DNA from: Verrucomicrobiales bacterium | GTDB lineage: Bacteria; Verrucomicrobiota; Verrucomicrobiia; Limisphaerales; J093 | Length of the DNA stretch: 64,000 nt | Direction of reading: 5' to 3' | Assembly (NCBI GenBank): GCA_015075445.1 | Contig: JABTUJ010000046.1 | Coordinates: 1 to 64,000 of the forward strand | Shown here: piece after piece, positions 1 to 64,000 of the stretch | Layout: the number at the start of each line of letters is the position of its first letter | Numbering within the stretch: position 1 is the stretch's first letter | Position numbers and translations under genes: made by a program | The notes under the pieces: generated by a model | The model's input: only the letters and a program-made list of their open reading frames with translations | What the model was told of the DNA's origin: nothing | Databases searched by the model: none

Positions 1-43
1 ACGAACATAGGGGATTACGGGGAAGCCGAAGATCCCCTCGTCC

Positions 44-120
44 CAATTCCCGATGTTCGAAATCTGCGGAGGATTCAGAGGGCAGGGGGTTTCTCCGCCG
101 ATTACGAACATCGGGGATTG
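44..120. repeat. 77-bp hairpin-forming dispersed repeat, copy 1
   Basis: The outer arms CAATTCCCGATGTTCG (44-59) and CGAACATCGGGGATTG (105-120) are near-perfect inverted repeats. Pairing continues inward (AATCTGCGGAGGA against TTCTCCGCCGATT) and leaves a loop of under 20 bases. A second copy lies inverted at 27533-27606, and bases 1-13 look like the end of a further copy. It is intergenic. The size and palindromy resemble REP or MITE-type elements; no transposase is adjacent. Confidence 0.75.
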
Positions 121-134
121 GTTTGCGGGAGGCG

Positions 135-213
135 CTCCATGAACCTGTGGTGCGGGCGTCCCGCGTGCGCCCTTCGTGGTTCATGGTTCCGGAGCAGGCC
201 CAAAAAGGAACAG
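135..213. repeat. Dispersed repeat of about 80 bp, copy A
   Basis: This segment begins CCATGAACCTGTGGTGCGGG, runs through GTGGTTCATGG and ends near GGAACAGG. It is closely matched at 14403-14483, and its first part recurs near 14757. The two ends (ATGAACC and GGTTCAT) are inverted, so the transcript could fold. It lies just beyond the 3' end of the sugar isomerase-like gene and has no coding character. Confidence 0.7.
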
Positions 214-224
214 GCCGATTCCCG

Positions 225-1256
225 CTAACGCGCCGCGGCGTCCAGCATCCGTTTGCCTTTGGTGCAGGCATCGTACGGATCCGGGATCTCCCAGGCGTCG
301 ATCATCGCCCAGCCACGGAAGCCGCCTTCCCGCAACACCCGCAGCGACTCCGCGATCTGCGCGTGGCCGTCACCGCAGGCCAGGTGTTTCGACGTGCCCC
401 CGTCGCGCAGCGTGCCGTCGGTGTCGGTCAGGTGGAGGTATCCGATGTTCGCCACGCCGACCTTCTGCAGCAATTCGTGCGGTCGCCCGGTCGAGCCGCT
501 CATCAGGTCGTAATGGCTCGGGTCGTAGATCACCTTCAGCGCGGGGTGATCGGCCTGCCGATGGATGCGCAGCAGGTGGTCGGGGGTGTTGAAGACAAAC
601 GGCGGCTCGATCTCGAAGGCCGCAATCAACCCGTGGTCGGCCGCGATTTCCCCCGCGGCGTGGAACGACCGGGCCAGCACGTCGAGGGCCTGATCCACGG
701 TCTGCCCCCGCAGCCCGCCGCCGGGCCACAACCCAACACAACTGCAGCCGAGCTGCTTCGCCAAGCGGACGCGGTCCTGGAAATCCTCCAGCCACCGCCG
801 GCGGCCGGCGGCGTCCGGATCAAAGGCTCCGTCCGCCCCGAGTTGCAGCGAGAAGATCTGCAGCCCGAACCCCGCATACTGCCGGCGCAGCGCGGCGATG
901 CGCCGCGGTTCCTCGGCTCGCGGGTAAGGGCCCATGGGCCAGCCTTGCACCAACTCGACCCCGTCGAAGCCTTCCTGCGCGGCGTAATCGAGGATCTCCC
1001 ACAGCGGGAACTGCTGCTTGTACTTGGAGGCGGACGACTCGAAGCCGTTGAGGCCAATGGCGGTTCGCCAGCGCAAGTTCGGGCCACCGGCGGCGCGCAA
1101 GGACGCGGCCACGGCGGACACGCCGGCGATGGCCTGCAGCATGTGGCGGCGTGTCCAACCCTCGCGGCCGGCCAGGAGCGGGGCGCGGGAGTTCTGGGCA
1201 GGCTGAGAGGCGGGAAGCTCCGGCGAGAGCAAGACGGCGCGGGGAGAGCGATGCAT
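225..1256 (-). CDS. Exported sugar phosphate isomerase/epimerase-like TIM-barrel protein
   Basis: This 343-residue protein has a long N-terminal leader with a twin-arginine-like motif (TRRHMLQ) followed by an alanine-rich hydrophobic stretch, so export is likely. The rest matches the xylose isomerase-like TIM-barrel (AP endonuclease 2) superfamily. Acidic and histidine motifs sit where the family binds metal: AFEIEPP, VIYDPSHYDL, YLHLTDTDG and a late AMIDAWE. Such proteins isomerise or epimerise sugars or cyclitols; the substrate cannot be read from the sequence. Exported paralogues are common in Verrucomicrobia and Planctomycetes. It is transcribed divergently from the site-2 protease gene, with about 120 bases between the starts. 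The first ATG was taken, so the leader length is uncertain. Confidence 0.8.
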   Translation of the reverse strand: MHRSPRAVLLSPELPASQPAQNSRAPLLAGREGWTRRHMLQAIAGVSAVAASLRAAGGPNLRWRTAIGLNGFESSASKYKQQFPLWEILDYAAQEGFDGVELVQGWPMGPYPRAEEPRRIAALRRQYAGFGLQIFSLQLGADGAFDPDAAGRRRWLEDFQDRVRLAKQLGCSCVGLWPGGGLRGQTVDQALDVLARSFHAAGEIAADHGLIAAFEIEPPFVFNTPDHLLRIHRQADHPALKVIYDPSHYDLMSGSTGRPHELLQKVGVANIGYLHLTDTDGTLRDGGTSKHLACGDGHAQIAESLRVLREGGFRGWAMIDAWEIPDPYDACTKGKRMLDAAAR

Positions 1257-1378
1257 GGCGGCATCCTGCGTTCGAGCGTTGCGGCTGTCAAAGGCAGGCC
1301 CACAGGTCCGCAGGCAGGGGTGTCGTATTCGCCCTTTCCTGCGCGCCGGACTCGGGTAGGCTGCGGCGCATTGCGAAC

Positions 1379-2482
1379 ATGAAGTGGTCCTGGCGCATCG
1401 GCCGTGTGGCGGGCATCGACCTTTACCTGCATGCCACGTTCCTGATTCTGGTGGGCTACGTGGCCTGGAGTGCCTACCAGCCGCGGCGCCTCGCGGCGGA
1501 TGCGTTTGGGGGCGTGTTGTTCATCGCCCTGTTCTTCGGGGTGGTGGTGTTGCACGAGTTGGGGCACTGCCTGACGGCCCGGCGGTTCGGGATCGCCACC
1601 CATGACATCACGTTGCTGCCCATTGGCGGGCTGGCGCGGCTGGAGCGGATGCCGGAGAAACCGGGCCAGGAACTGCTCGTGGCCCTCGCGGGACCCGCGG
1701 TCAACGTGGTCATCGGCATCGCGCTCTATGTGCTGCTGCGGGTGCCGGACCCGGCGCATTTGCTCGACGGGGTGCGTTTGGTGGGGGGCAGCCTGCTGGT
1801 GAACCTGTTTTACGCGAACGCCCTGATGGCGGTGTTCAACCTGGTGCCGGCCTTCCCGATGGATGGGGGGCGGGTGCTGCGGGCCCTGCTGGCCCTCCGG
1901 CTGGATTACGCCCGGGCCACGGCCACGGCGGCCACCATTGGCCAGGCGATGGCGTGGGGGTTCGGTTCCATCAGCCTGTTCACCCACAACTGGTGGCTGC
2001 TCATCATCGCCGTGTTTGTCTTCCTGGGCGCCGAGGCCGAAGCGGACTTCGTCCAGACGCGCTCGAAGTTGTCGGCGGTGAAGGTCGAGGATGTGATGGT
2101 CCGGGAATTCCGCGCGCTGCAGGCCCAGGACCGGCTGGCGGTGGCGGCGCAGCATATCCTGGCCGGGTTCCAGCAGGACTTCCCGGTGGTGGACGGCGAC
2201 AAGGTGGTGGGGGTGCTGACCCGCCGGCAGTTGCTCACCGGCCTGGCCCGACAGGGCCCCACGGGGGCCGTCGGCGACTACATGGAGCGCGATTTTCGGA
2301 CGGCGTTTCACTGGGAAACGACGGACGCGGCGTTCCAGCGGCTCGAGGACTGCCCGTGCCGTTCCCTGCCCGTCCTCCGCGAAGGGCGGTTGGCCGGGAT
2401 GCTGACCACCGACAACGTCGGGGAATACGTGATGATCCAGGCGGCGCTGCGCGGGGAACGCATTCGCCGTCCGCTGCTTTGA
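1379..2482 (+). CDS. Site-2 protease family (M50) zinc metalloprotease with CBS pair
   Basis: This 367-residue polytopic membrane protein opens with the MKWSWRIGRVAGIDLYLH-type start typical of M50 proteases carrying CBS domains. The zinc-binding HELGH motif is at residues 59-63, and the second metal site (FPMDGGR, Asp162) follows after several hydrophobic segments. Residues about 235-365 form two CBS motifs, which usually sense adenine nucleotides and could gate the protease. The family cleaves substrates within membranes, for example anti-sigma factors or membrane stress sensors. The ATG at 1379 was chosen because an upstream in-frame extension of 76 residues has no family resemblance. The substrate is unknown. 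Confidence 0.9.
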   Translation: MKWSWRIGRVAGIDLYLHATFLILVGYVAWSAYQPRRLAADAFGGVLFIALFFGVVVLHELGHCLTARRFGIATHDITLLPIGGLARLERMPEKPGQELLVALAGPAVNVVIGIALYVLLRVPDPAHLLDGVRLVGGSLLVNLFYANALMAVFNLVPAFPMDGGRVLRALLALRLDYARATATAATIGQAMAWGFGSISLFTHNWWLLIIAVFVFLGAEAEADFVQTRSKLSAVKVEDVMVREFRALQAQDRLAVAAQHILAGFQQDFPVVDGDKVVGVLTRRQLLTGLARQGPTGAVGDYMERDFRTAFHWETTDAAFQRLEDCPCRSLPVLREGRLAGMLTTDNVGEYVMIQAALRGERIRRPLL

Positions 2483-2573
2483 AGGGCCGGTGAAACAAAT
2501 CCGACCCCGGAATGTCTATAGGACACGATGATTTGACGGGTCCCGACAAATAACCCACGCTCCGCCGCACACG

Positions 2574-4094
2574 ATGAAACGCACAGCTCTGTTCCTTTCG
2601 GCTCTAACCGTCGCCGCCGGGGGCGTTCTGGGGACGGCCCAAGCGGTCGAGACCCGGCCTCTGACGCTCGAGGACGGCATCCAGATGGCGCTCGAGAAGA
2701 ACCTGGACATCCGGATCCAACGGCTGGGACCCCAGATCGCGCGTTACTCGGTGAGCGGCTCGTACTCGGCCTACGAGCCCACCCTCAGCGCCGGCGCGTC
2801 CTTCCGTTCGACCACCCAGCCGGGCGGCTTCGACGAGCAGAACCGGCCGTTCGGCCAGGCCCAAACCAGCACCGAATCCTGGAATGCTGGCATCGGCGGC
2901 CTCCTGCCCACCGGCTTGCGGTACGAGTTCGGGACCGGGTTCTCCGACGCCTACGGCTCGCGGGAAATCAGCATCGATAACGTGCTGCTGGGCATCCAGC
3001 AGTTCGAGAACACCTCGGGCGCCTTCCGGTTCTCTTTCAGCCAGCCGCTGCTCCGGAACTTCTGGATCGACAGCGCACGGCTCAACATCTCGCTGAGCCG
3101 GAAGAGCCTGGAGACCTCCGAACTCAGCCTCCGCAACCAGATCATCAACACCATCACTTCGGTCGAGATCGCCTACTACGAACTCATCGCCGCCCGCGAG
3201 ACCATCAGTGTCGCAGAGGTCGCCCTGCGGCTCGCCGAACAGCTCCTGCGCGAGAACAAGAAGCGGGTCGAGGTCGGCGTGATGGCGCCGCTGGACGAAA
3301 AGGAGGCCGCCTCCCAGGTCGCCGCCAGCCGCGCCAACCTCCTCGGCGCACAAAACTCGTACGCCAGCCGCCAGAACCAGCTCAAGAGCCTCCTCGGAGA
3401 TCAGTTCGTCGCCTGGCATGACGTCCAACTCGAGCCGGCTGAGCCACTCACCGCCGAGCCGACCACCTTCAGCCTGCAGGACAGTTGGTCGCGGGGGATC
3501 ACGCTGCGGCCCGACCTGCTCCAGGCCAAGGTGGACCTTGAACGGCGCAACATCACGCTGCGGTATCAGAAGAACCAGTTGTTCCCGCAACTGGATTTGA
3601 CTGGCACGTACGCCCAAAGCGGCAGCGGCACCGAATTCAGCGATTCCCTCTCCGCCATCTATTCGGGCAACTACCCCGAGTACTCCTTCGGCACCGTGCT
3701 CAGCATCCCCCTGGCCGGCAACCGTCAGGCCCGCACCAACGTGCGCATCTCCAAGGCCGAGATCGAACAGGCTTTGCTGCGACTCAAGCAGATTGAGCAG
3801 AACGTCATGGTCCAGATCGCGGACGCCATCGCCCAGGCCCGCACCAGTTACCAGCAGGTCCAGGCCACCAAGGAAGCCCAGGAGTTCGCCGCCGAGGCCC
3901 TCAGCGCCGAGGAAAAGAAGCTCGAGAACGGCAAGAGCACCAGCTTCCAGGTCCTGCAGTTGCAGCGCATCCTCACCACCCGCGCTTACGAATACATTCG
4001 CGCCCGGGTGGACTACAGCGCCGCCCTCGCCCGCCTGGCCCAGGTCGAGGGCTCAACCCTCGATCGCAACCGCGTGAACCTCGAGTTCCGCTGA
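2574..4094 (+). CDS. TolC-family outer membrane efflux/secretion protein
   Basis: This 506-residue protein starts with a Sec signal peptide (MKRTALFLSALTVAAGG...AQA) and follows the OEP/TolC pattern. There are two structural repeats of strands and long helices, including heptad-rich stretches such as LRLAEQLLRENKKRVEVGVMAP and the later LRLKQIEQNVMVQIADAI. Trimers form an outer-membrane channel joined to a periplasmic tunnel. No membrane fusion protein or inner-membrane pump is adjacent, so the partner must be encoded elsewhere. The gap to the upstream protease is about 90 bases and contains a short AT-rich TCTATAGG that could be a promoter element. Confidence 0.92.
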   Translation: MKRTALFLSALTVAAGGVLGTAQAVETRPLTLEDGIQMALEKNLDIRIQRLGPQIARYSVSGSYSAYEPTLSAGASFRSTTQPGGFDEQNRPFGQAQTSTESWNAGIGGLLPTGLRYEFGTGFSDAYGSREISIDNVLLGIQQFENTSGAFRFSFSQPLLRNFWIDSARLNISLSRKSLETSELSLRNQIINTITSVEIAYYELIAARETISVAEVALRLAEQLLRENKKRVEVGVMAPLDEKEAASQVAASRANLLGAQNSYASRQNQLKSLLGDQFVAWHDVQLEPAEPLTAEPTTFSLQDSWSRGITLRPDLLQAKVDLERRNITLRYQKNQLFPQLDLTGTYAQSGSGTEFSDSLSAIYSGNYPEYSFGTVLSIPLAGNRQARTNVRISKAEIEQALLRLKQIEQNVMVQIADAIAQARTSYQQVQATKEAQEFAAEALSAEEKKLENGKSTSFQVLQLQRILTTRAYEYIRARVDYSAALARLAQVEGSTLDRNRVNLEFR

Positions 4095-4627
4095 CCGCTC
4101 GCTGCACGCGTGCTGGCGCTGAAGGCACGCATCCAGATGCCGTTCCCCGTTCTGAACCCATGGCGTCCCGATTAGCGGAGATGATTACCATCCCAACCCA
4201 TGCGACCCCATCCGCCCGTCCACGCCCGATGCGCGCGGAAGAGCCGCGCGCGTCGGAATGACCTGCCGCCCGGCATGTCCATCGGGTGATCCGACGGCCT
4301 GCGTCCCGGCGGTCCTGAAGCAGTTCTGCGCCCCACCGTGGCTGGCACCCGTCTCGTCTACCGCCGTTCCCCGCCCACGACCGCCCGTTACCGGCGTCTG
4401 AATCAAACCCGTGTCTGATCTGCTCCAACCATCCACGTTCTGACTGGAGCGCCCGTCTACCGCCGCATCGCTCGGTTTCATCCGCCCATCAACCGCCATC
4501 GAACGAAATCACGGCGGATACGCGCGACGTACCATACCCGCTTCAGCGCCGCTGTTTGAGGGGGAACGGACGGGTTGCACCAGGCCGCCTTGAGGCCATG
4601 TTTCACGCACGGACCGTCCGTCGAACC
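4095..4627. other. Intergenic region with no recognisable gene
   Basis: These 533 bases follow the TolC-type gene. The short open frames here are rich in repeated Val-Asp-Gly-Arg words and have no family resemblance. Short degenerate CCGCCCGTC-type words recur, but I see no convincing RNA, terminator or element. Confidence 0.5.
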
Positions 4628-5131
4628 ATGCGCGTCTTCACCCTGCAAACCGAGCTCTGGCTGCCCCGCCCGCGCGAGGAGGTGTTTCCCTTCTTCGCCG
4701 AAGCGCGGAACCTCGAGGCCATCACGCCATCCTGGTTGCGCTTCGAGGTGTTGACCCCCGCGCCGATGACGATGCGGGCCGGCGCGCTCATCGATTACCG
4801 CCTCCGCATCCACGGGATCCCGCTGCGGTGGCGCACCGAGATCACCGTCTGGCAGCCCCCGGAGCGGTTCACGGACGTGCAGCGCCGGGGCCCGTACGTG
4901 CTCTGGGAACACACCCACACGTTCGAGGAACGGGACGGCGCCACCCGGTGTGTGGACCACGTTCGCTACCGGCCGCGCGGCGGCGCCCTCGTGCACTGGC
5001 TGTTTGTGCGGCGCGATGTCGAACGCATCTTCCGCTTCCGACAGCAGCGCTTGGCAGCCCTGTTCCCGGCCCCCGCCGACCCGGCACCGCCAACGCCCGA
5101 TTTGCCGTCGCCCGCCTGCGGACTACCCTGA
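4628..5131 (+). CDS. SRPBCC-family ligand-binding/cyclase-dehydrase-like protein
   Basis: This is a single-domain protein of 167 residues. The N-terminus (MRVFTLQTELWLPRPREEVFPFFAEARNLE...) and the helix-grip pattern match the SRPBCC superfamily of START/polyketide-cyclase/SsgB-like folds. The ITPSWLRFEVLTP and GALIDYRLRIHGIPLRWRTEI stretches are typical of the bacterial subgroup annotated as SRPBCC or cell-division inhibitor-like. The fold binds hydrophobic ligands; the role here is unknown. The ATG at 4628 was preferred over an in-frame start 72 bases upstream because homology begins there. Five bases separate it from the downstream peptidase-like gene, so the two are probably co-transcribed. 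Confidence 0.8.
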   Translation: MRVFTLQTELWLPRPREEVFPFFAEARNLEAITPSWLRFEVLTPAPMTMRAGALIDYRLRIHGIPLRWRTEITVWQPPERFTDVQRRGPYVLWEHTHTFEERDGATRCVDHVRYRPRGGALVHWLFVRRDVERIFRFRQQRLAALFPAPADPAPPTPDLPSPACGLP

Positions 5132-5136
5132 CGATC

Positions 5137-6291
5137 ATGATAAGCGAGTCCAACCCGCGCACCTTTCCCGAATTCAGCCTGCTGCGCCTGCTCCGCACCG
5201 TGTTTGACCCCAAGCCGGGCGAGCGCATCGGGATTCTGATCGACCTGCCCGACCCGCGGCGGGTCAAGCAGTTCGCGTTCCTCGAGGACCCGAATCTGAC
5301 CATCCAGCGACACGCGCACGACGTGTTCTATCAGGGTCTCCGGCGCGGCGTGCTGGCCGACCTCGGCCTGGAGGGCGGCGATCTATTCGCCTACCAGATC
5401 ACGGGCGGCAGCAACCTGGACCTGCCGGACGCCGCCTGGACGCCCGCGGGTCAGGAAGTCAGCCTGAGCCGCGAGGTCTATCCCCGCTTCAACATTCTGC
5501 TGTGCATCTCGACGTACTCGGCCACCGCCCCGCTCACCGCGTTCGCGAAGCACTACGGCTTTCGCGGCGCGACGTTGCACGGCCTGAACCCCATCATCCT
5601 CCGCACCGGCCTCGCGGTGGACTACAACGAGGTCAGCCGTCAGGCGGAAAAACTGCGCCGGGCGCTGACGCGCGCCGACGCGTTCGAAATCGACTTCGAG
5701 GCCGCTGGCCACAAGGTCACCCTGCGCCTGCTCTGCGACCGGCAGGAGGCCCAGAAGAGCCACGGCCTGTGTCGCGGCGAACATCCCGACGTCGCCAATC
5801 TCCCCGCCGGGGAGGTGTACTTCGTCCCGACCGGTGCCGGGGGACAATTCCCGCGGCGTTACGAGGACGGCACGCTGGGCTTGCTCGAGGTCGCGGGCGG
5901 CCGGGTCCGGAAGGCGACGTTCCTCGCGGGCAACCCCGCCACGGTCACCGCGCACAACGCACTGCTAGCGGCCGATCCGGCGACGGGCGAGATCGGTGAA
6001 CTGGGCTTCGGCACCCAAGACCTGCCCCCGTCGGGCCAGGACATTCAGGACGAGAAGATCCTGGGCACGCTGCACGTCGCCACGGGCCGGAGCGATCACC
6101 TCGGCGGCCACCTGACGCCGGACAAGTTCAAGTCGGCGAAGAACGCCACGCACGACGACATCCTGTTTTCTCCGACCAAGACGCCGGAGATCCGCGTGTC
6201 GCAAGCGCGGCTGTATCGGGAGGGACGGGTGGAGGTGGTGATCGAGAACTACCGACCGGCGGCCTATTTGGAGCGAGCGCTGGCCGCGTGA
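5137..6291 (+). CDS. M29-like aminopeptidase (thermophilic metalloprotease family)
   Basis: This 384-residue protein resembles family M29 aminopeptidases (AmpS, AmpT) of about 400 residues. The motifs that carry the paired metal ligands appear in family order: NLPAGEVYFVP (Glu), GEIGELGFGT (Glu), ILGTLHVATGRSDH (His) and NATHDDILF (His and Asp in HxD spacing). It is expected to be a cytoplasmic metal-dependent aminopeptidase, although this branch is divergent in the N-terminal half and activity is inferred. The ATG at 5137 lies 5 bases after the SRPBCC stop. It is followed after 37 bases by the ovothiol-type methyltransferase, which places three or four genes in one unit. Confidence 0.72.
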   Translation: MISESNPRTFPEFSLLRLLRTVFDPKPGERIGILIDLPDPRRVKQFAFLEDPNLTIQRHAHDVFYQGLRRGVLADLGLEGGDLFAYQITGGSNLDLPDAAWTPAGQEVSLSREVYPRFNILLCISTYSATAPLTAFAKHYGFRGATLHGLNPIILRTGLAVDYNEVSRQAEKLRRALTRADAFEIDFEAAGHKVTLRLLCDRQEAQKSHGLCRGEHPDVANLPAGEVYFVPTGAGGQFPRRYEDGTLGLLEVAGGRVRKATFLAGNPATVTAHNALLAADPATGEIGELGFGTQDLPPSGQDIQDEKILGTLHVATGRSDHLGGHLTPDKFKSAKNATHDDILFSPTKTPEIRVSQARLYREGRVEVVIENYRPAAYLERALAA

Positions 6292-6328
6292 ATCCACCGG
6301 TTTCGCCCCGCGACGGAGGTCGACCGTC

Positions 6329-7093
6329 ATGAGCGCTCCCGGCTTCTACGAGACCGAGCAGGCGGTGGCGGAGTATCTGCTGTTCCATTACGGCACGCGG
6401 GAACAGACCCTGCCGTGGGCCTTCGGACCCGCCGACGCACTCGATTACCCGCGCCGCTGTATCTCCGAATGTCTGGATCTGGAACATCTGCCGGCGCAGG
6501 CGCGGGCCCTGGACCTCGGCTGCGCCGTGGGCCGGTCGGCGTTTGAACTCGCCCGCCACTGCACAAGCGTGATCGGCATCGACGCGTCCACCCGGTTCAT
6601 TGCCGTGGCGCGCCAGTTGCAGACGCACGGGTCCATGACGTACGCGTATGCCGAGGAAGGGCGGCTGACGTCCCCGGCTACGGCGCAGGTGCCTCCCGGC
6701 ATCGACCGGCAGCGTGTTCATTTCGAGCACGGCGACGCGCAGGCGCTCCGCGCCGATCTGGGTGCCTTTGACGTTGTGCTCCTGGCGAACCTGGTGGATC
6801 GGTTGCCCGATCCCCGCCGTTGCCTGGCCGCGCTGCCGGCCCGGGTGCGGCCCGGTGGCCAGGTCATCCTGACGACGCCGTGCACCTGGCTCGAGCACTA
6901 CACCTCCCCGACCCAGTGGCTGGGCGGCTACCACCAGGACGAACGACCGGTGCGGACGCTCGAGACGTTGCGGACCTTGCTCGAACCCCACTTCACCCTG
7001 GCGCGAACGCTCGACCTGCCCTTCCTGTTGCGCGAGCACGCCCGCAAGTACCAGTGGAGTGTGGCGCTGGCGACCGTCTGGATCCGTCGATGA
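6329..7093 (+). CDS. Putative 4-mercaptohistidine N1-methyltransferase (OvoA C-terminal type, standalone)
   Basis: This 254-residue SAM-dependent methyltransferase matches the family equivalent to the C-terminal domain of OvoA. Diagnostic features are the start FYETEQAVAEYLLFHYG, motif I ALDLGCAVGRS (60-70), GHD-like acidic GDAQAL, TPCTWLEHYTSPTQWLGG, and the ending LREHARKYQWSVALATVW. In ovothiol biosynthesis this domain methylates the imidazole of 4-thiohistidine after the iron-dependent sulfoxide synthase and a PLP lyase have acted. Here the methyltransferase stands alone; no sulfoxide synthase domain is in the window. A partner elsewhere in the genome is needed for the pathway. It is part of the same plus-strand run as the M29-like gene. 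Confidence 0.85.
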   Translation: MSAPGFYETEQAVAEYLLFHYGTREQTLPWAFGPADALDYPRRCISECLDLEHLPAQARALDLGCAVGRSAFELARHCTSVIGIDASTRFIAVARQLQTHGSMTYAYAEEGRLTSPATAQVPPGIDRQRVHFEHGDAQALRADLGAFDVVLLANLVDRLPDPRRCLAALPARVRPGGQVILTTPCTWLEHYTSPTQWLGGYHQDERPVRTLETLRTLLEPHFTLARTLDLPFLLREHARKYQWSVALATVWIRR

Positions 7094-7157
7094 AGCCGGC
7101 CGCGCAGCGAACGCCAGGTCCCGCCGGCCGCCCGGCGCAGCGAGGGTCGAAGGGGGG

Positions 7158-8834
7158 ATGAGCCGGACGCGTCAGCTCGTCACCGTTGCCGCGTGTCTGG
7201 CGACGTTCGCGTGGCTGCTGGCGCCCGAGCTTCGGGCCAGTCCGGCGGTGCTCTGGCCCAGCGTGCTGGCGGTGGGGCTGGTGTTCGTCACCCGGGACCT
7301 GTACCTCGCCCTCGGCCTGGGGGCGTTCAGCGGCGCGCTGCTCCTCGCCGGGGGAAACCCGTGGACCGCCTTCCAGGCCTTGTGGCGCGACCACCTCCTG
7401 CCCGCGCTCAGCGACCGGTGGAACCTGAGCGTGCTCGTGTTCACCCTGATGATGGGCGGGTTCGTCGAGGTGCTGCACCGCAACGGCGGGATGGCCGCGC
7501 TCTCGCAGCGTTTCCTGGGGCGCTCGCAGAGCCCGCGGCGGGCGGGACTGGGGGCCTTCTTCCTGGGCTGGCTGGTGTTCTTTGACGGCCTGGCCAGCTC
7601 GATGCTGGTGGGGAAGACGCTCCGGCCGATGGCCGATCGCGCAGGCCTGTCACGTGAGAAACTGGCTTTCATCGTGGACTCAACGTCATCGCCCATCGCG
7701 GGCCTGGCGCTCCTCTCCACTTGGGTGGCGTACGAGATGTCCGTGATCCGGCAGGGTCTCGAGAACACGGGGGACCCCGCCCTGGCGGTCGCGGTGTCGC
7801 CCTTTTCCTGGCTGGTGCTGAGCCTGCCGTTCCGGTTCTACAACTGGTTCATGCTCTGGCTCGTCTTCCTGGTGGCCTGGGGGCTGCGCGACTGGGGTCC
7901 CATGCTCGAGGCGGAGCGACGCGCGCGCACAAGGCAACGGGAGGAGCTGCACACGCCTCGCGTGGAAGGCGCAGGGCCCGGTGCCGCCCGTGCCTGGGTG
8001 CCGTTGGCGGTGTTGGTGGCGGGGGTGTTTGGCGGCTTGTATGTCGACGGAGGTGGGCTCGCGGAACCGCTGAGTTTTGCGGGGTTGGTTCGAGCGCTGG
8101 GCAAGGCGGACGCCGCGTCGGTGTTTGTCCTGGCCACCGCCATGGCCACGCTCGTGGCGTTGGGGCTGAGTCTGGGGCGACGCGGCGCGGCTGGCCGCCG
8201 GCCGGACGACAGGGGTACGCAGGCGTTTCTGCACGGGATGCAGCAGATGTTCCTTCCCGCGTTGATCCTGGTGTGTGCCTGGATGCTCAACAGCGTGCTC
8301 AAGGAACTGGGAACCGCGCGTTACCTGGTGACGCTGCTGGGCGACCGGTTGCCGGCGGCCTGGCTCCCGGCGCTGGTGTTTCTGCTGGCCGCGGTTGTCT
8401 CGTTCAGCACCGGCACCTCGTGGGGCACCATGGCGGTGCTCATTCCGCTGACGGTGCCCCTGGCGGTCGAGTTGACCGGCTTTGGGGCGGGCGCGCCCGT
8501 CAGCCCGGTGCTGGCCGCCACCGTGGGGGCCGTGCTCGCGGGCGCCGTGTTCGGCGACCACTGCTCGCCGCTGAGTGATACGACGATTGTCTCGGCCTTG
8601 AGCAGTGAGTGCGACGTGCTGGCGCATGTGCGGACCCAATTGCCTTACGCGCTGGCGGCGGCGGCCGCGGCGACGCTGCTCGGCTATCTGCCGGCCGGTT
8701 ATGGCGTGGCCCCGGGATGGTTGCTCGCCGCCGGGGCCCTCGCGTGCTGGTTGCTGGTGCGGTACGGCGGGAAACGCGTGCCGGCGGTGAGCCGCCGCCC
8801 TACCGGATCTTCTGATCGGGCAGTTCCTGTTTGA
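7158..8834 (+). CDS. NhaC-family Na+/H+ antiporter
   Basis: This 558-residue protein has many hydrophobic segments and NhaC-family signatures: FFDGLASSMLVGKTLRPMADRAGLSREKLAFIVDSTSSPI (given in two parts, around residues 135-180) and the late GDHCSPLSDTTIVSALSS. It should exchange cytoplasmic sodium for external protons (or the reverse, or malate/lactate in some relatives) across the inner membrane. The ATG at 7158 follows an AGGGGGG ribosome-binding site and is preferred to an upstream in-frame GTG/ATG. Its 3' end overlaps the convergent sulfatase gene by 35 bases, leaving no room for a terminator between them. Confidence 0.88.
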   Translation: MSRTRQLVTVAACLATFAWLLAPELRASPAVLWPSVLAVGLVFVTRDLYLALGLGAFSGALLLAGGNPWTAFQALWRDHLLPALSDRWNLSVLVFTLMMGGFVEVLHRNGGMAALSQRFLGRSQSPRRAGLGAFFLGWLVFFDGLASSMLVGKTLRPMADRAGLSREKLAFIVDSTSSPIAGLALLSTWVAYEMSVIRQGLENTGDPALAVAVSPFSWLVLSLPFRFYNWFMLWLVFLVAWGLRDWGPMLEAERRARTRQREELHTPRVEGAGPGAARAWVPLAVLVAGVFGGLYVDGGGLAEPLSFAGLVRALGKADAASVFVLATAMATLVALGLSLGRRGAAGRRPDDRGTQAFLHGMQQMFLPALILVCAWMLNSVLKELGTARYLVTLLGDRLPAAWLPALVFLLAAVVSFSTGTSWGTMAVLIPLTVPLAVELTGFGAGAPVSPVLAATVGAVLAGAVFGDHCSPLSDTTIVSALSSECDVLAHVRTQLPYALAAAAAATLLGYLPAGYGVAPGWLLAAGALACWLLVRYGGKRVPAVSRRPTGSSDRAVPV

Positions 8835-9612
8835 TGCCGGCGTCAAGGGGCATCGGGTCGTGGTCCGGATCCAGACCGACCTCCTTCATCGCGTTCACCA
8901 GCTCCGCCTGCATCTGTTTCACCACCGAGGCGTACTTCGGGCGGGCGATGAGATTGTAGCGTTCCTCGGGATCGAACTCGATGTTGTACAGCTCGGCCAT
9001 GTGCCGGTCCGGTCCCCCATCGCCGTGGGGCGAGCGGGTGTACTTCCACGTCTCCGTCCGGACACTCCGGACGTTGGGGGTGTAGGGGAACTGCGCTTCG
9101 CAGTTGTAGTAGCCCGGCACGACCTCGCGTCGCTGCCCGTGGAAGTTGAACTCGGTGTCGAAGTACTTGCCCTGGCCCTTGTGCGTGACGAACCAGTCGA
9201 AGCCCGGACGCGGCTCGTCGTTGTCCTCGCCCATGTGCCACTTGCCGATGTACGCGGTGGCGTAGCCGCGGGCCTGCAGGACCAGCGGGAAGCTCTGCAG
9301 CCGGGTCGGGTACTCCGTGAAGTTGTTCACCACCCCGTGCGCGTGGGCGTAGAGGCCGCTGAGAATGCTCGCGCGGCTGGGCGAACAGAGGGACGTCGTG
9401 CAGAACGCGTTCTTGAAGTAGACCCCCTCCTGGCCGAGCCGGTCCAGGTGCGGCGTCTTGAGGTGGCGGTGGCCCGCCAGGCCGAGGGCGTCCCACCGCT
9501 GGTCGTCGGTCAGGATGAAGAGCACGTTCGGAGGCCGGCTCGCAGCACGAGCGGCAGCGACAAAGTGGTGTGCGGCGACGCACAGAAGCAGTAGGGCCAG
9601 GAGCGGTTGCAT
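8800..9612 (-). CDS. Sulfatase with an internal in-frame deletion (mini-sulfatase or pseudogene)
   Basis: At 270 residues this is little more than half the usual length of a type I sulfatase. The signal peptide (1-23), the metal aspartates (LTDDQ, Asp36-37), the formylglycine site CSPSR (76-80) and GKWHMG (123-128) are all present. After VVPGYY (about 169) the sequence jumps directly to QFPYTPNVRSVRTETWKY, which belongs near the C-terminus of the family. About 200 residues, including the second half of the catalytic site with the later Asp/His/Lys ligands, are missing. The reading frame is kept across the joint. It is probably inactive as a sulfatase, or a misassembly. The start is ATG 9610-9612. 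Confidence 0.8.
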   Translation of the reverse strand: MQPLLALLLLCVAAHHFVAAARAASRPPNVLFILTDDQRWDALGLAGHRHLKTPHLDRLGQEGVYFKNAFCTTSLCSPSRASILSGLYAHAHGVVNNFTEYPTRLQSFPLVLQARGYATAYIGKWHMGEDNDEPRPGFDWFVTHKGQGKYFDTEFNFHGQRREVVPGYYNCEAQFPYTPNVRSVRTETWKYTRSPHGDGGPDRHMAELYNIEFDPEERYNLIARPKYASVVKQMQAELVNAMKEVGLDPDHDPMPLDAGIKQELPDQKIR

Positions 9613-9710
9613 CGAGGAAGAGCATAGGGGCCGCCGTCCCGTCCGGCAACCCGCGTCCCCCAAACGCCCCTCACAGACGCCTAGGGACCGGCACTCGACC
9701 GGCGGGTGAG

Positions 9711-9788
9711 GACAGAGGAATGGGGACTGACGAATGACGCAAAGCCCTCCCGTCTCCCTCCAAATTCGCCTGTCCCCATTCGTCTGTG
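9711..9788. repeat. Inverted-repeat element of about 78 bp
   Basis: GACAGAGGAATGGGGAC (9711-9727) pairs with GTCCCCATTCGTCTGTG (9772-9788) at 15 of 17 positions, with about 44 bases between. The right half contains AATTCGCCTGTCCCC, a type of sequence I associate with REP-like elements near Y1 (RAYT) transposases. No transposase is present. It lies immediately upstream of the putative FNR-type site. Confidence 0.5.
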
Positions 9789-9802
9789 AAAAGGAGGTTT
9801 CA

Positions 9803-9816
9803 TTGACACACATCAA
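9803..9816 (+). promoter_or_regulatory. FNR/CRP-superfamily-like operator
   Basis: TTGACACACATCAA differs at one position from the FNR/DNR-type palindrome TTGAT-N4-ATCAA. It is centred about 150 bases upstream of the tetraheme cytochrome start in a long leader without genes. Its placement before an anaerobic-type electron transfer operon supports control by oxygen, nitric oxide or a related signal. The first six bases are also a perfect sigma-70 -35 hexamer (TTGACA), with TATCGC 16 bases downstream. The site could therefore be a plain promoter. Confidence 0.55.
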
Positions 9817-9961
9817 TTTCTGGGTATCGCTTGTCTGAGAAGCTCCGCTGCGCAAGCACCATGGCTGACCCAAGACGCCGACCCGAGCAAGCAGTGTCAC
9901 CGGCTGGACTGCCGGCGCAGTGGCCGGGTGCGGGGAAGGGTGGGGGTGGGGGAGGGGGGCC

Positions 9962-10609
9962 ATGAGTTTCCTGCGGTCTTTCTGGGTGCCGCTGGCCTTG
10001 CTGGCCGGCGCCTTGGTGCTGGTGCTTGATCCCGTGCCGTTCGTGAGTCCGGTGGCGCGTCCCGTGCCGGTGCCGGACTGGGCCACGAACACGAATCCCG
10101 TACGACAACCCAAGCTGGTTCCGCACTACGTGGTGGCGGGGTTCACGTACCAGTGCAGCGACTGTCACCGCATCATTCCCTCGCCGCGCGAGACGCAGCG
10201 GCGCCTCACCCAGCACACCGACATCGAGCTCAACCACGGGCTCAACACGCGCTGCTTCAACTGCCATCACCCGCACAACCGCGACGCCTTTGTCGACGAC
10301 TTCGGCGAGGAAATCCCCTGGAACCAGCCGCAGCAGTTGTGCGGCAAGTGCCACGGACCGGTTTACCGGGACTGGGAGCATGGCTCGCACGGGCGGTTGA
10401 ACGGTTACTGGGATGCCGGGCGCGGCCCGCAGCTCAAACGCCGTTGCATCGAGTGTCATGACCCGCACCATCCCCCGTTCGGCTCCATGACACCCGCCCC
10501 GGGTCCGGACACCCTGCGGATGGGCCCGTCCTTGCCTCCCGGCCACGAGGGCCGCCGGGACCCGCTGCGCATCTACTCGGCGCAGGCCCCGCCGACTGCT
10601 TCGCACTGA
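9962..10609 (+). CDS. Membrane-anchored tetraheme c-type cytochrome
   Basis: This 215-residue protein has one N-terminal hydrophobic helix (SFLRSFWVPLALLAGALVL) that serves as an uncleaved anchor or signal. Four CXXCH haem sites follow: CSDCH, CFNCH, CGKCH and CIECH. Extra histidines between them (QHTDIELNH, HHPHN, EHGSHG) can act as distal ligands. It should face the periplasm and pass electrons between the quinol-oxidising NrfD/FeS module and the octaheme cytochrome encoded three genes later. It is not an obvious NapC/NrfH member. The ATG at 9962 follows a strong GGAGGGGGG ribosome-binding site. The next gene starts 3 bases after its stop. Confidence 0.88.
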   Translation: MSFLRSFWVPLALLAGALVLVLDPVPFVSPVARPVPVPDWATNTNPVRQPKLVPHYVVAGFTYQCSDCHRIIPSPRETQRRLTQHTDIELNHGLNTRCFNCHHPHNRDAFVDDFGEEIPWNQPQQLCGKCHGPVYRDWEHGSHGRLNGYWDAGRGPQLKRRCIECHDPHHPPFGSMTPAPGPDTLRMGPSLPPGHEGRRDPLRIYSAQAPPTASH

Positions 10610-10612
10610 GCC

Positions 10613-11638
10613 ATGGCCCCTCCCGAGAATCCACCCGGTGCCGGCGGCGACGTTGCCCGTCCGGCGGAGGTATCGCGCCGCGGCTTTCTCACCCAGGGCG
10701 CGGCGGCCGCGGCCGGCCTGGCCGCCCTGGCGGCAGCGCTTTCGCCCCTGCGACACCTGAAAGAGGGCGACCTGCCCACCGCCGAGGAGTTTCTCCAGAA
10801 GCACTACAAGGAGATGACGGCCGCGGAGAAGGCGCGTGTGCTCGGCCGCATCCAGGAGCAGGTCAAGAAGCGCTACGGCGTCACGTCGCAGGTGAACGAT
10901 CCGCCCCCGCTGGACGGCGTCGAGTTCGTCTACGGCCTGAACATCAGCCGCTGCATCGGCTGCCGGAAGTGTGTCCACGCCTGTGTCGCCGAGAACAACC
11001 CGTCGCGGGCGCCCGAGATCCAGTACATCCGCGTGCTGGAGATGGAGAAGGGCAGCATCGATGTGGAGACGGCGAACCACCGTTACGACGCCAGCCAGGT
11101 GCCGCGGCCGGACAAGTGGTACATGCCGGTGCAGTGCCACCAGTGCGCCAACCCGCCCTGCGTCAAGGTGTGCCCGGTCGAGGCGACCTGGCAGGAGCCG
11201 GACGGCATCACGGTCATCGACTACGATTGGTGCATCGGCTGCCGGTACTGCGAGGCGGCGTGTCCCTACTGGGCCCGGCGGTTCAACTTCACCGAGCCGC
11301 AGATCGAGCCGGACCAGCTCAATCCCGACCTCGCTTATCTCTCGAACCGTCCCCGCCAGAAGGGCGTGATGGAGAAGTGCACGTTCTGCCTGCACCGCAC
11401 GCGGGTGGGCAAGCTGCCGGCCTGTCTGGAGGTGTGCCCGACGGGGTCCCGCAAGTTCGGCAACGTGCTCGATCCCACCAGCGAGGTGCACTACATCCTC
11501 AAGCACAAGCGCGTGTTCATCCTCAAAGCCGACGTCGGCACGCTGCCCCGGTTCTTCTACTACTTCGATGAGCGTGGCAGCCGGTACCACGACCCGCTCG
11601 AGGGCGCGGGCCAGGCCACCCACGGGGAGGGCGCATGA
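10613..11638 (+). CDS. Tat-exported ferredoxin-like protein with four [4Fe-4S] clusters (NrfC/HybA/DsrO type)
   Basis: This 341-residue protein carries a twin-arginine signal (SRRGFLTQG then an Ala/Leu-rich stretch, about residues 21-45). Cysteine groups are arranged as in NrfC/HybA/PhsB subunits: CIGCRKCVHAC, CHQCANPPCVKVCP, CIGCRYCEAACP and CTFCLHRTRVGKLPACLEVCP, enough for four cubane clusters. Such subunits dock on an NrfD-type membrane protein and carry electrons between the quinone site and a periplasmic partner. The stop overlaps the NrfD start by 4 bases (ATGA), so the two are translationally coupled. Confidence 0.92.
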   Translation: MAPPENPPGAGGDVARPAEVSRRGFLTQGAAAAAGLAALAAALSPLRHLKEGDLPTAEEFLQKHYKEMTAAEKARVLGRIQEQVKKRYGVTSQVNDPPPLDGVEFVYGLNISRCIGCRKCVHACVAENNPSRAPEIQYIRVLEMEKGSIDVETANHRYDASQVPRPDKWYMPVQCHQCANPPCVKVCPVEATWQEPDGITVIDYDWCIGCRYCEAACPYWARRFNFTEPQIEPDQLNPDLAYLSNRPRQKGVMEKCTFCLHRTRVGKLPACLEVCPTGSRKFGNVLDPTSEVHYILKHKRVFILKADVGTLPRFFYYFDERGSRYHDPLEGAGQATHGEGA

Positions 11639-12891
11639 AGCGGTACTTCGCGTTTCTTTGGGACTGTTTCCGGCTGAGCTTCGTCGGGGACTGGCGGTAT
11701 CACCTCTGGATGACGGCGCTGACGCTGGTGGCGTTGACCGGGCTGTACGCCTACTGCCAGCAGTTGGTGCACGGCCTGGTGACGACGGGCATGACCGACC
11801 AGGTGTCCTGGGGGATGTACATCGCCAACTTCACCTACCTGGTCGGGCTCGCCGCCGCCGCCGCCATGCTGGTGATCCCGGTGTATGTGTACCGGAATTT
11901 GCACCTGCACGACGTGGTGATTTTCGGGGAACTGCTCGCGGTGTCGGTGATCCTGATGTGCCTGTTGTTCGTGACGGTGGATCTGGGCCGGCCGGATCGG
12001 TTCCACCATCTGCTCCTGCGGTTCAACTTCCCGATGTCGATGCTGACGTGGGACGTGATTGCGCTGAACGGGTATCTGCTGCTCAACCTCCACATCTGCG
12101 GCTACCTGATCTACTGCGCGTATTGCGGGCGGCGGCCGGCGAAGAAGTTCTACATCCCGTTCGTGTTCGTGGCCATCGCCTGGGCGATCAGCATCCACAC
12201 CGTCACGGCGTTCCTATACGTCGGGCTCGGCGGCCGGCCGTTCTGGAACTCGGCGATCATCGCGCCGCGGTTCCTGGCCAGCGCGTTTGCGGCGGGGCCG
12301 GCATTCATCATCCTCACGCTGCAGGTGGTGCGGCGCTTCACCCGGCACCAGGTCAGCGACGACGCACTGTTCACGCTGCGGCGCATTGTCCAGGTGGCGC
12401 TGCTGATCAACCTGTTCCTGCTGCTCTGCGAGCTCTTTACCGAATTCTACGCCGACACCCGGCACGTCGCGTCCGCGCAGTACCTCTTTCTGGGCTTGCA
12501 CGGGCGGAATGCCCTGGTGCCCTGGATCTGGACGGCGATCGCGATGAACGTGGTGGCGACGACCCTGTTCATGCTACCGGCCTCGCGGGCGCTGCCCACG
12601 CTCAACGTGGCCTGCGTGCTGGCCATCGTCGGGATCTGGATCGAGAAGGGGATGGGCTTGATCGTGCCCGCCTTCATCCCCACGCCGCTCGGGGAACTGG
12701 TCGAGTACGCTCCCACGTTGCACGAGACGCTGATTTGCTTCGGCATCTGGGCGTTCGGCCTGCTGGTCTACACGATCCTGGTGCGGGTTTCCGTGCCCGT
12801 GCTCGCCGGCCAGGTCACCTATGCCCACCGTTGGGGCTCCCCCCCGCCGGCGTCCTCCGCGGCTGCCTCCCCTGCTTTCGAGAAAGGTTGA
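11635..12891 (+). CDS. NrfD/PsrC-family quinone-interacting membrane subunit
   Basis: This 418-residue protein is highly hydrophobic, with about ten possible membrane helices. It belongs to the NrfD/PsrC (polysulfide reductase C, DsrP, HybB) family, which binds menaquinol in the membrane and passes electrons to a periplasmic FeS subunit without haem. Recognisable stretches include DQVSWGMYIANFTYLVGLAAAA and the long loop SAQYLFLGLHGRNALVPW. The overlap with the FeS gene and the 4-base gap to the octaheme gene support a single complex. Confidence 0.9.
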   Translation: MKRYFAFLWDCFRLSFVGDWRYHLWMTALTLVALTGLYAYCQQLVHGLVTTGMTDQVSWGMYIANFTYLVGLAAAAAMLVIPVYVYRNLHLHDVVIFGELLAVSVILMCLLFVTVDLGRPDRFHHLLLRFNFPMSMLTWDVIALNGYLLLNLHICGYLIYCAYCGRRPAKKFYIPFVFVAIAWAISIHTVTAFLYVGLGGRPFWNSAIIAPRFLASAFAAGPAFIILTLQVVRRFTRHQVSDDALFTLRRIVQVALLINLFLLLCELFTEFYADTRHVASAQYLFLGLHGRNALVPWIWTAIAMNVVATTLFMLPASRALPTLNVACVLAIVGIWIEKGMGLIVPAFIPTPLGELVEYAPTLHETLICFGIWAFGLLVYTILVRVSVPVLAGQVTYAHRWGSPPPASSAAASPAFEKG

Positions 12892-12895
12892 ACCC

Positions 12896-14389
12896 ATGAA
12901 CTCCACCCTTGTCACGCTCGCTTTCGGTTGCGTCGGCCTGGCCGCCGCCATCGTCTCCACCCCCCGCGCCCAGGCGCAGGCCTGGGGCCTGCCCGCGATG
13001 TCCAAGGAAACCCAGGCCTGCCTGGAGTGCCATCGTCGCGACAACGCCGGTGTCTACCAGCAGTGGGGCGCCAGCAAGCATTACCGCGCCAACGTGGGGT
13101 GCTTCGAGTGCCACATGGCGGCCGAGGGGGATCCCGACGCCTTCCTGCACGAAGGCCAGCGGATTGCCACGATCGTCTCGCCGAAGGACTGCGCGCGGTG
13201 CCACAGCCGGGAGGCGGCCGAGTTCGCCGGGTCCCATCATTCGAAGGGCGCCCGGATCCTCGGGTCGTTGGACAACACGCTCGCGGAGGTCGTCGAGGGT
13301 AATCGCGGGATGAAGACGCCCGGTTTTCCGGGCGGCGTCAGCGCCGCGGCCGTCAACGGGTGCTGGCAGTGCCACGGCAGCGAGGTGAAGGTGCTGGCGA
13401 ACGGAAAGCTGGACCCCGCCACCTGGCCCAATACCGGCATCGGCCGCATCAACCCCGACGGCTCAGAGGGGTCCTGCTCGGCCTGCCACAGCCGCCACTC
13501 CTTCTCCGCCGAACAGGCCCGCCACCCGGACAACTGCGGCAAGTGCCACATGGGGCCGGACCATCCCCAGTTGGAGATCTACTACGAATCCAAACACGGC
13601 ATCGCGTTCCGCGCGTTCAAGGACAAGCTGAACATGGATTCCGCCAAGTGGGTCGTGGGCGAGGACTACAACCTGGCGCCCACCTGCGCCACCTGCCACA
13701 TGAGCGCCACCCCGGCCCGGGCGGCAACCAAGGACCGCGCCGCGATTCCGGCGATGCCGGTGAGCCACGACGTCGGGATGCGCATCAGTTGGAACAACCG
13801 GCCCGAGCTCTCGATCCGCCCGGAGGTGAGCGACAAGAAGATGGGATTGCCCGGGGGCGACGTGAACTGGGAGGTCCGCCGCCAGAACATGAAGCACGTC
13901 TGTCTGAACTGCCACGAGCAGCAATGGGTGGACAACTTCTACGTGCAGTACGACAGCCTGATCGACCTCTACCACCAGAAGTTCGCCGAGCCCGGCCTCG
14001 AACTCTATCGCCTGGCCAAACCGCTCATGGGCCCCGTGCAGTTCGCCAACAAGCTCGACTGGACCTGGTACGAGCTCTGGCACCACGAGGGCCGTCGCGC
14101 CCGCCACGGGGCCTCGATGATGGGCCCGGATTACACGCACTGGCACGGCACCTATGAGGTGGCCAAACATTTCTACGTCAAGATGGTCCCGGAGCTCGAG
14201 GAACTCATCGTCAAAGGCCGCACGTCCGGCGATGCCACCAAGATTGCCGCTGCCGAAGCGCTGGCGAAACGGCTCGAGGAGGTCCTCAGCACGGCCAACC
14301 ACAGTTGGTACGTCAACAAGATGGACCCCGCCGAGAAGGCGGAACGCGAGCAGCGCCAGCAGGAGTTCCAGAAGCGCTACGCCAAGTAG
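12896..14389 (+). CDS. HAO-like octaheme cytochrome c
   Basis: This 497-residue periplasmic protein has a signal peptide ending near residue 28 (AQA). Eight CXXCH sites start at residues 42, 69, 99, 156, 194, 214, 264 and 336. The sequence GSCSACHSRHSFS followed by CGKCHMGPDHPQLEIYYESKHG, and later SHDVGMRISWNNRPELSIRPE with CLNCHEQQWVDNF, are hallmarks of the hydroxylamine oxidoreductase family. Haem 4 (CWQCHGS) is the position of the catalytic P460 haem in true HAO. Whether the cross-linking tyrosine exists cannot be judged without an alignment. Members linked to quinol modules, as here, usually reduce nitrite, hydroxylamine or NO rather than oxidise hydroxylamine. That direction is inference. 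Confidence 0.9.
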   Translation: MNSTLVTLAFGCVGLAAAIVSTPRAQAQAWGLPAMSKETQACLECHRRDNAGVYQQWGASKHYRANVGCFECHMAAEGDPDAFLHEGQRIATIVSPKDCARCHSREAAEFAGSHHSKGARILGSLDNTLAEVVEGNRGMKTPGFPGGVSAAAVNGCWQCHGSEVKVLANGKLDPATWPNTGIGRINPDGSEGSCSACHSRHSFSAEQARHPDNCGKCHMGPDHPQLEIYYESKHGIAFRAFKDKLNMDSAKWVVGEDYNLAPTCATCHMSATPARAATKDRAAIPAMPVSHDVGMRISWNNRPELSIRPEVSDKKMGLPGGDVNWEVRRQNMKHVCLNCHEQQWVDNFYVQYDSLIDLYHQKFAEPGLELYRLAKPLMGPVQFANKLDWTWYELWHHEGRRARHGASMMGPDYTHWHGTYEVAKHFYVKMVPELEELIVKGRTSGDATKIAAAEALAKRLEEVLSTANHSWYVNKMDPAEKAEREQRQQEFQKRYAK

Positions 14390-14402
14390 TCCCGGATCGC
14401 GC

Positions 14403-14483
14403 TCCGCATGAACCTGTGGTGCGGGCTTCCAGCCTGCACCCCCCGTGGTTCATGGCCCCTGAGCAGGTCCCAAAGGAACAGGT
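14403..14483. repeat. Dispersed repeat of about 80 bp, copy B
   Basis: This matches the repeat at 135-213 in the same orientation: ATGAACCTGTGGTGCGGGC, then GTGGTTCATGG, GAGCAGG and GGAACAGG in the same order. A partial third occurrence starts at 14757. The element directly follows the octaheme cytochrome stop codon. Confidence 0.7.
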
Positions 14484-14931
14484 GGCTTTCCATGAACCCG
14501 GGTACCGAGCGCGCGCCCACGCCGGCGGCGTGCCAGGCGGTAGCCGGGGGTCGAGCGAGTTCGGGAGCGAGACCCCCGGAGGCGGTCGGGCATGGGCGAG
14601 CGCATCCCGGAGGGATGCCAGACGCGGTGAGCCAGGCTCTCTGGCACCGCCTCCGCGGTGCGTTGGGCTTGGCCCGCAGGGCCCGGAGGTTGCCGCCGGG
14701 CGGCGACCTCCGGCTACCGTCTGGGACGCCTCCGGCGTTAGCTGCGACACCCCTCCCATGAACCTGTGGGCGAAGGCCCGCCGGGGCCATGGGTCGGCCG
14801 GCGCCGCGCCCCACCCGCTTCGTGGTCATGCGGCGCCGTGGCGGCGCCCCAAGCCCCCCGGCGCACGCATTTGCGCTCATTAGGAAACACCCCTATTGCC
14901 CGGAACCCAGCTTCTGGCACAATCGGGGCCG
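14484..14931. repeat. Gene-free region of palindromic filler
   Basis: No gene is supported here. Two strong hairpins stand out: GCATCCC-GGA-GGGATGC (14602-14618), and 13-base arms at 14683-14695 and 14701-14713 (CCGGAGGTTGCCG against CGGCGACCTCCGG) with a 5-base loop. These are the kinds of palindromes that recur between genes in Verrucomicrobia and Planctomycetes genomes. One of them may also stop transcription after the octaheme operon. Confidence 0.5.
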
Positions 14932-15756
14932 ATGACGTCTGACGCTCAGGGTGCTCCCGCGGGGGAGCGCAGCGGCATCACGGCTGTGGTGACGGCAGGA
15001 TCGGTCCGGTCTCAACGGGACCGGGGGGCGTGTCTGTTGCCCACTGACTCGCCCCCGGGCATCGGGACGGAGAATGCCCTGACCGCCCGGCAGAACTCGG
15101 AGACCGCCCTCGAGAACCTGCGCGAGAGCGAGGCCTTCATCCGCACGGTGCTCGACAACCTGCCGGTGGGTCTGGCGGTCAACGCGTTGCATCCGCGGGT
15201 GACCTTCCGCTACATGAACGAGAGCTTCCCGAGGCTCTACCGGACTACCCGGGAGCAGTTGGCCACCCCGGACGCTTTTTGGGACGCGGCCTACGAGGAC
15301 CCCGAGTTTCGGGCCGCCATCCGCCAGCGGGTCCTCGAGGACTGCGCCTCGGGTGATCCCGCCCGGATGGTGTGGCGTGACGTTCCTATCACGCGTCGGG
15401 GGCAGCCGACCACGTATATCACGGCGCGCAACCTCCCGGTGCCGGGTCGGCCGCTCATCATCTCCATGGTCTGGGACGTGACCGAGGCCAGGCAGGCCGA
15501 AGCGAGGCTCCAGGAACAGCTCGACGAACTCCGGCGCTGGCACCAGGCCACCCTCGACCGCGAGGGCCGCATCCTCGAGCTGAAACGGGAGGTGAACGAA
15601 CTGCTGCGGCAGGCCGGCCAGCCCGCTCGCTACCTGAGTGTCCTGCCCCCTGACCTTCCGCCCCAGGCCGGTACCCGCCGGCGGGAGCAGAACCCAATCA
15701 CCCGGCCCGAGGCGGACCTCGAGACGCGGCCGGCTCGATCCTTTGCCCGGCCATGA
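14932..15756 (+). CDS. PAS-domain signalling protein without a kinase domain
   Basis: This 274-residue soluble protein has one PAS domain (from about [20 protein letters not shown] to the [17 protein letters not shown] end). A C-terminal coiled coil follows ([20 protein letters not shown]) of a kind seen at the ends of PAS proteins linked to histidine kinases. No output domain is visible. An earlier in-frame start at 14896 is possible; the ATG at 14932 was chosen because it opens the hydrophilic leader. Its stop overlaps the start of the membrane kinase by 4 bases, so it is likely to supply an extra sensor input to that kinase. Confidence 0.8.
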
Positions 15757-18521
15757 CCGAGCCTGCCCCGCCTCGCTGCTCGATCGGCGGTTCTCCGGCA
15801 ACCCCGGCAACCCGCCCGGCGCAGTGGCCCCGGGGACTGGCCGCCGCCCTCGGGGCGGCCAGCGTGGTGCTCGCGAGTCTGGCGGGCTGGTCCTATCACG
15901 TCGTGCGAGAACAGGCCCGCGACAGTGTCGAGCGCGAGCTGCAGGCCATCACCGACCTGAAGGTGCGGCAGATCGCCGAGTGGCGCCGGGAACGGCTGGC
16001 CGACGCAAACCTGGTTCATGCCACGCCCTACGCGGCCCGGCGCGCGTTAGACGCCCTGGCCCAGCCCGAGGATCCGACCACCCGGCAGATGTTCACCGCC
16101 TGGCTGGACCGGCTTCTGGCCAACGGCCCGTACACGCGGGCGTTGCTGCTCGACGAACAACTCGCGGTGCGGCTTGTCCATCCTCCCGACGCCTCGCCCC
16201 TCTGCGGTCCGGAAATGCGGGTGGTGGCGGAGGAGGCGCGCCGCACCCGCCAACCCGGTCTGGCGGATCTGCACCGTGACGCGGACGACGCCCCGGTCCA
16301 CCTGGGGCTGGCGGTGCCCCTGGTCGTCCGTCGCGAGCCGGTCGGTGACCGCGTGCCTGCGGCCGGACGGCCTCCCGCGCCGGAAGACCGCGCCGCCGCC
16401 GTGCTGGTCTTGGAAGTGAGTGTCGAAGACTCCCTGTTTCCGCTGCTCGGGGCGCTGCCGGTGGCGAGCCGGACGATGGAGACCTTGCTGGTGCGGCGCG
16501 AAGGCGACGCGCTGCTCATCCTCAATGAGCCGCGCCATCGACCCGGGATGGCGCTGCGCCAGCTCACTCCCTGGATCCAGACCCGCGCGGGAACGGGAGC
16601 CAGCGGACAGGGTGTGCCCGAGATTGTCCGTGGCCTCGACTACCGTGGCGTCGAGGTTTTGGCGACGGTGGCATCGGTTCCGAACTCGCCCTGGCTGGTG
16701 CTCGGCAAGGTCGACGTCACCGAGGTGGGCGCACGGTGGCGCTCGCAGGCGGGGCTTATTCTCGTCGCGTTTCTGCTGGCGGTGGGTTTGGCGGTGGCGC
16801 TCCTGGTGTTGGCGTGGCAACGCCGGGAACAAGCCCACTACCGGGCGCTGGCCGAGGCCGGGGCGGCGCTTCGGGACAGTGCGGCGCTCATGCGGATCGC
16901 GGGGGGCATGGCCCGGTTTGGGGGGTGGAGCGTCGATCTGGCTACGCAGCAGGTGACTTCGTCCGAGGAGGTCGCCGCCATCTTCGAAGTGGTGCCGGGC
17001 ACGATCCGGACCCTGGAGGAGGCCATCCAGTTCTACGCGCCGGAGGGCCGCGAGCAGATCCGGAAGGCGTTCGCGGACTGCGCCCGCTATGGCACGCCCG
17101 GCGATGAGGAGCTTGAGATCATCACGGCCAGCGGCCGCCGCCTCTGGGTGCGAACCCTGGGCGAGGCAGTGCGGGATGAGACGGGTCAGATCCTACGGGT
17201 GCAGGGGGCGTTCCAGGACATCACCGAGCAGAAGCAAGCGGCGGCGGCCACGCAGGCGGCCCTCGCGGAGGCGGCCGCCTCGCGGGAGGCGCTGGCCAGC
17301 CTGGTCGAGGACCTCGAGCAGACGACTCTGCGCCTGCGGGCCTCCGAAGAGCAATACCGGGCGCTGTTCGACGCGAATCCGCACTCCATGTGGGTGTACG
17401 AAGTCGAGACCTTGCGGTTCCTGGCCGTCAACGACATGGCGGTCGCCCGCTACGGTTACTCCCGCGAGGAGTTCCTGGGCATGACCATCACGACGATCCG
17501 GCCGGCCGAGGACGTGCCGGCGCTGCTCGAGAATGTGGGGAGCACCGACCAGATCGTGCAGCAGTCGGGCGTCTGGTGCCACCGGAAGAAGGATGGCACG
17601 ACGATGCTTGTGGAAATCGCCTCCCACGCGCTGTCCTGGGAGGGTCGTCGCGCGCGGTTGGTCCTGGCGAATGACGTGACGGAGCGCGAAGAGGCGCGCC
17701 GGGCGCTCGAGGCCTCCCGCCGGGCCCTGTTGAGCGTGGTCGAAGACCACCAGCGGGTCGAGGCCGAGGTGCGTCGACTCAACGCGGAACTGGAACAGCG
17801 CGTGCGGGAGCGGACGGCCCAGCTCGAGGCGGCCAACCGGGAACTTGAGGCCTTCAGCTACTCGGTCTCGCATGACCTCCGGGCACCCCTCCGGCACATC
17901 AGCGGCTACGTGGACCTGCTCCGCAAGCAGGCCGAAGCCGCGCTTGACCCCGACGGGCGTCGCTACCTGCAGACGATCGCCGACGCCGCCCGCGAGATGG
18001 GCGCACTGATCGACGATCTCCTGGCCTTCTCGCGCATGGGACGGGTGGAGATGCACCGCGGGGACGTCTCGATGGATGAGCTGGTGCAGGAGGCGGCGCG
18101 GGTGGCGGAGCGCGAGGCGGACGGGCGGGAGGTTACCTGGCAGCTCGCCCCGCTGGGCCGGGTCCAGGCCGATCCGCAGATGCTCCGGTTGGTTCTTGCC
18201 AATCTGTTATCTAATGCCGTTAAGTACACCCGCACTCGCACGCCCGCCGTGATCGAGGTGGGCCGCCAACCCGACGGTGCCATGAACATCTTCTACGTCC
18301 GGGACAACGGCGTCGGTTTTGACATGCGGTACGTGGACAAGCTCTTCGGTGTCTTCCAGCGGCTCCACGGCGCCGCCGAGTTCGAGGGCACCGGGATCGG
18401 GCTGGCCAACGTCCGCCGGATCATCAGCCGCCACGGGGGACGGACGTGGGCCGAGGGCGTCGTGGACGGCGGCGCCACCTTCTACTTCTCCCTCCCCCGC
18501 CCGACCCACTGCAACCCATGA
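15753..18521 (+). CDS. Membrane-bound PAS sensor histidine kinase
   Basis: This 922-residue kinase has a membrane helix near residues 28-48, a periplasmic sensor region to about 320, and a second helix ([23 protein letters not shown], split over about 328-350). Two PAS domains follow (about 380-490 and 525-645), then a coiled coil. The HisKA box is [18 protein letters not shown], with the phosphorylated His in SHDLRAPL. The HATPase_c domain has [21 protein letters not shown] and GTGIGLANV. The H-box class resembles the phytochrome-like kinases that pair with Rcp1-type receivers. Such a receiver follows with a 4-base overlap. The signal is unknown. Confidence 0.92.
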
Positions 18522-18964
18522 GTGTCCTGCGCCAGATCCTCTTGGCCGACGACAGCCCGCGCGACGTCGAACTCACGCTGGCAGCGCTGGCGGACCACCA
18601 CCTCGCCAACGAGGTCGTTGTGGTCAGCGACGGCACCCAGGCGCTGGACTACCTTTACCGGCGCGGCGCTTACGCCGCCCGCCCGGCGGGACTGCCCGCC
18701 GTCGTGTTGCTTGACTTGAAGATGCCCAAGGTCAACGGGCTCGAGGTCTTGCGCACGCTCAAGAGCGACACCGAACTGCGGACCATCCCCGTCGTGGTGC
18801 TGACCTCTTCGCGCGAGGCGCCCGATCTGGCCGAATGCTACCGGCTGGGCGCCAATGCCTACGTGGTCAAGCCGGTCGACTTCACCAGCTTCGTCGCCGC
18901 CGTGAAGCAGGTCGGTGCGTTTTGGGCGATCCTCAACGAACCGCCCCCCGCCGTCACCCCGTGA
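18518..18964 (+). CDS. Rcp1-like single-domain response regulator
   Basis: This 148-residue protein is only a receiver domain. The acidic pocket is LLADDSPRD and the phosphoacceptor Asp lies in [17 protein letters not shown]. The switch Thr/Ser lies in [12 protein letters not shown] and the Lys in [10 protein letters not shown]. The DYLYRRGAY insertion is typical of the Rcp1 family, which takes phosphate from PAS/GAF kinases of the type encoded just upstream (4-base overlap). It has no output domain, so it acts through protein contact or phosphorelay. Confidence 0.92.
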
Positions 18965-18990
18965 CGGTCGGTCTCCGAAACTCTGTAGCC

Positions 18991-21735
18991 ATGGAACATC
19001 CCCTGCGTTTTCTACTACTCGAAGACAGTCCCACCGACGCCCAACTCATTGCGGACGTCCTGGCCGGCGACGGCCTGCGCGTCACGCTCGAACGCGTCGA
19101 GGACCGCCCCGGGTTCGAGGCCGCGTTGCGCGATCCCGGCTTCGATCTCATTCTGTCCGACTACAGCCTGCCGAGCTTTGATGGGCTGACGGCCCTGGCC
19201 CTGGCCCGGGAGCGGTGTCCGGACCTGCCGTTCATCCTGGTGTCGGGCACGCTCGGCGAGGAGACCGCGGTCGAGAGCCTGCGGGCGGGCGCCAGCGACT
19301 ACGTGCTCAAGCAACGCCTCAGCCGGCTGGGGCCGGTCGTCCGTCGGGCCTTGAAGGAGGCGGAGGAGCATCGGCAGCGCCAGGCAGCCGAAGCGGCGCT
19401 GCGCGAAACGCAGTCCCTCTACCAATCCCTGGTCGAGCAACTGCCCCAATGCGTCTTCTGCAAGAACCAGGACGGCCAGTTCACGTTCATCAACGGCCGG
19501 TTCAGCGAACAGACCGGGCTGTCACCCGACCAAATCCTGGGCCGGACGGACTTCGACCTCTTCGAGTCCGGTCTGGCGGCGAAGTACCGCCAGGACGACC
19601 TGCGGGTGATGGAATCCGGGCAGGTGTGGACCGGCGTCGAGCACCACCGTTTCCCCGGCATCGTCGGCGAGCGGATCGTCGAGGTCATCAAGTGGCCGCT
19701 CCAGGCCAGCCACGGCCAGACCATCGGCGTGCAGGGCATGTTCTGGGATGTCACCGAGCGCGAGCACGCGGCCGAGGCGTTGCGCGCCAGCGAGCATCGG
19801 CTCAACCAGGCCGAACGGCTGGCGCACCTGGGCAGTTGGACGTCTGAATTGACCTCCGCGCGCGATCCGTCCCGGCAGCGGTTGGTCTGGTCGGATGAGA
19901 CCTACCGCATCTTCGGCCACGAGCCGGGGTCCATCGAGGTCACGCATGAGCGCTTCCTGGAGCACGTGCATCCGCAGGACCGGGCGCAGCTTCGCGCGGC
20001 GGTGGAGGAGGCCTTGCAGACGCGGCGCTCCTACCGGGTCGAACACCGTGTGGTCCGCCCGGACGGCACGGAGCGACTCGTGCTGGAGCAGGCCGAGGTG
20101 GTGTGTGATCCCACCACCGGAGAGCCCACGCGGCTGATGGGAACGGTGCAGGATATCACCGAGCCACGCAAAGCGGAGGAACACCTGCGCAACCTGGCCC
20201 GCGCGGTCGAGCAATGCCCGGTCTCCATCCTCATCACGGATCGGGAGGGCAAGATCGAGTTCGTGAATCCCAAGTTCACCCGCGTGACCGGCTACACCGC
20301 CGAGGAGGTCCTGGGTCGCAACCCGAGCCTGCTCAAGTCCGGCGACATGCCGGCCGAGTCCTACCGGCGGCTTTGGGAGACCGTGCTGGCTGGGGACGAG
20401 TGGCGGGGGGAGTTCCACAACCGGCGGAAGGACGGCACGCTCTTCTGGGAAATCGCCTCGATCTCGCCCGTCCGCGGTCCGGACGGGGCGATCACGCATC
20501 TGATTGCGGTGAAGGAGGACGTAACCGAGAAGCGGCTCACGGAGGCGAAGCTCTTGCGGGCGCAGCGGGTGGAGAGCATCGGCAGCCTCGCCAGCGGCAT
20601 TGCCCACGACCTGAACAACATTCTCACCCCCATCCTCATGTGCGCCCCGCTCCTGGAAGCGGAGGAATCGCCCGAGGTCCGGCAGGAGCTGGCCCAGACG
20701 ATCGAGAGCAGCGCCGAGCGGGCGGTGGCCATCGTCAAGCAACTGCTCGGCTTCGCCCGCGGCAAGGAGGGTCAACGCGCCTCGGTGCAGATCCGCCACC
20801 TGATACGCGAGATGGCCAAGATCACCCGCGAGACCTTCCCGAAGAACATCCAGATTGAGGAGGCGTGTGGGAGGAACCTGTGGCCGGTGCGGGCCGATGC
20901 CACCCAGATTCACCAGGTTCTGCTCAACCTCTGCGTCAACGCGCGCGACGCCATGCCCGCCGGCGGACGGCTGGTGTTGCGCGCCGACAACGTCGTGCTG
21001 GACGACCATTTCGCGACGATGCACCCGCAGGCCGCCGCCGGGCCGCACGTACGCCTCCTGATCGAGGACACGGGCGTGGGCATCCCTGAGTCGATCCAGG
21101 AACACATCTTCGAGTCCTTCTTCACCACCAAGGGCGAGCATGAGGGTACCGGCCTCGGCCTGACCACGGTCCAGGGCATCGTCCGGGACCACGGCGGCTT
21201 CATCAGCTTCACCAGCCGGGAAGGCCAGGGCACCACCTTCGAGATCCATCTGCCCGCCGCCCCGGACGCGCAGGGGGGCCCGGAAGCCTCCCCGCCGCCG
21301 GCCGCCATTCCCCACGGCCGCGGAGAACTCGTGCTCGTGGTCGACGATGAGTTGGACATCCGCCACGCCAACCGGCGCGTGCTCGAACGCCACGGTTACC
21401 AGGTCCTGGTCGCCAAGGACGGCGTCGAGGCCCTCGCCCAGTTCTCAGCCCACCAGAACAAGGTCCGCGCCATCGTGACCGACGTCATGATGCCGCAGAT
21501 GGATGGGTTGACCCTGTGTCGGGTCCTGTGCCGGCTGCGCCCGGAAACGCCGGTCATCGTGTCCAGCGGAGGGCTCTTCGGCAAACACGGCAGCGAGGCG
21601 TTGCGGGGTCTGGAACGGCTGGGGATCCGGCACATCCTGCACAAGCCGCACAACGCCGATTTGCTGTTGCGGACGCTGGCCGAACTGCTGCGGGCTCCCG
21701 GAGCCGACGCCTCCGGCACGCCCGGAACCCGTTGA
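18991..21735 (+). CDS. Soluble hybrid histidine kinase: REC-PAS-PAS-PAS-HisKA-HATPase-REC
   Basis: This 914-residue protein starts with a receiver domain (LLLEDSPTDAQ; DLILSDYSLPSFDG; VSGTLGEET; ASDYVLKQ). Three PAS domains follow, at about 130-250, 265-390 and 395-520. Then come a HisKA box (LASGIAHDLNNILTPIL) and an HATPase domain (INLCVNARDAMPAGG-like block, EDTGVGIPE, GTGLGLTTV). A C-terminal receiver (VLVVDDELDIRHANR; IVTDVMMPQMDG; ILHKPHN) ends the protein. The final segment HILHKPHN ends as in hybrid kinases of phosphorelays. No membrane helix is seen. It probably forms a relay with the preceding receiver and membrane kinase. Confidence 0.9.
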   Translation: MEHPLRFLLLEDSPTDAQLIADVLAGDGLRVTLERVEDRPGFEAALRDPGFDLILSDYSLPSFDGLTALALARERCPDLPFILVSGTLGEETAVESLRAGASDYVLKQRLSRLGPVVRRALKEAEEHRQRQAAEAALRETQSLYQSLVEQLPQCVFCKNQDGQFTFINGRFSEQTGLSPDQILGRTDFDLFESGLAAKYRQDDLRVMESGQVWTGVEHHRFPGIVGERIVEVIKWPLQASHGQTIGVQGMFWDVTEREHAAEALRASEHRLNQAERLAHLGSWTSELTSARDPSRQRLVWSDETYRIFGHEPGSIEVTHERFLEHVHPQDRAQLRAAVEEALQTRRSYRVEHRVVRPDGTERLVLEQAEVVCDPTTGEPTRLMGTVQDITEPRKAEEHLRNLARAVEQCPVSILITDREGKIEFVNPKFTRVTGYTAEEVLGRNPSLLKSGDMPAESYRRLWETVLAGDEWRGEFHNRRKDGTLFWEIASISPVRGPDGAITHLIAVKEDVTEKRLTEAKLLRAQRVESIGSLASGIAHDLNNILTPILMCAPLLEAEESPEVRQELAQTIESSAERAVAIVKQLLGFARGKEGQRASVQIRHLIREMAKITRETFPKNIQIEEACGRNLWPVRADATQIHQVLLNLCVNARDAMPAGGRLVLRADNVVLDDHFATMHPQAAAGPHVRLLIEDTGVGIPESIQEHIFESFFTTKGEHEGTGLGLTTVQGIVRDHGGFISFTSREGQGTTFEIHLPAAPDAQGGPEASPPPAAIPHGRGELVLVVDDELDIRHANRRVLERHGYQVLVAKDGVEALAQFSAHQNKVRAIVTDVMMPQMDGLTLCRVLCRLRPETPVIVSSGGLFGKHGSEALRGLERLGIRHILHKPHNADLLLRTLAELLRAPGADASGTPGTR

Positions 21736-21753
21736 ACGCGCCGCGCCCGGGGC

Positions 21754-22845
21754 TCACGCTGCCAGCCAGTAGTCCTCACCCGCCCTGAAGCCCCGCGCCT
21801 CGAGCGCGCTTTGGATGAGTTCGCGCGCCCCGAGCGATGCCACGTAACCGATCACCAGCGCCTGGCCCGGCGCCGGCAGTTCCGCCGGCCCGACCACCCG
21901 GTAGCCGTGTCGCGGTCGACCCCACTTCCGACGGTCCACATCGATGAACCCCTGTATTGCGAGGCCCTGTTCGGTCAGAGGGCGCAGGCGGCGTCGCGTC
22001 ACCCGGCCCGCGCCCCACACCCAGAGCTCCCGCCCGCCCAGCGTCCGCCGGATGGCCCGGGCAAGGTAGGGCGCCTTCACCGCGTAGAACGTGTCCACCG
22101 CGTACCGCGGGTCCCGCCGCGAAAGCCGGTCCGGACAGTCTGCCCAGTGAAGTACGACGGCGGGCACCTTCGCGAAACGAACCCCCTGCTCAAGCCAGCG
22201 CAGCCACAGTTCGTAGTCTTCCGGGAACGGGCCGTCGCGGTAGGAACCGTGGCGTTCGAGCAGCGCGCGACGAAACAGGACCGACGGATGAGCGACGGGG
22301 GATTCCACAAAGCGATGCAGGGCGATAGCCTCCGGCGTCGTCAGCGTGTTGAGCCAGGCCACGTGCCGCGCAAAGCCAGCGTTCCTGCGGGCGTTGCCAG
22401 CAAAAGTCACCTGTCCACTCACCAACCCGATGTCAGCGTGCTGCTCCAGGAACGCTGTCTGCACCGCCAGCCGGTCGGGCGGACTGGTGTCATCCGCGTC
22501 CATCCGGGCCACGAACATGCCCCGGGCCGCGGCCAGACCCGCGTGGAGCGCGGCGACGATGCCCCGATGCGGCTGGCGCAGGCACCGGATCCGAGCATCC
22601 TCCCGCGCCGCCGCTTCGCCCAAGGCGGCGCTGTCATCGGTTGAACCGTCATCTACCAGGAGCAGCTCCCAATCGGAAAACGTCTGAGCACGGAGACTCG
22701 CGATCGCAGCGCCCAACGTCCTGGCGGCATTGCAGGCCGGGAGCACGACGGAGACGCGGGGTGAGGCGGCACGGCGCCGGGGGGTCGCGAGCGGAACGTT
22801 CCGCATCGCAGCGCGCGGTGCCGCCGGAACAAACGCGTCAGTCAT
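21754..22845 (-). CDS. Family 2 glycosyltransferase with C-terminal Rossmann-like extension
   Basis: This 363-residue protein has the GT-A fold pattern: RVSVVLPACNAARTLGAAI near residue 30, WELLLVDDGSTDDS, and the metal-binding FVARMDADD. The last hundred residues (RELWVWGAGRVTRRRL, then ALVIGYVASLGARELIQ) resemble a small nucleotide-binding unit seen in some verrucomicrobial GT2 proteins. It probably transfers a sugar to a surface glycan. Its ATG (22843-22845) lies inside the 3' end of the small pseudopilin-like gene, an 8-base overlap. It therefore belongs to the same transcript as the pilus-like cassette and might glycosylate or extend a surface structure. A later ATG at 22806 is possible. 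Confidence 0.85.
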   Translation of the reverse strand: MTDAFVPAAPRAAMRNVPLATPRRRAASPRVSVVLPACNAARTLGAAIASLRAQTFSDWELLLVDDGSTDDSAALGEAAAREDARIRCLRQPHRGIVAALHAGLAAARGMFVARMDADDTSPPDRLAVQTAFLEQHADIGLVSGQVTFAGNARRNAGFARHVAWLNTLTTPEAIALHRFVESPVAHPSVLFRRALLERHGSYRDGPFPEDYELWLRWLEQGVRFAKVPAVVLHWADCPDRLSRRDPRYAVDTFYAVKAPYLARAIRRTLGGRELWVWGAGRVTRRRLRPLTEQGLAIQGFIDVDRRKWGRPRHGYRVVGPAELPAPGQALVIGYVASLGARELIQSALEARGFRAGEDYWLAA

Positions 22846-23185
22846 GGCTCCCGGCCAAAGCCGGGGTGGCCGCGGCCGGGGACTGCTTCCGATCAACGGT
22901 CGGCGCGTCGCTGACCGGGCGGGCAAGCTGCCGCTGCTCCACCCGTTGGAGGTCACGCTTCAATGCCTCGAGGACTCGCGTGTTGCCCAGCAGCAGGGCG
23001 ATCATGACAAACGTCAGGATCAGCACAACCACCGAGGCAAAGCCACCTTGCGGCCTCGACGGCGAAACCCCGGCACCGCCGGATCGGGGGACCCTGCCTC
23101 TCGCGGACACTCCATCACCCCTGTAGGCGCCGACGTGAGGAGGCGAAGTGTCGACGGCAAGCGAGGGAACCGGGCACGTGTTCAT
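22838..23185 (-). CDS. Small pseudopilin-like or membrane-anchored protein
   Basis: This 115-residue product has a single hydrophobic helix (GGFASVVVLILTFVMIALLLG) in the middle. A preceding Gly-Phe could be a prepilin peptidase site, and an amphipathic segment follows (LEALKRDLQRVEQRQ). It has only weak family resemblance. The N-terminal third is unusual: codons for SPPHVGAYR come from a 22-base dispersed repeat (23122-23144). The true start may therefore be downstream, for example at a GTG near 23111. It overlaps the upstream pseudopilin gene by 4 bases and the glycosyltransferase by 8. Confidence 0.6.
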   Translation of the reverse strand: MNTCPVPSLAVDTSPPHVGAYRGDGVSARGRVPRSGGAGVSPSRPQGGFASVVVLILTFVMIALLLGNTRVLEALKRDLQRVEQRQLARPVSDAPTVDRKQSPAAATPALAGSHD

Positions 23186-23688
23186 GGCCGTGCGGGTTGG
23201 GGGGGAACCGCCAGGAAGGTGAAGAGGGCCGGGGTGCGGCCGGCGCGCGGGCCGGGGAGAAGTTCGAGTTCCCAACGCCAGGCGGTGGTTCCGGGACGCG
23301 CGTCCTCGACAAAGCGGGTCGCCTTGACCTGGTTGAGGAAGGGACGCCAGGCGTCGTCCGGGCTGGTGCGGCGGATCACGTTCGAACCATCGAAGAAGTA
23401 GACGATCTCGGCCCCGGCATGTGGCAGGTGCAGGGCTTGGAGCGGACCCTCCTGCACCAGTCGCGGCGGCGCGGTGACATGGCGAAGGTCCGCGCGCCAG
23501 CGTTCGCCGGCGTCCACCGCGCGGGCGATGTCGGCCGCGACACGGCGGAGTTGGCGGGTGTGATCCAGCACGCGGCTGTACGCAGCGCCCGCTGCCGCCA
23601 GGATCACGAAGAACACGCTGATGTAGATCAGCGCCTCGACCAACATCATGGCCCGACAGCCGATGGGGGGGTGTCGCAGGAGTTTCAT
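23182..23688 (-). CDS. Pseudopilin-like protein (GspJ/PilW-type)
   Basis: This 168-residue protein has a short basic leader followed by a prepilin-type N-terminus: ...GCRAMMLVEALIYISVFFVI. Glutamate is at position 5 after a likely Ala-Met cut, with a 20-residue hydrophobic helix behind it. The globular part (VADIARAVDAGERWRADLRH, later FLNQVKATRFVEDA) resembles GspJ-like minor pseudopilins. Such subunits form the tip of the pseudopilus. It is coupled by ATGA overlaps to the genes on both sides. The ATG at 23686-23688 was chosen because upstream codons are Arg-rich junk. Confidence 0.75.
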   Translation of the reverse strand: MKLLRHPPIGCRAMMLVEALIYISVFFVILAAAGAAYSRVLDHTRQLRRVAADIARAVDAGERWRADLRHVTAPPRLVQEGPLQALHLPHAGAEIVYFFDGSNVIRRTSPDDAWRPFLNQVKATRFVEDARPGTTAWRWELELLPGPRAGRTPALFTFLAVPPQPARP

Positions 23689-24137
23689 GAGCGCTCCCGG
23701 GGTGAGCCAGCCGGGGCGAAGACGCCGGCGGGCGGGACAGAATCGACCGCGTCGAGCCTGGCTTCGCGCACCACGGGCCCGCCCCCGCCCTTGCCCGCGG
23801 GCAACCACTCAAGCCGCAGTCGGTTGGTTTCGACCGTGAGCTGGAACTGTCCGGGCGGGAGGTTCCGGACGGCTTCGGCGCGGATTTCGTAAGCGTGAAT
23901 GCCCGGGCTGAAAGCCTGCCAGGCACCGGCGCGCAAGACTTCCAGTTCGCCGTCCACGAGTTCCATGGCCAGAGCCCGCGTGTAGAGCGCCCGCAAGGCC
24001 ACCTGCTCCCGCTGGAACGACATCGAGAGCGGCAGGAGGGTGAATGCCAGCAGCCCCAGCGCGATCAGCAGTTCCGCGGTGAGCGATCCCCGGTCGCGAC
24101 GAGGTCGGGCTGAGTGAGGGGAGCGGCGCGTTTGCAT
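23685..24137 (-). CDS. Pseudopilin-like protein (GspI/PilV-type)
   Basis: This 150-residue protein has a basic leader (MQTRRSPHSARPRRDRG) and then SLTAELLIALGLLAFTLLPLSM. That is a prepilin helix with Glu at position 5 after a Gly/Ser cut. The short globular domain (LEVLRAGAWQAFSPGIHAYEI) suits a minor pseudopilin of the GspI class. It follows the second GspF gene by 8 bases if that gene is read through its frameshift, and overlaps the next pseudopilin by 4. Confidence 0.75.
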   Translation of the reverse strand: MQTRRSPHSARPRRDRGSLTAELLIALGLLAFTLLPLSMSFQREQVALRALYTRALAMELVDGELEVLRAGAWQAFSPGIHAYEIRAEAVRNLPPGQFQLTVETNRLRLEWLPAGKGGGGPVVREARLDAVDSVPPAGVFAPAGSPRERS

Positions 24138-24145
24138 GGTCGGTT

Positions 24146-25359
24146 TCACCACAGGGTGGCGCCCGTGATCAACTGGGTGAGCATCTGGAACACGGCGATG
24201 GTGAGGGCGGCGACGAATACGCCGTTGAGGATGACAAGGCTCGTGGTGGCAACCTGCGCTGCCGTCTGCTCGAGTTGGAAGGCCCGGGCATCCAGGGCCT
24301 CTTCCCATCCGGCCAGGGCGGCGACGATTCAGGCCCCGCCGCGGGCGGCGGGTCTCGACCCGCCACGAGTTCCCCGCCGTCATCGACATGTCGGAGCGCG
24401 CGCGGGAGTTGCTGGCCATCCTGCAGGTCCTTCAGGACGGCCACGGCGCGCTGGCGCAGAACTTCGTTGGCCGATCCCTCCGCCGCGAGCATCACGGCGC
24501 GCGGTTCAGGCAGACCGGCATCCAGGGCCAGCCCCAGCAGGGACGCGAAATCCCGGAGCAGGCGGTGGCGCTGCCAGGGGATGCGCAGGGCGAGGCTGCT
24601 CCAGGGCAGCGGCAGGTGGCGTCGCAGCCAGCCTTTGAACCGCGGGCCGCCCCAATAGAGGAGGGTGGCGAACCACAGGCCCAGGAACACGGCCGCCTGC
24701 ACCGCCAGCAGTTCCAGCCGCCATTCCGCCAGCCACTGCATCAGGCCGGTGGGGGCGGTCTCGGTCATGTCGTAGTGGATCTGGGTGAGCTTCGGGAGCA
24801 CGAACACCATCAGCATGCCGAAGACCGCCATCCACGCCGGCGACGTGACGAATGCCAGCAGCATCAGGTAGTGCTGGGCCTTGAACAGCGGCGAGGTGCT
24901 CTCGCGCAGCAACCGGCGGGCGCCGACGATGGCCTTGGGCAATTCACCCATGTCGGCCCCGGCCCGGATCAGAGCAGTCACGGGTGAAGGCAACACCCCG
25001 GGCGTGGCCTCGAGCGCCTCTGCCAACGGCAGCCCCGCCGCGAGTCGCTCGGCCAGTCCGAGAATCGGCTTCCCCAACCGTGCCCCGCCGCGCCGCGCCG
25101 CGCCCACGATCGCGTGCTCAAGACCGCCGCCGGTCTCGAGGCCCGTCTCGATCAGGTCGAGCAACAGCCGCGCGCGCTCCTGCCGGCGCAACGGCAGACT
25201 GAAGACGTAGTAGGCGGCGTAGAACAACCCGAACACCACGGGCACACCCACCGCTGTCACCAGGAGGACACCGCCCAGGCATTCCCAGTCGATGGCCGCC
25301 ACCAGCCCGGACAGATCGCCGGCCAGCAGGCTGGAATTCATGGTGTCGAGGGCGTTCAT
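24146..25359 (-). pseudogene. GspF/PilC-like inner membrane platform protein, frameshifted near its 3' end
   Basis: The first 330 residues are a good GspF-family protein: cytoplasmic T2SF domain, FKAQHYLMLLAFVTSPAWMAVF helix, then a second T2SF domain (LLRDFASLLGLALDAGLPEP). After HVDDGGELVAGR the frame runs into nonsense. Another frame then continues the expected ending, VAALAGWEEALDARAFQLEQ and a last helix (LVILNGVFVAALTIAVFQML), with its stop at 24146. One missing base around 24329-24334 would restore a 404-residue protein and remove the intervening TGA. It is either a recent frameshift or a sequencing error. Confidence 0.8.
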
Positions 25360-25367
25360 GGCAGGCG

Positions 25368-26354
25368 CTATTCAATCGAGCCCAGCGCGTTCAGAAACCG
25401 CGTCAGCACCAACATCCCGGAGGACACTTGCACGAGGATCAAGGCCCCCAGGGCGATCACGGCCACCGGCAACGCCGCGTACAGCAACATCTCCGTCCGG
25501 TGCCGTGCGCGCTGGAAGTAGATCTCGGCCGCGCGACGAAACCCCCGGGACAGATCTTCCCCCGCCTGCTCCAGTAGCCACAGGAAAAGGGGCGGGAACA
25601 CGCGCGCCCCGGCCGTGAACTGGCTCACCCGACCCTGCCCGGACGCGATCCGTGAATGCCACTCCGCCAGCTCGCGCCCCGCCGGGGAACTCCGCTCGAG
25701 CTCGCGCACCAGCGCCACCGACTCGGCCAGGTTGCCCCCGCGCTCGAGCAACAGGTGCATGGCCGCCGCGAATTGCGCCAGGTTCGACTCCTGAAAGCCC
25801 GGCAACCGCCAGCTCAACCAGTTCCGCCACGCCGGTCGTGCCAGCGCCAGCGCCACCAGGATCCCCGTCGCGATCAGCCACACCGGCGGCAGCCACAGCA
25901 TCACCGGCACCGCCACCGGTGTCCCCCCCAGGCCCAGAAGCTCGTTCATCGCCGGGAAGATGAGCCGCGTGTTCAGCCAGATGAGGAACAACGACAGCGC
26001 CAGCGCCGCCGCCAGCACCATCACCGGATACACGATCAGCGCCTTGAGCCGCGCCCACAGGGCATGCCGGCGCTCGTAGTAGTCGGCGAGGGTCAATAGC
26101 ATGGCCGGCAGATCTTCCCCCGCCGCCCCGAGACGCACCATGCGCGTGTAGAACTCCGGCAGGTCGCGTCGCGCCAGCGCGTCGCGTAGCGGCGTGCCCT
26201 TGGCCAGGTCGGTCTCGAGCAGGCGCAGTTCCTCCCGCAGCGGGGGGTCCTGCAGGTTGGCCGCAAGCTGGCGCAGCGCGCCCTCGAGGGGAAGCCCGGC
26301 GCGCAGCATCCCGGCCAACTGCCGGTTGAAGAAGGCAAACTCGTCGTAGTTCAT
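25368..26354 (-). CDS. GspF/PilC-like inner membrane platform protein
   Basis: This 328-residue protein has two T2SF domains: FNRQLAGMLRAGLPLEGALRQ at the start and FAAAMHLLLERGGNLAESVALV in the second half. Between them lie the membrane segments (LIVYPVMVLAAALALSLFLI and WLPPVWLIATGILVALALA), with a last helix near the C-terminus. It would connect the GspE ATPase to the growing pseudopilus. Its stop lies 8 bases before the start of a second, different GspF-like gene, so the cassette carries two platform proteins. It overlaps the GspE gene by 4 bases. Confidence 0.88.
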   Translation of the reverse strand: MNYDEFAFFNRQLAGMLRAGLPLEGALRQLAANLQDPPLREELRLLETDLAKGTPLRDALARRDLPEFYTRMVRLGAAGEDLPAMLLTLADYYERRHALWARLKALIVYPVMVLAAALALSLFLIWLNTRLIFPAMNELLGLGGTPVAVPVMLWLPPVWLIATGILVALALARPAWRNWLSWRLPGFQESNLAQFAAAMHLLLERGGNLAESVALVRELERSSPAGRELAEWHSRIASGQGRVSQFTAGARVFPPLFLWLLEQAGEDLSRGFRRAAEIYFQRARHRTEMLLYAALPVAVIALGALILVQVSSGMLVLTRFLNALGSIE

Positions 26355-27451
26355 GCGGCGTCCTTCGATCCTAAGTCACTCGGGCAATGCCCGAAGACGC
26401 GCTCATACTCACGAAGATCCGACAGCCCCCGACGCAAAAGCTCACGCGCCGACGCCTCCAGGCCCGGCTCGGCGCAGATCCCCTCCGGACCTTCGGACCG
26501 GAGCTGCCGCCGAAGCCGGGCATCCAGGCGCACCGCTTCCACGATCGGGACGCGGCCCCGATAGCCGGTGCTCAGGCACGCCGGACAGCCCCGGCCCGCA
26601 CACGCCGGACACAGCCGACGGAGTAACCGCTGGTTCAACACCAACTCCACCGCCGCGACCACCGCGTGCGCTTCCGTGACCATCACGAGCAACCGCTCAA
26701 AAACCCCCTGGCACGAGCCCGCGTGCAGTGTCGAGATCACCAGGTGACCCGTCAGCGCGGCGCGCACCGCCAGGTTCGCGGTCTCTTCGTCGCGGATCTC
26801 CCCGAGCACCAGCACCTGCGGGTCCTGGCGCAGGAGATGGCGGGCAGCGACCGCGAAGGTGAGGCCGCGCGCCTCGTTGACTTCGGTCTGCATGATCCCG
26901 GGCAGGATCTGCTCGACCGGATCCTCGACGGTGATGATATGCCGGCCACCCAGCTCGAGCAGCGACAGCAGACAGCCGTAGATCGTGGTGGTCTTGCCGC
27001 TCCCCGCCGGACCGGTTAACAGCAACAGCCCGGCGTGACTGCGGAGGAACCGTTCGAGGTCCATCGTGACCTCCTCCGGCAAGCCCAAGCCGCGCAGCGG
27101 ACGGGCCGCGGCCTGCTGGAACAGCCGCAGCACAATCTTCTCGCCCGTCACCGTAGGATAAGTGGCCACCCGGATGTCCTGGCGCGCCCCGCTGTCGGCC
27201 TGGTTGATCCGGCCATCCTGGGGCAGCGATTCCTGGTACGTCTTCAGCCGCGCCAGGAACTTGATCCGGCCAAACACCGGTTCCGCCACCTCAGGCGCCA
27301 GCTCCGCAATTGGCGTGAGAACGCCGTCGAGCCGGAACGCCACCTGGGCGCCCCCAGCCGCGCGCTGGAGATGGATGTCACTGGCGCCAGCCTCCTCCGC
27401 CTGGCGGATGAGACGCGACACCACTTCCGGGGCCGAGCCTTGCGGATCCAT
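26351..27451 (-). CDS. GspE/PilB-family secretion or pilus assembly ATPase, short form
   Basis: This 366-residue ATPase has the N2 domain (SDIHLQ, RLDGVL, KFLARLKTYQESLPQDGRI) and Walker A GPAGSGKTTTIYG. The Asp box ITVEDPVEQILPG, Walker B VLVLGEIRDEETA and His box LTGHLVISTLHA are also present. The N1 domain that binds GspL/PilM in longer homologues is absent. The zinc-binding tetracysteine is compressed to CPACAGRGCPAC. It powers assembly through the two GspF-like proteins encoded downstream. The ATG at 27449-27451 is preferred, though a start at 27493 is open. Confidence 0.9.
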   Translation of the reverse strand: MDPQGSAPEVVSRLIRQAEEAGASDIHLQRAAGGAQVAFRLDGVLTPIAELAPEVAEPVFGRIKFLARLKTYQESLPQDGRINQADSGARQDIRVATYPTVTGEKIVLRLFQQAAARPLRGLGLPEEVTMDLERFLRSHAGLLLLTGPAGSGKTTTIYGCLLSLLELGGRHIITVEDPVEQILPGIMQTEVNEARGLTFAVAARHLLRQDPQVLVLGEIRDEETANLAVRAALTGHLVISTLHAGSCQGVFERLLVMVTEAHAVVAAVELVLNQRLLRRLCPACAGRGCPACLSTGYRGRVPIVEAVRLDARLRRQLRSEGPEGICAEPGLEASARELLRRGLSDLREYERVFGHCPSDLGSKDAA

Positions 27452-27532
27452 GTTAACCGAGGGAATTGGACCGCTTGACCGACCCGACGTCACGCTCAGG
27501 GATTGGGCTGAGGGGATCTCCGGCTCCCCCCG

Positions 27533-27606
27533 AACTCCCGATGTTCGTAATCGGCGGAGAAACCCCTTCCCCTGAATCCTCCGCAGATTCCGAACATCGG
27601 GGATTG
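27533..27606. repeat. Hairpin-forming dispersed repeat, copy 2 (inverted relative to copy 1)
   Basis: The arms AACTCCCGATGTTCG (27533-27547) and CGAACATCGGGGATTG (27591-27606) match the element at 44-120. Its reverse complement aligns along the whole of copy 1, including the loop region. It sits upstream of the GspE-like gene, so it may fall in that operon's leader. Confidence 0.75.
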
Positions 27607-27717
27607 AGCAAGTGACCTGGCTCCCTTGGATCTGCTCAGGGACCAGGAGCCGACCAGGCTGGATGCCCGTTCTGCATTCGTCGTGATCCGTTCGGCAGTC
27701 TGGTTCACGGGGGCTGC

Positions 27718-27813
27718 TTTCGCCGGGTGCGCTACAAGGAACTGACCAAGATCCATTGGCAGGGCGGTTCCCGGAAACGGGAAGTCCGCTGGCTGGTGGT
27801 GGCGCCTCTTGGC
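27718..27813 (+). pseudogene. Fragment of a DDE transposase (IS4/IS701-like)
   Basis: About 30 codons read FRRVRYKELTKIHWQGG then REVRWLVVAPLG. This pattern matches the segment of IS701/DDE_5-type transposases just before the YRDPAYLL motif. Neither the flanking catalytic residues nor terminal repeats are present. It is a decayed remnant in a 680-base region between the GspE-like gene and parB, a region that otherwise holds only the hairpin repeat. Confidence 0.45.
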
Positions 27814-28175
27814 CAGCCTCCAGCTTGCGTCGAAGTGGCCTGGGCTAACTTCACGGGAACACATGACCGTATGCCTCGCGTGACCGCCTGGCCCCACCGG
27901 ATCGGGGGATCCACGAAATGGCCGAACCACTGGCTCCACCAAACCGCCGCCCAGCGCCTCGTGGTCGGGAGCGCTCGGTTGCTCGATCGCCGGATTTGGT
28001 GCCGACGCCCGTTGTCGGCGGCGGTCGGTGACTTGAGTTGGCCCAGGGCGAATCCGATCATGAAATCGTTCCTTGTCTTGGTCCCCGGCTGGGGTCAGCG
28101 GGAAAGTCCAAGGCCCGGTTGCGGTCCGCCGGGGAATTGACAGGGGGCCGGTCGTTCGGGACACTCGGCGGCCAC

Positions 28176-29108
28176 ATGTCTAAGCCGGCTCTTGGTCGCG
28201 GCTTGGGCGCGCTTTTGGGTGGCGCCGCAACCGCGTCGCCGCCCATCGCGTCCGAGGCCGCAGTGGCCACCAGCCCCGGTGCTTCGGCCGCCGCCGACGC
28301 GGGGGAACGCGTCCAGCGGGTGGCGGTGAACCGTTTGCGGCCCAGTCCGTTCCAGCCCCGGCAGGAGTTCACCAACACGGCGCTGCGGGAGCTGGCGGAC
28401 TCGATCCGGGAGCAGGGCGTGGTGCAGCCATTGATCGTGCGGGCCCGGGGCGAGCAGTTCGAGCTGATCGCGGGGGAGCGGCGGTGGCGGGCGGCGCAGT
28501 TGGCGGGCTTGACCGAGGTGCCGGTGATTGTGCGGGAGGCGGGCGACACCGAGGCGCTCGAGCTGGCGCTCATCGAGAACCTGCAGCGCGAGAACCTGAA
28601 CCCGATCGAGGAAGCGCTGGGGTACCGGCAGTTGATCGAGCAGTTTCACCTCCGTCAGGAGGACGCGGCCCAGAAGGTGGGGCGCAGCCGGGTGGTGGTG
28701 GCGAACGCGCTGCGGTTGTTGAAGCTCGCGGACGAGCTTCAGGCCCACGTGCGGAGCGGCCGGTTGTCGGTGGGCCACGCGAAGGTGATTCTCGGGCTGG
28801 CGGATCCGGCCGAGCAGAAGCTGGCGGCGGAACGGGTGCTGGCGGACGGGTTGAACGTGCGGCAGACCGAGGAACTGGTGACCCGGATGCAGGCCGGGCC
28901 GACGTTGACCAGCGCACGCAACGGCCGCCAGCGTGTGGCAGGGTCGCGGGATGTGCACGTGGCGGCGCTTGAAACGCGCATCCAGGAGCGGTTGGGCACA
29001 CGCGTGCACCTCCGGTATCGCGAAGGCCGCGGAGCGCTGGAAATCCGGTTCTTCAACGAGGCCGAGCTGGAGCGGATTCTGGGCGTGTTGGGGGTGAGCG
29101 CGGATTGA
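28176..29108 (+). CDS. parB: ParB-family chromosome partitioning protein
   Basis: This 310-residue CTPase/DNA-binding protein starts KPALGRGLGALLGG, the usual ParB opening. The N-domain has PSPFQPRQEF, LADSIREQGVVQPLIVR and GERRWRAAQLAG, then ENLQRENLNPIEEA. The helix-turn-helix region follows (LRQEDAAQKVGRSRVVVANALRLL), with a C-terminal dimer domain ending LERILGVLG. It binds parS, loads SMC and segregates the origin. parA is not next to it, and I found no parS site in the window. The start is the ATG at 28176. Confidence 0.93.
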   Translation: MSKPALGRGLGALLGGAATASPPIASEAAVATSPGASAAADAGERVQRVAVNRLRPSPFQPRQEFTNTALRELADSIREQGVVQPLIVRARGEQFELIAGERRWRAAQLAGLTEVPVIVREAGDTEALELALIENLQRENLNPIEEALGYRQLIEQFHLRQEDAAQKVGRSRVVVANALRLLKLADELQAHVRSGRLSVGHAKVILGLADPAEQKLAAERVLADGLNVRQTEELVTRMQAGPTLTSARNGRQRVAGSRDVHVAALETRIQERLGTRVHLRYREGRGALEIRFFNEAELERILGVLGVSAD

Positions 29109-29165
29109 GTGGTCACGTGCCGGTGGCCGACGAGGCTGGGACGGTGACCGAATCGCAGAGAACGC

Positions 29166-30292
29166 ATGAAGATATCGCAGGACAGACGCAACACCTGTGC
29201 GGACAAGCTGAGCGCCGCGGCTGAGCGGGTGGGCCAGCTCACGGCCTTCATCGGCCTGGACGGGTTCGTGGATGAGATCCTCCATGTCGTGGACAAGCGG
29301 GAGGACGCGGAACGGTTCAGCCGGTGGCCGAAGATGGCGCAGTGGGGCGACCGCATTCAGGCGGCGGCCGGTCGGGCACGAACATCGAGCTCGTCAGCCA
29401 GATGACCAAGCTGGGGGGCAACGGGCCGATCATGGCGAACGCCCTGGCGAGCTTCGTGCTGTGCGTCAGTTATCTCGTGGTGCTGGGGTATCCCAATCTG
29501 CACCCGGTTTTCACCGAGTTCGCCAAGCGGGCCGAGGTCCATTCCATTGCGGAGCCGGGCTACACGGATGCGGTGGAGTTCGAGGATGGCAAGGTGATGC
29601 TGGGCAAGCACCAGTCGTTGAAGCAGATGAACTGGGCCAACATCCAGTCCCGGTTCGGGGTGGACGAGTTCCACCGGCGGTTCTCAACCGCCGATCTGGT
29701 GGGCTTTGTGAACTGGACGATGCTGCCGTACATGAGCGGGGTGTGGGAGGCGGTGCAACAGGACCTTTGCCCCCGGCTCAACGGGCCGCGGCGCCATCTG
29801 TTTGTGGACTTGGCCGACCCGGAGAAGCGGCTGCCGACGGACGTGGTGGCGGCGCTCGATTTGGTGGCCGGGTTTCAGCGCTGGTTCGACGTCATCCTGG
29901 GTCTCAACGAGAAGGAGGCGCATGAGGTGGCGCGGGCCTTGGGGTGCGGCCAAACCGCCGCGACACCCGAGGAGCTCACGGCCCTGGCACGGGCGATCCA
30001 CCATCGGGTCCCGGTGCAGACGCTGGTCGTCCATCCCGTTTCCTACGCACTGGCGGTTTCGTCGGGACAAACGTCCCTCACCAGCGGTCCGGTCACTGCG
30101 CAGCCGCTCATCACGACCGGGGCGGGGGACCACTTCAACTCGGGGTTCTGTCTTGGCAAGCTGTTGGGGTTGGACGACCTGGACGCGTTGCTGGCCGGCG
30201 TGACCGCGAGCGGCTACTACGTGCGCACGGCGCAGAGCCCGACGGTGGCCGATCTGGCGCGGCTGCTGCGCGATCCTTCGGTCGAGTGTTGA
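29166..30292 (+). pseudogene. PfkB-family carbohydrate/nucleoside kinase, single-base frameshift
   Basis: The N-terminal frame (MKISQDRR... FIGLDGFVDEILHVVDKRE) runs into the +1 neighbour frame at RIQAAAGRSGTNIELVSQMTKLGGNGPIMANAL. One base is missing inside the GCGGCGGCC run at about 29361-29371; adding it gives a clean 375-residue protein. The C-terminal signature ITTGAGDHFNSGFCLGKLLG contains the catalytic Asp of the ribokinase family. The substrate could be a sugar or adenosine. It lies between parB and def, on the same strand. The product as read here would be truncated at about 79 residues. Confidence 0.85.
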
Positions 30293-30373
30293 CCCGGGCT
30301 GGTGCGACGGCGCAACCTCCCGATGAACTCGCGGAGCCAGGCTTGAGGTCGCGGACGCGAGACCCCTTCCATC

Positions 30374-30934
30374 ATGATTCTTGAGATTGTAAAGTACGGG
30401 CATCCTGCCCTTCGCCTTCCTGGGCGCCGCGTCGAGGCCGTGGATGACGAGGTGCGTCAATTCGCGGCGGATCTAGTCGAGACGATGCGGGCGGCGGAGG
30501 GGGTGGGGTTGGCGGCGCCGCAGGTGGGTCGGGCGCTGCAGGTGTTCGTGATCGACGTCAGCGGAGTGAAGGAAAGGCCTTCGACTCTGGAGATCGACGG
30601 GCAATCCGTGGATCCGGCGTCGCGGATGCCGATGGTCCTGATCAACCCGGAGCTCACCCCGACGGGTGAGTGGGAGAATGGGGCGGAGGGGTGCCTGAGC
30701 TTTCCGGAGATCTATGGCGAGATCAGCCGCCCGGCTTCGGTTGAGGTCAAGGCGCTCAACGAGCATGGGCAGACGGTGAGTTTTCGCTGTGGCGGCTTGC
30801 TCTCGCGGGCCATTCAGCATGAGCAGGACCATCTGCGGGGCATCCTGTTCATTGACCGCATGACGGACCATGTCGCGCGGGCAGCCCCAGAAGGAGCTGG
30901 ACCGGTTGATGGCGGCGACGATCAGGGCGCCTGA
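30374..30934 (+). CDS. def: Peptide deformylase
   Basis: This 186-residue metalloenzyme has all three motifs: GVGLAAPQVG, EGCLSFPE and QHEQDHLRGILF. The Cys and the two His bind iron or nickel, and the Glu of HEXXH is catalytic. It removes the formyl group from the N-terminal Met of new proteins. An insertion (SGVKERPSTLEIDGQ) lies between motifs 1 and 2, as in some longer type I enzymes. No methionyl-tRNA formyltransferase gene is adjacent, unlike in many genomes. Confidence 0.95.
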   Translation: MILEIVKYGHPALRLPGRRVEAVDDEVRQFAADLVETMRAAEGVGLAAPQVGRALQVFVIDVSGVKERPSTLEIDGQSVDPASRMPMVLINPELTPTGEWENGAEGCLSFPEIYGEISRPASVEVKALNEHGQTVSFRCGGLLSRAIQHEQDHLRGILFIDRMTDHVARAAPEGAGPVDGGDDQGA

Positions 30935-30969
30935 CGCGCGCGACCTAGTCCGGATGTTCCACGCCCGTC

Positions 30970-31090
30970 GTAGGCGCCGACGTGAGGAGGCGTTTGAGGC
31001 CGGGGGCAACGACGGTTCGCCTCCTGACGTCGGCGCCTACAGTCGCTTTAGCGCCTACAGTCGCTTTAGCGCCTACAGTCGCTTTAGGGC
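30970..31090. repeat. Inverted pair of 22-base repeats followed by an 18-base tandem
   Basis: GTAGGCGCCGACGTGAGG... (30970-30991) is answered by its near reverse complement at 31019-31040. The pair can form a 22-base stem with a 27-base loop. It continues into a tandem unit AGTCGCTTTAGCGCCTAC (31041-31058, 31059-31076, then a partial copy). The 22-base word is part of a family found at several other places in the window. It fills the gap between def and the TRIC-type gene. Confidence 0.8.
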
Positions 31091-31135
31091 CTGCGGTCAC
31101 GTCGGCCCGTACCGGCGCGGGCGAGCTTGGCTGCG

Positions 31136-31780
31136 ATGACGTTCTCCGACCCGGCCGTTTACACGTTCATCCTGGAGCATTTCGGGGTGGCGGTGAGTGC
31201 TGTGGCGGGCGCGTTGGCGGCTCGCGGGCGGCGCGTGGACTTGTTCGGGGTGGTGGTGCTGGCGCTGGTTACTGCCCTGGGAGGCGGGACGATCCGCGAC
31301 GTCTGTTTGGGTGCCACGCCGGTGTTCTGGATTCAGGATCCGCGGTATGTGGCCACCGCGACACTGTTCGGGCTGGGGACGTTCATTGTGGCGCGGCGCC
31401 GGGATCCGCCGATGAACCTGCTCGAGTTGGCGGACGCTTTTGGTCTCGCGTTTTTCACCATGGCGGGTGCGCGGAAGAGCCTGGCCTTCGAGGCCGGTCC
31501 GGCCATCGCGGTGGCGCTGGGGACGATCACCGGGGTGGCGGGCGGGATTGTGCGGGATGTGCTGCTGAACGAGCTCCCGCTGGTGTTCCGCAAGGAGATC
31601 CGGCTGTACGCGACGGCGGCGATGCTGGGGGCGGGCGTGTTCGTGGCGCTGCGGGTGCTGGGTCTGGCAGAGCCCTGGCCGGCGGTGGTGGGCATGGTCA
31701 CGACGCTGGGGCTGCGGTTGGCCGCGATTCGTTGGGACTGGGCGTTACCGGTGTTTGAAGCGGGCAATCCGCCGCGGTGA
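31136..31780 (+). CDS. Trimeric intracellular cation channel family (YicG/UPF0126) membrane protein
   Basis: This 214-residue protein contains two UPF0126 repeats with seven likely helices. Signatures are DLFGVVVLALVTALGGGTIRDV in the first repeat and GTITGVAGGIVRDVLLNELPLVF in the second. Bacterial TRIC homologues conduct potassium. A TTG three codons upstream (31127) is an alternative start. Its leader is the repeat cluster described above. Confidence 0.88.
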   Translation: MTFSDPAVYTFILEHFGVAVSAVAGALAARGRRVDLFGVVVLALVTALGGGTIRDVCLGATPVFWIQDPRYVATATLFGLGTFIVARRRDPPMNLLELADAFGLAFFTMAGARKSLAFEAGPAIAVALGTITGVAGGIVRDVLLNELPLVFRKEIRLYATAAMLGAGVFVALRVLGLAEPWPAVVGMVTTLGLRLAAIRWDWALPVFEAGNPPR

Positions 31781-31943
31781 TCGGTAGCCAGGCGGAAGCA
31801 AGAAGCGCGAAACGCTGTGAACTGTTGCGGCCGAGTGAAGTCTCGGGTGCCAGCGAACCGGACGGGGTCGGGAGGAGGTCCGGGGTGTTGCTTAGGGGGA
31901 AAACCTGTAGCGGCGCCGGGCGTGGATTCGGGAGAATCCCGGC

Positions 31944-34517
31944 ATGTTCCGGCACATGGCGAACCGCGTTGGCAGCGGTCGGGGCTGTTGGGGAATCCTG
32001 CTCGGCTGCGTCTTCCTTCAGGGGCAACTCGAGGCTGGCTTACCGACACCCTGGCGTTGGGTGAATCCGTTACCGCAAGGCAACGATCTGCTGGCGGCCT
32101 GGGCGGCGGGGCCGGAGGACCTTTTCGTGGGTGGCCACGGCGGCGTGATCGTGCACTGGAACGGCGCGCGTTGGGCCACGATGGCCACGCCCACGCAGAA
32201 GACGGTCTTCAGCCTCCACGGCCGGTCCGCTACGGAGGTCTGGGCAGTGGGTGGGGACGCCTACACGGACAACCTCACCAATCGTTGTTTGATCCTGCGA
32301 TTCGACGGAACGACGTGGCAGGAACAGGCCGCACCGCAATTCTCCGGGTACACCTATCCGTTCAACGCCGTGCATGCTGTGGCGGCCAACGATGTCTGGG
32401 CTACGCAGGACGGCGGCACGTTCCTGACCCACTTTGACGGCAAGCAGTGGGAGTTCGTCACCGTGCCGCTCGACGTCGAAGGCACCTTCAAAGCCATCAC
32501 GTCGGTCGGCCCTGATCACCTCTTTGTGGCCGGCACGCACGGCCAGATCCTGCATCGCGATCACGGCGTGTGGAAACGGGAGCAGAAGCTCGAGTCGGGC
32601 AACCTCACCTTGAACCACGTCAACCTCCTGTGGGCGTACGACGCGGACCATGTGTACGCGGCGGGCAACTGGACCCAGTTCTACCGCCGGCAACCCGACG
32701 GGACGTGGCAGTCGCTGCCCGTGGGGGCCAGCGAGCCTTTTGGCATCAACTTCCTTGCGTTGTGGGGGCGGTCGCCTGACGAGGTGTACCTGATGGGGGT
32801 GGACTCAGTCTTCCGTTACGACGGGGTACAGCCCGCGGCACGGACCTCTTTCCTGGGGATGATGCGACGCCAATGGCTGCGCGGCTGCGGGGTGGGGGAC
32901 CGTCTGTACGGTGTGGGACAGGCGGGCGCCGTTCACGAGTACTTGCTCCCGGGCCCGGCGACCGGGGTGTTGTCTCCGCTCAGCGTGGGGCGCCACGACC
33001 CTTTACCCAGGATTCTGCGCGGGGCCACGGCTTACGGGACCGACGGGGTGGTGATCTACGGTTCGGCGCTCTGGCAAACCGGGGGTTGGCCTTGGTGGTA
33101 TGCGGCCAATGGCGTCTTGCGGCGGATGCCCACGTTGCCGCCCGGCGCCACGGCGGCGGTAGAGTTGACGGCGGTGCTTGCCAGCAGCGAGCAGGAGGTG
33201 TTTGTGGCCTGGGCCAACTGGGATGACGGCCGACGCGGGGTGCATCGCTGGGACGGTGATCAATGGACGGCCATGCCGGGTGCCGAAGGTGCGGTTGCCT
33301 TCTGGCGGTCGCCGTCGGGACGGCTGTACGCCGCCGGGGCGACCGGTGTGAAACACTGGAACGGTGCCGATGCCTGGGTGAGTACTTACACCGCGCCAGC
33401 GGACCCGCCGGGGACGGAACTCACGGCCCTGTGGGGACGTACCGACAACGACGTGTTTGCTGCCACGCGGCGAGGCCAGATTCTTCATTTCGACGGGGCC
33501 AACTGGAAGTCCGAGAGCACCCCGGCCGAGGGATTGATAGTGGCGTTGGCGGGCACGGCGACGGACACCTATGCCGTGGGCGAACACGGCCTGGCGTGGC
33601 GCCGGCAGGGAACCACCTGGAAACCGATGGCCGGTGTCGGCGCCCGGTCCGAGGAGCATTTCAGCGCGATGGCGGTGGGTGGCGATGGGGTGTATGCGGC
33701 GCAGCGCACGCCCGGGCAGTACATCGGTGGCGGTCTCGGGCGGGTGTGGCGGTTCCAGGGAGCCAACGCCACGCTGGTGGTGCAGGGCCTATCCCAACCG
33801 CTCGAAGCCCTGACCCGCACGGCGGCCGGACACCTGGTGGGGGTGGCCGCCAACGGGGCCCTGATCACCACCACCCCCGAACCCGATGGCCTCACGGTCG
33901 CGCGGTTGCGACGCACGGGGGATTGGCAGGCCGTGGGTGACAGCGGCGTTTCTCTGCGGTCGGAGAGCTTCCGGGACACCTCGCCATTGGTAGTCGTCCA
34001 ACGCGTGCCGAAGCCCCCGCCCGGGGTCGCGGCACCGGCGGGTTACGGGGAGCACTGGCTGGTGCTCGGAGACCGGTGGGAAACCGGGGCTGCGCTGCCG
34101 CCGCTGTTCCTGCAGGTGACCTATGATGCCGCCCGCTTGGCGCCGGAACTCGGTGGCAGCGCGTTGAACCTGTATCGGCACGACGAGGCGATCATCGAGG
34201 TGCCTGCCCGGTGGGATCCCGTGGCGCGCACGCTGACCAGCCAGGGTCCCGTCGAAGGTGTCTGCTGGACAGTTGGCCTGGCCACGGCGGTGACGCCACC
34301 CACGCTCTCGGTCACCTGGAGTTCCGGTTCCCGTCTCACGCTGGCCTGGCAGGGAGCGGCCGGGGAATGGACGTTGGAAGCCGCCCCTGAGTTGGGTCCG
34401 GCTGCGCATTGGGCGCCGGTGACGGCAACGCCCCAGGGGAGCGGGGACCAGCAGCGGTTAACCATTGAAGTCGAGGGTCGCACCCGGTTCTTCCGGCTGC
34501 GGCAGCCGAGGGCGTAG
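31944..34517 (+). CDS. Large exported beta-propeller-like protein of unknown function
   Basis: This 857-residue protein has an N-terminal signal (CWGILLGCVFLQGQLEAG). Irregular repeats of about 45-50 residues follow, with the words VFVGG.G.I.HWNG..W, EVWAVGG, LILRFDGTTWQE, HLFVAGTHGQILHRD and DNDVFAATRRGQILHFDGANW. The pattern is that of seven- or eight-bladed propellers in the BNR/photosystem-II-stability class. The C-terminal 150 residues end with a domain like those in other verrucomicrobial secreted proteins (WTLEAAPELGPAAHWAPVTA, FFRLRQP). Binding of glycans or proteins outside the cell is plausible but unproven. Its 3' end touches a tandem repeat at 34514. Confidence 0.7.
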   Translation: MFRHMANRVGSGRGCWGILLGCVFLQGQLEAGLPTPWRWVNPLPQGNDLLAAWAAGPEDLFVGGHGGVIVHWNGARWATMATPTQKTVFSLHGRSATEVWAVGGDAYTDNLTNRCLILRFDGTTWQEQAAPQFSGYTYPFNAVHAVAANDVWATQDGGTFLTHFDGKQWEFVTVPLDVEGTFKAITSVGPDHLFVAGTHGQILHRDHGVWKREQKLESGNLTLNHVNLLWAYDADHVYAAGNWTQFYRRQPDGTWQSLPVGASEPFGINFLALWGRSPDEVYLMGVDSVFRYDGVQPAARTSFLGMMRRQWLRGCGVGDRLYGVGQAGAVHEYLLPGPATGVLSPLSVGRHDPLPRILRGATAYGTDGVVIYGSALWQTGGWPWWYAANGVLRRMPTLPPGATAAVELTAVLASSEQEVFVAWANWDDGRRGVHRWDGDQWTAMPGAEGAVAFWRSPSGRLYAAGATGVKHWNGADAWVSTYTAPADPPGTELTALWGRTDNDVFAATRRGQILHFDGANWKSESTPAEGLIVALAGTATDTYAVGEHGLAWRRQGTTWKPMAGVGARSEEHFSAMAVGGDGVYAAQRTPGQYIGGGLGRVWRFQGANATLVVQGLSQPLEALTRTAAGHLVGVAANGALITTTPEPDGLTVARLRRTGDWQAVGDSGVSLRSESFRDTSPLVVVQRVPKPPPGVAAPAGYGEHWLVLGDRWETGAALPPLFLQVTYDAARLAPELGGSALNLYRHDEAIIEVPARWDPVARTLTSQGPVEGVCWTVGLATAVTPPTLSVTWSSGSRLTLAWQGAAGEWTLEAAPELGPAAHWAPVTATPQGSGDQQRLTIEVEGRTRFFRLRQPRA

Positions 34518-34635
34518 GAGTCGAGGTCACGAGACTCAGCCAACGCCTCCTCACGTCGGCGCCTACAGTGGGCTGTAGGAGTCGAGGTGACGAGACTCAG
34601 CCAACGCCTCCTCACGTCGGCGCCTACATTGGGCT
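34514..34635. repeat. Two tandem 61-bp repeats
   Basis: The units at 34514-34574 and 34575-34635 are nearly identical. Each combines GTAGGAGTCGAGGT(C/G)ACGAG and, after a few bases, the 22-base GCCTCCTCACGTCGGCGCC word (34545-34566 and 34606-34627). The first word also occurs at 43770-43793. The repeat fills the gap between two exported-protein genes and overlaps the stop codon of the first. Confidence 0.85.
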
Positions 34636-34668
34636 GTGCGGCGTGGTAACGCGCGCTATGCTCGGCGC

Positions 34669-36651
34669 ATGTCCGACATACGTCAACCGCGTGGCGAGGC
34701 CTTCGTGGTCCGGTGGCCTGGGCGTTTGCCCTTCCTGCTGACCGCACTGTGGGCGCTGACTACGAACACGTTCGCTGCCGAAGCGACCGGGCAATACCGT
34801 GCCGCGCGCTCGGTGCATCTGGGCTATCCGGCGCCGGAAGCGAGGGCGTTCTACCTCGAGATGGCCGTGGACCAGTCCACCACGGGGAGTTACTTCATGG
34901 CGTGCGGCTGGAACACCGGGTACTTCGGCATCCAGGAACTGAGCAACGGCCGCAAGGTCGCCCTCTTTTCGGTTTGGGATCCGACGCCGGGTGATGATCC
35001 GCGCGCGGTGCGGCCCGAGGACCGGGTGGAGGTGCTGCACGAGGGGGAAGGGGTGCGCATCCGGCGTTTCGGAGGTGAGGGCACGGGGGGTCAATGCATG
35101 ACCGACTTCGACTGGCGAATCGGCCAGACGAACCGGTTCGTGGTCACGGCCACGGTGCAGAGCAACAAGACGGCTTACGCCGGGTACCTGTGGCAGCCCG
35201 ACCAGCGGGCATGGAAACACCTGGTCACGTTTCGGACCCGCACCGGCGGCAAGCCGCTGACCGGGCTGTACTCGTTCGTCGAGGATTTCCGTCGGGACGG
35301 CCGGAGTGTGCACGAGGTGCGACGAGCGCGGTTTTTTGCGGGGTGGGTCCAGACGACAGCGGGAGACTGGACGGCTCTGACGCGCGCCCGTTTCACGGCC
35401 TCGGGGGCGGAGTGGGAATCCAAGGACAACATCGACGCCGGTCTCGTCGACCGACAGTACTTCCTGGCGACGGGTGGCTCGCTCACGTCGAGCCGGGCGT
35501 TGCGGAGCTTCCTTGATTTGCCGGCAGCCGGCGAACGGCCGACTGATCTGCCGGGCGCGCTGGGTGAGGACCGACCGTCCGTGACCCGAGGCTATTCCAT
35601 CCCGCTGATTGACCTCGCCGCCGAGACGGACCGGCAGGTGCTGGTGGACCGCGAGCCCGGCCAGTATCTCGGGCATCCGAGCACGGTGCTCCTCGAAGAC
35701 GGTCGGACGCTGCTCTGTGTCTATCCCAAAGGCCATGGCAAAGGCGCCATCGTGCTGAAGCGCTCGACGGATTGGGGCCGGACCTGGAGCGGGCGGTTGC
35801 CGGTGCCGGAGAATTGGGCCACCAGCCTCGAGACGCCGACCCTTCACCGCGTGGTAGATGCGCAAGGGAAACGGCGCCTGATCGTCTGGTCCGGTCTTTA
35901 CCCGGCGCGCCTGGCCGTGTCTGAGGACGACGGGGTGATCTGGTCGCCGCTGCAACCCGCCGGGGACTGGGGCGGGATCGTGGTAATGGGTTCGGTGGAG
36001 CCGCTTCGCACCGGCGCCGGACACTACCTGGCTCTGTTCCACGATGATGGCCGCTTCTTCACGCGTGACGGCGCGCGCCGCGATCCCGTCGTGTTCCGGC
36101 TGTACGAGACGCGTTCCACCGACGGCGGGCTGACCTGGTCGATCCCGCGCGAGCTTTGGCAGGGGAGCGACGTTCATCTGTGCGAGCCGGGCCTCGTGCG
36201 GTCGCCGGACGGAACCGAGCTCGCCATGTTGTTGCGCGAGAATCGGCGGGTTCGCAACTCGCACGTCCTGTTCTCGCGCGATGAAGGGCGTTCGTGGTCG
36301 GCGCCGCGCGAGTTGCCGGGGGCGCTGACGGGGGATCGGCACGTGGCGAAGTACGCGCCGGACGGACGCCTGTTCATCTCGTTCCGAGACACGACACACG
36401 AGTCGCCGACGCAGGGCGATTGGGTGGCGTGGGTGGGGCGCTACGAGGACGTCGTCGCCGGCCGCGAGGGGCAGTATCGCGTCCGCCTGATGGACAATGA
36501 GAATGCGTGGGATTGTGCGTATCCGGGCGTGGAGGTGCTGCCGGAGGGGACGATCGTCGCGGTCACCTATGGCCACTGGACGAAGGGCGAAGCCCCTTAC
36601 GTCATGAGTGTGCGGCTGCGCCTGGAAGAGTTGGACGCGCGGGCAAAGTGA
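34669..36651 (+). CDS. Exported DUF3472 plus sialidase-like (BNR) protein
   Basis: This 660-residue protein starts with a signal sequence (LPFLLTALWALTTNTFAAE). Residues about 45-280 match the DUF3472 lectin-like region (YFMACGWNTGYFGIQEL, GVRIRRFGGEGTGGQCM). The C-terminal 350 residues form a sialidase-type propeller. Asp-box-like motifs are STDWGRTWSGRLP, STDGGLTWSIP and SRDEGRSWSAP, with an Arg in HPSTVLLEDGRTLL. It could cleave or bind sialic or related acids on host or algal glycans. The catalytic Tyr/Glu and the three Arg need an alignment. The ATG at 34669 was preferred to one 33 bases upstream. Confidence 0.82.
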   Translation: MSDIRQPRGEAFVVRWPGRLPFLLTALWALTTNTFAAEATGQYRAARSVHLGYPAPEARAFYLEMAVDQSTTGSYFMACGWNTGYFGIQELSNGRKVALFSVWDPTPGDDPRAVRPEDRVEVLHEGEGVRIRRFGGEGTGGQCMTDFDWRIGQTNRFVVTATVQSNKTAYAGYLWQPDQRAWKHLVTFRTRTGGKPLTGLYSFVEDFRRDGRSVHEVRRARFFAGWVQTTAGDWTALTRARFTASGAEWESKDNIDAGLVDRQYFLATGGSLTSSRALRSFLDLPAAGERPTDLPGALGEDRPSVTRGYSIPLIDLAAETDRQVLVDREPGQYLGHPSTVLLEDGRTLLCVYPKGHGKGAIVLKRSTDWGRTWSGRLPVPENWATSLETPTLHRVVDAQGKRRLIVWSGLYPARLAVSEDDGVIWSPLQPAGDWGGIVVMGSVEPLRTGAGHYLALFHDDGRFFTRDGARRDPVVFRLYETRSTDGGLTWSIPRELWQGSDVHLCEPGLVRSPDGTELAMLLRENRRVRNSHVLFSRDEGRSWSAPRELPGALTGDRHVAKYAPDGRLFISFRDTTHESPTQGDWVAWVGRYEDVVAGREGQYRVRLMDNENAWDCAYPGVEVLPEGTIVAVTYGHWTKGEAPYVMSVRLRLEELDARAK

Positions 36652-36900
36652 AGTCCGATTTCGGATCTACGGGGGTGACGGGCGGGTCTGGCACGGCGGT
36701 TGCGTGGGAACCCGCCCAACATGTCATCGAGCTATGCGGGGACACCCCTCGGGGCGGCGCACGAACTTGTTTATCCGCGAGATGTTAGTTGGTTCTCGGT
36801 AGTGGTGAGAACCCTGATCCGGGTCTTTCGCTCCGCGGGGTACCAGGACCCAGGTGGGGAAACCTACCCAACCCGACAGCCGCAGCACCGCTGGTTTGCC
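36652..36900. other. Intergenic leader with a possible structured RNA
   Basis: No gene is assigned here. Close to the next start lies a perfect 6-base stem with a GAAA tetraloop (GGTGGG-GAAA-CCTACC, 36853-36868). It follows a GGGTC/GGACCC pairing. It lacks the conserved core of the cyclic-di-GMP class I riboswitch. The reading frame upstream of 36901 stays open, so part of this could be coding. Confidence 0.3.
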
Positions 36901-39900
36901 TTGGCGCCAGGCTTCGTCGGACGCGTTCTCGGGATCTTCGCCGGGTTCGCTTCCCTGCAGGCTGCCGAGGTGCAGCTCGCGTGGGATCCCAGTCCCAGTC
37001 CGGAAGTCACGGGGTACTACCTCTATTGGGGTACGGTCAGCCAGTCCTACGACAACCGGAAGGATGTGGGGTTGGCAACCACGGCGACGGTGACGAACCT
37101 GGTGGCCGGCACGCTCTACTACTTCGCGGTGACCGCCTATGAGAGCGTTGGGCTCGAGAGCGATTACTCAAACGAGGTGAGTTACCAACCTCCGGTCGCG
37201 GTGGGCAACCAGGCTCCGACCCTGGCCGCGATTGCGAACCAGACGATCAACGAAGACACCTCGACGGGCGCGATCGCGTTGACGGTGGGCGACGTCGACA
37301 ACGACGTGAACGGGCTCACCCTGACCGCAACGTCAAGCAACACGGGCGTGAACCGGACGCTGCGATCACGTGAGGCGCGGGATCGCGGACGGTACGGTGC
37401 GGGTGTCCAGGAGTGCGAGTCGATCGTTCGTGCTGACGGTGTGGGGTGAACGACGCGCCGACCCTGGCCGCGATTGCGAACCAGACGATCAACGAAGACA
37501 CCTCGACGGGTGCGATCGCGTTGACGGTGGGCGACGTCGACAACGACGTGAACGGGCTCACCCTGACCGCAACGTCAAGCAACACGGGCCTGGTGCCGGC
37601 CGGGGCGATGGTGTTCGGGGGCAGCGGGGTGAACCGGACGCTCGGGATCAGCACGGGACGGCGACGCCGGTGTCGGACGGTTCGCTTCCCTGTGTTGGCG
37701 GTGCCGGGGGTGGTGCGCCGACGCTGGCTGCGTGGGATCAGCCTCCTCGGGGTCGCGTTGACGGTGGGCGACGTCGACCGGAAGGCTCACTGGGCGTCGA
37801 GCAACACGGGCCTGGTGCCTCGGGGCGGGTGTTCGGGGGTCAGCGAACTGGAGACGATCACCCTCAGCACGGGACGACGATCACCGTGCGGTGTCCGAGG
37901 ATGTGTTCGTGCTGACGGTGACCGCAACGACCACACCCTGGCAGCGCTCAGCGATCAAACGGTCCCCGTGAACAGCTCGACTGGCCCCATCGCGGTCACG
38001 GTGGGGGATGTGGACAACGACGTGAACGGGCTCACCCTGACCGCGACGTCGAGTAACACGGGCCTGGTGCCGTCGGGGGCGATGGTCTTCGGGGGCAGTG
38101 GCGCGAACCGGACGCTGACGATTATTAAGCTGGCGAATCTGGCGCAGCGACGGTTACGGTGCGGGTGTCGGACGGGGCGTTGAGTGGGCCGTTCGTTCGT
38201 CCCCTGACGGTGACGGCGGTGGAACACCGCGCCGAAACGAGGTGACGTTACGAAGACACCTCGACGGGTGCGATCGCGTTGACGGTGGGCGACGTCGACA
38301 ACGACGTGAACGGGCTCACCCTGACCGCGACCGCGAGCAACACGACGCTGGTGCCGTCGGGGGCGCCGCGATTGCAGGGCGAACCGGACGCTGACGATCA
38401 ACTTGGGGATCAGCACGGGACGGCGATGATCACGGTGCGGGTGTCGGACGGGTCGCTGAGTGCGAGTCGCTCGTTCGTGTTGACGGTGACGGGGGTGAAC
38501 GACGCGCCGACGCTGGCCGCGATTGCGAACCAGACGAGCGACGTCGACGGGTGCGATCGCGTTGACGGTGGGGGACGTCGACAACGACGTGAACGGGCTC
38601 ACCCTGACCGCAACGTCGAGCAACACGGGCCTGGTGCCGTCGGGGGCGATGGTGTTCGGGGGCAGCGGGGCGAACCGGACGCTGACGATCACGCCGGCGC
38701 GGGATCAGCACGGGACGGCGACGATCACGGTGCGGGTGTCCGACGGGTCGTTGAGTGCGAGTCGCTCGTTCGTGTTGACGGTGACGGGGGTGAACGACGC
38801 GCCGACGCTGGCCGCGATTGCGAACCAGACGACCAACGAAGACACGGCGACGAGTGCCATCGCGCTGACGGTGGGGGATGTGGACAACGACGTGAACGGG
38901 CTCACCCTGACCGCGACGTCGAGCAACACGACGCTGGTGCCGTCGGGGGCGATGGTGTTCGGGGGCAGCGGGGCGAACCGGACGCTGACGATCACGCCGG
39001 CGCGGGATCAGCACGGGACGGCGACGATCACGGTGCGGGTGTCCGACGGGTCGTTGAGTGCGAGTCGATCGTTTGTTCTGGCGGTGAACTCGGTCAATGA
39101 CCGCCCGACGCTGGCCTGGATTGCCAGCCAGACGACCCAGGAAGACACCGCGACGGCGCCCATTGCGCTGACGGTCGGAGACGTCGACAACGACGTGAAC
39201 ACCTTGACCCTGACCGCAACGTCGAGCAACACGACCCTGGTGCCGTCGGCGGCAATGGTGTTCGGGGGCAGTGGGGCGAACCGGACGCTGACGATCACGC
39301 CGGCGCGGGATCAGAACGGGACGGCGACGATCACGGTGCGGGTGTCGGACGGGTCGCTGAGTGCCAGCCGTTCCTTTGCGCTGACCGTGAATGCGGTGAA
39401 CGACCGGCCCACGCTGGCGGCCCTCAGCGACCAGACCATCCCGTTGAACAGCTCGACAGGGCCTATCCCCTTGACGCTGGGGGACGTGGACAATGATGTG
39501 GCCAGCTTGACCGTGACCGCGACTTCGAGCGACACGACGCTGGTGCCGTCGGGGGGGATGGTCTTCGGGGGCAGTGGCGCGAACCGCACGCTGACGATCA
39601 CGCCGGCGCGTGGCCAGAAGGGAACCGCCAAGATCACGGTACGCGTTTCGGACGGCGCACTGACCGCCAGCCGTTCGTTCGTTCTGAGTGTCAGCCCCGG
39701 ACCACCTTTGCCGTGGCAGGGCGTCAATCTGGGCGAGCCTCTCCTGGAAGGCGGGGTGACCTATGAGAGCCGGGTCTTCCGCGTCCAAGCTGCCGGTGAG
39801 GACATCGGTCTGTCCGCCGATCAAGGGTATTTCCTCTACCAGACCCTCTCCGGGGACGGGGAGATCATTGCCCGCGTGACCTCACTTGAGCCCACCCACC

Positions 39901-40254
39901 CGAATGCGAAGGCCGGGGTGATGATCCGCGATACCCTGAACGCGTCCGCCCCCATGGTTTTCATCCACCTCGCCAAACGGAGCGCTGCGTCACTACCGCA
40001 CCGCGCCCGGGACCAGCGCGGTCGCAAGCTACGCCGGAGCTCCCAATCCCGACCCGGACAACTGGTTCCGGCTGACGCGGCAGGGTGACACGTTCACTGC
40101 CTACCGCTCCAGCGACGGTGTCAACTGGACGCGGAGCGGGTCGCCCATGACCTTGTCCCTGCCCAGTGAACTCCACATCGGCCTGGCCGTCACTTCGCGG
40201 GATCCGACCCTGCTCACGACGGCCGTTTTCGACTCGGTGACCGTCATCCCCTGA
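36901..40254 (+). pseudogene. Exported FN3 plus tandem cadherin/Ig-like repeat protein with many frameshifts
   Basis: A possible TTG start (36901) gives a signal peptide (APGFVGRVLGIFAGFASLQA) and then one fibronectin type III domain (LAWDPSPSPEVTGYYLYWGT to SDYSNEVSY). About nine repeats of 101 residues follow, with words such as PTLAAIANQTINEDTSTGAI, VGDVDNDVN and VRVSDGSLSASRSF. Last comes a DUF1349/laminin-G-like domain (QTLSGDGEIIARVT, KAGVMIRDTL). The first five or six repeats are broken by many indels; those from about 38523 on are clean. An extra A in the AAA run at 39975-39977 breaks the last domain, whose true end (LHIGLAVTSRDPTLLTTAVF) stops at 40254. It is probably a cell-surface adhesin. 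Confidence 0.75.
37216..39710 (+). repeat. About nine tandem copies of a 303-bp coding repeat
   Basis: Clean units begin at 38805, 39108 and 39411 with an exact 303-base period. Earlier units are shorter and irregular (for example 244 bases between 37216 and 37460), with deletions inside shared words. Long stretches are near-identical between copies, such as ACGGTGGGCGACGTCGACAA and GGGGCGATGGTGTTCGGGGG. Confidence 0.85.
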
Positions 40255-40265
40255 GCCAGCCGCGC

Positions 40266-41321
40266 ATGGGAAGCCTGACGCCTCGCCAGTGTGGTTGGTG
40301 CCTGATGGGCTTGGGCGGCCTGGCGTTCGCCGTGCAAGTCCTTCTCCCGCTCCGTTGGGGGGACGTGCCGGTGTCCGGGGTTGTTCCTGACCTGGCTGCT
40401 TCACCACGAGCGGCCCGCGTTGTCGGTGACGCACCGGTGACGCCGCCGGATCGCCTGGACCACGAGAGCGTGCGCCTGCGGACTCGCGGTTGGGCTGAGT
40501 CCGCCTTCGCCGCCGAACTCGACCGCCTCCTGAATGACCCCGCGTCGGAAGCCCGGCAAGACGCTGTCTATCGCCGACTCGAGGCCTGGACCGGCGAAGC
40601 CCCGGACGCGGCCGCAACCTGGGCGGCGGACGCGGCAGCGACTCGCGGCCGATCCACCTGTCTCGCCGTGGTGCTGTCTCACTGGGGCGGACGACCCCGC
40701 GGCGCTGATCGATTGGGCGCGCGCGAGCCTGGCGGGTCCCCTGCGTGAGGTCGCCCTCTCGTCCGCGGCGCAACAATGGGCGGCCAGCGACCCCCGTGCC
40801 GCCGCCGGCGTGCTGCACGAACTGGGCGATGACCGGCTTCGTCAGCAGACGGCGGTGCTGGTGGCCATGCGTTGGTTTCCCCAAGAACCCGAGGCGGCCT
40901 GCGCCTGGGCGCAGGATCTCGATGCCGGACCGTCGCCGACGCTGTGCGGTGTCAGATCACCCATACCATGGCAGCTTCGGATCCTCCTCGCGCGGCCCGC
41001 CTAGCGCTGACTCATCTGACGCCCGGACCAGAGCAGGATCGTGCCATCGTGGGCGTCATCCAGCGCTGGGCACAGTCGGATCCCGATGCCGTCGCCGCCT
41101 GGGTCCAGCAGTTTCACGCGGGTCCCGTGCAACGATCCGCGGCTGAGAACCTGGTTCAGGTTTGGGCGCACGCTGACGCCGCGGGCGCGGCAGCCTGGGT
41201 GCAGAGACTGCCGCCGGGCGGGCTGCGGGAAGAGGCGGCAAGCACCCTTGCGGCGGCGGTGGATCGGTTTGCCGGAATCCTCGAAACGGCCCCCGCGGGT
41301 ATCGAGGATGCTAGGCAGTAG
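40266..41321 (+). pseudogene. Membrane-anchored protein with WA-x-DP-x-AA repeats, two frameshifts
   Basis: It reads in one frame to LAVVLSHW, then a second (DDPAALIDWARASLAGPLRE to WAQDLDAGPSP), then back to the first (RAAR... LTPGPEQDRAIVGVIQRWAQSDPDAVAAWVQ). An extra G in the GGGG at 40684-40687 explains the first change; a base is missing near 40940-40955. Net change is zero, giving about 351 residues. A helix near residues 12-28 would be an anchor or signal. The repeated WA..DP.AA..W word is common in verrucomicrobial proteins of unknown function. It ends 11 bases inside the convergent SUMF1-domain gene. Confidence 0.65.
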
Positions 41322-43553
41322 CCCGGGCGCAGCGGAAGCCGATGTTGGCGCAGCGATCCAGGCCCGGCCAGTGCAGCAGCAGCTTCGCGGCAAACGTCAC
41401 CGGCTGTGGCCCTTCGTCGAAGTACCACGCCGAACCGCCGCGTCGGTAGAAGCTGCCGCCCCGGAGAATCGCCGAGCGGGTGCGGCCGTCCCGACGCTCG
41501 CTTTCGGTCCACTCCCCAGACGTTGCCCGCAGAGGTCGTAAACCCCGAACGGCGACCGGCCCTCCGGGAAGGCCATCACCGGGGTGGTGTCGCCGCTCTG
41601 CCCGTCGTTGCAGCAGTCGGGCTTCCAGTCGTTGCCCCAGGGATAACGACGCTGATCCGATCCCTGAGCGGTATACTGCCATTCCTCCTCGGTCGGCAGC
41701 CGCTTCCCCGCCCATCGCGCGTAGGCTCGGGCGTCGTCCAAATCCACGTGGACGACCGGATGATCTTCGCGTCCAGGCGGCGGAGCGCCCTCCACCCAGT
41801 GCCGGAGGAAGCTGGCAGGGTCGCGGGGCTGATGGCCGCTGGCCTGCAAGAACCGGGCGTACTGTGCGTTGGTGACCGGCATGGCGTCGATCGCAAACGG
41901 TTGCAGCACCACTTCCCGCTCGAAGGTCCGCTGCCCGTGCAACGCCGGAAACCGGGTTTCGAAGTGCGCATGGGTCGCTTCGTAAAACCCGCATTCCCGC
42001 ACCCGGAACTCCGTGGTCATCCGGACCCGTCCGCCGGGCACGCGGACCATCTCGGCCGGCACCGTCGCGGTCAGGAGATCGGCCGCAGGGTCCGGCGGGC
42101 GCAGTTCGGTGCGGCGTGTGGGGAAGGCCGTGCCCCAATCCGCCCGCTTGAGGAGTGTGCGCTGTTCGTCCAGAAAGCTGAGGAAGTCGTCGGGCTGTTC
42201 CTCGAGCCGACCGGCAATGTAACAGCCGATGCCGCGCGCCGGCAGGAAGCCCACAACCGGCATCGGTGTGCTCGAGGATTGGCGGACTCCCTGGAAGGGC
42301 CGGCCGAGTTGGGCCGGTTGCCCCATCACGGCGTCCCAGACCTTCTCGCGTTCGCGGAACACGGCCTCGAACAGCGGGCCCTTGACCTCGCGCTCGTTGC
42401 GGTTCACCAGGGTCCACAGCCGCAGGTGCTCGTTCTCCCACAAGCTGGCGAACACGCCGGGGGCAAGGGTCGGCACCAGCGGAGTCCAGCCTTCCCCCGC
42501 GAACAGTCCGGCGAAGCGGCGTTGCAGCGGCAGCATCGCGCGCAGCATGGACTTGTCCCGGGCGCACCAGCCGTTCCAGGTGCCAAAGACGTTCTCCCAG
42601 ATCAATACGCCGCTGCCGTTCATCCAGGCCGTGTGCAGCTCGCCGCTATGATCGCGGTCCCAGCGCTTGATCTGGTGCTGCTGATGGCGCCGCTCGAACC
42701 ACTTGTTCCGCAGTACGCCCGGGGTCGCGCTGTCCTCGAACCACTGGGCCCAGCTCAGATGGTGGTCCGCAACCCGCTCGAGCGGCAACGCCAGCTCGCT
42801 CTCGAGCGCCACCCCGGCGCGTGCGGCATCCAGTTGCTGCCGCCAGTCGCCCTCGCTCCGGCTCAGCGTGTCGAGGAAGATCCCGTCGGCGTCCAGGGTC
42901 CCGACCAACTCCGCCAGCACCTCAACGTCCGGTCGGCCTTCGCGGCGCGTCTCGGTGTCCCACGGGTTGTAGTTCAGGAAGACACGGACCCCGCCGCGAT
43001 GAAAGGCGCCCACGGCCCGGCGCAGGCCCGCGAGGCCGCCGGGTTGCTCCCGGTAGCAGTCGAACTGGTTGCGCGCGTCCAACCCGAGGCGCGGGTACGC
43101 GTGCCAGAGCACCACGCTGTCGAAGCCGCCGAACTCGCTCCGGCCGTGTTCGAGAAACCGCGGCACCGTGTACACGCCGGCGTCCGGATCGTAGAACAGC
43201 GCGTCGTTCAGCATGAGAAACGCACACGCGAAATTGCCTGACACCCACGCGAAATCCGCCCGGCGGTAGAGCGCGTCCGAGTAGTTCAGCTCGCGCCGAC
43301 GACCCTCGCGCCACGCGGCCAGTTGGCGGCGGAACGCGGGCCATTCCCGCGGTTCCTGTGGGGCGGGGATGAGGTCGGGAACAGGCTCAGGCAAACCGGC
43401 AGCCGCCGCGGCTTCGGCCGCGGACAGGCGGAACGGCGCGCCGCCGACAGCCGCGGCTCCGCCGCTCAAGAACTGGAGGAAGCGTCGGCGGCTCAGCGGC
43501 TCCGCGGTCGAGGAAAGCGGTCGGCGGACGTGCAGCTTGGCGATCGGTTTCAT
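41311..43553 (-). CDS. Tat-exported protein: glycosidase-like N-domain plus SUMF1/FGE-like C-domain (frameshifted)
   Basis: The leader has a twin-arginine motif (SRRRFLQFLSGG). Residues about 60-480 look like a TIM-barrel glycoside hydrolase-like region (FDSVVLWHAYPRLGLDARNQ, GGVRVFLNYNPWD, ADGIFLDTLSRSEG). Residues about 500-746 form a SUMF1 domain (MVRVPGG, FAIDAMPVTNAQYARFL, GKRLPTEEEWQY, RYPWGNDW). After YDLCG the frame breaks; two extra Gs (runs at 41514-41517 and 41526-41528 on the plus strand) explain it. Removing them gives 746 residues ending SAILRGGSFYRRG... NIGFRCARA. The adjacent cysteine pair that catalyses formylglycine formation in true FGE is not seen. Carbohydrate binding or hydrolysis is more likely than sulfatase activation. 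Confidence 0.75.
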
Positions 43554-43608
43554 GAGCCAGGAATCGTGGCGCGTGGCGGCCGTACAGGCAACCGCCCCGG
43601 GGCGGTTT

Positions 43609-43757
43609 GGGGTCAGATCTCAACATTTAACAATTGGGCTGCCTGGCGGTGAACGCGGCCTGGAGACGTTCCCCGCCGGGAGGCGGAGCGAGCGCGAGCG
43701 CGGGGGTGGGCGTCAGGCGCCCCGGGTCCGTTAAGTATTAAATTAAGGGCTGACCCC
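43609..43757. repeat. MITE-like element bounded by GGGGTCAG/CTGACCCC, copy 1
   Basis: Perfect 8-base terminal inverted repeats bound a 149-base segment. The left end GGGGTCAGATCTCAACATTT continues AACAATTGG and is almost the same as the left end at 47982. The right end is AT-rich (AAGTATTAAATTAAGGG). The interiors differ between copies. No coding sequence is supported inside. Confidence 0.65.
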
Positions 43758-43769
43758 TGAGCGCGGCCC

Positions 43770-43793
43770 GTAGGAGTCGAGGTGACGAGACTC
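43770..43793. repeat. Solo GTAGGAGTCGAGG-type repeat
   Basis: This 24-base word matches the first part of the 61-base tandem units at 34514 and 34575 (GTAGGAGTCGAGGTGACGAG and four more bases). It lies 13 bases from the MITE-like element and 88 bases before the desaturase gene. Confidence 0.7.
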
Positions 43794-43880
43794 TGCCGGC
43801 GGGTCTTGGGTCCGGGCTTTGGGCTTGTCGGGGCGAGGCGTCCGGAGGACGGTGGGCGCGGATAACGGCTGGAGACGCGT

Positions 43881-45389
43881 ATGGCAGCGACAAATGGCGG
43901 ACAGCAGGTGGTGGTGATCGGTGCCGGCCTCGGTGGCCTGTCGGCGGCGATCTCCCTGGCGGCGGCCGGCTTCAAGGTCGCGGTGCACGAGAAGAACGAC
44001 CGCGTCGGCGGCAAGCTCAACGTGCTCACCAAGGACGGCTACACGTTCGACCTGGGCCCCTCGATCCTCACCTTGCCGCAGTATTTCCGGGCCCTCTTCG
44101 CCCGCGCCGGCCGACGCTTCGACGACTACGTGCGGATCGTCCCGGTCACCCCGCACTGGCGGAACTTCTTCGAGGACGGCACGGTGCTGGACCTCCACAT
44201 GGACCCGGCCCAGATGCAGGCCGAGTTGCGCCAGCTCCCGGCGTACAGCGACGCCCTCTGGGAGCGGTGGCAGGCCTTCCTCCGATATTCGCGGGAACAA
44301 TACGACATCCTGGAACAGGGCTACCTTGACCAGGGATTGGACACGCTCTGGGATTTCCTCCGGTTTTACGGCGTCTTCCGCATCGGGCGAAAGATCGATT
44401 TCCGCCGCCGCATGGCGGGGACCATCGGCGCCTACTTCGACGAGCCCCACCTCCGGGCGATCCTCGAGTACTTCATCAAGTACGTCGGGTCCTCCGCTTA
44501 CGAGGCCCCGGGGTACATGAACCTGATGCCGAACATCCAGTTCCAGCATGACCTCTGGTACGTGCCCGGGGGGCTGTACGAACTCGCGCGCGGCATCGAG
44601 AGGCTCGCCCGCGAAGTGGGGGTCGCGCTGCACACGGGCAGCGAGGTGACGGCGATTCGGCACGAGCAGCGCCGGGTGACGGGCGCGCAGTTGCGCGACG
44701 GCCGGACGGTTCCCGCGGACATCGTGGTATCGAACATGGAAGTCATCCCGGCCTACGAGCGGTTGCTGGGAGAAGGACCCGCGTTTCTGCGGCGGCTGGA
44801 GAAGTTCGAGCCGGCCTGTTCGGGGCTGGTGTTGCACCTCGGGACGGATCGCATCTACCCGCAACTGGCGCACCACAACTTCTTCTATTCGCAGGATCAA
44901 GAGAAGCACTTCGCCACCGTGTTCCGCGAGAAACGGTTGCCGGAGGATCCCACGATCTACCTGGTGGCCGTGACCCGCTCGGACCCGAGCCAGGCCCCGG
45001 CGGGCTGCGACAATCTGAAGGTGCTGCCGCACATTCCCTACCTCAACGACGCGCACCCGTACACCCGCGAGGACTACCTCGCGTTCAAGGAACGCGTGGT
45101 GGACAAGCTCGAACGGATGGGCCTGACGGACCTGCGGCGGCACATCCGCGTGGAGGACGTCTGGACGCCCCACGACATCCGGGAGCGCTACTACTCGAAC
45201 CGCGGCTCGATCTACGGCGTGGTGAGCGACTGGCGGCGCAACTACGGGTTCAAGGCCCCCAAGCGCAGCTCGCGCTACCGCAACCTGTACTTCACCGGCG
45301 GGAGCGTGAACCCCGGCGGGGGCATGCCGATGGTCGTGCTTTGCGGCCAGAAGGTTGCCGACCGGATTGTCGCCGACGTCAGAGCTTGA
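43881..45389 (+). CDS. CrtI/CrtN-family carotenoid desaturase or related FAD oxidoreductase
   Basis: This 502-residue protein has the FAD-binding start VVVIGAGLGGLSAAISLAAAG, then EKNDRVGGKLNVL and TFDLGPSILTLPQYF. It ends with the family C-terminal motif RNLYFTGGSVNPGGGMPMVV. These are strong phytoene desaturase-family signatures. Members desaturate phytoene or 4,4'-diapophytoene, or isomerise/hydroxylate carotenoids. No phytoene synthase or other carotenoid gene is in the window, so the exact reaction is open. It overlaps the convergent unknown gene by 11 bases. Confidence 0.88.
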   Translation: MAATNGGQQVVVIGAGLGGLSAAISLAAAGFKVAVHEKNDRVGGKLNVLTKDGYTFDLGPSILTLPQYFRALFARAGRRFDDYVRIVPVTPHWRNFFEDGTVLDLHMDPAQMQAELRQLPAYSDALWERWQAFLRYSREQYDILEQGYLDQGLDTLWDFLRFYGVFRIGRKIDFRRRMAGTIGAYFDEPHLRAILEYFIKYVGSSAYEAPGYMNLMPNIQFQHDLWYVPGGLYELARGIERLAREVGVALHTGSEVTAIRHEQRRVTGAQLRDGRTVPADIVVSNMEVIPAYERLLGEGPAFLRRLEKFEPACSGLVLHLGTDRIYPQLAHHNFFYSQDQEKHFATVFREKRLPEDPTIYLVAVTRSDPSQAPAGCDNLKVLPHIPYLNDAHPYTREDYLAFKERVVDKLERMGLTDLRRHIRVEDVWTPHDIRERYYSNRGSIYGVVSDWRRNYGFKAPKRSSRYRNLYFTGGSVNPGGGMPMVVLCGQKVADRIVADVRA

Positions 45390-45987
45390 CGTCCTCGGGG
45401 CGCACCTCCAGGCACTCGTCGTGGTCCTCCCAGACGACCGCGGGGTAGATCTCCAGCAGCGGCGGCAGGAGTTGATGGCCAGCGAAGGCGAGCAGGGTCT
45501 CCGCCTTCGTCGCCGCCTCCTCAAACGCGTGATCGTAATCGCCCGACCGTTTCTGCTGCTTCTCGTCCCAATGCGCCACGGCGTGGACGGGCGCGTACTC
45601 CTCGGCCCAGCTCCGGATCAGGGGCTGCAAGGACTCAGGCAGGTCGTCGAATGCGATGGCCGTGGCGTTGCAGTGCAGGCACACGAGCCCGTTGTCGAGC
45701 ACGTCGCGCGTCAGGAGCGGGACCAGCGGGGCGCGGCAACACGCCGCTTCCGCGTAGGCGGCGGGGCTGTTGGCCAGGCGCTGCAGCCAGACCTGCCGGT
45801 CGTGGGCCACCTGCCCGGCCAGCCGGTAGGCCGCCACCAGCGGGTGGGACAACCGCCACCCGTGCCCCTCGAGCTGGCCCAGCGTCTGGGCCAGCCACCG
45901 CGCCAGGGTAGTGTCGTCAAACCCGCGAAACACCTGGCTGTATTCGGCCCAGAGCGCGTCGAGCAGGTTCTCAGGATCGTGCGACAT
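45379..45987 (-). CDS. Conserved-looking hypothetical protein
   Basis: I do not recognise this 202-residue protein. It is predicted soluble and acidic, without signal peptide or membrane helix. Notable are a cysteine cluster region (EAACCRAPLVPLL, GLVCLHCNATAIAF) with a CLHC pair and a C-terminal acidic tail (WEDHDECLEVRPEDVKL). Codon use matches its neighbours, which supports a real gene. The ATG at 45985-45987 (MSHDPENLLDALW) was chosen over an Arg/Ser-rich upstream extension. It is transcribed divergently from pckG with 203 bases between the starts. Confidence 0.65.
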   Translation of the reverse strand: MSHDPENLLDALWAEYSQVFRGFDDTTLARWLAQTLGQLEGHGWRLSHPLVAAYRLAGQVAHDRQVWLQRLANSPAAYAEAACCRAPLVPLLTRDVLDNGLVCLHCNATAIAFDDLPESLQPLIRSWAEEYAPVHAVAHWDEKQQKRSGDYDHAFEEAATKAETLLAFAGHQLLPPLLEIYPAVVWEDHDECLEVRPEDVKL

Positions 45988-46190
45988 CGCGGGGCAGGTT
46001 AAGCGGCGTTCGGGGCGTGAAAAGAAAAACTTCCGAGCCCGGATTGGGGGCTTGCGTGAATCGGCCGAGCCGCTAGCTTCCTCCGCGCTGCGCGCCGGGA
46101 CGTGGCTCCGTGGTGCAGGGAAACGGCCCGCTCCTGTTCTCCACCTGATGCCCGTTCGCTGCCCGCGGCCACAGCCGGACCATTGCGACC

Positions 46191-47960
46191 ATGAGTAACC
46201 TCGGAAGCTGCAACACAAATCACCCGGCGGTCGTCGCCTGGGTCAAGGAAATGGCGGAGCTCTGCCAACCGGACCGCGTCTATTGGTGCAACGGTTCGGA
46301 GGCGGAGAGGCGCGCCCTCACCGAACAGGCCGTCGCGGACGGCGTGTTGCTCAAGCTGAACCAGGAGAAACTCCCGGGCTGCTACTACCACCGCTCGAAC
46401 CCCAACGACGTCGCCCGCGTCGAACAGTGCACCTACATCTGCACCGACACCGAGACCGAGGCCGGTCCGACCAACAACTGGGCGCCGCCCAAGGAGATGA
46501 AGGAGCGGCTTCACGGGCTGGCCCGCGGCGGCATGAAGGGGCGGACGATGTACGTGATCCCCTACCTGATGGGCCCGCCCGGCTCGAGCCTCTCCAAGGT
46601 GGGCTTCGAGTTGAGCGACTCCATCTACGTGGCCCTCAACATGCGGATCATGACCCGGATGGGCGACGTGGCCTACGAGCAGTTGGGTGAGAGCGACGAC
46701 TTCAACCGCGGCCTGCACTGCATGCTCGATGTCCACCCCGACCGCCGCTACATCTGCCATTTCCCACGAGAAAACCTCATCATCTCCGTCGGATCGGCTT
46801 ACGGTGGCAATGTGCTGCTCGGTAAGAAGTGCCTGGCCCTGCGCATCGGCTCCTACCTTGGGCGCCAGGAAGGCTGGATGGCCGAACACATGCTCGTCCT
46901 CGGCGTCGAGGCGCCCAACGGCGAGAAGACCTACATCGCCGCGGCCTTCCCCAGCGCGTGCGGGAAGACCAACTTCGCCATGCTCATCCCGCCCGCCCAC
47001 TTCCAGGGCTGGAAGGTCTGGACCGTGGGCGATGACATTGCGTGGATGAAGCCCGGTCCGGACGGCCGCCTTTACGCCATCAACCCCGAGGCCGGCTACT
47101 TCGGCGTCGCGCCGGGCACGAACTACCAATCCAATCCCAATGCGATGAAGACCATCGCGCGGGACACGATTTACACGAACGTCGCTCTGACGCCCGATCT
47201 CGACGTCTGGTGGGAGGGCAAGGACGGCGACCCGCCGCCGGTGGCGACGGACTGGCAGGGGCGCCCCTGGACTCCGGCGTCGAAGGAGAAGGCGGCGCAT
47301 CCGAACAGCCGGTTCACCGCGCCCATGGCCAACAACCCCGCCCTGGCGGCCGAGGTGAACGACCCCAACGGGGTGCCGATCAGCGCCATTATCTTTGGCG
47401 GGCGCCGGGCCTCGACCATGCCGCTGGTCCTGCAGGCGTTCAACTGGGTGCACGGCGTCTTCATCGGTGCCACCGTCGGTTCTGAGATGACGGCGGCGGC
47501 GGTGGGGGGGATGGGCCAGGTGCGGCGCGACCCGATGGCGATGCTGCCCTTCTGCGGCTACAACATGGGCGATTACTTCCGGCACTGGCTGCGGATGCGC
47601 AAGCGGCTGAAGTACCCGCCGCGGATCTTCCACGTGAACTGGTTCCGCAAGGACGGCGAGGGCCGGTTCCTGTGGCCGGGGTTTGGCGAGAACATGCGGG
47701 TCTTGAAGTGGATCGTGGACCGCTGTCACGGGAGGGCGGATGCCAACGAGACGCCGTTGGGCTGGCTGCCGGGGCCGCAGCACATTGACCTGGCGGGTCT
47801 GGACGGCTTCACGACGGAGGATCTCGAGAAGGTGTTGGACATTGATCTCGAGGAGTGGCGTCGGGAGTTGATCATGCAGGAGGAGTTGTTCCTCAAGCTG
47901 TACGCGCATCTGCCGAAGGAGATGATTTTCCAGCGCGAACTGCTTGTGGCGCGACTGTGA
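46191..47960 (+). CDS. pckG: Phosphoenolpyruvate carboxykinase (GTP)
   Basis: This 589-residue enzyme has the GTP-class P-loop with its mobile-lid cysteine ([13 protein letters not shown]). It also has the kinase-2 region [14 protein letters not shown], the [17 protein letters not shown] motif and the [19 protein letters not shown] block. It interconverts oxaloacetate + GTP and PEP + GDP + CO2, usually for gluconeogenesis. Length is normal for the family. No operon partner is visible; a MITE-like element follows 22 bases after the stop. Confidence 0.96.
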
Positions 47961-47981
47961 CCCCGTCCCTCTCCCCCCCTT

Positions 47982-48141
47982 GGGGTCGGATCTTAACATT
48001 TAACATTTGGCCCTTCGCCGGAGGTCGTCGGGGAAGCGATCTTGCCCTGCGACGGATCACACCCTCCATCGGGTTGACTTCGTCCGTTTCTCTGGGGCGG
48101 GGGTGTGTCCCAGAAAAAGCGCAATACTATTGACTGACCCC
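47982..48141. repeat. MITE-like element bounded by GGGGTCRG/CTGACCCC, copy 2
   Basis: This 160-base segment starts GGGGTCGGATCTTAACATTT and ends TATTGACTGACCCC. The left end matches copy 1 at 43609 over about 30 bases; the interior does not. The right end supplies the last four codons and the stop of the small gene at 48127-48447. Confidence 0.65.
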
Positions 48142-48447
48142 TGTGGGGGCGGGAGTGACGGGTTGGGGCGGGGGTTGGGGCGGGGGCTGGTTGATGATGC
48201 CGAGGGCCTGGTTGACGATCAGCTTGCCCATCTCGCCGCCGAAATGGTTGAAGGACGAGAGCAGATGGAGCGTGGCGGCGGCGGGGCCGGCGAATTCCCA
48301 GCGGCAATCCTCGAAGCGGCAGCCGTCGAGCTGGACCGGGGAATGGCCGCAATAGACGAGGCGGCACTTGCGGAAGGTGCAGCCGCGGAACTGGTGGAAG
48401 TCCATCAGGACCGGTTCATTCTCGAAGGTGTAGTTCTTGATCTGCAT
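48127..48447 (-). CDS. Small Cys-rich, pentapeptide-like protein
   Basis: This 106-residue product starts MQIKNYTFENEPVLMDFHQF. It then has FRGCTFRKCRLVYCG and LDGCRFEDCRWEFAG, a loose five-residue rhythm like pentapeptide-repeat proteins. A proline-glutamine tail follows (NQPPPQPPPQPVTPAP). The final GVSQ and the TAG stop come from the MITE-like element, so the original C-terminus may have been replaced. Its function is unknown. It lies 66 bases after the decarboxylase gene, on the same strand. Confidence 0.65.
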   Translation of the reverse strand: MQIKNYTFENEPVLMDFHQFRGCTFRKCRLVYCGHSPVQLDGCRFEDCRWEFAGPAAATLHLLSSFNHFGGEMGKLIVNQALGIINQPPPQPPPQPVTPAPTGVSQ

Positions 48448-48513
48448 GACAGGGGCGGGAGGGTATCGCTGGCGTGACCTGGCTCGCAAGCCGGGAGGGA
48501 CGGGTTGGGTTGA

Positions 48514-49647
48514 TCACTCGTTCACATGCACGACCTGGGCGGGGGGAAAGCCGTTGAACCAGGTGGCAGAGGCGTTGCTGTAGGCGCCGATGTTCTCGGC
48601 GTAGACCAGGTCGTCGAGCTCCAGTTCGGGCAGTTCCTCCGCCTGGGAGAGGACATCGAGGCCGTCGCAGGTTTGGCCGAAGACGGCGCAGAGCTCGCGG
48701 GGGCCGGCTTTGAAGGCCTGGAGGGGGTAGCGGCCGTGGTCGAAGATGATGCCGCTGAAGGTGTGATAGACGCTGTCGTCGATGTAGTAGCAACGTTTGC
48801 CGTCGCGGATGGCCTTGCCGATGATGCGGGCGACACTGACGGCGGCGGTGGCGACGAGGAAGCGTCCGGGCTCGGCGAGGATTTCGAGGTCGGGGGGGAA
48901 GAGGCGGTCGAGTTCCCGGTTGAGGGTGCGGGCCAGTTCGCGGAAGGGGCGGACGTGTTTGTTGTAAGGGGCGGGGAAGCCTCCGCCGATGTCGAGGATC
49001 TGCAGGGTGTGACCGCGATCGCGGGCTTCGCGCATGACGGCGGCGGAGACGTTGAGGGCCTGGACGTAGTTTTCGAAGTTGGTGCACTGGCTGCCGACGT
49101 GGAAGCTGAGGCCTTCGACGACGAGGCCGAGCTGGCCGGCGGCGAGGATGAGGTCGACGGCCTCGCCGGGGTCGCAACCGAACTTGGAGGAGAGCTCGCA
49201 CTGGGAACCGGTGTTGGCGACGCGGAGGCGGAGGACGAGGCCGGCCTGGGGGGCGTGGCGGTGGATTTTGTGGAGCTCGGCGAGGTTGTCGTAGGTGACG
49301 AGGGGCTTGTACTGGTTGAGGGCCTCGAGGGTTTCGCGGGGCTTGGTGGGATTGGCGTAGATGATCTTGTCCCAGATGAAGTCCTGGCGTTCGGCGTCGG
49401 GCAGGTGGCGGATGTTCTCGTGGACGGCGAGGAACTCGGGGAGGCTGGCGACGTCGAAGCTGGCCCCGGCGCGGTAGAGGGTGCGGAGGATTTCGGGGGC
49501 GGGATTGGCTTTGACGGCGTAGTAGGCCTGCACGCGGGGGAGGTGCCGGCAGAAGGTGGCGTAGTTCCGGCGGAGGACGGCGTGGTCGATCACGACCAGG
49601 GGGGTGCCGTGGCGGCGGGCGAGGGAGTGGAGTTGTTTGGTCGTCAT
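48514..49647 (-). CDS. Type III PLP-dependent decarboxylase (ornithine/lysine/diaminopimelate-like)
   Basis: This 377-residue alanine-racemase-fold enzyme has the PLP lysine in YYAVKANP and phosphate-binding glycines in LDIGGGFP. It also has EPGRFLVA, and the substrate motif GQTCDGLDVL with the Cys-Asp of eukaryote-type ornithine decarboxylases. The SFHVGSQC block and length fit the ODC/LODC group rather than LysA. The likely product is putrescine or cadaverine for polyamines. It is the last but one gene of the long minus-strand run. Confidence 0.87.
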   Translation of the reverse strand: MTTKQLHSLARRHGTPLVVIDHAVLRRNYATFCRHLPRVQAYYAVKANPAPEILRTLYRAGASFDVASLPEFLAVHENIRHLPDAERQDFIWDKIIYANPTKPRETLEALNQYKPLVTYDNLAELHKIHRHAPQAGLVLRLRVANTGSQCELSSKFGCDPGEAVDLILAAGQLGLVVEGLSFHVGSQCTNFENYVQALNVSAAVMREARDRGHTLQILDIGGGFPAPYNKHVRPFRELARTLNRELDRLFPPDLEILAEPGRFLVATAAVSVARIIGKAIRDGKRCYYIDDSVYHTFSGIIFDHGRYPLQAFKAGPRELCAVFGQTCDGLDVLSQAEELPELELDDLVYAENIGAYSNASATWFNGFPPAQVVHVNE

Positions 49648-49725
49648 GCCGTGTGCGGCCGAGGGATTAGCATGGGCGGCTCGGCACCGGAAGGGGAATT
49701 CGGGGCGGAGGGATTTGCGGCGGGC

Positions 49726-52698
49726 TCAGCGGGGAGGGCGGTCGGGGGTATGGCCATTGGGTGTCACCAAGTCCTGGAGGGTACCCAGGGGGTTGAGGAG
49801 GGGCAGGAGGAAGCCGGGGACGTAGACGGGTTTGAGGTGGGGATCGGACAGGTGGCCGGTCACACGGAACTCGAATGCTTTGGCGGCCGGGGCGAAGACG
49901 AGGCTGATCAGGGGGCCAACGATCGGGGTCTTGCGGAGGACCTCGGCCACGACGCGCGCATCGACCTCGCCGTCGAAATCCAAGGTGCCCTGGAGCCGCA
50001 GCTGAGCGGGCCCGGCGGAGATCTCGAGATCGTCGGAGTGGATCACACTGCGCGTGATCGTGTAGCGGCCCTGGGCGGCGGTGGCGCGGCTGTTGCCGAT
50101 GCCGGGGGCGACGAAATTGAGCACGCGCGAGAGGGTGCCGAAGACGGGGAGGTCCCAGAGGAGCCCGTCGCGGAGGCGGGCCTGTCCGTAGCCGTGCCAG
50201 CTTTTCCAATCGGAGACCCGGGCGTCGGTGACCACGAGGGTGCCGGTGGCTGTTCCTTCGATGTGGTTGGTGGTTCCGAGGGTGTCGCGCAACAGCCCGC
50301 GCAGATCAAAGTCGGTGCCGCGTGCCTGGAACTGAAAGGGCGGGTCGGCGTCCGGCGGGAGGTCGAGCAGGAACTCGCCGGAGAGGCGGCCGCCGTAGAA
50401 CTCGGCCAGGACATTGGTGACGGTGAGGCGGTGGCCGGTCCAGCGCACGGTGCCCTCGAGTTGGGTGCTGTTGAAGCGCCAGAAGCGGAAAGGACCGCCC
50501 CGGACGGCGAAGGTGAGATCCGAGCCGTGGAGGATGGCGTCGGTCTGGACGTGGCCGTTGACGGCGAGCGCGGGGGGCGAGGCGAAGTGGTAGGGTTCGA
50601 GGGTGGTGATGAGGTTGGTGTTGATGCAGGCGGCGATGTGGAGGGGGTCGAGGGAGGAGCGGGCGTTGGTGAGCGCAACGATGTGGTGCTCGAGATCGTA
50701 CTGCACCCAGGGGGCCTCGAGGTGGCCGGTGGCCTGCTCCAGCCGCACGTCGGTGGCGGTGAGCAGCAAGTTGGTCTTGGCGAGATGGGCCGTGAGGGAC
50801 GTGAACGGCTGATCGCGGAAGGTGAAGTTCGTGGCGGCGATCTGGAGGGCGAGATCCACCACCTTGGGGGGCTTCCAGTTGCCCCACACCTCGCCGGTCA
50901 CGAGCGGCGGGGTGTCGAAGTCGAAGAGAGCCAGGATGGGGGGGAGGGTCGAGTCGATGGCGGGGGCTGCGATCTGCGGGTCTACCTGGCTGTGGAATCG
51001 CCAGCGGAAATCGCGGGTCTGCAGGTCGAGATCGTAACGGAGTTGGGCCTCTCCCTCGGGTCGGGTCACGGTGAGATCGCGGAGGCGGAGGACCCGGTTG
51101 GAGATGGTGAGGAAGACGCCCGCGGTGTCCGCCGGCAGGTCGTTGAAGACGACGTCGCGGCCGTCGAGGCGGGCGCGCAGGTCGAGGGAGGCGAGCAACG
51201 CCGCTCCGGCGTCGGGCGGCGGGGTGTGCCATTCCGGGAGGCGGGCGCGGACGGTGACTTCGGCGTGCGGGGGGTGGGGGTAGCGGAACTGGGCCAGCCA
51301 GGCGAGGGCGGAGGGAGGGAGGGCCTGGTCGAGGCGTTGGACATCGAAATCCACGGTCATCGCCGCGGTCACGTCACGGGTCAGGACGTTGAGGTGGGCT
51401 TCACGGACTGCGAGTTCGCCGTCGTAGAGGGACGCGTGGAGATTGGTCACGGTGAGGTCGGGGAAGCGCCAGTGTCCGTCGAGGTTCAGGCGGTCGAGGT
51501 GGACGCGGGGTGTCTGGGGGTGGTGGGCGCGGAGGGAGAAGGCGGCCTCGAGGGCGGCGAGTTCGCGTGGCCAGCCGGAGGGGAGGGTGGCGGGTGGGGG
51601 GAGGGCGGGGGGGCGGTGGAGTTGGACGTGGAGTTCCGCGGCGGGCAAGGTGATTTGGGGCGAGCCGAGGGTAGCGAGTTTGAGATGGGCGGCGGCGGTC
51701 TGGATTTCGAAGGGGGTGAGGGTATGGGTGGCGTGGCCGGTGAGGGTGGAGGTGCCGCACGTGCCCCAGGGACACTCGAAGACGTCGCCGGCCAGTTCGA
51801 ACTCGCTGCGGTAGCTGGTGACGGCGGCGGGGGAGGTGACGGGGGTGCTGTGTCCGCGCAGGCGGGCCTGGTGGAGGCTCGAGCCGGCCCCGCGGAGTTC
51901 GCCGGCCTGGAGTTCCCAGTCGAGGCGGGCCGGCCAGGTCTGGGCGAAGGGTTGGAGGATCTCGAGGCTGAGGCGGGCGTCACGAAAGGAGCCCCAAGGC
52001 GTGTCGGCATCGGCGGCGTCCAACTGGAGGGCGAGGCGTTGGAGGTCCGAGCCGGAGGCGGCGGGCTCCGCGCGGGCCACGAGCTGGACCTGGCGGAGGT
52101 GGCCCCAGGGGGTCCAGGCGCCGCCGGCCAGGCAGCGGAGTTCGTCGCGAAAGGAGGCGAGGTCGCGTCCGTCGCCGGCGAAGGTGAAGTGGATTTCGGG
52201 AGGGGTGACGAAGCGGAGGGATTCGAGCTGTTGTTTGAGGCGGCGGAGGGGCAGGCGCCAGGGGGCGCCGGCGGCGGGTGGGGGATCGGCAACCCGGGAG
52301 GGTCGAGCGGCGCGGGCCAAGGCGGGGCCGTTGGTGATGACGCCGCGGGCGTGGAGGGACCATTGGCCGAGGCGGGCGGTGAGTTCATCGAGGGTCCACG
52401 TGTCGTTCGTGCTGATGCTGAGGCGGGCGCGGGCCACTTCGAGGGTGAGCTCTTCGGGGGCTTCCCCGGGTGCCTGGAGGGCGGCGACCAGTTGACCGTC
52501 GAGAAGCTCCAGGCTGCGGAGGGTGAGGCCGGATTGCAGGAGGGCGGGCCAGTGGGGGTTGAGGACGACCTGGCGGAACTCGATGCGGAGCGTGTCGGGC
52601 CGGTGCGGCAGCCGGGCCTGCACGCGGTCGGCGACCAGCCCTTGGTACCAGTGGAGGCGGAGGCGATCGAACTCGACGGGGAGGCCGCGCTCGAGCAA
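49726..52698 (-). CDS. AsmA-like/DUF3971-type envelope protein, start unresolved
   Basis: This protein of at least 990 residues has the beta-rich repeats of AsmA/TamB-like lipid-transport proteins. Examples are LRSLELLDGQLVAAL near the start and the C-terminal AsmA_2 region (GTATGTLVVTDARVSDWKSW, LWDLPVFGTLSRVLNF, LQGTLDFDGEVDARVVAEVL). It is probably anchored in the inner membrane and spans the periplasm. The only in-frame start is a TTG at 52696-52698. Homologues begin earlier with a membrane helix, and the frame stays open upstream through an Arg-rich then hydrophobic stretch without ATG, GTG or TTG. The 5' end may therefore hold an error. It follows the DUF4340 gene. Confidence 0.75.
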   Translation of the reverse strand: MLERGLPVEFDRLRLHWYQGLVADRVQARLPHRPDTLRIEFRQVVLNPHWPALLQSGLTLRSLELLDGQLVAALQAPGEAPEELTLEVARARLSISTNDTWTLDELTARLGQWSLHARGVITNGPALARAARPSRVADPPPAAGAPWRLPLRRLKQQLESLRFVTPPEIHFTFAGDGRDLASFRDELRCLAGGAWTPWGHLRQVQLVARAEPAASGSDLQRLALQLDAADADTPWGSFRDARLSLEILQPFAQTWPARLDWELQAGELRGAGSSLHQARLRGHSTPVTSPAAVTSYRSEFELAGDVFECPWGTCGTSTLTGHATHTLTPFEIQTAAAHLKLATLGSPQITLPAAELHVQLHRPPALPPPATLPSGWPRELAALEAAFSLRAHHPQTPRVHLDRLNLDGHWRFPDLTVTNLHASLYDGELAVREAHLNVLTRDVTAAMTVDFDVQRLDQALPPSALAWLAQFRYPHPPHAEVTVRARLPEWHTPPPDAGAALLASLDLRARLDGRDVVFNDLPADTAGVFLTISNRVLRLRDLTVTRPEGEAQLRYDLDLQTRDFRWRFHSQVDPQIAAPAIDSTLPPILALFDFDTPPLVTGEVWGNWKPPKVVDLALQIAATNFTFRDQPFTSLTAHLAKTNLLLTATDVRLEQATGHLEAPWVQYDLEHHIVALTNARSSLDPLHIAACINTNLITTLEPYHFASPPALAVNGHVQTDAILHGSDLTFAVRGGPFRFWRFNSTQLEGTVRWTGHRLTVTNVLAEFYGGRLSGEFLLDLPPDADPPFQFQARGTDFDLRGLLRDTLGTTNHIEGTATGTLVVTDARVSDWKSWHGYGQARLRDGLLWDLPVFGTLSRVLNFVAPGIGNSRATAAQGRYTITRSVIHSDDLEISAGPAQLRLQGTLDFDGEVDARVVAEVLRKTPIVGPLISLVFAPAAKAFEFRVTGHLSDPHLKPVYVPGFLLPLLNPLGTLQDLVTPNGHTPDRPPR

Positions 52699-52852
52699 GG
52701 CGCTGGCGACGAGGCTGCGGAAGGGTTCGGGGACGCCGACCTGATGAGGTAGAATCTGGTGAGCAGGGTGAGGGAGGGGGGAGGCAGAGCAGGCGGAAAC
52801 CAGCGGAAGGCGAGGGCGCCAGCGGCGCGGGCGGCGTGGGGAAGCCGGGGTG

Positions 52853-54694
52853 TCAGGGCCCGTCGGCGACGGGTTCGAGGGGCATCAGACGGAGGTCACT
52901 GAGGATGAACTCGTGGATGGAGGGTGGGCATTCGAAGATGAGGGGGCCGGGTTCACCGGGGAGCGTGACGGCGGCGTAGCGGCGGCCGGCGGCGCTGAGG
53001 CGGCCGAGGCGCAGGGTGAGGCGCTGGGGGGTCTGGCCGGGTTTGAGTTCGAGCGTGATGCGCGGTCCTTCCTCCGTGAAGCCGTAGCGGGTGAGACTGG
53101 AGTCGCCCACGGCGGTCCAACGCTCGGCGCGGAGCTGGCCGACGCGGTAGGCGGCTTCCTCGAGGGTGATGGGGTTGGGCGGGCCGCCCGGACCTTCGGC
53201 GAGGGCCCACTCCATGGGTCCGGTGCGGACGAGGCGACGGAGGTGGGGGCCTTCGCTGACGGTGATGGCGGCGAGCTGGTTGGTGGTGACGTTCCAGATC
53301 CGGCGGTCGCGAACCTGGAAGGCGGCGCGGGGGAGCCGGACGGGGTCGAGGGCCAGGACGACGGAGTTTTCGAGGGAACGGCGGGCGTAGTAGCGGTGGC
53401 CGGTGGGGTTGCCGAAATCCACCTGGGCGAGCACGTGAGGGGCGGGGCCTTCGTCACGGGGGTGGGCCTGTTCGAGCCGGTATTGACGCCGGGGCGGGGC
53501 GAGTCCGTAGGCAGCGAAGTCGGTGGCGACCTCGCGTTCGAAGGCGAGGAATTCGAGGCTGGCGAGTTCGGCGAACGTTTCGAGCATGAGGAGGTCGTCG
53601 GCGGGGGCGCGGTAGGGTTCGACGATTTGCCAGGTGCGATTGGTGGTGCGCTGGATGGCGAAGGTTTCGTCGGCGGTGGCGGCGAAGCGGTCGACCTGAT
53701 CGAGGTTGAAGATCAGGAGGCGTCGGTCACAGAAGTGATGGTACGTGTCGCGGGAGATGTCGATCCACGGGGCGAGGGGTGGGCGCGGGACGAGGACGAC
53801 GTTGCCGTAGCTGGAGAGGCGGACGTGGACGAGGTTGGTTTGGTCGGGGGGCGACTGACCGATCTGGAGGGTGAAGACGTCCTGGGAGCCGAGGGCGAAG
53901 GCCAGTTCGCGCTGGGGCGGTTGCAGGCCGTAGGGGGCGAGATCGGCGGCGGGATCATCGTTCACGAAGGAGGCCACGCGGAGCAGCCCGAGGTCCTGGA
54001 CCAGGAATTCGAGGCGGGCGCTATTGGCGCGGGTGGGCAGGGGACGGGTCATCTCCCAGGTGCGGCTGATGGGATCACGGAGGACTTCGAAGCCGTTGGT
54101 AAGGGGGCGGACCTGGAGGCGGTCGAATACCAGTGCCCGGGTGTCGAGGAGGGTGCGGTCCCGCCAGGCGTCGGCCGAGGGGGGGAGCGCATCGAGTTCC
54201 TGGGCGTCGAGGGTGAGGAGGCCCTCGCGTCCGGCGAGGCGGGCATACACCTGACTGCCGATGGCGGTGGGGCGGCCGAGTTCGAGGACGGTTCGTTCGC
54301 CGGCCTGGACGAAGACGACGGTGGCGAGGGGGGGGGCGAGGCCGAAGGCGGCGAGGCCGTTGGTCTGGCGCTGGACTTCGCTGGGGGAGATCGTGCCGCG
54401 GGCGCGGAAGTCGACGAGGCGACGGAGGAAGCGATCGACGCTTTCGGGCTGGGCGGGGTAGAGCCAGGGGGCACGGAAGAACCAGGTATTGGTGCCGCGT
54501 TCGAGGACGAGCGCCTCGTTGGTGCCATGGCGGAGGCGCACGCTGGTGACCTGGCGCGGGTCGAGGCGGGGGAACAGGCGGGCGGCGGGGCTGCCGGGCG
54601 GGGGGGAGGCGGGCTGGCGCCGTTCGAAGAGGAGGATGAACAGGAACAAGGCCAGGGCGGCGACGACCAAGCCTTGTGTTGTGCGCGTGTTCAT
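52853..54694 (-). CDS. DUF4340 domain protein of a Gld-like ABC system
   Basis: This 613-residue protein has one N-terminal membrane helix (GLVVAALALFLFILLF). Repeated DUF4340 units follow, with words such as VTSVRLRHGTNEALVLERG, LAAFGLAPPLATVVF and YGLQPPQRELAFALG. DUF4340 proteins are regularly encoded beside GldG-like and GldF/GldA-like genes, as here. They are thought to sit on the outer face of the inner membrane; the cargo is unknown. The start lies 22 bases after the GldG-like stop. Confidence 0.87.
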   Translation of the reverse strand: MNTRTTQGLVVAALALFLFILLFERRQPASPPPGSPAARLFPRLDPRQVTSVRLRHGTNEALVLERGTNTWFFRAPWLYPAQPESVDRFLRRLVDFRARGTISPSEVQRQTNGLAAFGLAPPLATVVFVQAGERTVLELGRPTAIGSQVYARLAGREGLLTLDAQELDALPPSADAWRDRTLLDTRALVFDRLQVRPLTNGFEVLRDPISRTWEMTRPLPTRANSARLEFLVQDLGLLRVASFVNDDPAADLAPYGLQPPQRELAFALGSQDVFTLQIGQSPPDQTNLVHVRLSSYGNVVLVPRPPLAPWIDISRDTYHHFCDRRLLIFNLDQVDRFAATADETFAIQRTTNRTWQIVEPYRAPADDLLMLETFAELASLEFLAFEREVATDFAAYGLAPPRRQYRLEQAHPRDEGPAPHVLAQVDFGNPTGHRYYARRSLENSVVLALDPVRLPRAAFQVRDRRIWNVTTNQLAAITVSEGPHLRRLVRTGPMEWALAEGPGGPPNPITLEEAAYRVGQLRAERWTAVGDSSLTRYGFTEEGPRITLELKPGQTPQRLTLRLGRLSAAGRRYAAVTLPGEPGPLIFECPPSIHEFILSDLRLMPLEPVADGP

Positions 54695-54716
54695 GCCGGG
54701 CGGGCGGGTGGGGTGG

Positions 54717-56213
54717 CTAGTAGCGGCGACGCCACCAGACGACGCCGCCGACGGCGAGCAGCGCGCCGGGCAGCACGAGGAGGAGGAGCCAGCGCAACTG
54801 GGTCATGGCCGTGCGGGTCAGCGTGATGCGGTATTCGTGCAGGGGGCGGGCGGCGAGGCCGGCCAGGTCCTGGGGGCGATCCAGCAGCCAATTCACGGCG
54901 AGGCTGGCGAACTCGAGGTTGGCGGCGCTCAGGATCATCTCATTGCCGAGGAAGAGCGATTCGCCGACGGCCACCAGGCGGGCGGCGGCGAGGTCGGCGC
55001 CGAGTCCCTGGATGCTGCCGCGTTCGCCGGCGACGGCGAGGGGGACGGCGCCGCGGACATCGCGGTCGGGTGAGGGTTGGGGGACGCCGCCGGCGGCGAA
55101 GCTGCTGGCGGTATATCCCCCCACGCTGGAGAAGAAGAGGGGCTGGACCCGGCCCCCGGCGGTTCCCGGGCCGGCGGGGGCGCGCGCCATCATGGAACGG
55201 GCCAGGACGAGGTGCAGGCGACGGTCGCGCAACGGGGCGGTGATGGCGTGGGCGCTGTAATTGGAGACGACGAGATCGTTGCCGCGGATGGACTGGTCGG
55301 GGTCAAAGACGTAGTTGTCGCCGACGGCCACGCCCCAACCCTGGAGCCAGTCTTCGAGGCCGGTGCGCTCGCGCTGGGCCTGGTGGAAGCTCAGCAGGGC
55401 GAGCACGCGTCCGCCCCGCTGGACATAGCGGGTGAGCCGTTCGAGTTCGAGCGGGTCCAGGGGCGAGCGGGGGCCGGCGATAACCAGGAGCCGGCAGGCC
55501 TCGGGCACCTCGGTGTTCCCGATCAGTTCGAGGGTTTGCACCTCGATGCCCTTCTGGCGCAGCAGTCCAGCGAAACGGGAGTATCCCAGGAGCTTCTCGT
55601 CGCTGGCGGGGTCGTGTTCGCCGTGGCCCCGGAGGAAGCAGGCGACGGGCGACTGGGTGTCCAGCAGCGCCGCGATGGCGTGGGTGAAGAGGGGTTCGCC
55701 CTTGAAGGCCACGCGGCGGACTTCGCGTTCGCCAGCCAGCAGCGCGGCCACGTCGTAGTCGGAGAGTTCCGCGGCCCGCACGATTTTGAACCGGGTGCCG
55801 GCCTCGAAGACAACGAGGTCCGTTTCACTGGAGGCGAGTTGGAGTCGGGCGGCCAGGAGTTCGGCGCGGCCCGGATCCCGGCGGTAGTTGAGGTGTTCGA
55901 GTTTGAGGCGGGGACAGGCGTAGGCGTACTCGCTGAGCAGGCCGTAGACGGAGGGGAAGAGGGGGTGGTCACGGTCGAACAACAGGATGACACTCATCTC
56001 GTTGGTCACGGCGCCCAGCACCTGGCGGGTGGTGCTGGACAGGTCGAAGCGGGCGTCGCTGGTCCAGTGGAACCGGTGGTAATGGCGGGCGGCGAGGTAG
56101 TTGGCCATGGCCACGAGGGCCAGGCCGGCCAGCAGGGCGACCAGGACATGGGTGCCGACCCGGACGCGTTGGGCGCCGGAGAAGCTGGGGCGGGATGGGG
56201 TGTTTGAGTTCAC
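54717..56213 (-). CDS. GldG-family ABC-transport accessory protein
   Basis: This 498-residue protein has a membrane helix near residues 20-42 (VGTHVLVALLAGLALVAMAN). A large domain follows (RFDLSSTTRQVL, MSVILLFDRDHPLF, ACFLRGHGEHDP, LLVIAGPRSPLDPLELE) and a C-terminal helix ending in RRRY. This is the ABC_transp_aux/GldG layout. It starts with GTG (56211-56213), one base after the permease stop, which implies coupling. In Bacteroidetes GldAFG supports gliding, but most homologues outside that phylum are not gliding proteins. Confidence 0.88.
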   Translation of the reverse strand: MNSNTPSRPSFSGAQRVRVGTHVLVALLAGLALVAMANYLAARHYHRFHWTSDARFDLSSTTRQVLGAVTNEMSVILLFDRDHPLFPSVYGLLSEYAYACPRLKLEHLNYRRDPGRAELLAARLQLASSETDLVVFEAGTRFKIVRAAELSDYDVAALLAGEREVRRVAFKGEPLFTHAIAALLDTQSPVACFLRGHGEHDPASDEKLLGYSRFAGLLRQKGIEVQTLELIGNTEVPEACRLLVIAGPRSPLDPLELERLTRYVQRGGRVLALLSFHQAQRERTGLEDWLQGWGVAVGDNYVFDPDQSIRGNDLVVSNYSAHAITAPLRDRRLHLVLARSMMARAPAGPGTAGGRVQPLFFSSVGGYTASSFAAGGVPQPSPDRDVRGAVPLAVAGERGSIQGLGADLAAARLVAVGESLFLGNEMILSAANLEFASLAVNWLLDRPQDLAGLAARPLHEYRITLTRTAMTQLRWLLLLVLPGALLAVGGVVWWRRRY

Positions 56214-56214
56214 G

Positions 56215-57030
56215 TCATCGCCAGCGCCGGCTCTCGACGACCTTCACGGTGAGAAAGAGCACCCAGGCGGCCAGGCCCAGATAGAAGACCACCCAGCGGG
56301 TGTCGACGACGCCCCGCACGAAGTCTTCCATGTGCGTGAGCAGGGAGATGTGGTTGGCGACGACCCCCCAGAGGCCCAGGGCTTCTCCCAGCGGCCCGCG
56401 CAGGAAGCTCAGCATGAAGAAGGTGAGGCCCAGGGCCAGGGCGACCATGGCGGCGAGGACCTGACTGCGGGTGAACGCCGAGGCCAGGCAGCCCAGCGCG
56501 ACGTAGAGGGCTCCCAGCAGGGTGATGCCCAGGAACGTGCTCGCCACCGTCCGCCACTCGAACGGGCTGCCCTCCGGGGTGTAGAGGCTCACGATGCCCA
56601 GACAGACCAACAGCGGCAGCCACATCACCAGGTAGAACGTGAGGGCGGCCGTGAACTTCGCCAGCACCACCGCGCCTTCGCTGATGGGGGTGGTCATGAG
56701 GGTTTCGAAGGTGCCGGAGGAGCGTTCGAGGGCGAAGAGCCGCATGGTGATCACCGGCGCAGAGACCAGGAGGATGAGCCAGAAGAACATGGTGCTGTAG
56801 AACACCTCGGTCAGCGGTGCCTCGAGGGCCTCGCCGTTGTAGCCGGTGAGCATCTGGACAAAGCTCAGGCCCAGCAGGAACAGCACCGCGGCCATCACCA
56901 CGTAGCCGGTCAGGCTGAGGAAGTACGCGCTCAATTCGCGGCGCAGCAGCGTCATGAAAGGCTGCAGCCGGCGGGGCCAGGCCCACGGAGCCTCGCTCAC
57001 TCCCGCACCGTTGGCTGTGCCGGGGCCCAT
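56215..57030 (-). CDS. GldF-like ABC transporter permease
   Basis: This 271-residue protein has six predicted helices of the ABC-2 class (LTGYVVMAAVLFLLGLSF, FFWLILLVSAPVITMRLF, FYLVMWLPLLVCLGIVS). The family motif ERSSGTFETLMTTPIS contacts the ATPase. Its ATG overlaps the ATPase stop by one base. It is the membrane part of the export system formed with its two neighbours. Confidence 0.9.
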   Translation of the reverse strand: MGPGTANGAGVSEAPWAWPRRLQPFMTLLRRELSAYFLSLTGYVVMAAVLFLLGLSFVQMLTGYNGEALEAPLTEVFYSTMFFWLILLVSAPVITMRLFALERSSGTFETLMTTPISEGAVVLAKFTAALTFYLVMWLPLLVCLGIVSLYTPEGSPFEWRTVASTFLGITLLGALYVALGCLASAFTRSQVLAAMVALALGLTFFMLSFLRGPLGEALGLWGVVANHISLLTHMEDFVRGVVDTRWVVFYLGLAAWVLFLTVKVVESRRWR

Positions 57031-57992
57031 CAGCTTTCCTCCGGTTCCACCGGTTCGGCCGCGGGTTCCTTGCACGTGACGCGGAGGAAGACGTCCTCGA
57101 GCGTCTGCTGTTGCAGGGTCAACTCCCGCAGCGCCCACCCGTGGCGGACCACGGTCTGGAACACTTCGGCCCGCAGATCCTGGCCCGCGGCGGCCTCGAA
57201 CCGGCAACGCACATAACCCCCGTCGACGGCCGCCAGCTCGACGCACTCGACGCCGGGGCAGGCGGTCCAGCACTCGCGCAAGGTTGCGAGCGGTGCCGCG
57301 ATCTCGGCCACCACGGTGCCGCCGCTGACGCGGCGACGCAGGTTCTCGGCGGTGTCGGCGGCCACCACGCGGCCCTCGTACAGGATGAGCACGCGGCGGC
57401 AGGTGGCTTCCACCTCGGACAGGATGTGGGAGGACAGGAGGACGGTCCGGCTCCGGCCGAGCGACTGGATCATCGCGCGCACGGACCGGATCTGGTGGGG
57501 ATCCAGCCCGATGGTGGGCTCGTCCAGGATGATCAGGTCCGGACTGTGCACGAGGGCATCGGCGAGTCCCACCCGTTGCCGGTAACCCTTCGAGAGGGTG
57601 CCGATGATGCGGCGGCTGACGTCGGTGAGGCCGCATTCTTCGGTGACCTGGTCGACGCGCCGCCGGCTTTCGGCAACGCCGAGCCCTTTGAGGCGGCCGC
57701 GGAACTTGAGGTATTCGCGGACCCGCATCTCGGGGTGCAGAGGGTTGTTTTCCGGCATGTAGCCGATGCGGCGGCGGACGGCCTCGGATTGGGTGGCCAC
57801 GTCAAGGCCGGCGATGCGGACCGTGCCCGAGGTGGCGGGGAGGTAGGCGGAGAGGATGCGCAGGATGGTGCTCTTACCGGCGCCGTTGGGGCCGAGCAAG
57901 CCCACGACATCGCCGGTGGCCACCGTGAACGAGACGTCGTCCACGGCCATCTGGCGCCCGTAGAACTTGGTGAGGGACTCGACGTGGACCAT
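57030..57992 (-). CDS. GldA-like ABC transporter ATP-binding protein
   Basis: This 320-residue ATPase has Walker A GPNGAGKST (34-42), GYMPENNPLHPEM as the Q-loop region, signature LSKGYRQRVGLADAL, Walker B LIILDEPTIGLDP and the switch His in LLSSHIL. The extra C-terminal domain (VRCRFEAAAGQDLRAEVFQ) is common in GldA/CcmA-type exporters. It starts 10 bases after the protease gene stop, so the operon probably begins at the protease. Confidence 0.93.
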   Translation of the reverse strand: MVHVESLTKFYGRQMAVDDVSFTVATGDVVGLLGPNGAGKSTILRILSAYLPATSGTVRIAGLDVATQSEAVRRRIGYMPENNPLHPEMRVREYLKFRGRLKGLGVAESRRRVDQVTEECGLTDVSRRIIGTLSKGYRQRVGLADALVHSPDLIILDEPTIGLDPHQIRSVRAMIQSLGRSRTVLLSSHILSEVEATCRRVLILYEGRVVAADTAENLRRRVSGGTVVAEIAAPLATLRECWTACPGVECVELAAVDGGYVRCRFEAAAGQDLRAEVFQTVVRHGWALRELTLQQQTLEDVFLRVTCKEPAAEPVEPEES

Positions 57993-58002
57993 CGCGGGAG
58001 GG

Positions 58003-59403
58003 TCAGCGGACAGTCAGTTCGACGGACGCGCGCTGGGGATGAATTATCCGACCGCTCCGCCGCAGGAGGAGCAGATCCACGGTGACCTTGTCTCCGGGCG
58101 CGCGGGCGTGGAGCAGACGCGCTGCGGCGATGAGGTCGGCGGGCACCATCTGGTCCAGGGCGAGGAGGACTTGACCGCGCTGGATGCCCAGTCGCTCCGC
58201 CTCCGAGTCGCGGTCGACACCGGCGATCAGCAGGCCGGCGGTCGTCAGCAATCCCATGCGCTGGGCGAGTTCGCGCGTGATTTCCTGCACGCTCAGCCCG
58301 GTTTTCTGCCGGACCAGCGCGGCGTTGAAGACGGAGGCCTCGGGCACCAGCCGCACGGAGAGCGTCAGGGGCGTTGCGCCGCGCTTGATCTCGACTTTGA
58401 CGGCCCGTCGGTCGCCGTTTTCGAGGAGCAGCCGGTGGCAGTCGATCAGGCCCCGCGGGCGCGTCCCGTTCACCTGCACCACCTCGTCGCCCACCCGCAA
58501 GCCGGCCCGGGCGGCTGGGCTTTCCAGCTCGACGCCGGCCACGGAAAGGGTGCTGCCGGCCGGCCGCAGGCGGGCGCCGAACCAGAGGCGTTCACTGCCG
58601 GGCGAGAGGATCTCCATGAGCGCTTCCGAGAGCCGGCGCACGGGGATGGCGAAGCCGATGCCCTGGCCCTCGCGGTAGATGGCGACGCTCAGGCCGATGA
58701 GTTCGCCCTTGAGGTTGACGAGCGGACCGCCGCTGTTGCCGGGGTTGATCGCCGCGTCGGTTTGGAGCCAGTCCTCGACGCCTAGGGGCACGTTCTCGAT
58801 GGCCGGCCGGCGGGACTTGGAGCTGAGGATACCGCGGCTCACCGAGCCGCCGAGGCCGAAGGGGTTCCCCAGCGCAATGACCGTTTCGCCCAGCAGCAGG
58901 TCGTCGTCGGCAGCGAACTTGACGGCCCGGAAGACCTCGCCGGGTTCGGCCTTGAGGCGCAACAGGGCTACGTCGCTGCCGGCCGCGCCGGCCACGCGCT
59001 CGGCTTCATAGATGCCCCCGCCGGCTTCGTCGGTGAGCTTGACCCAGATGCTGGTGGCGCGCCGCACGACGTGGTCGTTGGTCAGGAGGTATCCGGTCTC
59101 GTCGATGATCACGCCGGAGCCGAGGCTGTATTGGGTCTGGGCCGGTCGCCGGCGGTAATACGGTCCCCACCACTCGCGCAGAAAGGCTTCGAAAGGATCG
59201 CGCACCTCGATGACGGTCTCGGTGCCGATGTTCACCACCGACGGCATGACCTGCGCGATCGCCTGCACGGTCGCATCCCGGCGCACGTCGTTGTCGCTCC
59301 GCCCGGCCGCGGCCAGGTCCCGACCGGTCCCGAGCGTCAGGACCCCGGCCCAGAGGAGGGCCGGGGGGGCCGATCGGAACCAACTCAGAATCCGGTTTAG
59401 CAT
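58003..59403 (-). CDS. HtrA/DegP-like periplasmic serine protease with two PDZ domains
   Basis: This 466-residue protein starts with a membrane or signal segment (ALLWAGVLTLGTGRDLAAAG). The trypsin-like triad is His111 (LLTNDHVV), Asp144 (GSDVALLRL) and Ser224 (NPGNSGGPL). PDZ1 (about 270-350, VAGVELESPAARAGLRVGDEV) and PDZ2 (about 360-450, GLLIAGVDRDSEAERLGIQRG) follow. It degrades or refolds envelope proteins. It is the first gene of the minus-strand run and is divergent from the DUF2851 gene with 109 bases between the starts. Confidence 0.93.
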   Translation of the reverse strand: MLNRILSWFRSAPPALLWAGVLTLGTGRDLAAAGRSDNDVRRDATVQAIAQVMPSVVNIGTETVIEVRDPFEAFLREWWGPYYRRRPAQTQYSLGSGVIIDETGYLLTNDHVVRRATSIWVKLTDEAGGGIYEAERVAGAAGSDVALLRLKAEPGEVFRAVKFAADDDLLLGETVIALGNPFGLGGSVSRGILSSKSRRPAIENVPLGVEDWLQTDAAINPGNSGGPLVNLKGELIGLSVAIYREGQGIGFAIPVRRLSEALMEILSPGSERLWFGARLRPAGSTLSVAGVELESPAARAGLRVGDEVVQVNGTRPRGLIDCHRLLLENGDRRAVKVEIKRGATPLTLSVRLVPEASVFNAALVRQKTGLSVQEITRELAQRMGLLTTAGLLIAGVDRDSEAERLGIQRGQVLLALDQMVPADLIAAARLLHARAPGDKVTVDLLLLRRSGRIIHPQRASVELTVR

Positions 59404-59512
59404 GATAGGCCTTCGTCGATGAGCGGCCTTGGGGGATCCACAGCCGACGCGATGGCGCCGCCCAAACCTGCTCTTGACTTAGCAGAGTGCAACGCGGAAA
59501 AGCAACGTCAAG

Positions 59513-60994
59513 GTGCAACCCATTGGATCCGAGTTATACCCAAGCTGGCGGGCCGCGCTCTGGTCGGAGCCGGGCCTCCACGACCGCGCAACCTCCCCGG
59601 TCCCGTCCGAACGCTTCCTCCAGCAGATCTGGTTTCACCAGCGTCTGCAGCGCGACGCATTGCGCACCCTCGACGGGCGTCCCCTGACCATCCTCCACCC
59701 CGGCTTCTGGAACCACGCGGCGGGCCCGGACTTTCGCCAGGCCGTCCTGCAGTTCGGCGACGACGCGCCCTGCTCTGGCGATGTCGAGCTGGACCTCCGG
59801 GCCGCCGCCTGGCATCAGCACGGTCACGATCGCAACCCCGCCTACGCCCAGGTCCGCCTCCACGTGATCTGGCAAGGCACCCCCACGAACCCGGCGGATG
59901 CGAAGGTTCCCCTGCCCACGCTGGCCCTGGCGGATGTTTTGGATGCGCCCCTGGACGACCTTCGCGAATGGCTGGGGGGCGAAGCCAGTCACAACCTGCT
60001 GACCGCGCGGACCGGCGCGTGCGCCCCGCCGCTGGAACAGTTGCCGGCCACCGGCCTGCCCACGCTCCTCGAACAGGCCGCGTTCACCCGGTTGCGACTC
60101 AAGGCCGATCAGCTCGCCGCCCGGGCTCGCCAGGCCGGCTGGGATCAAGCTTTATGGGAAGCGGCTCTCGGTGCGCTCGGCTACAAGCAGAACGTCTGGC
60201 CGCTGCGGCGGCTGGCCGAACTGCGCGAGTCCTTGCTCCGGGACCTGCCGCGCGATCGCGCCGCCGCACCGGAACTGCAGGCCCGGCTCTTCGGCTTGTC
60301 GGGGTTGTTGCCGGACCAGTTGACGCGACGCTGGTCCACCACCGACGCCTGGCTGCGTCGCGCTTGGGACACCTGGTGGCGCTGGCGCGAGTCGGCCGGC
60401 CCCGCCGTCCTGCCCCGCAGTCTGTGGCGCTTCGACGGACTGCGCCCCGCCAACCATCCGCAGCGTCGCCTGGCCCTGGCCGCTCATTGGCTGGCCGATC
60501 CCGATTGGACCGCCCGCAGCGAACGGTGGCTGGCGAAAGACCTCGCCGACACCGCCCTCCGCCCCGCGCTCCTGGCCGAGCTGCAGCCGTCGGAGGACCC
60601 GTTCTGGGATCACCATTGGACGCTGAGCAGCCGGCCCATGTCCCGGCCCCGACCCTTGCTGGGCGAGGCCCGGATCACGGATTTGGCCATGAACGCCATC
60701 TTGCCCTGGTTGTGGAGTCGGGCCCGGGCCGGCGGCAACAGTGCGCTGTGCACCCGCATCGAGCATCGGTACCGGCACTGGCCCGCCGCCGCGGACAACG
60801 CCCTGCTGCGCCTGGCGCGTCAGCGGCTTCTAGCAGGACGGCCGTTACCGCGGCCCACGCAAGCGATCCACCAACAGGGAATGCTGCAGATCGTGCGCGA
60901 CTTCTGCGACCACGCGAACGCCCTGTGTGACGACTGCCGTTTCCCGGAGCTTGTCCGGCCGTGGGCGGCGGCCTCGGCCGCATCAGGGGCGTGA
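59513..60994 (+). CDS. DUF2851 family protein
   Basis: This 493-residue protein belongs to DUF2851. The block LHPGFWNHAAGPDFRQAVLQ, then GDVELDLRAAAWHQHGHDRN and AYAQVRLHVIW, is characteristic. The conserved Asp/Glu and His in PDF, GDVE and HxHxxN hint at a nuclease-like fold. A Cys motif (CDHANALCDDC) near the C-terminus could bind metal, as in other members. The role is unknown. The start is a GTG at 59513; no better start lies nearby. Its end overlaps the anmK remnant on the other strand by 12 bases. Confidence 0.85.
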   Translation: MQPIGSELYPSWRAALWSEPGLHDRATSPVPSERFLQQIWFHQRLQRDALRTLDGRPLTILHPGFWNHAAGPDFRQAVLQFGDDAPCSGDVELDLRAAAWHQHGHDRNPAYAQVRLHVIWQGTPTNPADAKVPLPTLALADVLDAPLDDLREWLGGEASHNLLTARTGACAPPLEQLPATGLPTLLEQAAFTRLRLKADQLAARARQAGWDQALWEAALGALGYKQNVWPLRRLAELRESLLRDLPRDRAAAPELQARLFGLSGLLPDQLTRRWSTTDAWLRRAWDTWWRWRESAGPAVLPRSLWRFDGLRPANHPQRRLALAAHWLADPDWTARSERWLAKDLADTALRPALLAELQPSEDPFWDHHWTLSSRPMSRPRPLLGEARITDLAMNAILPWLWSRARAGGNSALCTRIEHRYRHWPAAADNALLRLARQRLLAGRPLPRPTQAIHQQGMLQIVRDFCDHANALCDDCRFPELVRPWAAASAASGA

Positions 60995-61180
60995 CACCTG
61001 CCCCAGCAGGACCGGGCGCCGGGCGCCGGTGGTTTCGCGGAGATTGCCCGGCCGGCCCCGCAGTCGCTCGGCCGCCAGCAGGGCAAACGCGGCCGGTTCA
61101 ACCGTGGGCAGCGGCCTGCCGCAAGCGCGCGTGTCCGTGACCTGGATCCCCGGAAGCCAGGCCTGGAGGTGCTTGCTGAG
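60983..61180 (-). pseudogene. anmK: C-terminal remnant of anhydro-N-acetylmuramic acid kinase
   Basis: About 65 codons read HLQAWLPGIQV, then VEPAAFALLAAERLRGRPGN and TTGARRPVLLGQ. This is the conserved end of AnmK, including the AFALLA...RGRPGNLP..TGARR block. Everything upstream is gone: the sequence begins exactly where a 22-base dispersed repeat (61180-61201) ends. AnmK recycles anhydro-MurNAc from peptidoglycan; the remnant cannot work. A deletion or recombination at the repeat is the simplest explanation. Confidence 0.75.
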
Positions 61181-61201
61181 CCTCCTAACGTCGGCTCCTA
61201 C
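61180..61201. repeat. 22-base dispersed repeat at the mazG/anmK-remnant joint
   Basis: GCCTCCTAACGTCGGCTCC (first 19 bases) differs at a few positions from the words at 30970, 31019, 34545, 34606 and 23122. The last residues and stop of MazG (61185) are encoded inside it. Confidence 0.75.
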
Positions 61202-61874
61202 GGGAGGGGGGTTCGGCACGACGCCAGGCGGTTTCGCGGCGGCGGGCTTCGGTGCGGAGGAGTTCTTCGGCGGACCAGCCGCGGTCCTGGCAGAGGGTGG
61301 CCAGATCGAACAGGGCGCGCGCCACGGCCGCAGGACTGCGGGGACCGCGGCGCTGCGGCGGGGGGGCGGGCGTCAGGTGGGCGCGGCGGGCTTTCTTCCA
61401 CAGTTTCTGCGCCCGCAAGAGAGCGGGGAGATGGCGGGGAATACCGTCGAGGGCGGAGGCGCGGGCGTGACGGGTGCCCTGCTTTTCTACGTGTTTGAGC
61501 CGGTCCCACTGTTCCCAGACGGCGGCGGCGGTGCGGGCCTCGGCGTCGCCGAACACGTGGGGGTGGCGATGGATGAGTTTGCGGACGAGGCCGCGGGTCA
61601 CGTCCTCAAAGGTGAAGGCCTGGCGTTCGGCGGCCATCTGGCAGTGGAAGACGATCTGGAGGAGCAGATCGCCGAGTTCCTCGGCCATCTCGGCGTCATC
61701 GCCCGCCTCAATGGCATCGAGCAGTTCGTAGACTTCCTCGATGGCGTGATAGCGGAGCGTGCGGTGGTCCTGTTCGCGGTCCCAGGGGCAACCGTCCGGG
61801 GCGCGGAGGCGCGCCATGACCGCGAGCAGTTCCTCGATGGCGGAGCGGCGGGAGGGAGCGGGGCGACGTTTCAC
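61185..61874 (-). CDS. mazG: MazG-family nucleoside triphosphate pyrophosphohydrolase
   Basis: This 229-residue protein has one full MazG domain: LRAPDGCPWDREQDHRTLR, then HAIEEVYELLDAI and EMAEELGDLLLQIVFH (the EExxE and ExxD magnesium ligands), and KLIHRHPHVFGD. It hydrolyses NTPs to NMPs and PPi. It is slightly short. The C-terminal tail (AEPPSRRSRR) is unusual because it runs into the dispersed repeat. The original end may have been lost when the repeat recombined. The start overlaps the proB stop by 4 bases (ATGA). Confidence 0.92.
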   Translation of the reverse strand: MKRRPAPSRRSAIEELLAVMARLRAPDGCPWDREQDHRTLRYHAIEEVYELLDAIEAGDDAEMAEELGDLLLQIVFHCQMAAERQAFTFEDVTRGLVRKLIHRHPHVFGDAEARTAAAVWEQWDRLKHVEKQGTRHARASALDGIPRHLPALLRAQKLWKKARRAHLTPAPPPQRRGPRSPAAVARALFDLATLCQDRGWSAEELLRTEARRRETAWRRAEPPSRRSRR

Positions 61875-62947
61875 AGGAGCACGAGGTTGTCGCGATGGAC
61901 CACTTCGGGGTTCGGGAGGGTGCGGGCGCGGATGGGATCGGCGCCGAAGGCGGCGAGGCCGCGGGCGAACTCGCGGCCGTCGGGGTCGCAGATGCCGACG
62001 ACTTCGCCGGCGTCGAAGTCGCCTTCGCAGCGGGTGACGCCGGGGAGGAGGAGGCTGCGGCCCTGTTCGCGGAGGGCGCGGCTGGCGCCGTCATCGACGA
62101 AGAGGCTGCCGCGCGGGTGATGGAAGAAGGCGATCCAGCGTTTGCGGCTTTGGAGCTTGGCGGGGCTGGGGCGGAAGAGGGTGCCTTCCTCCTCGCCGGC
62201 GAGGATGCGGGCGAGGACGTCGCGTTTGCGGCCGCTGGCGATGACGAGGGGGAGGCCGGAGCGCATGGCGATGCGGGCGGCTTCGATCTTGGTGATCATG
62301 CCGCCGACGGCGGTGGGGCTGGTGGTGCCGGTGGCCCAGCGGACGATTTCGGGGTCGAGACGTTCGATGGTGGGGAGGACGTGGGCGTTGGGTTGGCCGT
62401 AGTGGGCGACGACGCCCTCGACGCTGGTGAGGATGACGAGGAGGTCGGCGGGGAGGAGGGCGGCGACGAGGGCGGAGAGGCGGTCGTTATCGCCGAACTT
62501 TAGTTCCTCGACGGAGACGACGTCGTTTTCGTTGATGATGGGGACGACGCCGCGGTCGAGGAGGGTGAGGAGGGCGTTGCGGGCGTTGAGGTGGCGGTAG
62601 TGGTCGGCGAGGTCGGCGTGGGTGAGGAGGACCTGGGCGACGTGGAGGCCGAACTTCTCGAAGAGATCGCCGTAGAGGGCCATGAGGCGGGACTGGCCGA
62701 TGGCGGCGCAGGCCTGGAGTTGGTCGAGTTTGGCGGGGCGGCGAGCGAGGCCGAGGACGCCCATGCCGGCACCGACGGCGCCGGAACTGACGAGGACGAC
62801 CTCGCGGCCGGCGCGGCGTTGTTCGGCGAGTTGGGCGACCAACTGGACGAGCTGGAGGAAGTCAGGTTGTTTCCGGCTGTCGGTGAGGACGCCGGTGCCG
62901 AGTTTGACGACGAGGCGGGAGACGCGTTCGAGCAACTTGCGTCGCAT
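61871..62947 (-). CDS. proB: Glutamate 5-kinase with PUA domain
   Basis: This 358-residue enzyme has an amino-acid kinase fold: VVKLGTGVLTD, VLVSSGAVGAGMGVL, PIINENDVVS, FGDNDRLSALVAA, TSVEGVV and GGMITKIEAA. A C-terminal PUA domain follows (SLFVDDGASRALREQGRSLL). It phosphorylates glutamate in the first step of proline synthesis. proA is not adjacent here. It is divergent from thiG with 140 bases between the starts. Confidence 0.95.
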   Translation of the reverse strand: MRRKLLERVSRLVVKLGTGVLTDSRKQPDFLQLVQLVAQLAEQRRAGREVVLVSSGAVGAGMGVLGLARRPAKLDQLQACAAIGQSRLMALYGDLFEKFGLHVAQVLLTHADLADHYRHLNARNALLTLLDRGVVPIINENDVVSVEELKFGDNDRLSALVAALLPADLLVILTSVEGVVAHYGQPNAHVLPTIERLDPEIVRWATGTTSPTAVGGMITKIEAARIAMRSGLPLVIASGRKRDVLARILAGEEEGTLFRPSPAKLQSRKRWIAFFHHPRGSLFVDDGASRALREQGRSLLLPGVTRCEGDFDAGEVVGICDPDGREFARGLAAFGADPIRARTLPNPEVVHRDNLVLL

Positions 62948-62996
62948 GGCGACGGGGTACCAGAGAGCGCGGCGGAAGTCGAGTCACCCTCCCCCT

Positions 62997-63045
62997 GGGG
63001 TCAGTCCCTGAAATCTGAATGCTTATGGCTATCATTTCAAAAGGT
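62997..63045. repeat. Possible solo end of a GGGGTCAG element
   Basis: GGGGTCAGTCCCTGAAATCT and the following AT-rich stretch (GCTTATGGCTATCATTTC) stand out in a GC-rich region. The first 8 bases equal the termini of the elements at 43609 and 47982. No matching CTGACCCC end follows. It lies in the divergent proB/thiG region and could instead hold the promoter. No TPP riboswitch pattern is seen. Confidence 0.35.
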
Positions 63046-63087
63046 CTGGTCTTCCCGGCGGGGGCGGGCGCGGCTAGGGTGGGCGCG

Positions 63088-63882
63088 ATGTCGGGTGTGC
63101 ATGGACCATTGACGATTGCGGGGCGGGTGTTCGGGTCGCGGCTGCTGCTGGGCACGGGCAAGTTTGCGTCGCCTGAGCTGATGCGGGACGCGCTGGCGGC
63201 GAGTGGGACGGAGCTGGTGACGGTGGCGCTGCGGCGGGCGGACCTGAGCGGGAGGAAGGATCCGTTCGCGAACATTCTGGAGTTCATCGATCCGCAACGG
63301 TATCTGCTGTTGCCGAACACGAGCGGGGCGATGAACGCGGAGGAGGCGGTGCGGCTGGCGCGGCTGGCGCGGGCGGCGGGGCTGCCGAACTGGGTGAAGC
63401 TCGAGATTCATCCGGATCCCCGTTATCTGCTGCCGGACCCGGTGGAGACGTTGCGGGCGGCGGAGGTGCTGGTGAAGGAGGGCTTTGTGGTGCTGCCGTA
63501 CATCAACGCGGATCCGGTGCTGGCGAAACGGCTCGCGGAGGTGGGGACGGCCACGGTGATGCCGCTGGGATCACCGATCGGGTCGAATCAGGGGCTGCAG
63601 ACGCGGGAGCAACTGCGGATCATCGTGGAGCAGGCGACGGTGCCGGTGGTGGTGGATGCGGGTTTGGGGGCGCCGAGCCACGCGGCGGAGGCGATGGAAC
63701 TGGGGGCGGATGCGGTGTTGGTGAACACGGCGATTGCGGTGGCGGCGGATCCGGTGCGGCTGGCGCGGGCGTTTGCGGCGGCGGTGGAGGCGGGGCGGAG
63801 TGCGTTCGAGGTGGGGATGGCGGCGCCGCGGCACACGGCGAGTCCGACGAGTCCGCTGACGGCGTTTCTGGAGGAGGCGTGA
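63088..63882 (+). CDS. thiG: Thiazole synthase
   Basis: This 264-residue TIM-barrel enzyme has the motifs [65 protein letters not shown] and [20 protein letters not shown]. The catalytic lysine lies in WVKLE. It makes the thiazole phosphate of thiamine with ThiS-thiocarboxylate. thiS, thiF and thiH are not adjacent. The ATG at 63088 is preferred over an upstream start in the AT-rich stretch. Confidence 0.95.
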
Positions 63883-63889
63883 AGCGACG

Positions 63890-64000
63890 ATGAAGATGGC
63901 TCCGGTTCTGCCCTTGCGACGGGTGCGGCGGCTGCTGGCGACGGCGCGGCGTCGTCGGGTGCTGGTGGTGGGCGACGCGATGCTGGACCAGTTCTTGTGG
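63890..64000 (+). CDS. Start of a PfkB-type heptose kinase (HldE/RfaE-like), cut by the window end
   Basis: Only the first 37 codons are visible. [14 protein letters not shown] matches the N-terminus of RfaE/HldE D-glycero-beta-D-manno-heptose-7-phosphate kinases and relatives. If so, it serves ADP-heptose synthesis for lipopolysaccharide. It starts 8 bases after the thiG stop. Confidence 0.65.

Follow-up and report, generated by a model that had tools for sequence, protein, structure and literature searches.

A four-gene module pairing an HAO-type octahaem cytochrome with a DsrOP-like membrane part, a candidate quinol-dependent nitrite reductase in Verrucomicrobiota

Four adjacent genes on the forward strand of a verrucomicrobial contig (positions 9962-14389 of the window, that is, of the whole 64,000-nucleotide stretch analysed) encode a tetrahaem cytochrome, an iron-sulfur protein, an NrfD-family membrane protein and an octahaem cytochrome, and from their sequences and genomic context it is reasonably likely that they make up one quinol-dependent respiratory nitrite reductase. 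The reading is supported by the conserved gene set, an octahaem active site with the Asp-His pair and no cross-link Tyr, the fold of the Ignicoccus octahaem IhOCC, the linkage to NapA and an FNR-like site; counting against it, most loci have no NapA close to the octahaem, which is also often found without the module. That nitrite is reduced, to whatever product, seems to us quite likely. Substrate, product, order of electron transfer, complex formation and any proton translocation are all features that we infer. In the proposed scheme, the NrfD/DsrP-type subunit would oxidise menaquinol in the membrane, and electrons would travel via the four [4Fe-4S] clusters of its Tat-exported partner to the bis-His tetrahaem cytochrome, and from there along the haem chain of the octahaem to a five-coordinate haem 4, where nitrite would be reduced. 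The most likely product would be ammonium, which we rate a little short of an even prospect, with NO or hydroxylamine possible. The first-pass annotation of this DNA spoke of an under-described route, which is overstated, since a 2017 paper had already noted this gene composition beside nap and proposed that it reduces nitrite (PMC5276818). The present analysis adds how widely the module occurs, the DsrOP type of its membrane part, a reading of the active site, the statistics on NapA and the complementarity with NrfA.

Gene layout and electron-transfer subunits

The packing described at first pass, with overlaps or gaps of a few bases, holds on a single strand: a 3-nt gap separates the tetrahaem and iron-sulfur genes, the latter overlaps the NrfD-family gene by 4 nt (ATGA), and a 4-nt gap precedes the octahaem gene (Table 1). 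Chance origin of the cluster is excluded, because it recurs in many independent genomes. Its neighbours in the window are an antiporter, a sulfatase and a histidine kinase. The upstream palindrome TTGACACACATCAA has one mismatch against TTGAT-N4-ATCAA, and an FNR-like palindrome lies at equal distance upstream of the module in the sister genome G003; of 50 regions upstream of the module, 5 hold an FNR-like site with at most one mismatch, where shuffled sequences would give 0.4. The sulfatase (8800-9600, minus strand), which lies between the antiporter and the module, is short; its Pfam match covers only the initial 131 of the 301 positions of the sulfatase family and is followed by a C-terminal family, as if the middle were missing; there is no counterpart at the matching place in G003 (locus L035). 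On the 3' side of the octahaem, about 540 nt of GC-rich non-coding DNA (14400-14880) hold repeated GAACCTGTGG-like stretches.

Table 1. Features of the module and its upstream region in the window
Feature	Position	Strand	Evidence or remark
Tetrahaem c-type cytochrome, membrane-anchored, presumed electron carrier with an NrfB-like role	9962..10609	+	Four CXXCH
4x[4Fe-4S] ferredoxin-like subunit, Tat-exported, DsrO/NrfC-like	10613..11638	+	RR motif, 16 Cys, Fer4_11
NrfD-family integral membrane subunit, putatively quinol-oxidising, DsrP type	11635..12891	+	Pfam NrfD, NCBIfam DsrP
Octahaem HAO-superfamily subunit, putatively catalytic, reductive type	12896..14389	+	Eight CXXCH, fold nearest 4QO5, Trp416, D222-H223
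FNR/Crp-family-like palindrome TTGACACACATCAA, putative function	9803..9816	+	About 159 nt upstream of the module

On the whole, Pfam, NCBIfam and the HAO fold bear out the first-pass view of an HAO-family octahaem joined to a quinol-linked iron-sulfur/NrfD part. The families named for that part were right (Pfam NrfD, 1.4e-37 and 130.5 bits; Pfam Fer4_11, 3.3e-20), but by model scores it is nearer DsrOP than NrfC/NrfD. The membrane protein reaches 415.5 bits against NCBIfam DsrP and passes the cut-off of 350, as against 27.5 bits for NCBIfam NrfD (cut-off 347.6); for the iron-sulfur protein the best NCBIfam model is DsrO with 165.8 bits, under its cut-off of 200, as against 99.5 bits for NrfC (cut-off 377.6). 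The solved relatives of the membrane protein are ActC/NrfD of alternative complex III, and the identities of the iron-sulfur and NrfD proteins correlate across loci (rho 0.84). The tetrahaem matches Pfam Cytochrome_C7/Paired_CXXCH, with no Pfam match to NapC/NirT (Cytochrom_NNT), and has an N-terminal helix at residues 3-22. Beyond the haem-binding motifs, four more His (H85, H92, H143 and H169) are invariant across 39 homologues, so that its haems are probably all bis-His. A search with its predicted structure (pLDDT 72, pTM 0.53) found no useful fold match.

Active site and phylogeny of the octahaem

The octahaem has neither CXXCK nor CX15CH, and matches Pfam Multi-haem_cyto (3e-19). Its haem 4 motif is CWQCH, that is, His-ligated, and seven further His are invariant in the alignment besides the active-site His223, which would suit seven haems with bis-His ligation and an eighth that is open. 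The Asp-His pair of the active site is retained. The cross-link Tyr and the haem-4 ligand had been singled out for inspection at first pass. Trp416, flanked by His415 and His417, aligns with the cross-link Tyr467 of Nitrosomonas europaea HAO, the alignment there being good to about one residue and the Tyr467 position having been checked by counting in the N. europaea chain. The same position is Trp in HAOr, Phe in IhOCC and Tyr in HAO, mHAO and HOX, and the cross-link Tyr is found in no aligned member of the window's octahaem clade. Tyr413 was rejected as a conserved cross-link residue, being Phe, Trp or Ile in close homologues. Both the PDB sequence search and the fold comparison give 4QO5 (IhOCC) as best solved relative, followed by HAOs; with the AlphaFold2 model (pLDDT 80, pTM 0.74, haems not included), Z is 24.5 for 4QO5, about 16-20 for HAO, HOX, HAOr and HDH, and about 8-9 for NrfA and ONR. 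OTR and MccA are missing from the PDB sequence matches, a result that is compatible with relatedness. ONR is rejected as an identity, for it needs CXXCK at the catalytic haem. On its motifs and fold we assign the octahaem to the reductive type of the HAO superfamily, and loss of the cross-link accompanies reductive catalysis in HAOr and relatives (PMC12758564, PMC12485887).

These features also bear on sulfur respiration, which the first-pass annotation had offered beside nitrogen. A reductase of sulfite, tetrathionate or polysulfide, analogous to MccACD with a DsrOP-like membrane part, is most improbable: the MccA-type CX15CH is absent, fold and sequence are of HAO type, and the linkage is to NapA. 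In its favour, the paper by Slobodkina et al. gives sulfur compounds as another option (PMC5276818) and the membrane subunits are DsrP/DsrO-like, this ancestry being the only thing found to point to sulfite or other sulfur use.

The tree of 112 octahaems, a quick one with midpoint rooting and long-branch warnings on IhOCC and L014, answers in part the placement asked for at first pass, as it was run without Campylobacterota epsilon-Hao, OTR and MccA, and NapC/NirT-linked octahaems (L049-L051) stand in for epsilon-Hao. It splits 13 rows (NeHAO, methanotroph HAO/mHAO, HOX and HAOr) from 99 rows including the window octahaem, with SH-aLRT 99. The window's side comprises IhOCC, the NapC/NirT-linked octahaems and a large group from Planctomycetota, Verrucomicrobiota, Gammaproteobacteria, Nitrospirota and others; the Thiomargarita and Thioglobus octahaems lie within the window's clade. 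An oxidative HAO (hydroxylamine dehydrogenase) is rejected on the Trp and on this separate branching. A module that works oxidatively, passing electrons from hydroxylamine or hydrazine to quinone, is likewise very unlikely, although it would agree with membership of the HAO superfamily, with the ability of NrfD-type complexes to work both ways and with the oxidation of hydroxylamine and hydrazine in vitro by the Beggiatoaceae orange octahaem (PMC6449678). The mark of oxidative HAOs, the cross-link Tyr, is missing in the whole clade, the octahaem stands apart from NeHAO, mHAO and HOX, and the linked NapA belongs to a reductive pathway. In addition, the window octahaem falls in a six-member verrucomicrobial group nested among Planctomycetota, and the module octahaem of the congener G002 (locus L040) belongs to another verrucomicrobial subclade, which points to replacement of the octahaem by horizontal transfer.

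Distribution and nitrogen-gene context

The gene order is not unique to this contig, a doubt raised at first pass. Within the class, the four genes are found in 10 further genomes, and an eleventh is cut by a contig end; close orthologues are rare across 388 genomes drawn from the phylum. The scan of public genomes gave 571 related stretches, and among the best 80 of them 41 loci have all four genes, 6 have part and 33 have the octahaem alone within the flanks. The full-module loci among these 80 span at least eight phyla; 33 of the 41 are ordered as in the window, another two would match it but for ORF starts called too far upstream, in five the octahaem comes first and one is divergent. Many sulfur oxidisers and Nitrospirota among the best 80 have the octahaem without the module, and no homologue is found in viral contigs. 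A Candidatus Scalindua (anammox) genome (L086) holds the full module besides its many other HAO paralogues.

NapA is encoded within about 8 kb of the octahaem in 18 of the best 80 of the 571 loci, where a density of one NapA per 4 Mb would predict about 0.3, and 11 of the 18 have the full module. The NapA-linked loci come from Verrucomicrobiota, Planctomycetota, Acidobacteriota, Myxococcota, Cloacimonadota, Calditrichota and Gammaproteobacteria. Ten of the 18 neighbours were checked by NCBIfam, and NapA is the best model in all ten; six of them reach the curated cut-off and a seventh is borderline. For example in L044, genes for NapA, a NapB-like cytochrome, the tetrahaem, the iron-sulfur protein, NrfD and the octahaem are all co-directional. 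Several Verrucomicrobiota also encode, beside the octahaem or the nap genes, a protein about 170-200 aa long (L043:6424-6990, L044:9459-10010, L045:9382-9987, L069:12759-13274), for whose L044 copy neither Pfam nor NCBIfam gives a match.

Among 12 octahaem-bearing verrucomicrobial genomes, NrfA is absent from 10, only the window's genome and its sister G003 having it; NirK occurs in one, NarG in one, and NosZ-like proteins in two (G002 and G040). Nitrite is therefore the best-supported of the substrates first suggested (nitrite, hydroxylamine or NO), because of the NapA linkage and because most carriers are without NrfA. It is unlikely that the physiological product of nitrite reduction is NO or hydroxylamine, in an HAOr- or reverse-HURM-like manner with another enzyme reducing the nitrogen further. 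HAOr, which also lacks the cross-link, converts nitrite to NO (PMC12485887), and the two NosZ-like proteins fit partial denitrification; however, nap-linked, NrfA-less thermophile carriers form ammonium (PMC5276818), and a NosZ match is absent in most of the 12 genomes.

The role of the module in the window's own organism is the least certain point. Its genome encodes NrfA, and searches of the 87%-complete assembly find no NapA, NarG or NirK; an open frame of 1477 aa in the same genome (G000:C5:8730-10565) has weak molybdopterin and NarG-like matches. The presence of NrfA and the lack of a detected nitrate reductase would suit detoxification or an electron sink (for NO, hydroxylamine or peroxide) in place of respiration, which we nevertheless consider improbable, for a three-subunit quinol-oxidising module would be costly for that alone, and it is co-inherited, as the correlated iron-sulfur and NrfD identities indicate.

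Returning to respiratory nitrite reduction, we tentatively suggest as a possible generalisation a distinct and widespread quinol:nitrite oxidoreductase family, in which nitrite ammonification by an HAO-type octahaem would conserve energy through a DsrP-type, potentially ion-translocating subunit, and on which many NrfA-less bacteria in the Planctomycetota-Verrucomicrobiota group and beyond may chiefly rely for reducing nitrite. Surveys of nitrite reduction target NrfA, NirK and NirS, and the module is found in many NrfA-less genomes. The octahaem is often labelled HAO, suggesting ammonia oxidation; if it is a respiratory nitrite reductase, annotation as hydroxylamine oxidase misleads, and nitrogen retention by the carrier bacteria is being missed.

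Comparison with known systems

The four-gene composition was described by Slobodkina et al. in 2017 beside nap in two NrfA-less thermophiles, Thermosulfurimonas dismutans and Dissulfuribacter thermophilus, which ammonify nitrate, and nitrite reduction was hypothesised (PMC5276818). Their cluster likewise has a HaoA-like multihaem cytochrome, an NrfD-family protein, a periplasmic 4Fe-4S protein and a further cytochrome c, but it belongs to Thermodesulfobacteria and lies next to napMADGH, whereas the window is verrucomicrobial with no nap neighbour; the two are likened by description. The Beggiatoaceae orange octahaem BOGUAY_0691 reduces nitrite, is encoded near napAB and has described relatives in Thiomargarita and SUP05 (PMC6449678); it and TDIS_0606 are placed in the octahaem family by the papers' descriptions and not by sequences. 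Counting against the nitrite reading, Candidatus Thioglobus autotrophicus, which carries a homologue, did not grow with nitrite as sole acceptor (PMC6449678). Phycisphaerae octahaems, one of them suggested for Poriferisphaera corsica, have been proposed as nitrite reductases (PMC11266412), work on Oslofjord MAGs reports other NrfD clusters (PMC10732223), and a 2021 review of NrfD-family complexes does not give an HAO-type partner among its examples (PMC8076601).

Among complexes with an NrfD-family subunit, NrfABCD of the E. coli type resembles the module in its quinol oxidase, 4x[4Fe-4S] subunit, multihaem carrier and catalytic cytochrome, but has a pentahaem NrfA with CXXCK and a pentahaem NrfB in place of an HAO-type octahaem, a tetrahaem and a DsrP-type membrane part; membership is rejected, with CXXCK absent and NrfC and NrfD below their curated cut-offs. 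MccACD sulfite reductase also combines an octahaem with iron-sulfur and NrfD-family subunits, and differs in the CX15CH motif, in the HAO fold of the window octahaem and in the module's NapA rather than sulfur context. With DsrMKJOP the likeness is the membrane protein that passes the DsrP cut-off; as a whole this complex is rejected, the module having four haems against the trihaem DsrJ, a DsrO score below cut-off and neighbours other than DsrMK.

Among HAO-family systems, epsilon-Hao with its NapC/NirT partner (CycX/CycB; reverse HURM) is similarly a reductive octahaem fed from the quinone pool, but its partner is a NapC/NirT tetrahaem, in contrast to the C7-like tetrahaem and DsrOP-like iron-sulfur and NrfD proteins of the window; the more distant octahaems L049-L051 of the same phylum adjoin a NapC/NirT gene, which the window module is without. 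Kuenenia HAOr (6H5L) shares the missing cross-link Tyr and lies on another tree branch. Kuste4574 of complex R/b-3 is also an HAO-like octahaem without the cross-link Tyr in a quinol-oxidising membrane complex, there built on Rieske/cytochrome b. Finally, IhOCC (4QO5), the closest in solved fold and sequence, is archaeal and has Asp-Val where the window octahaem has Asp-His.
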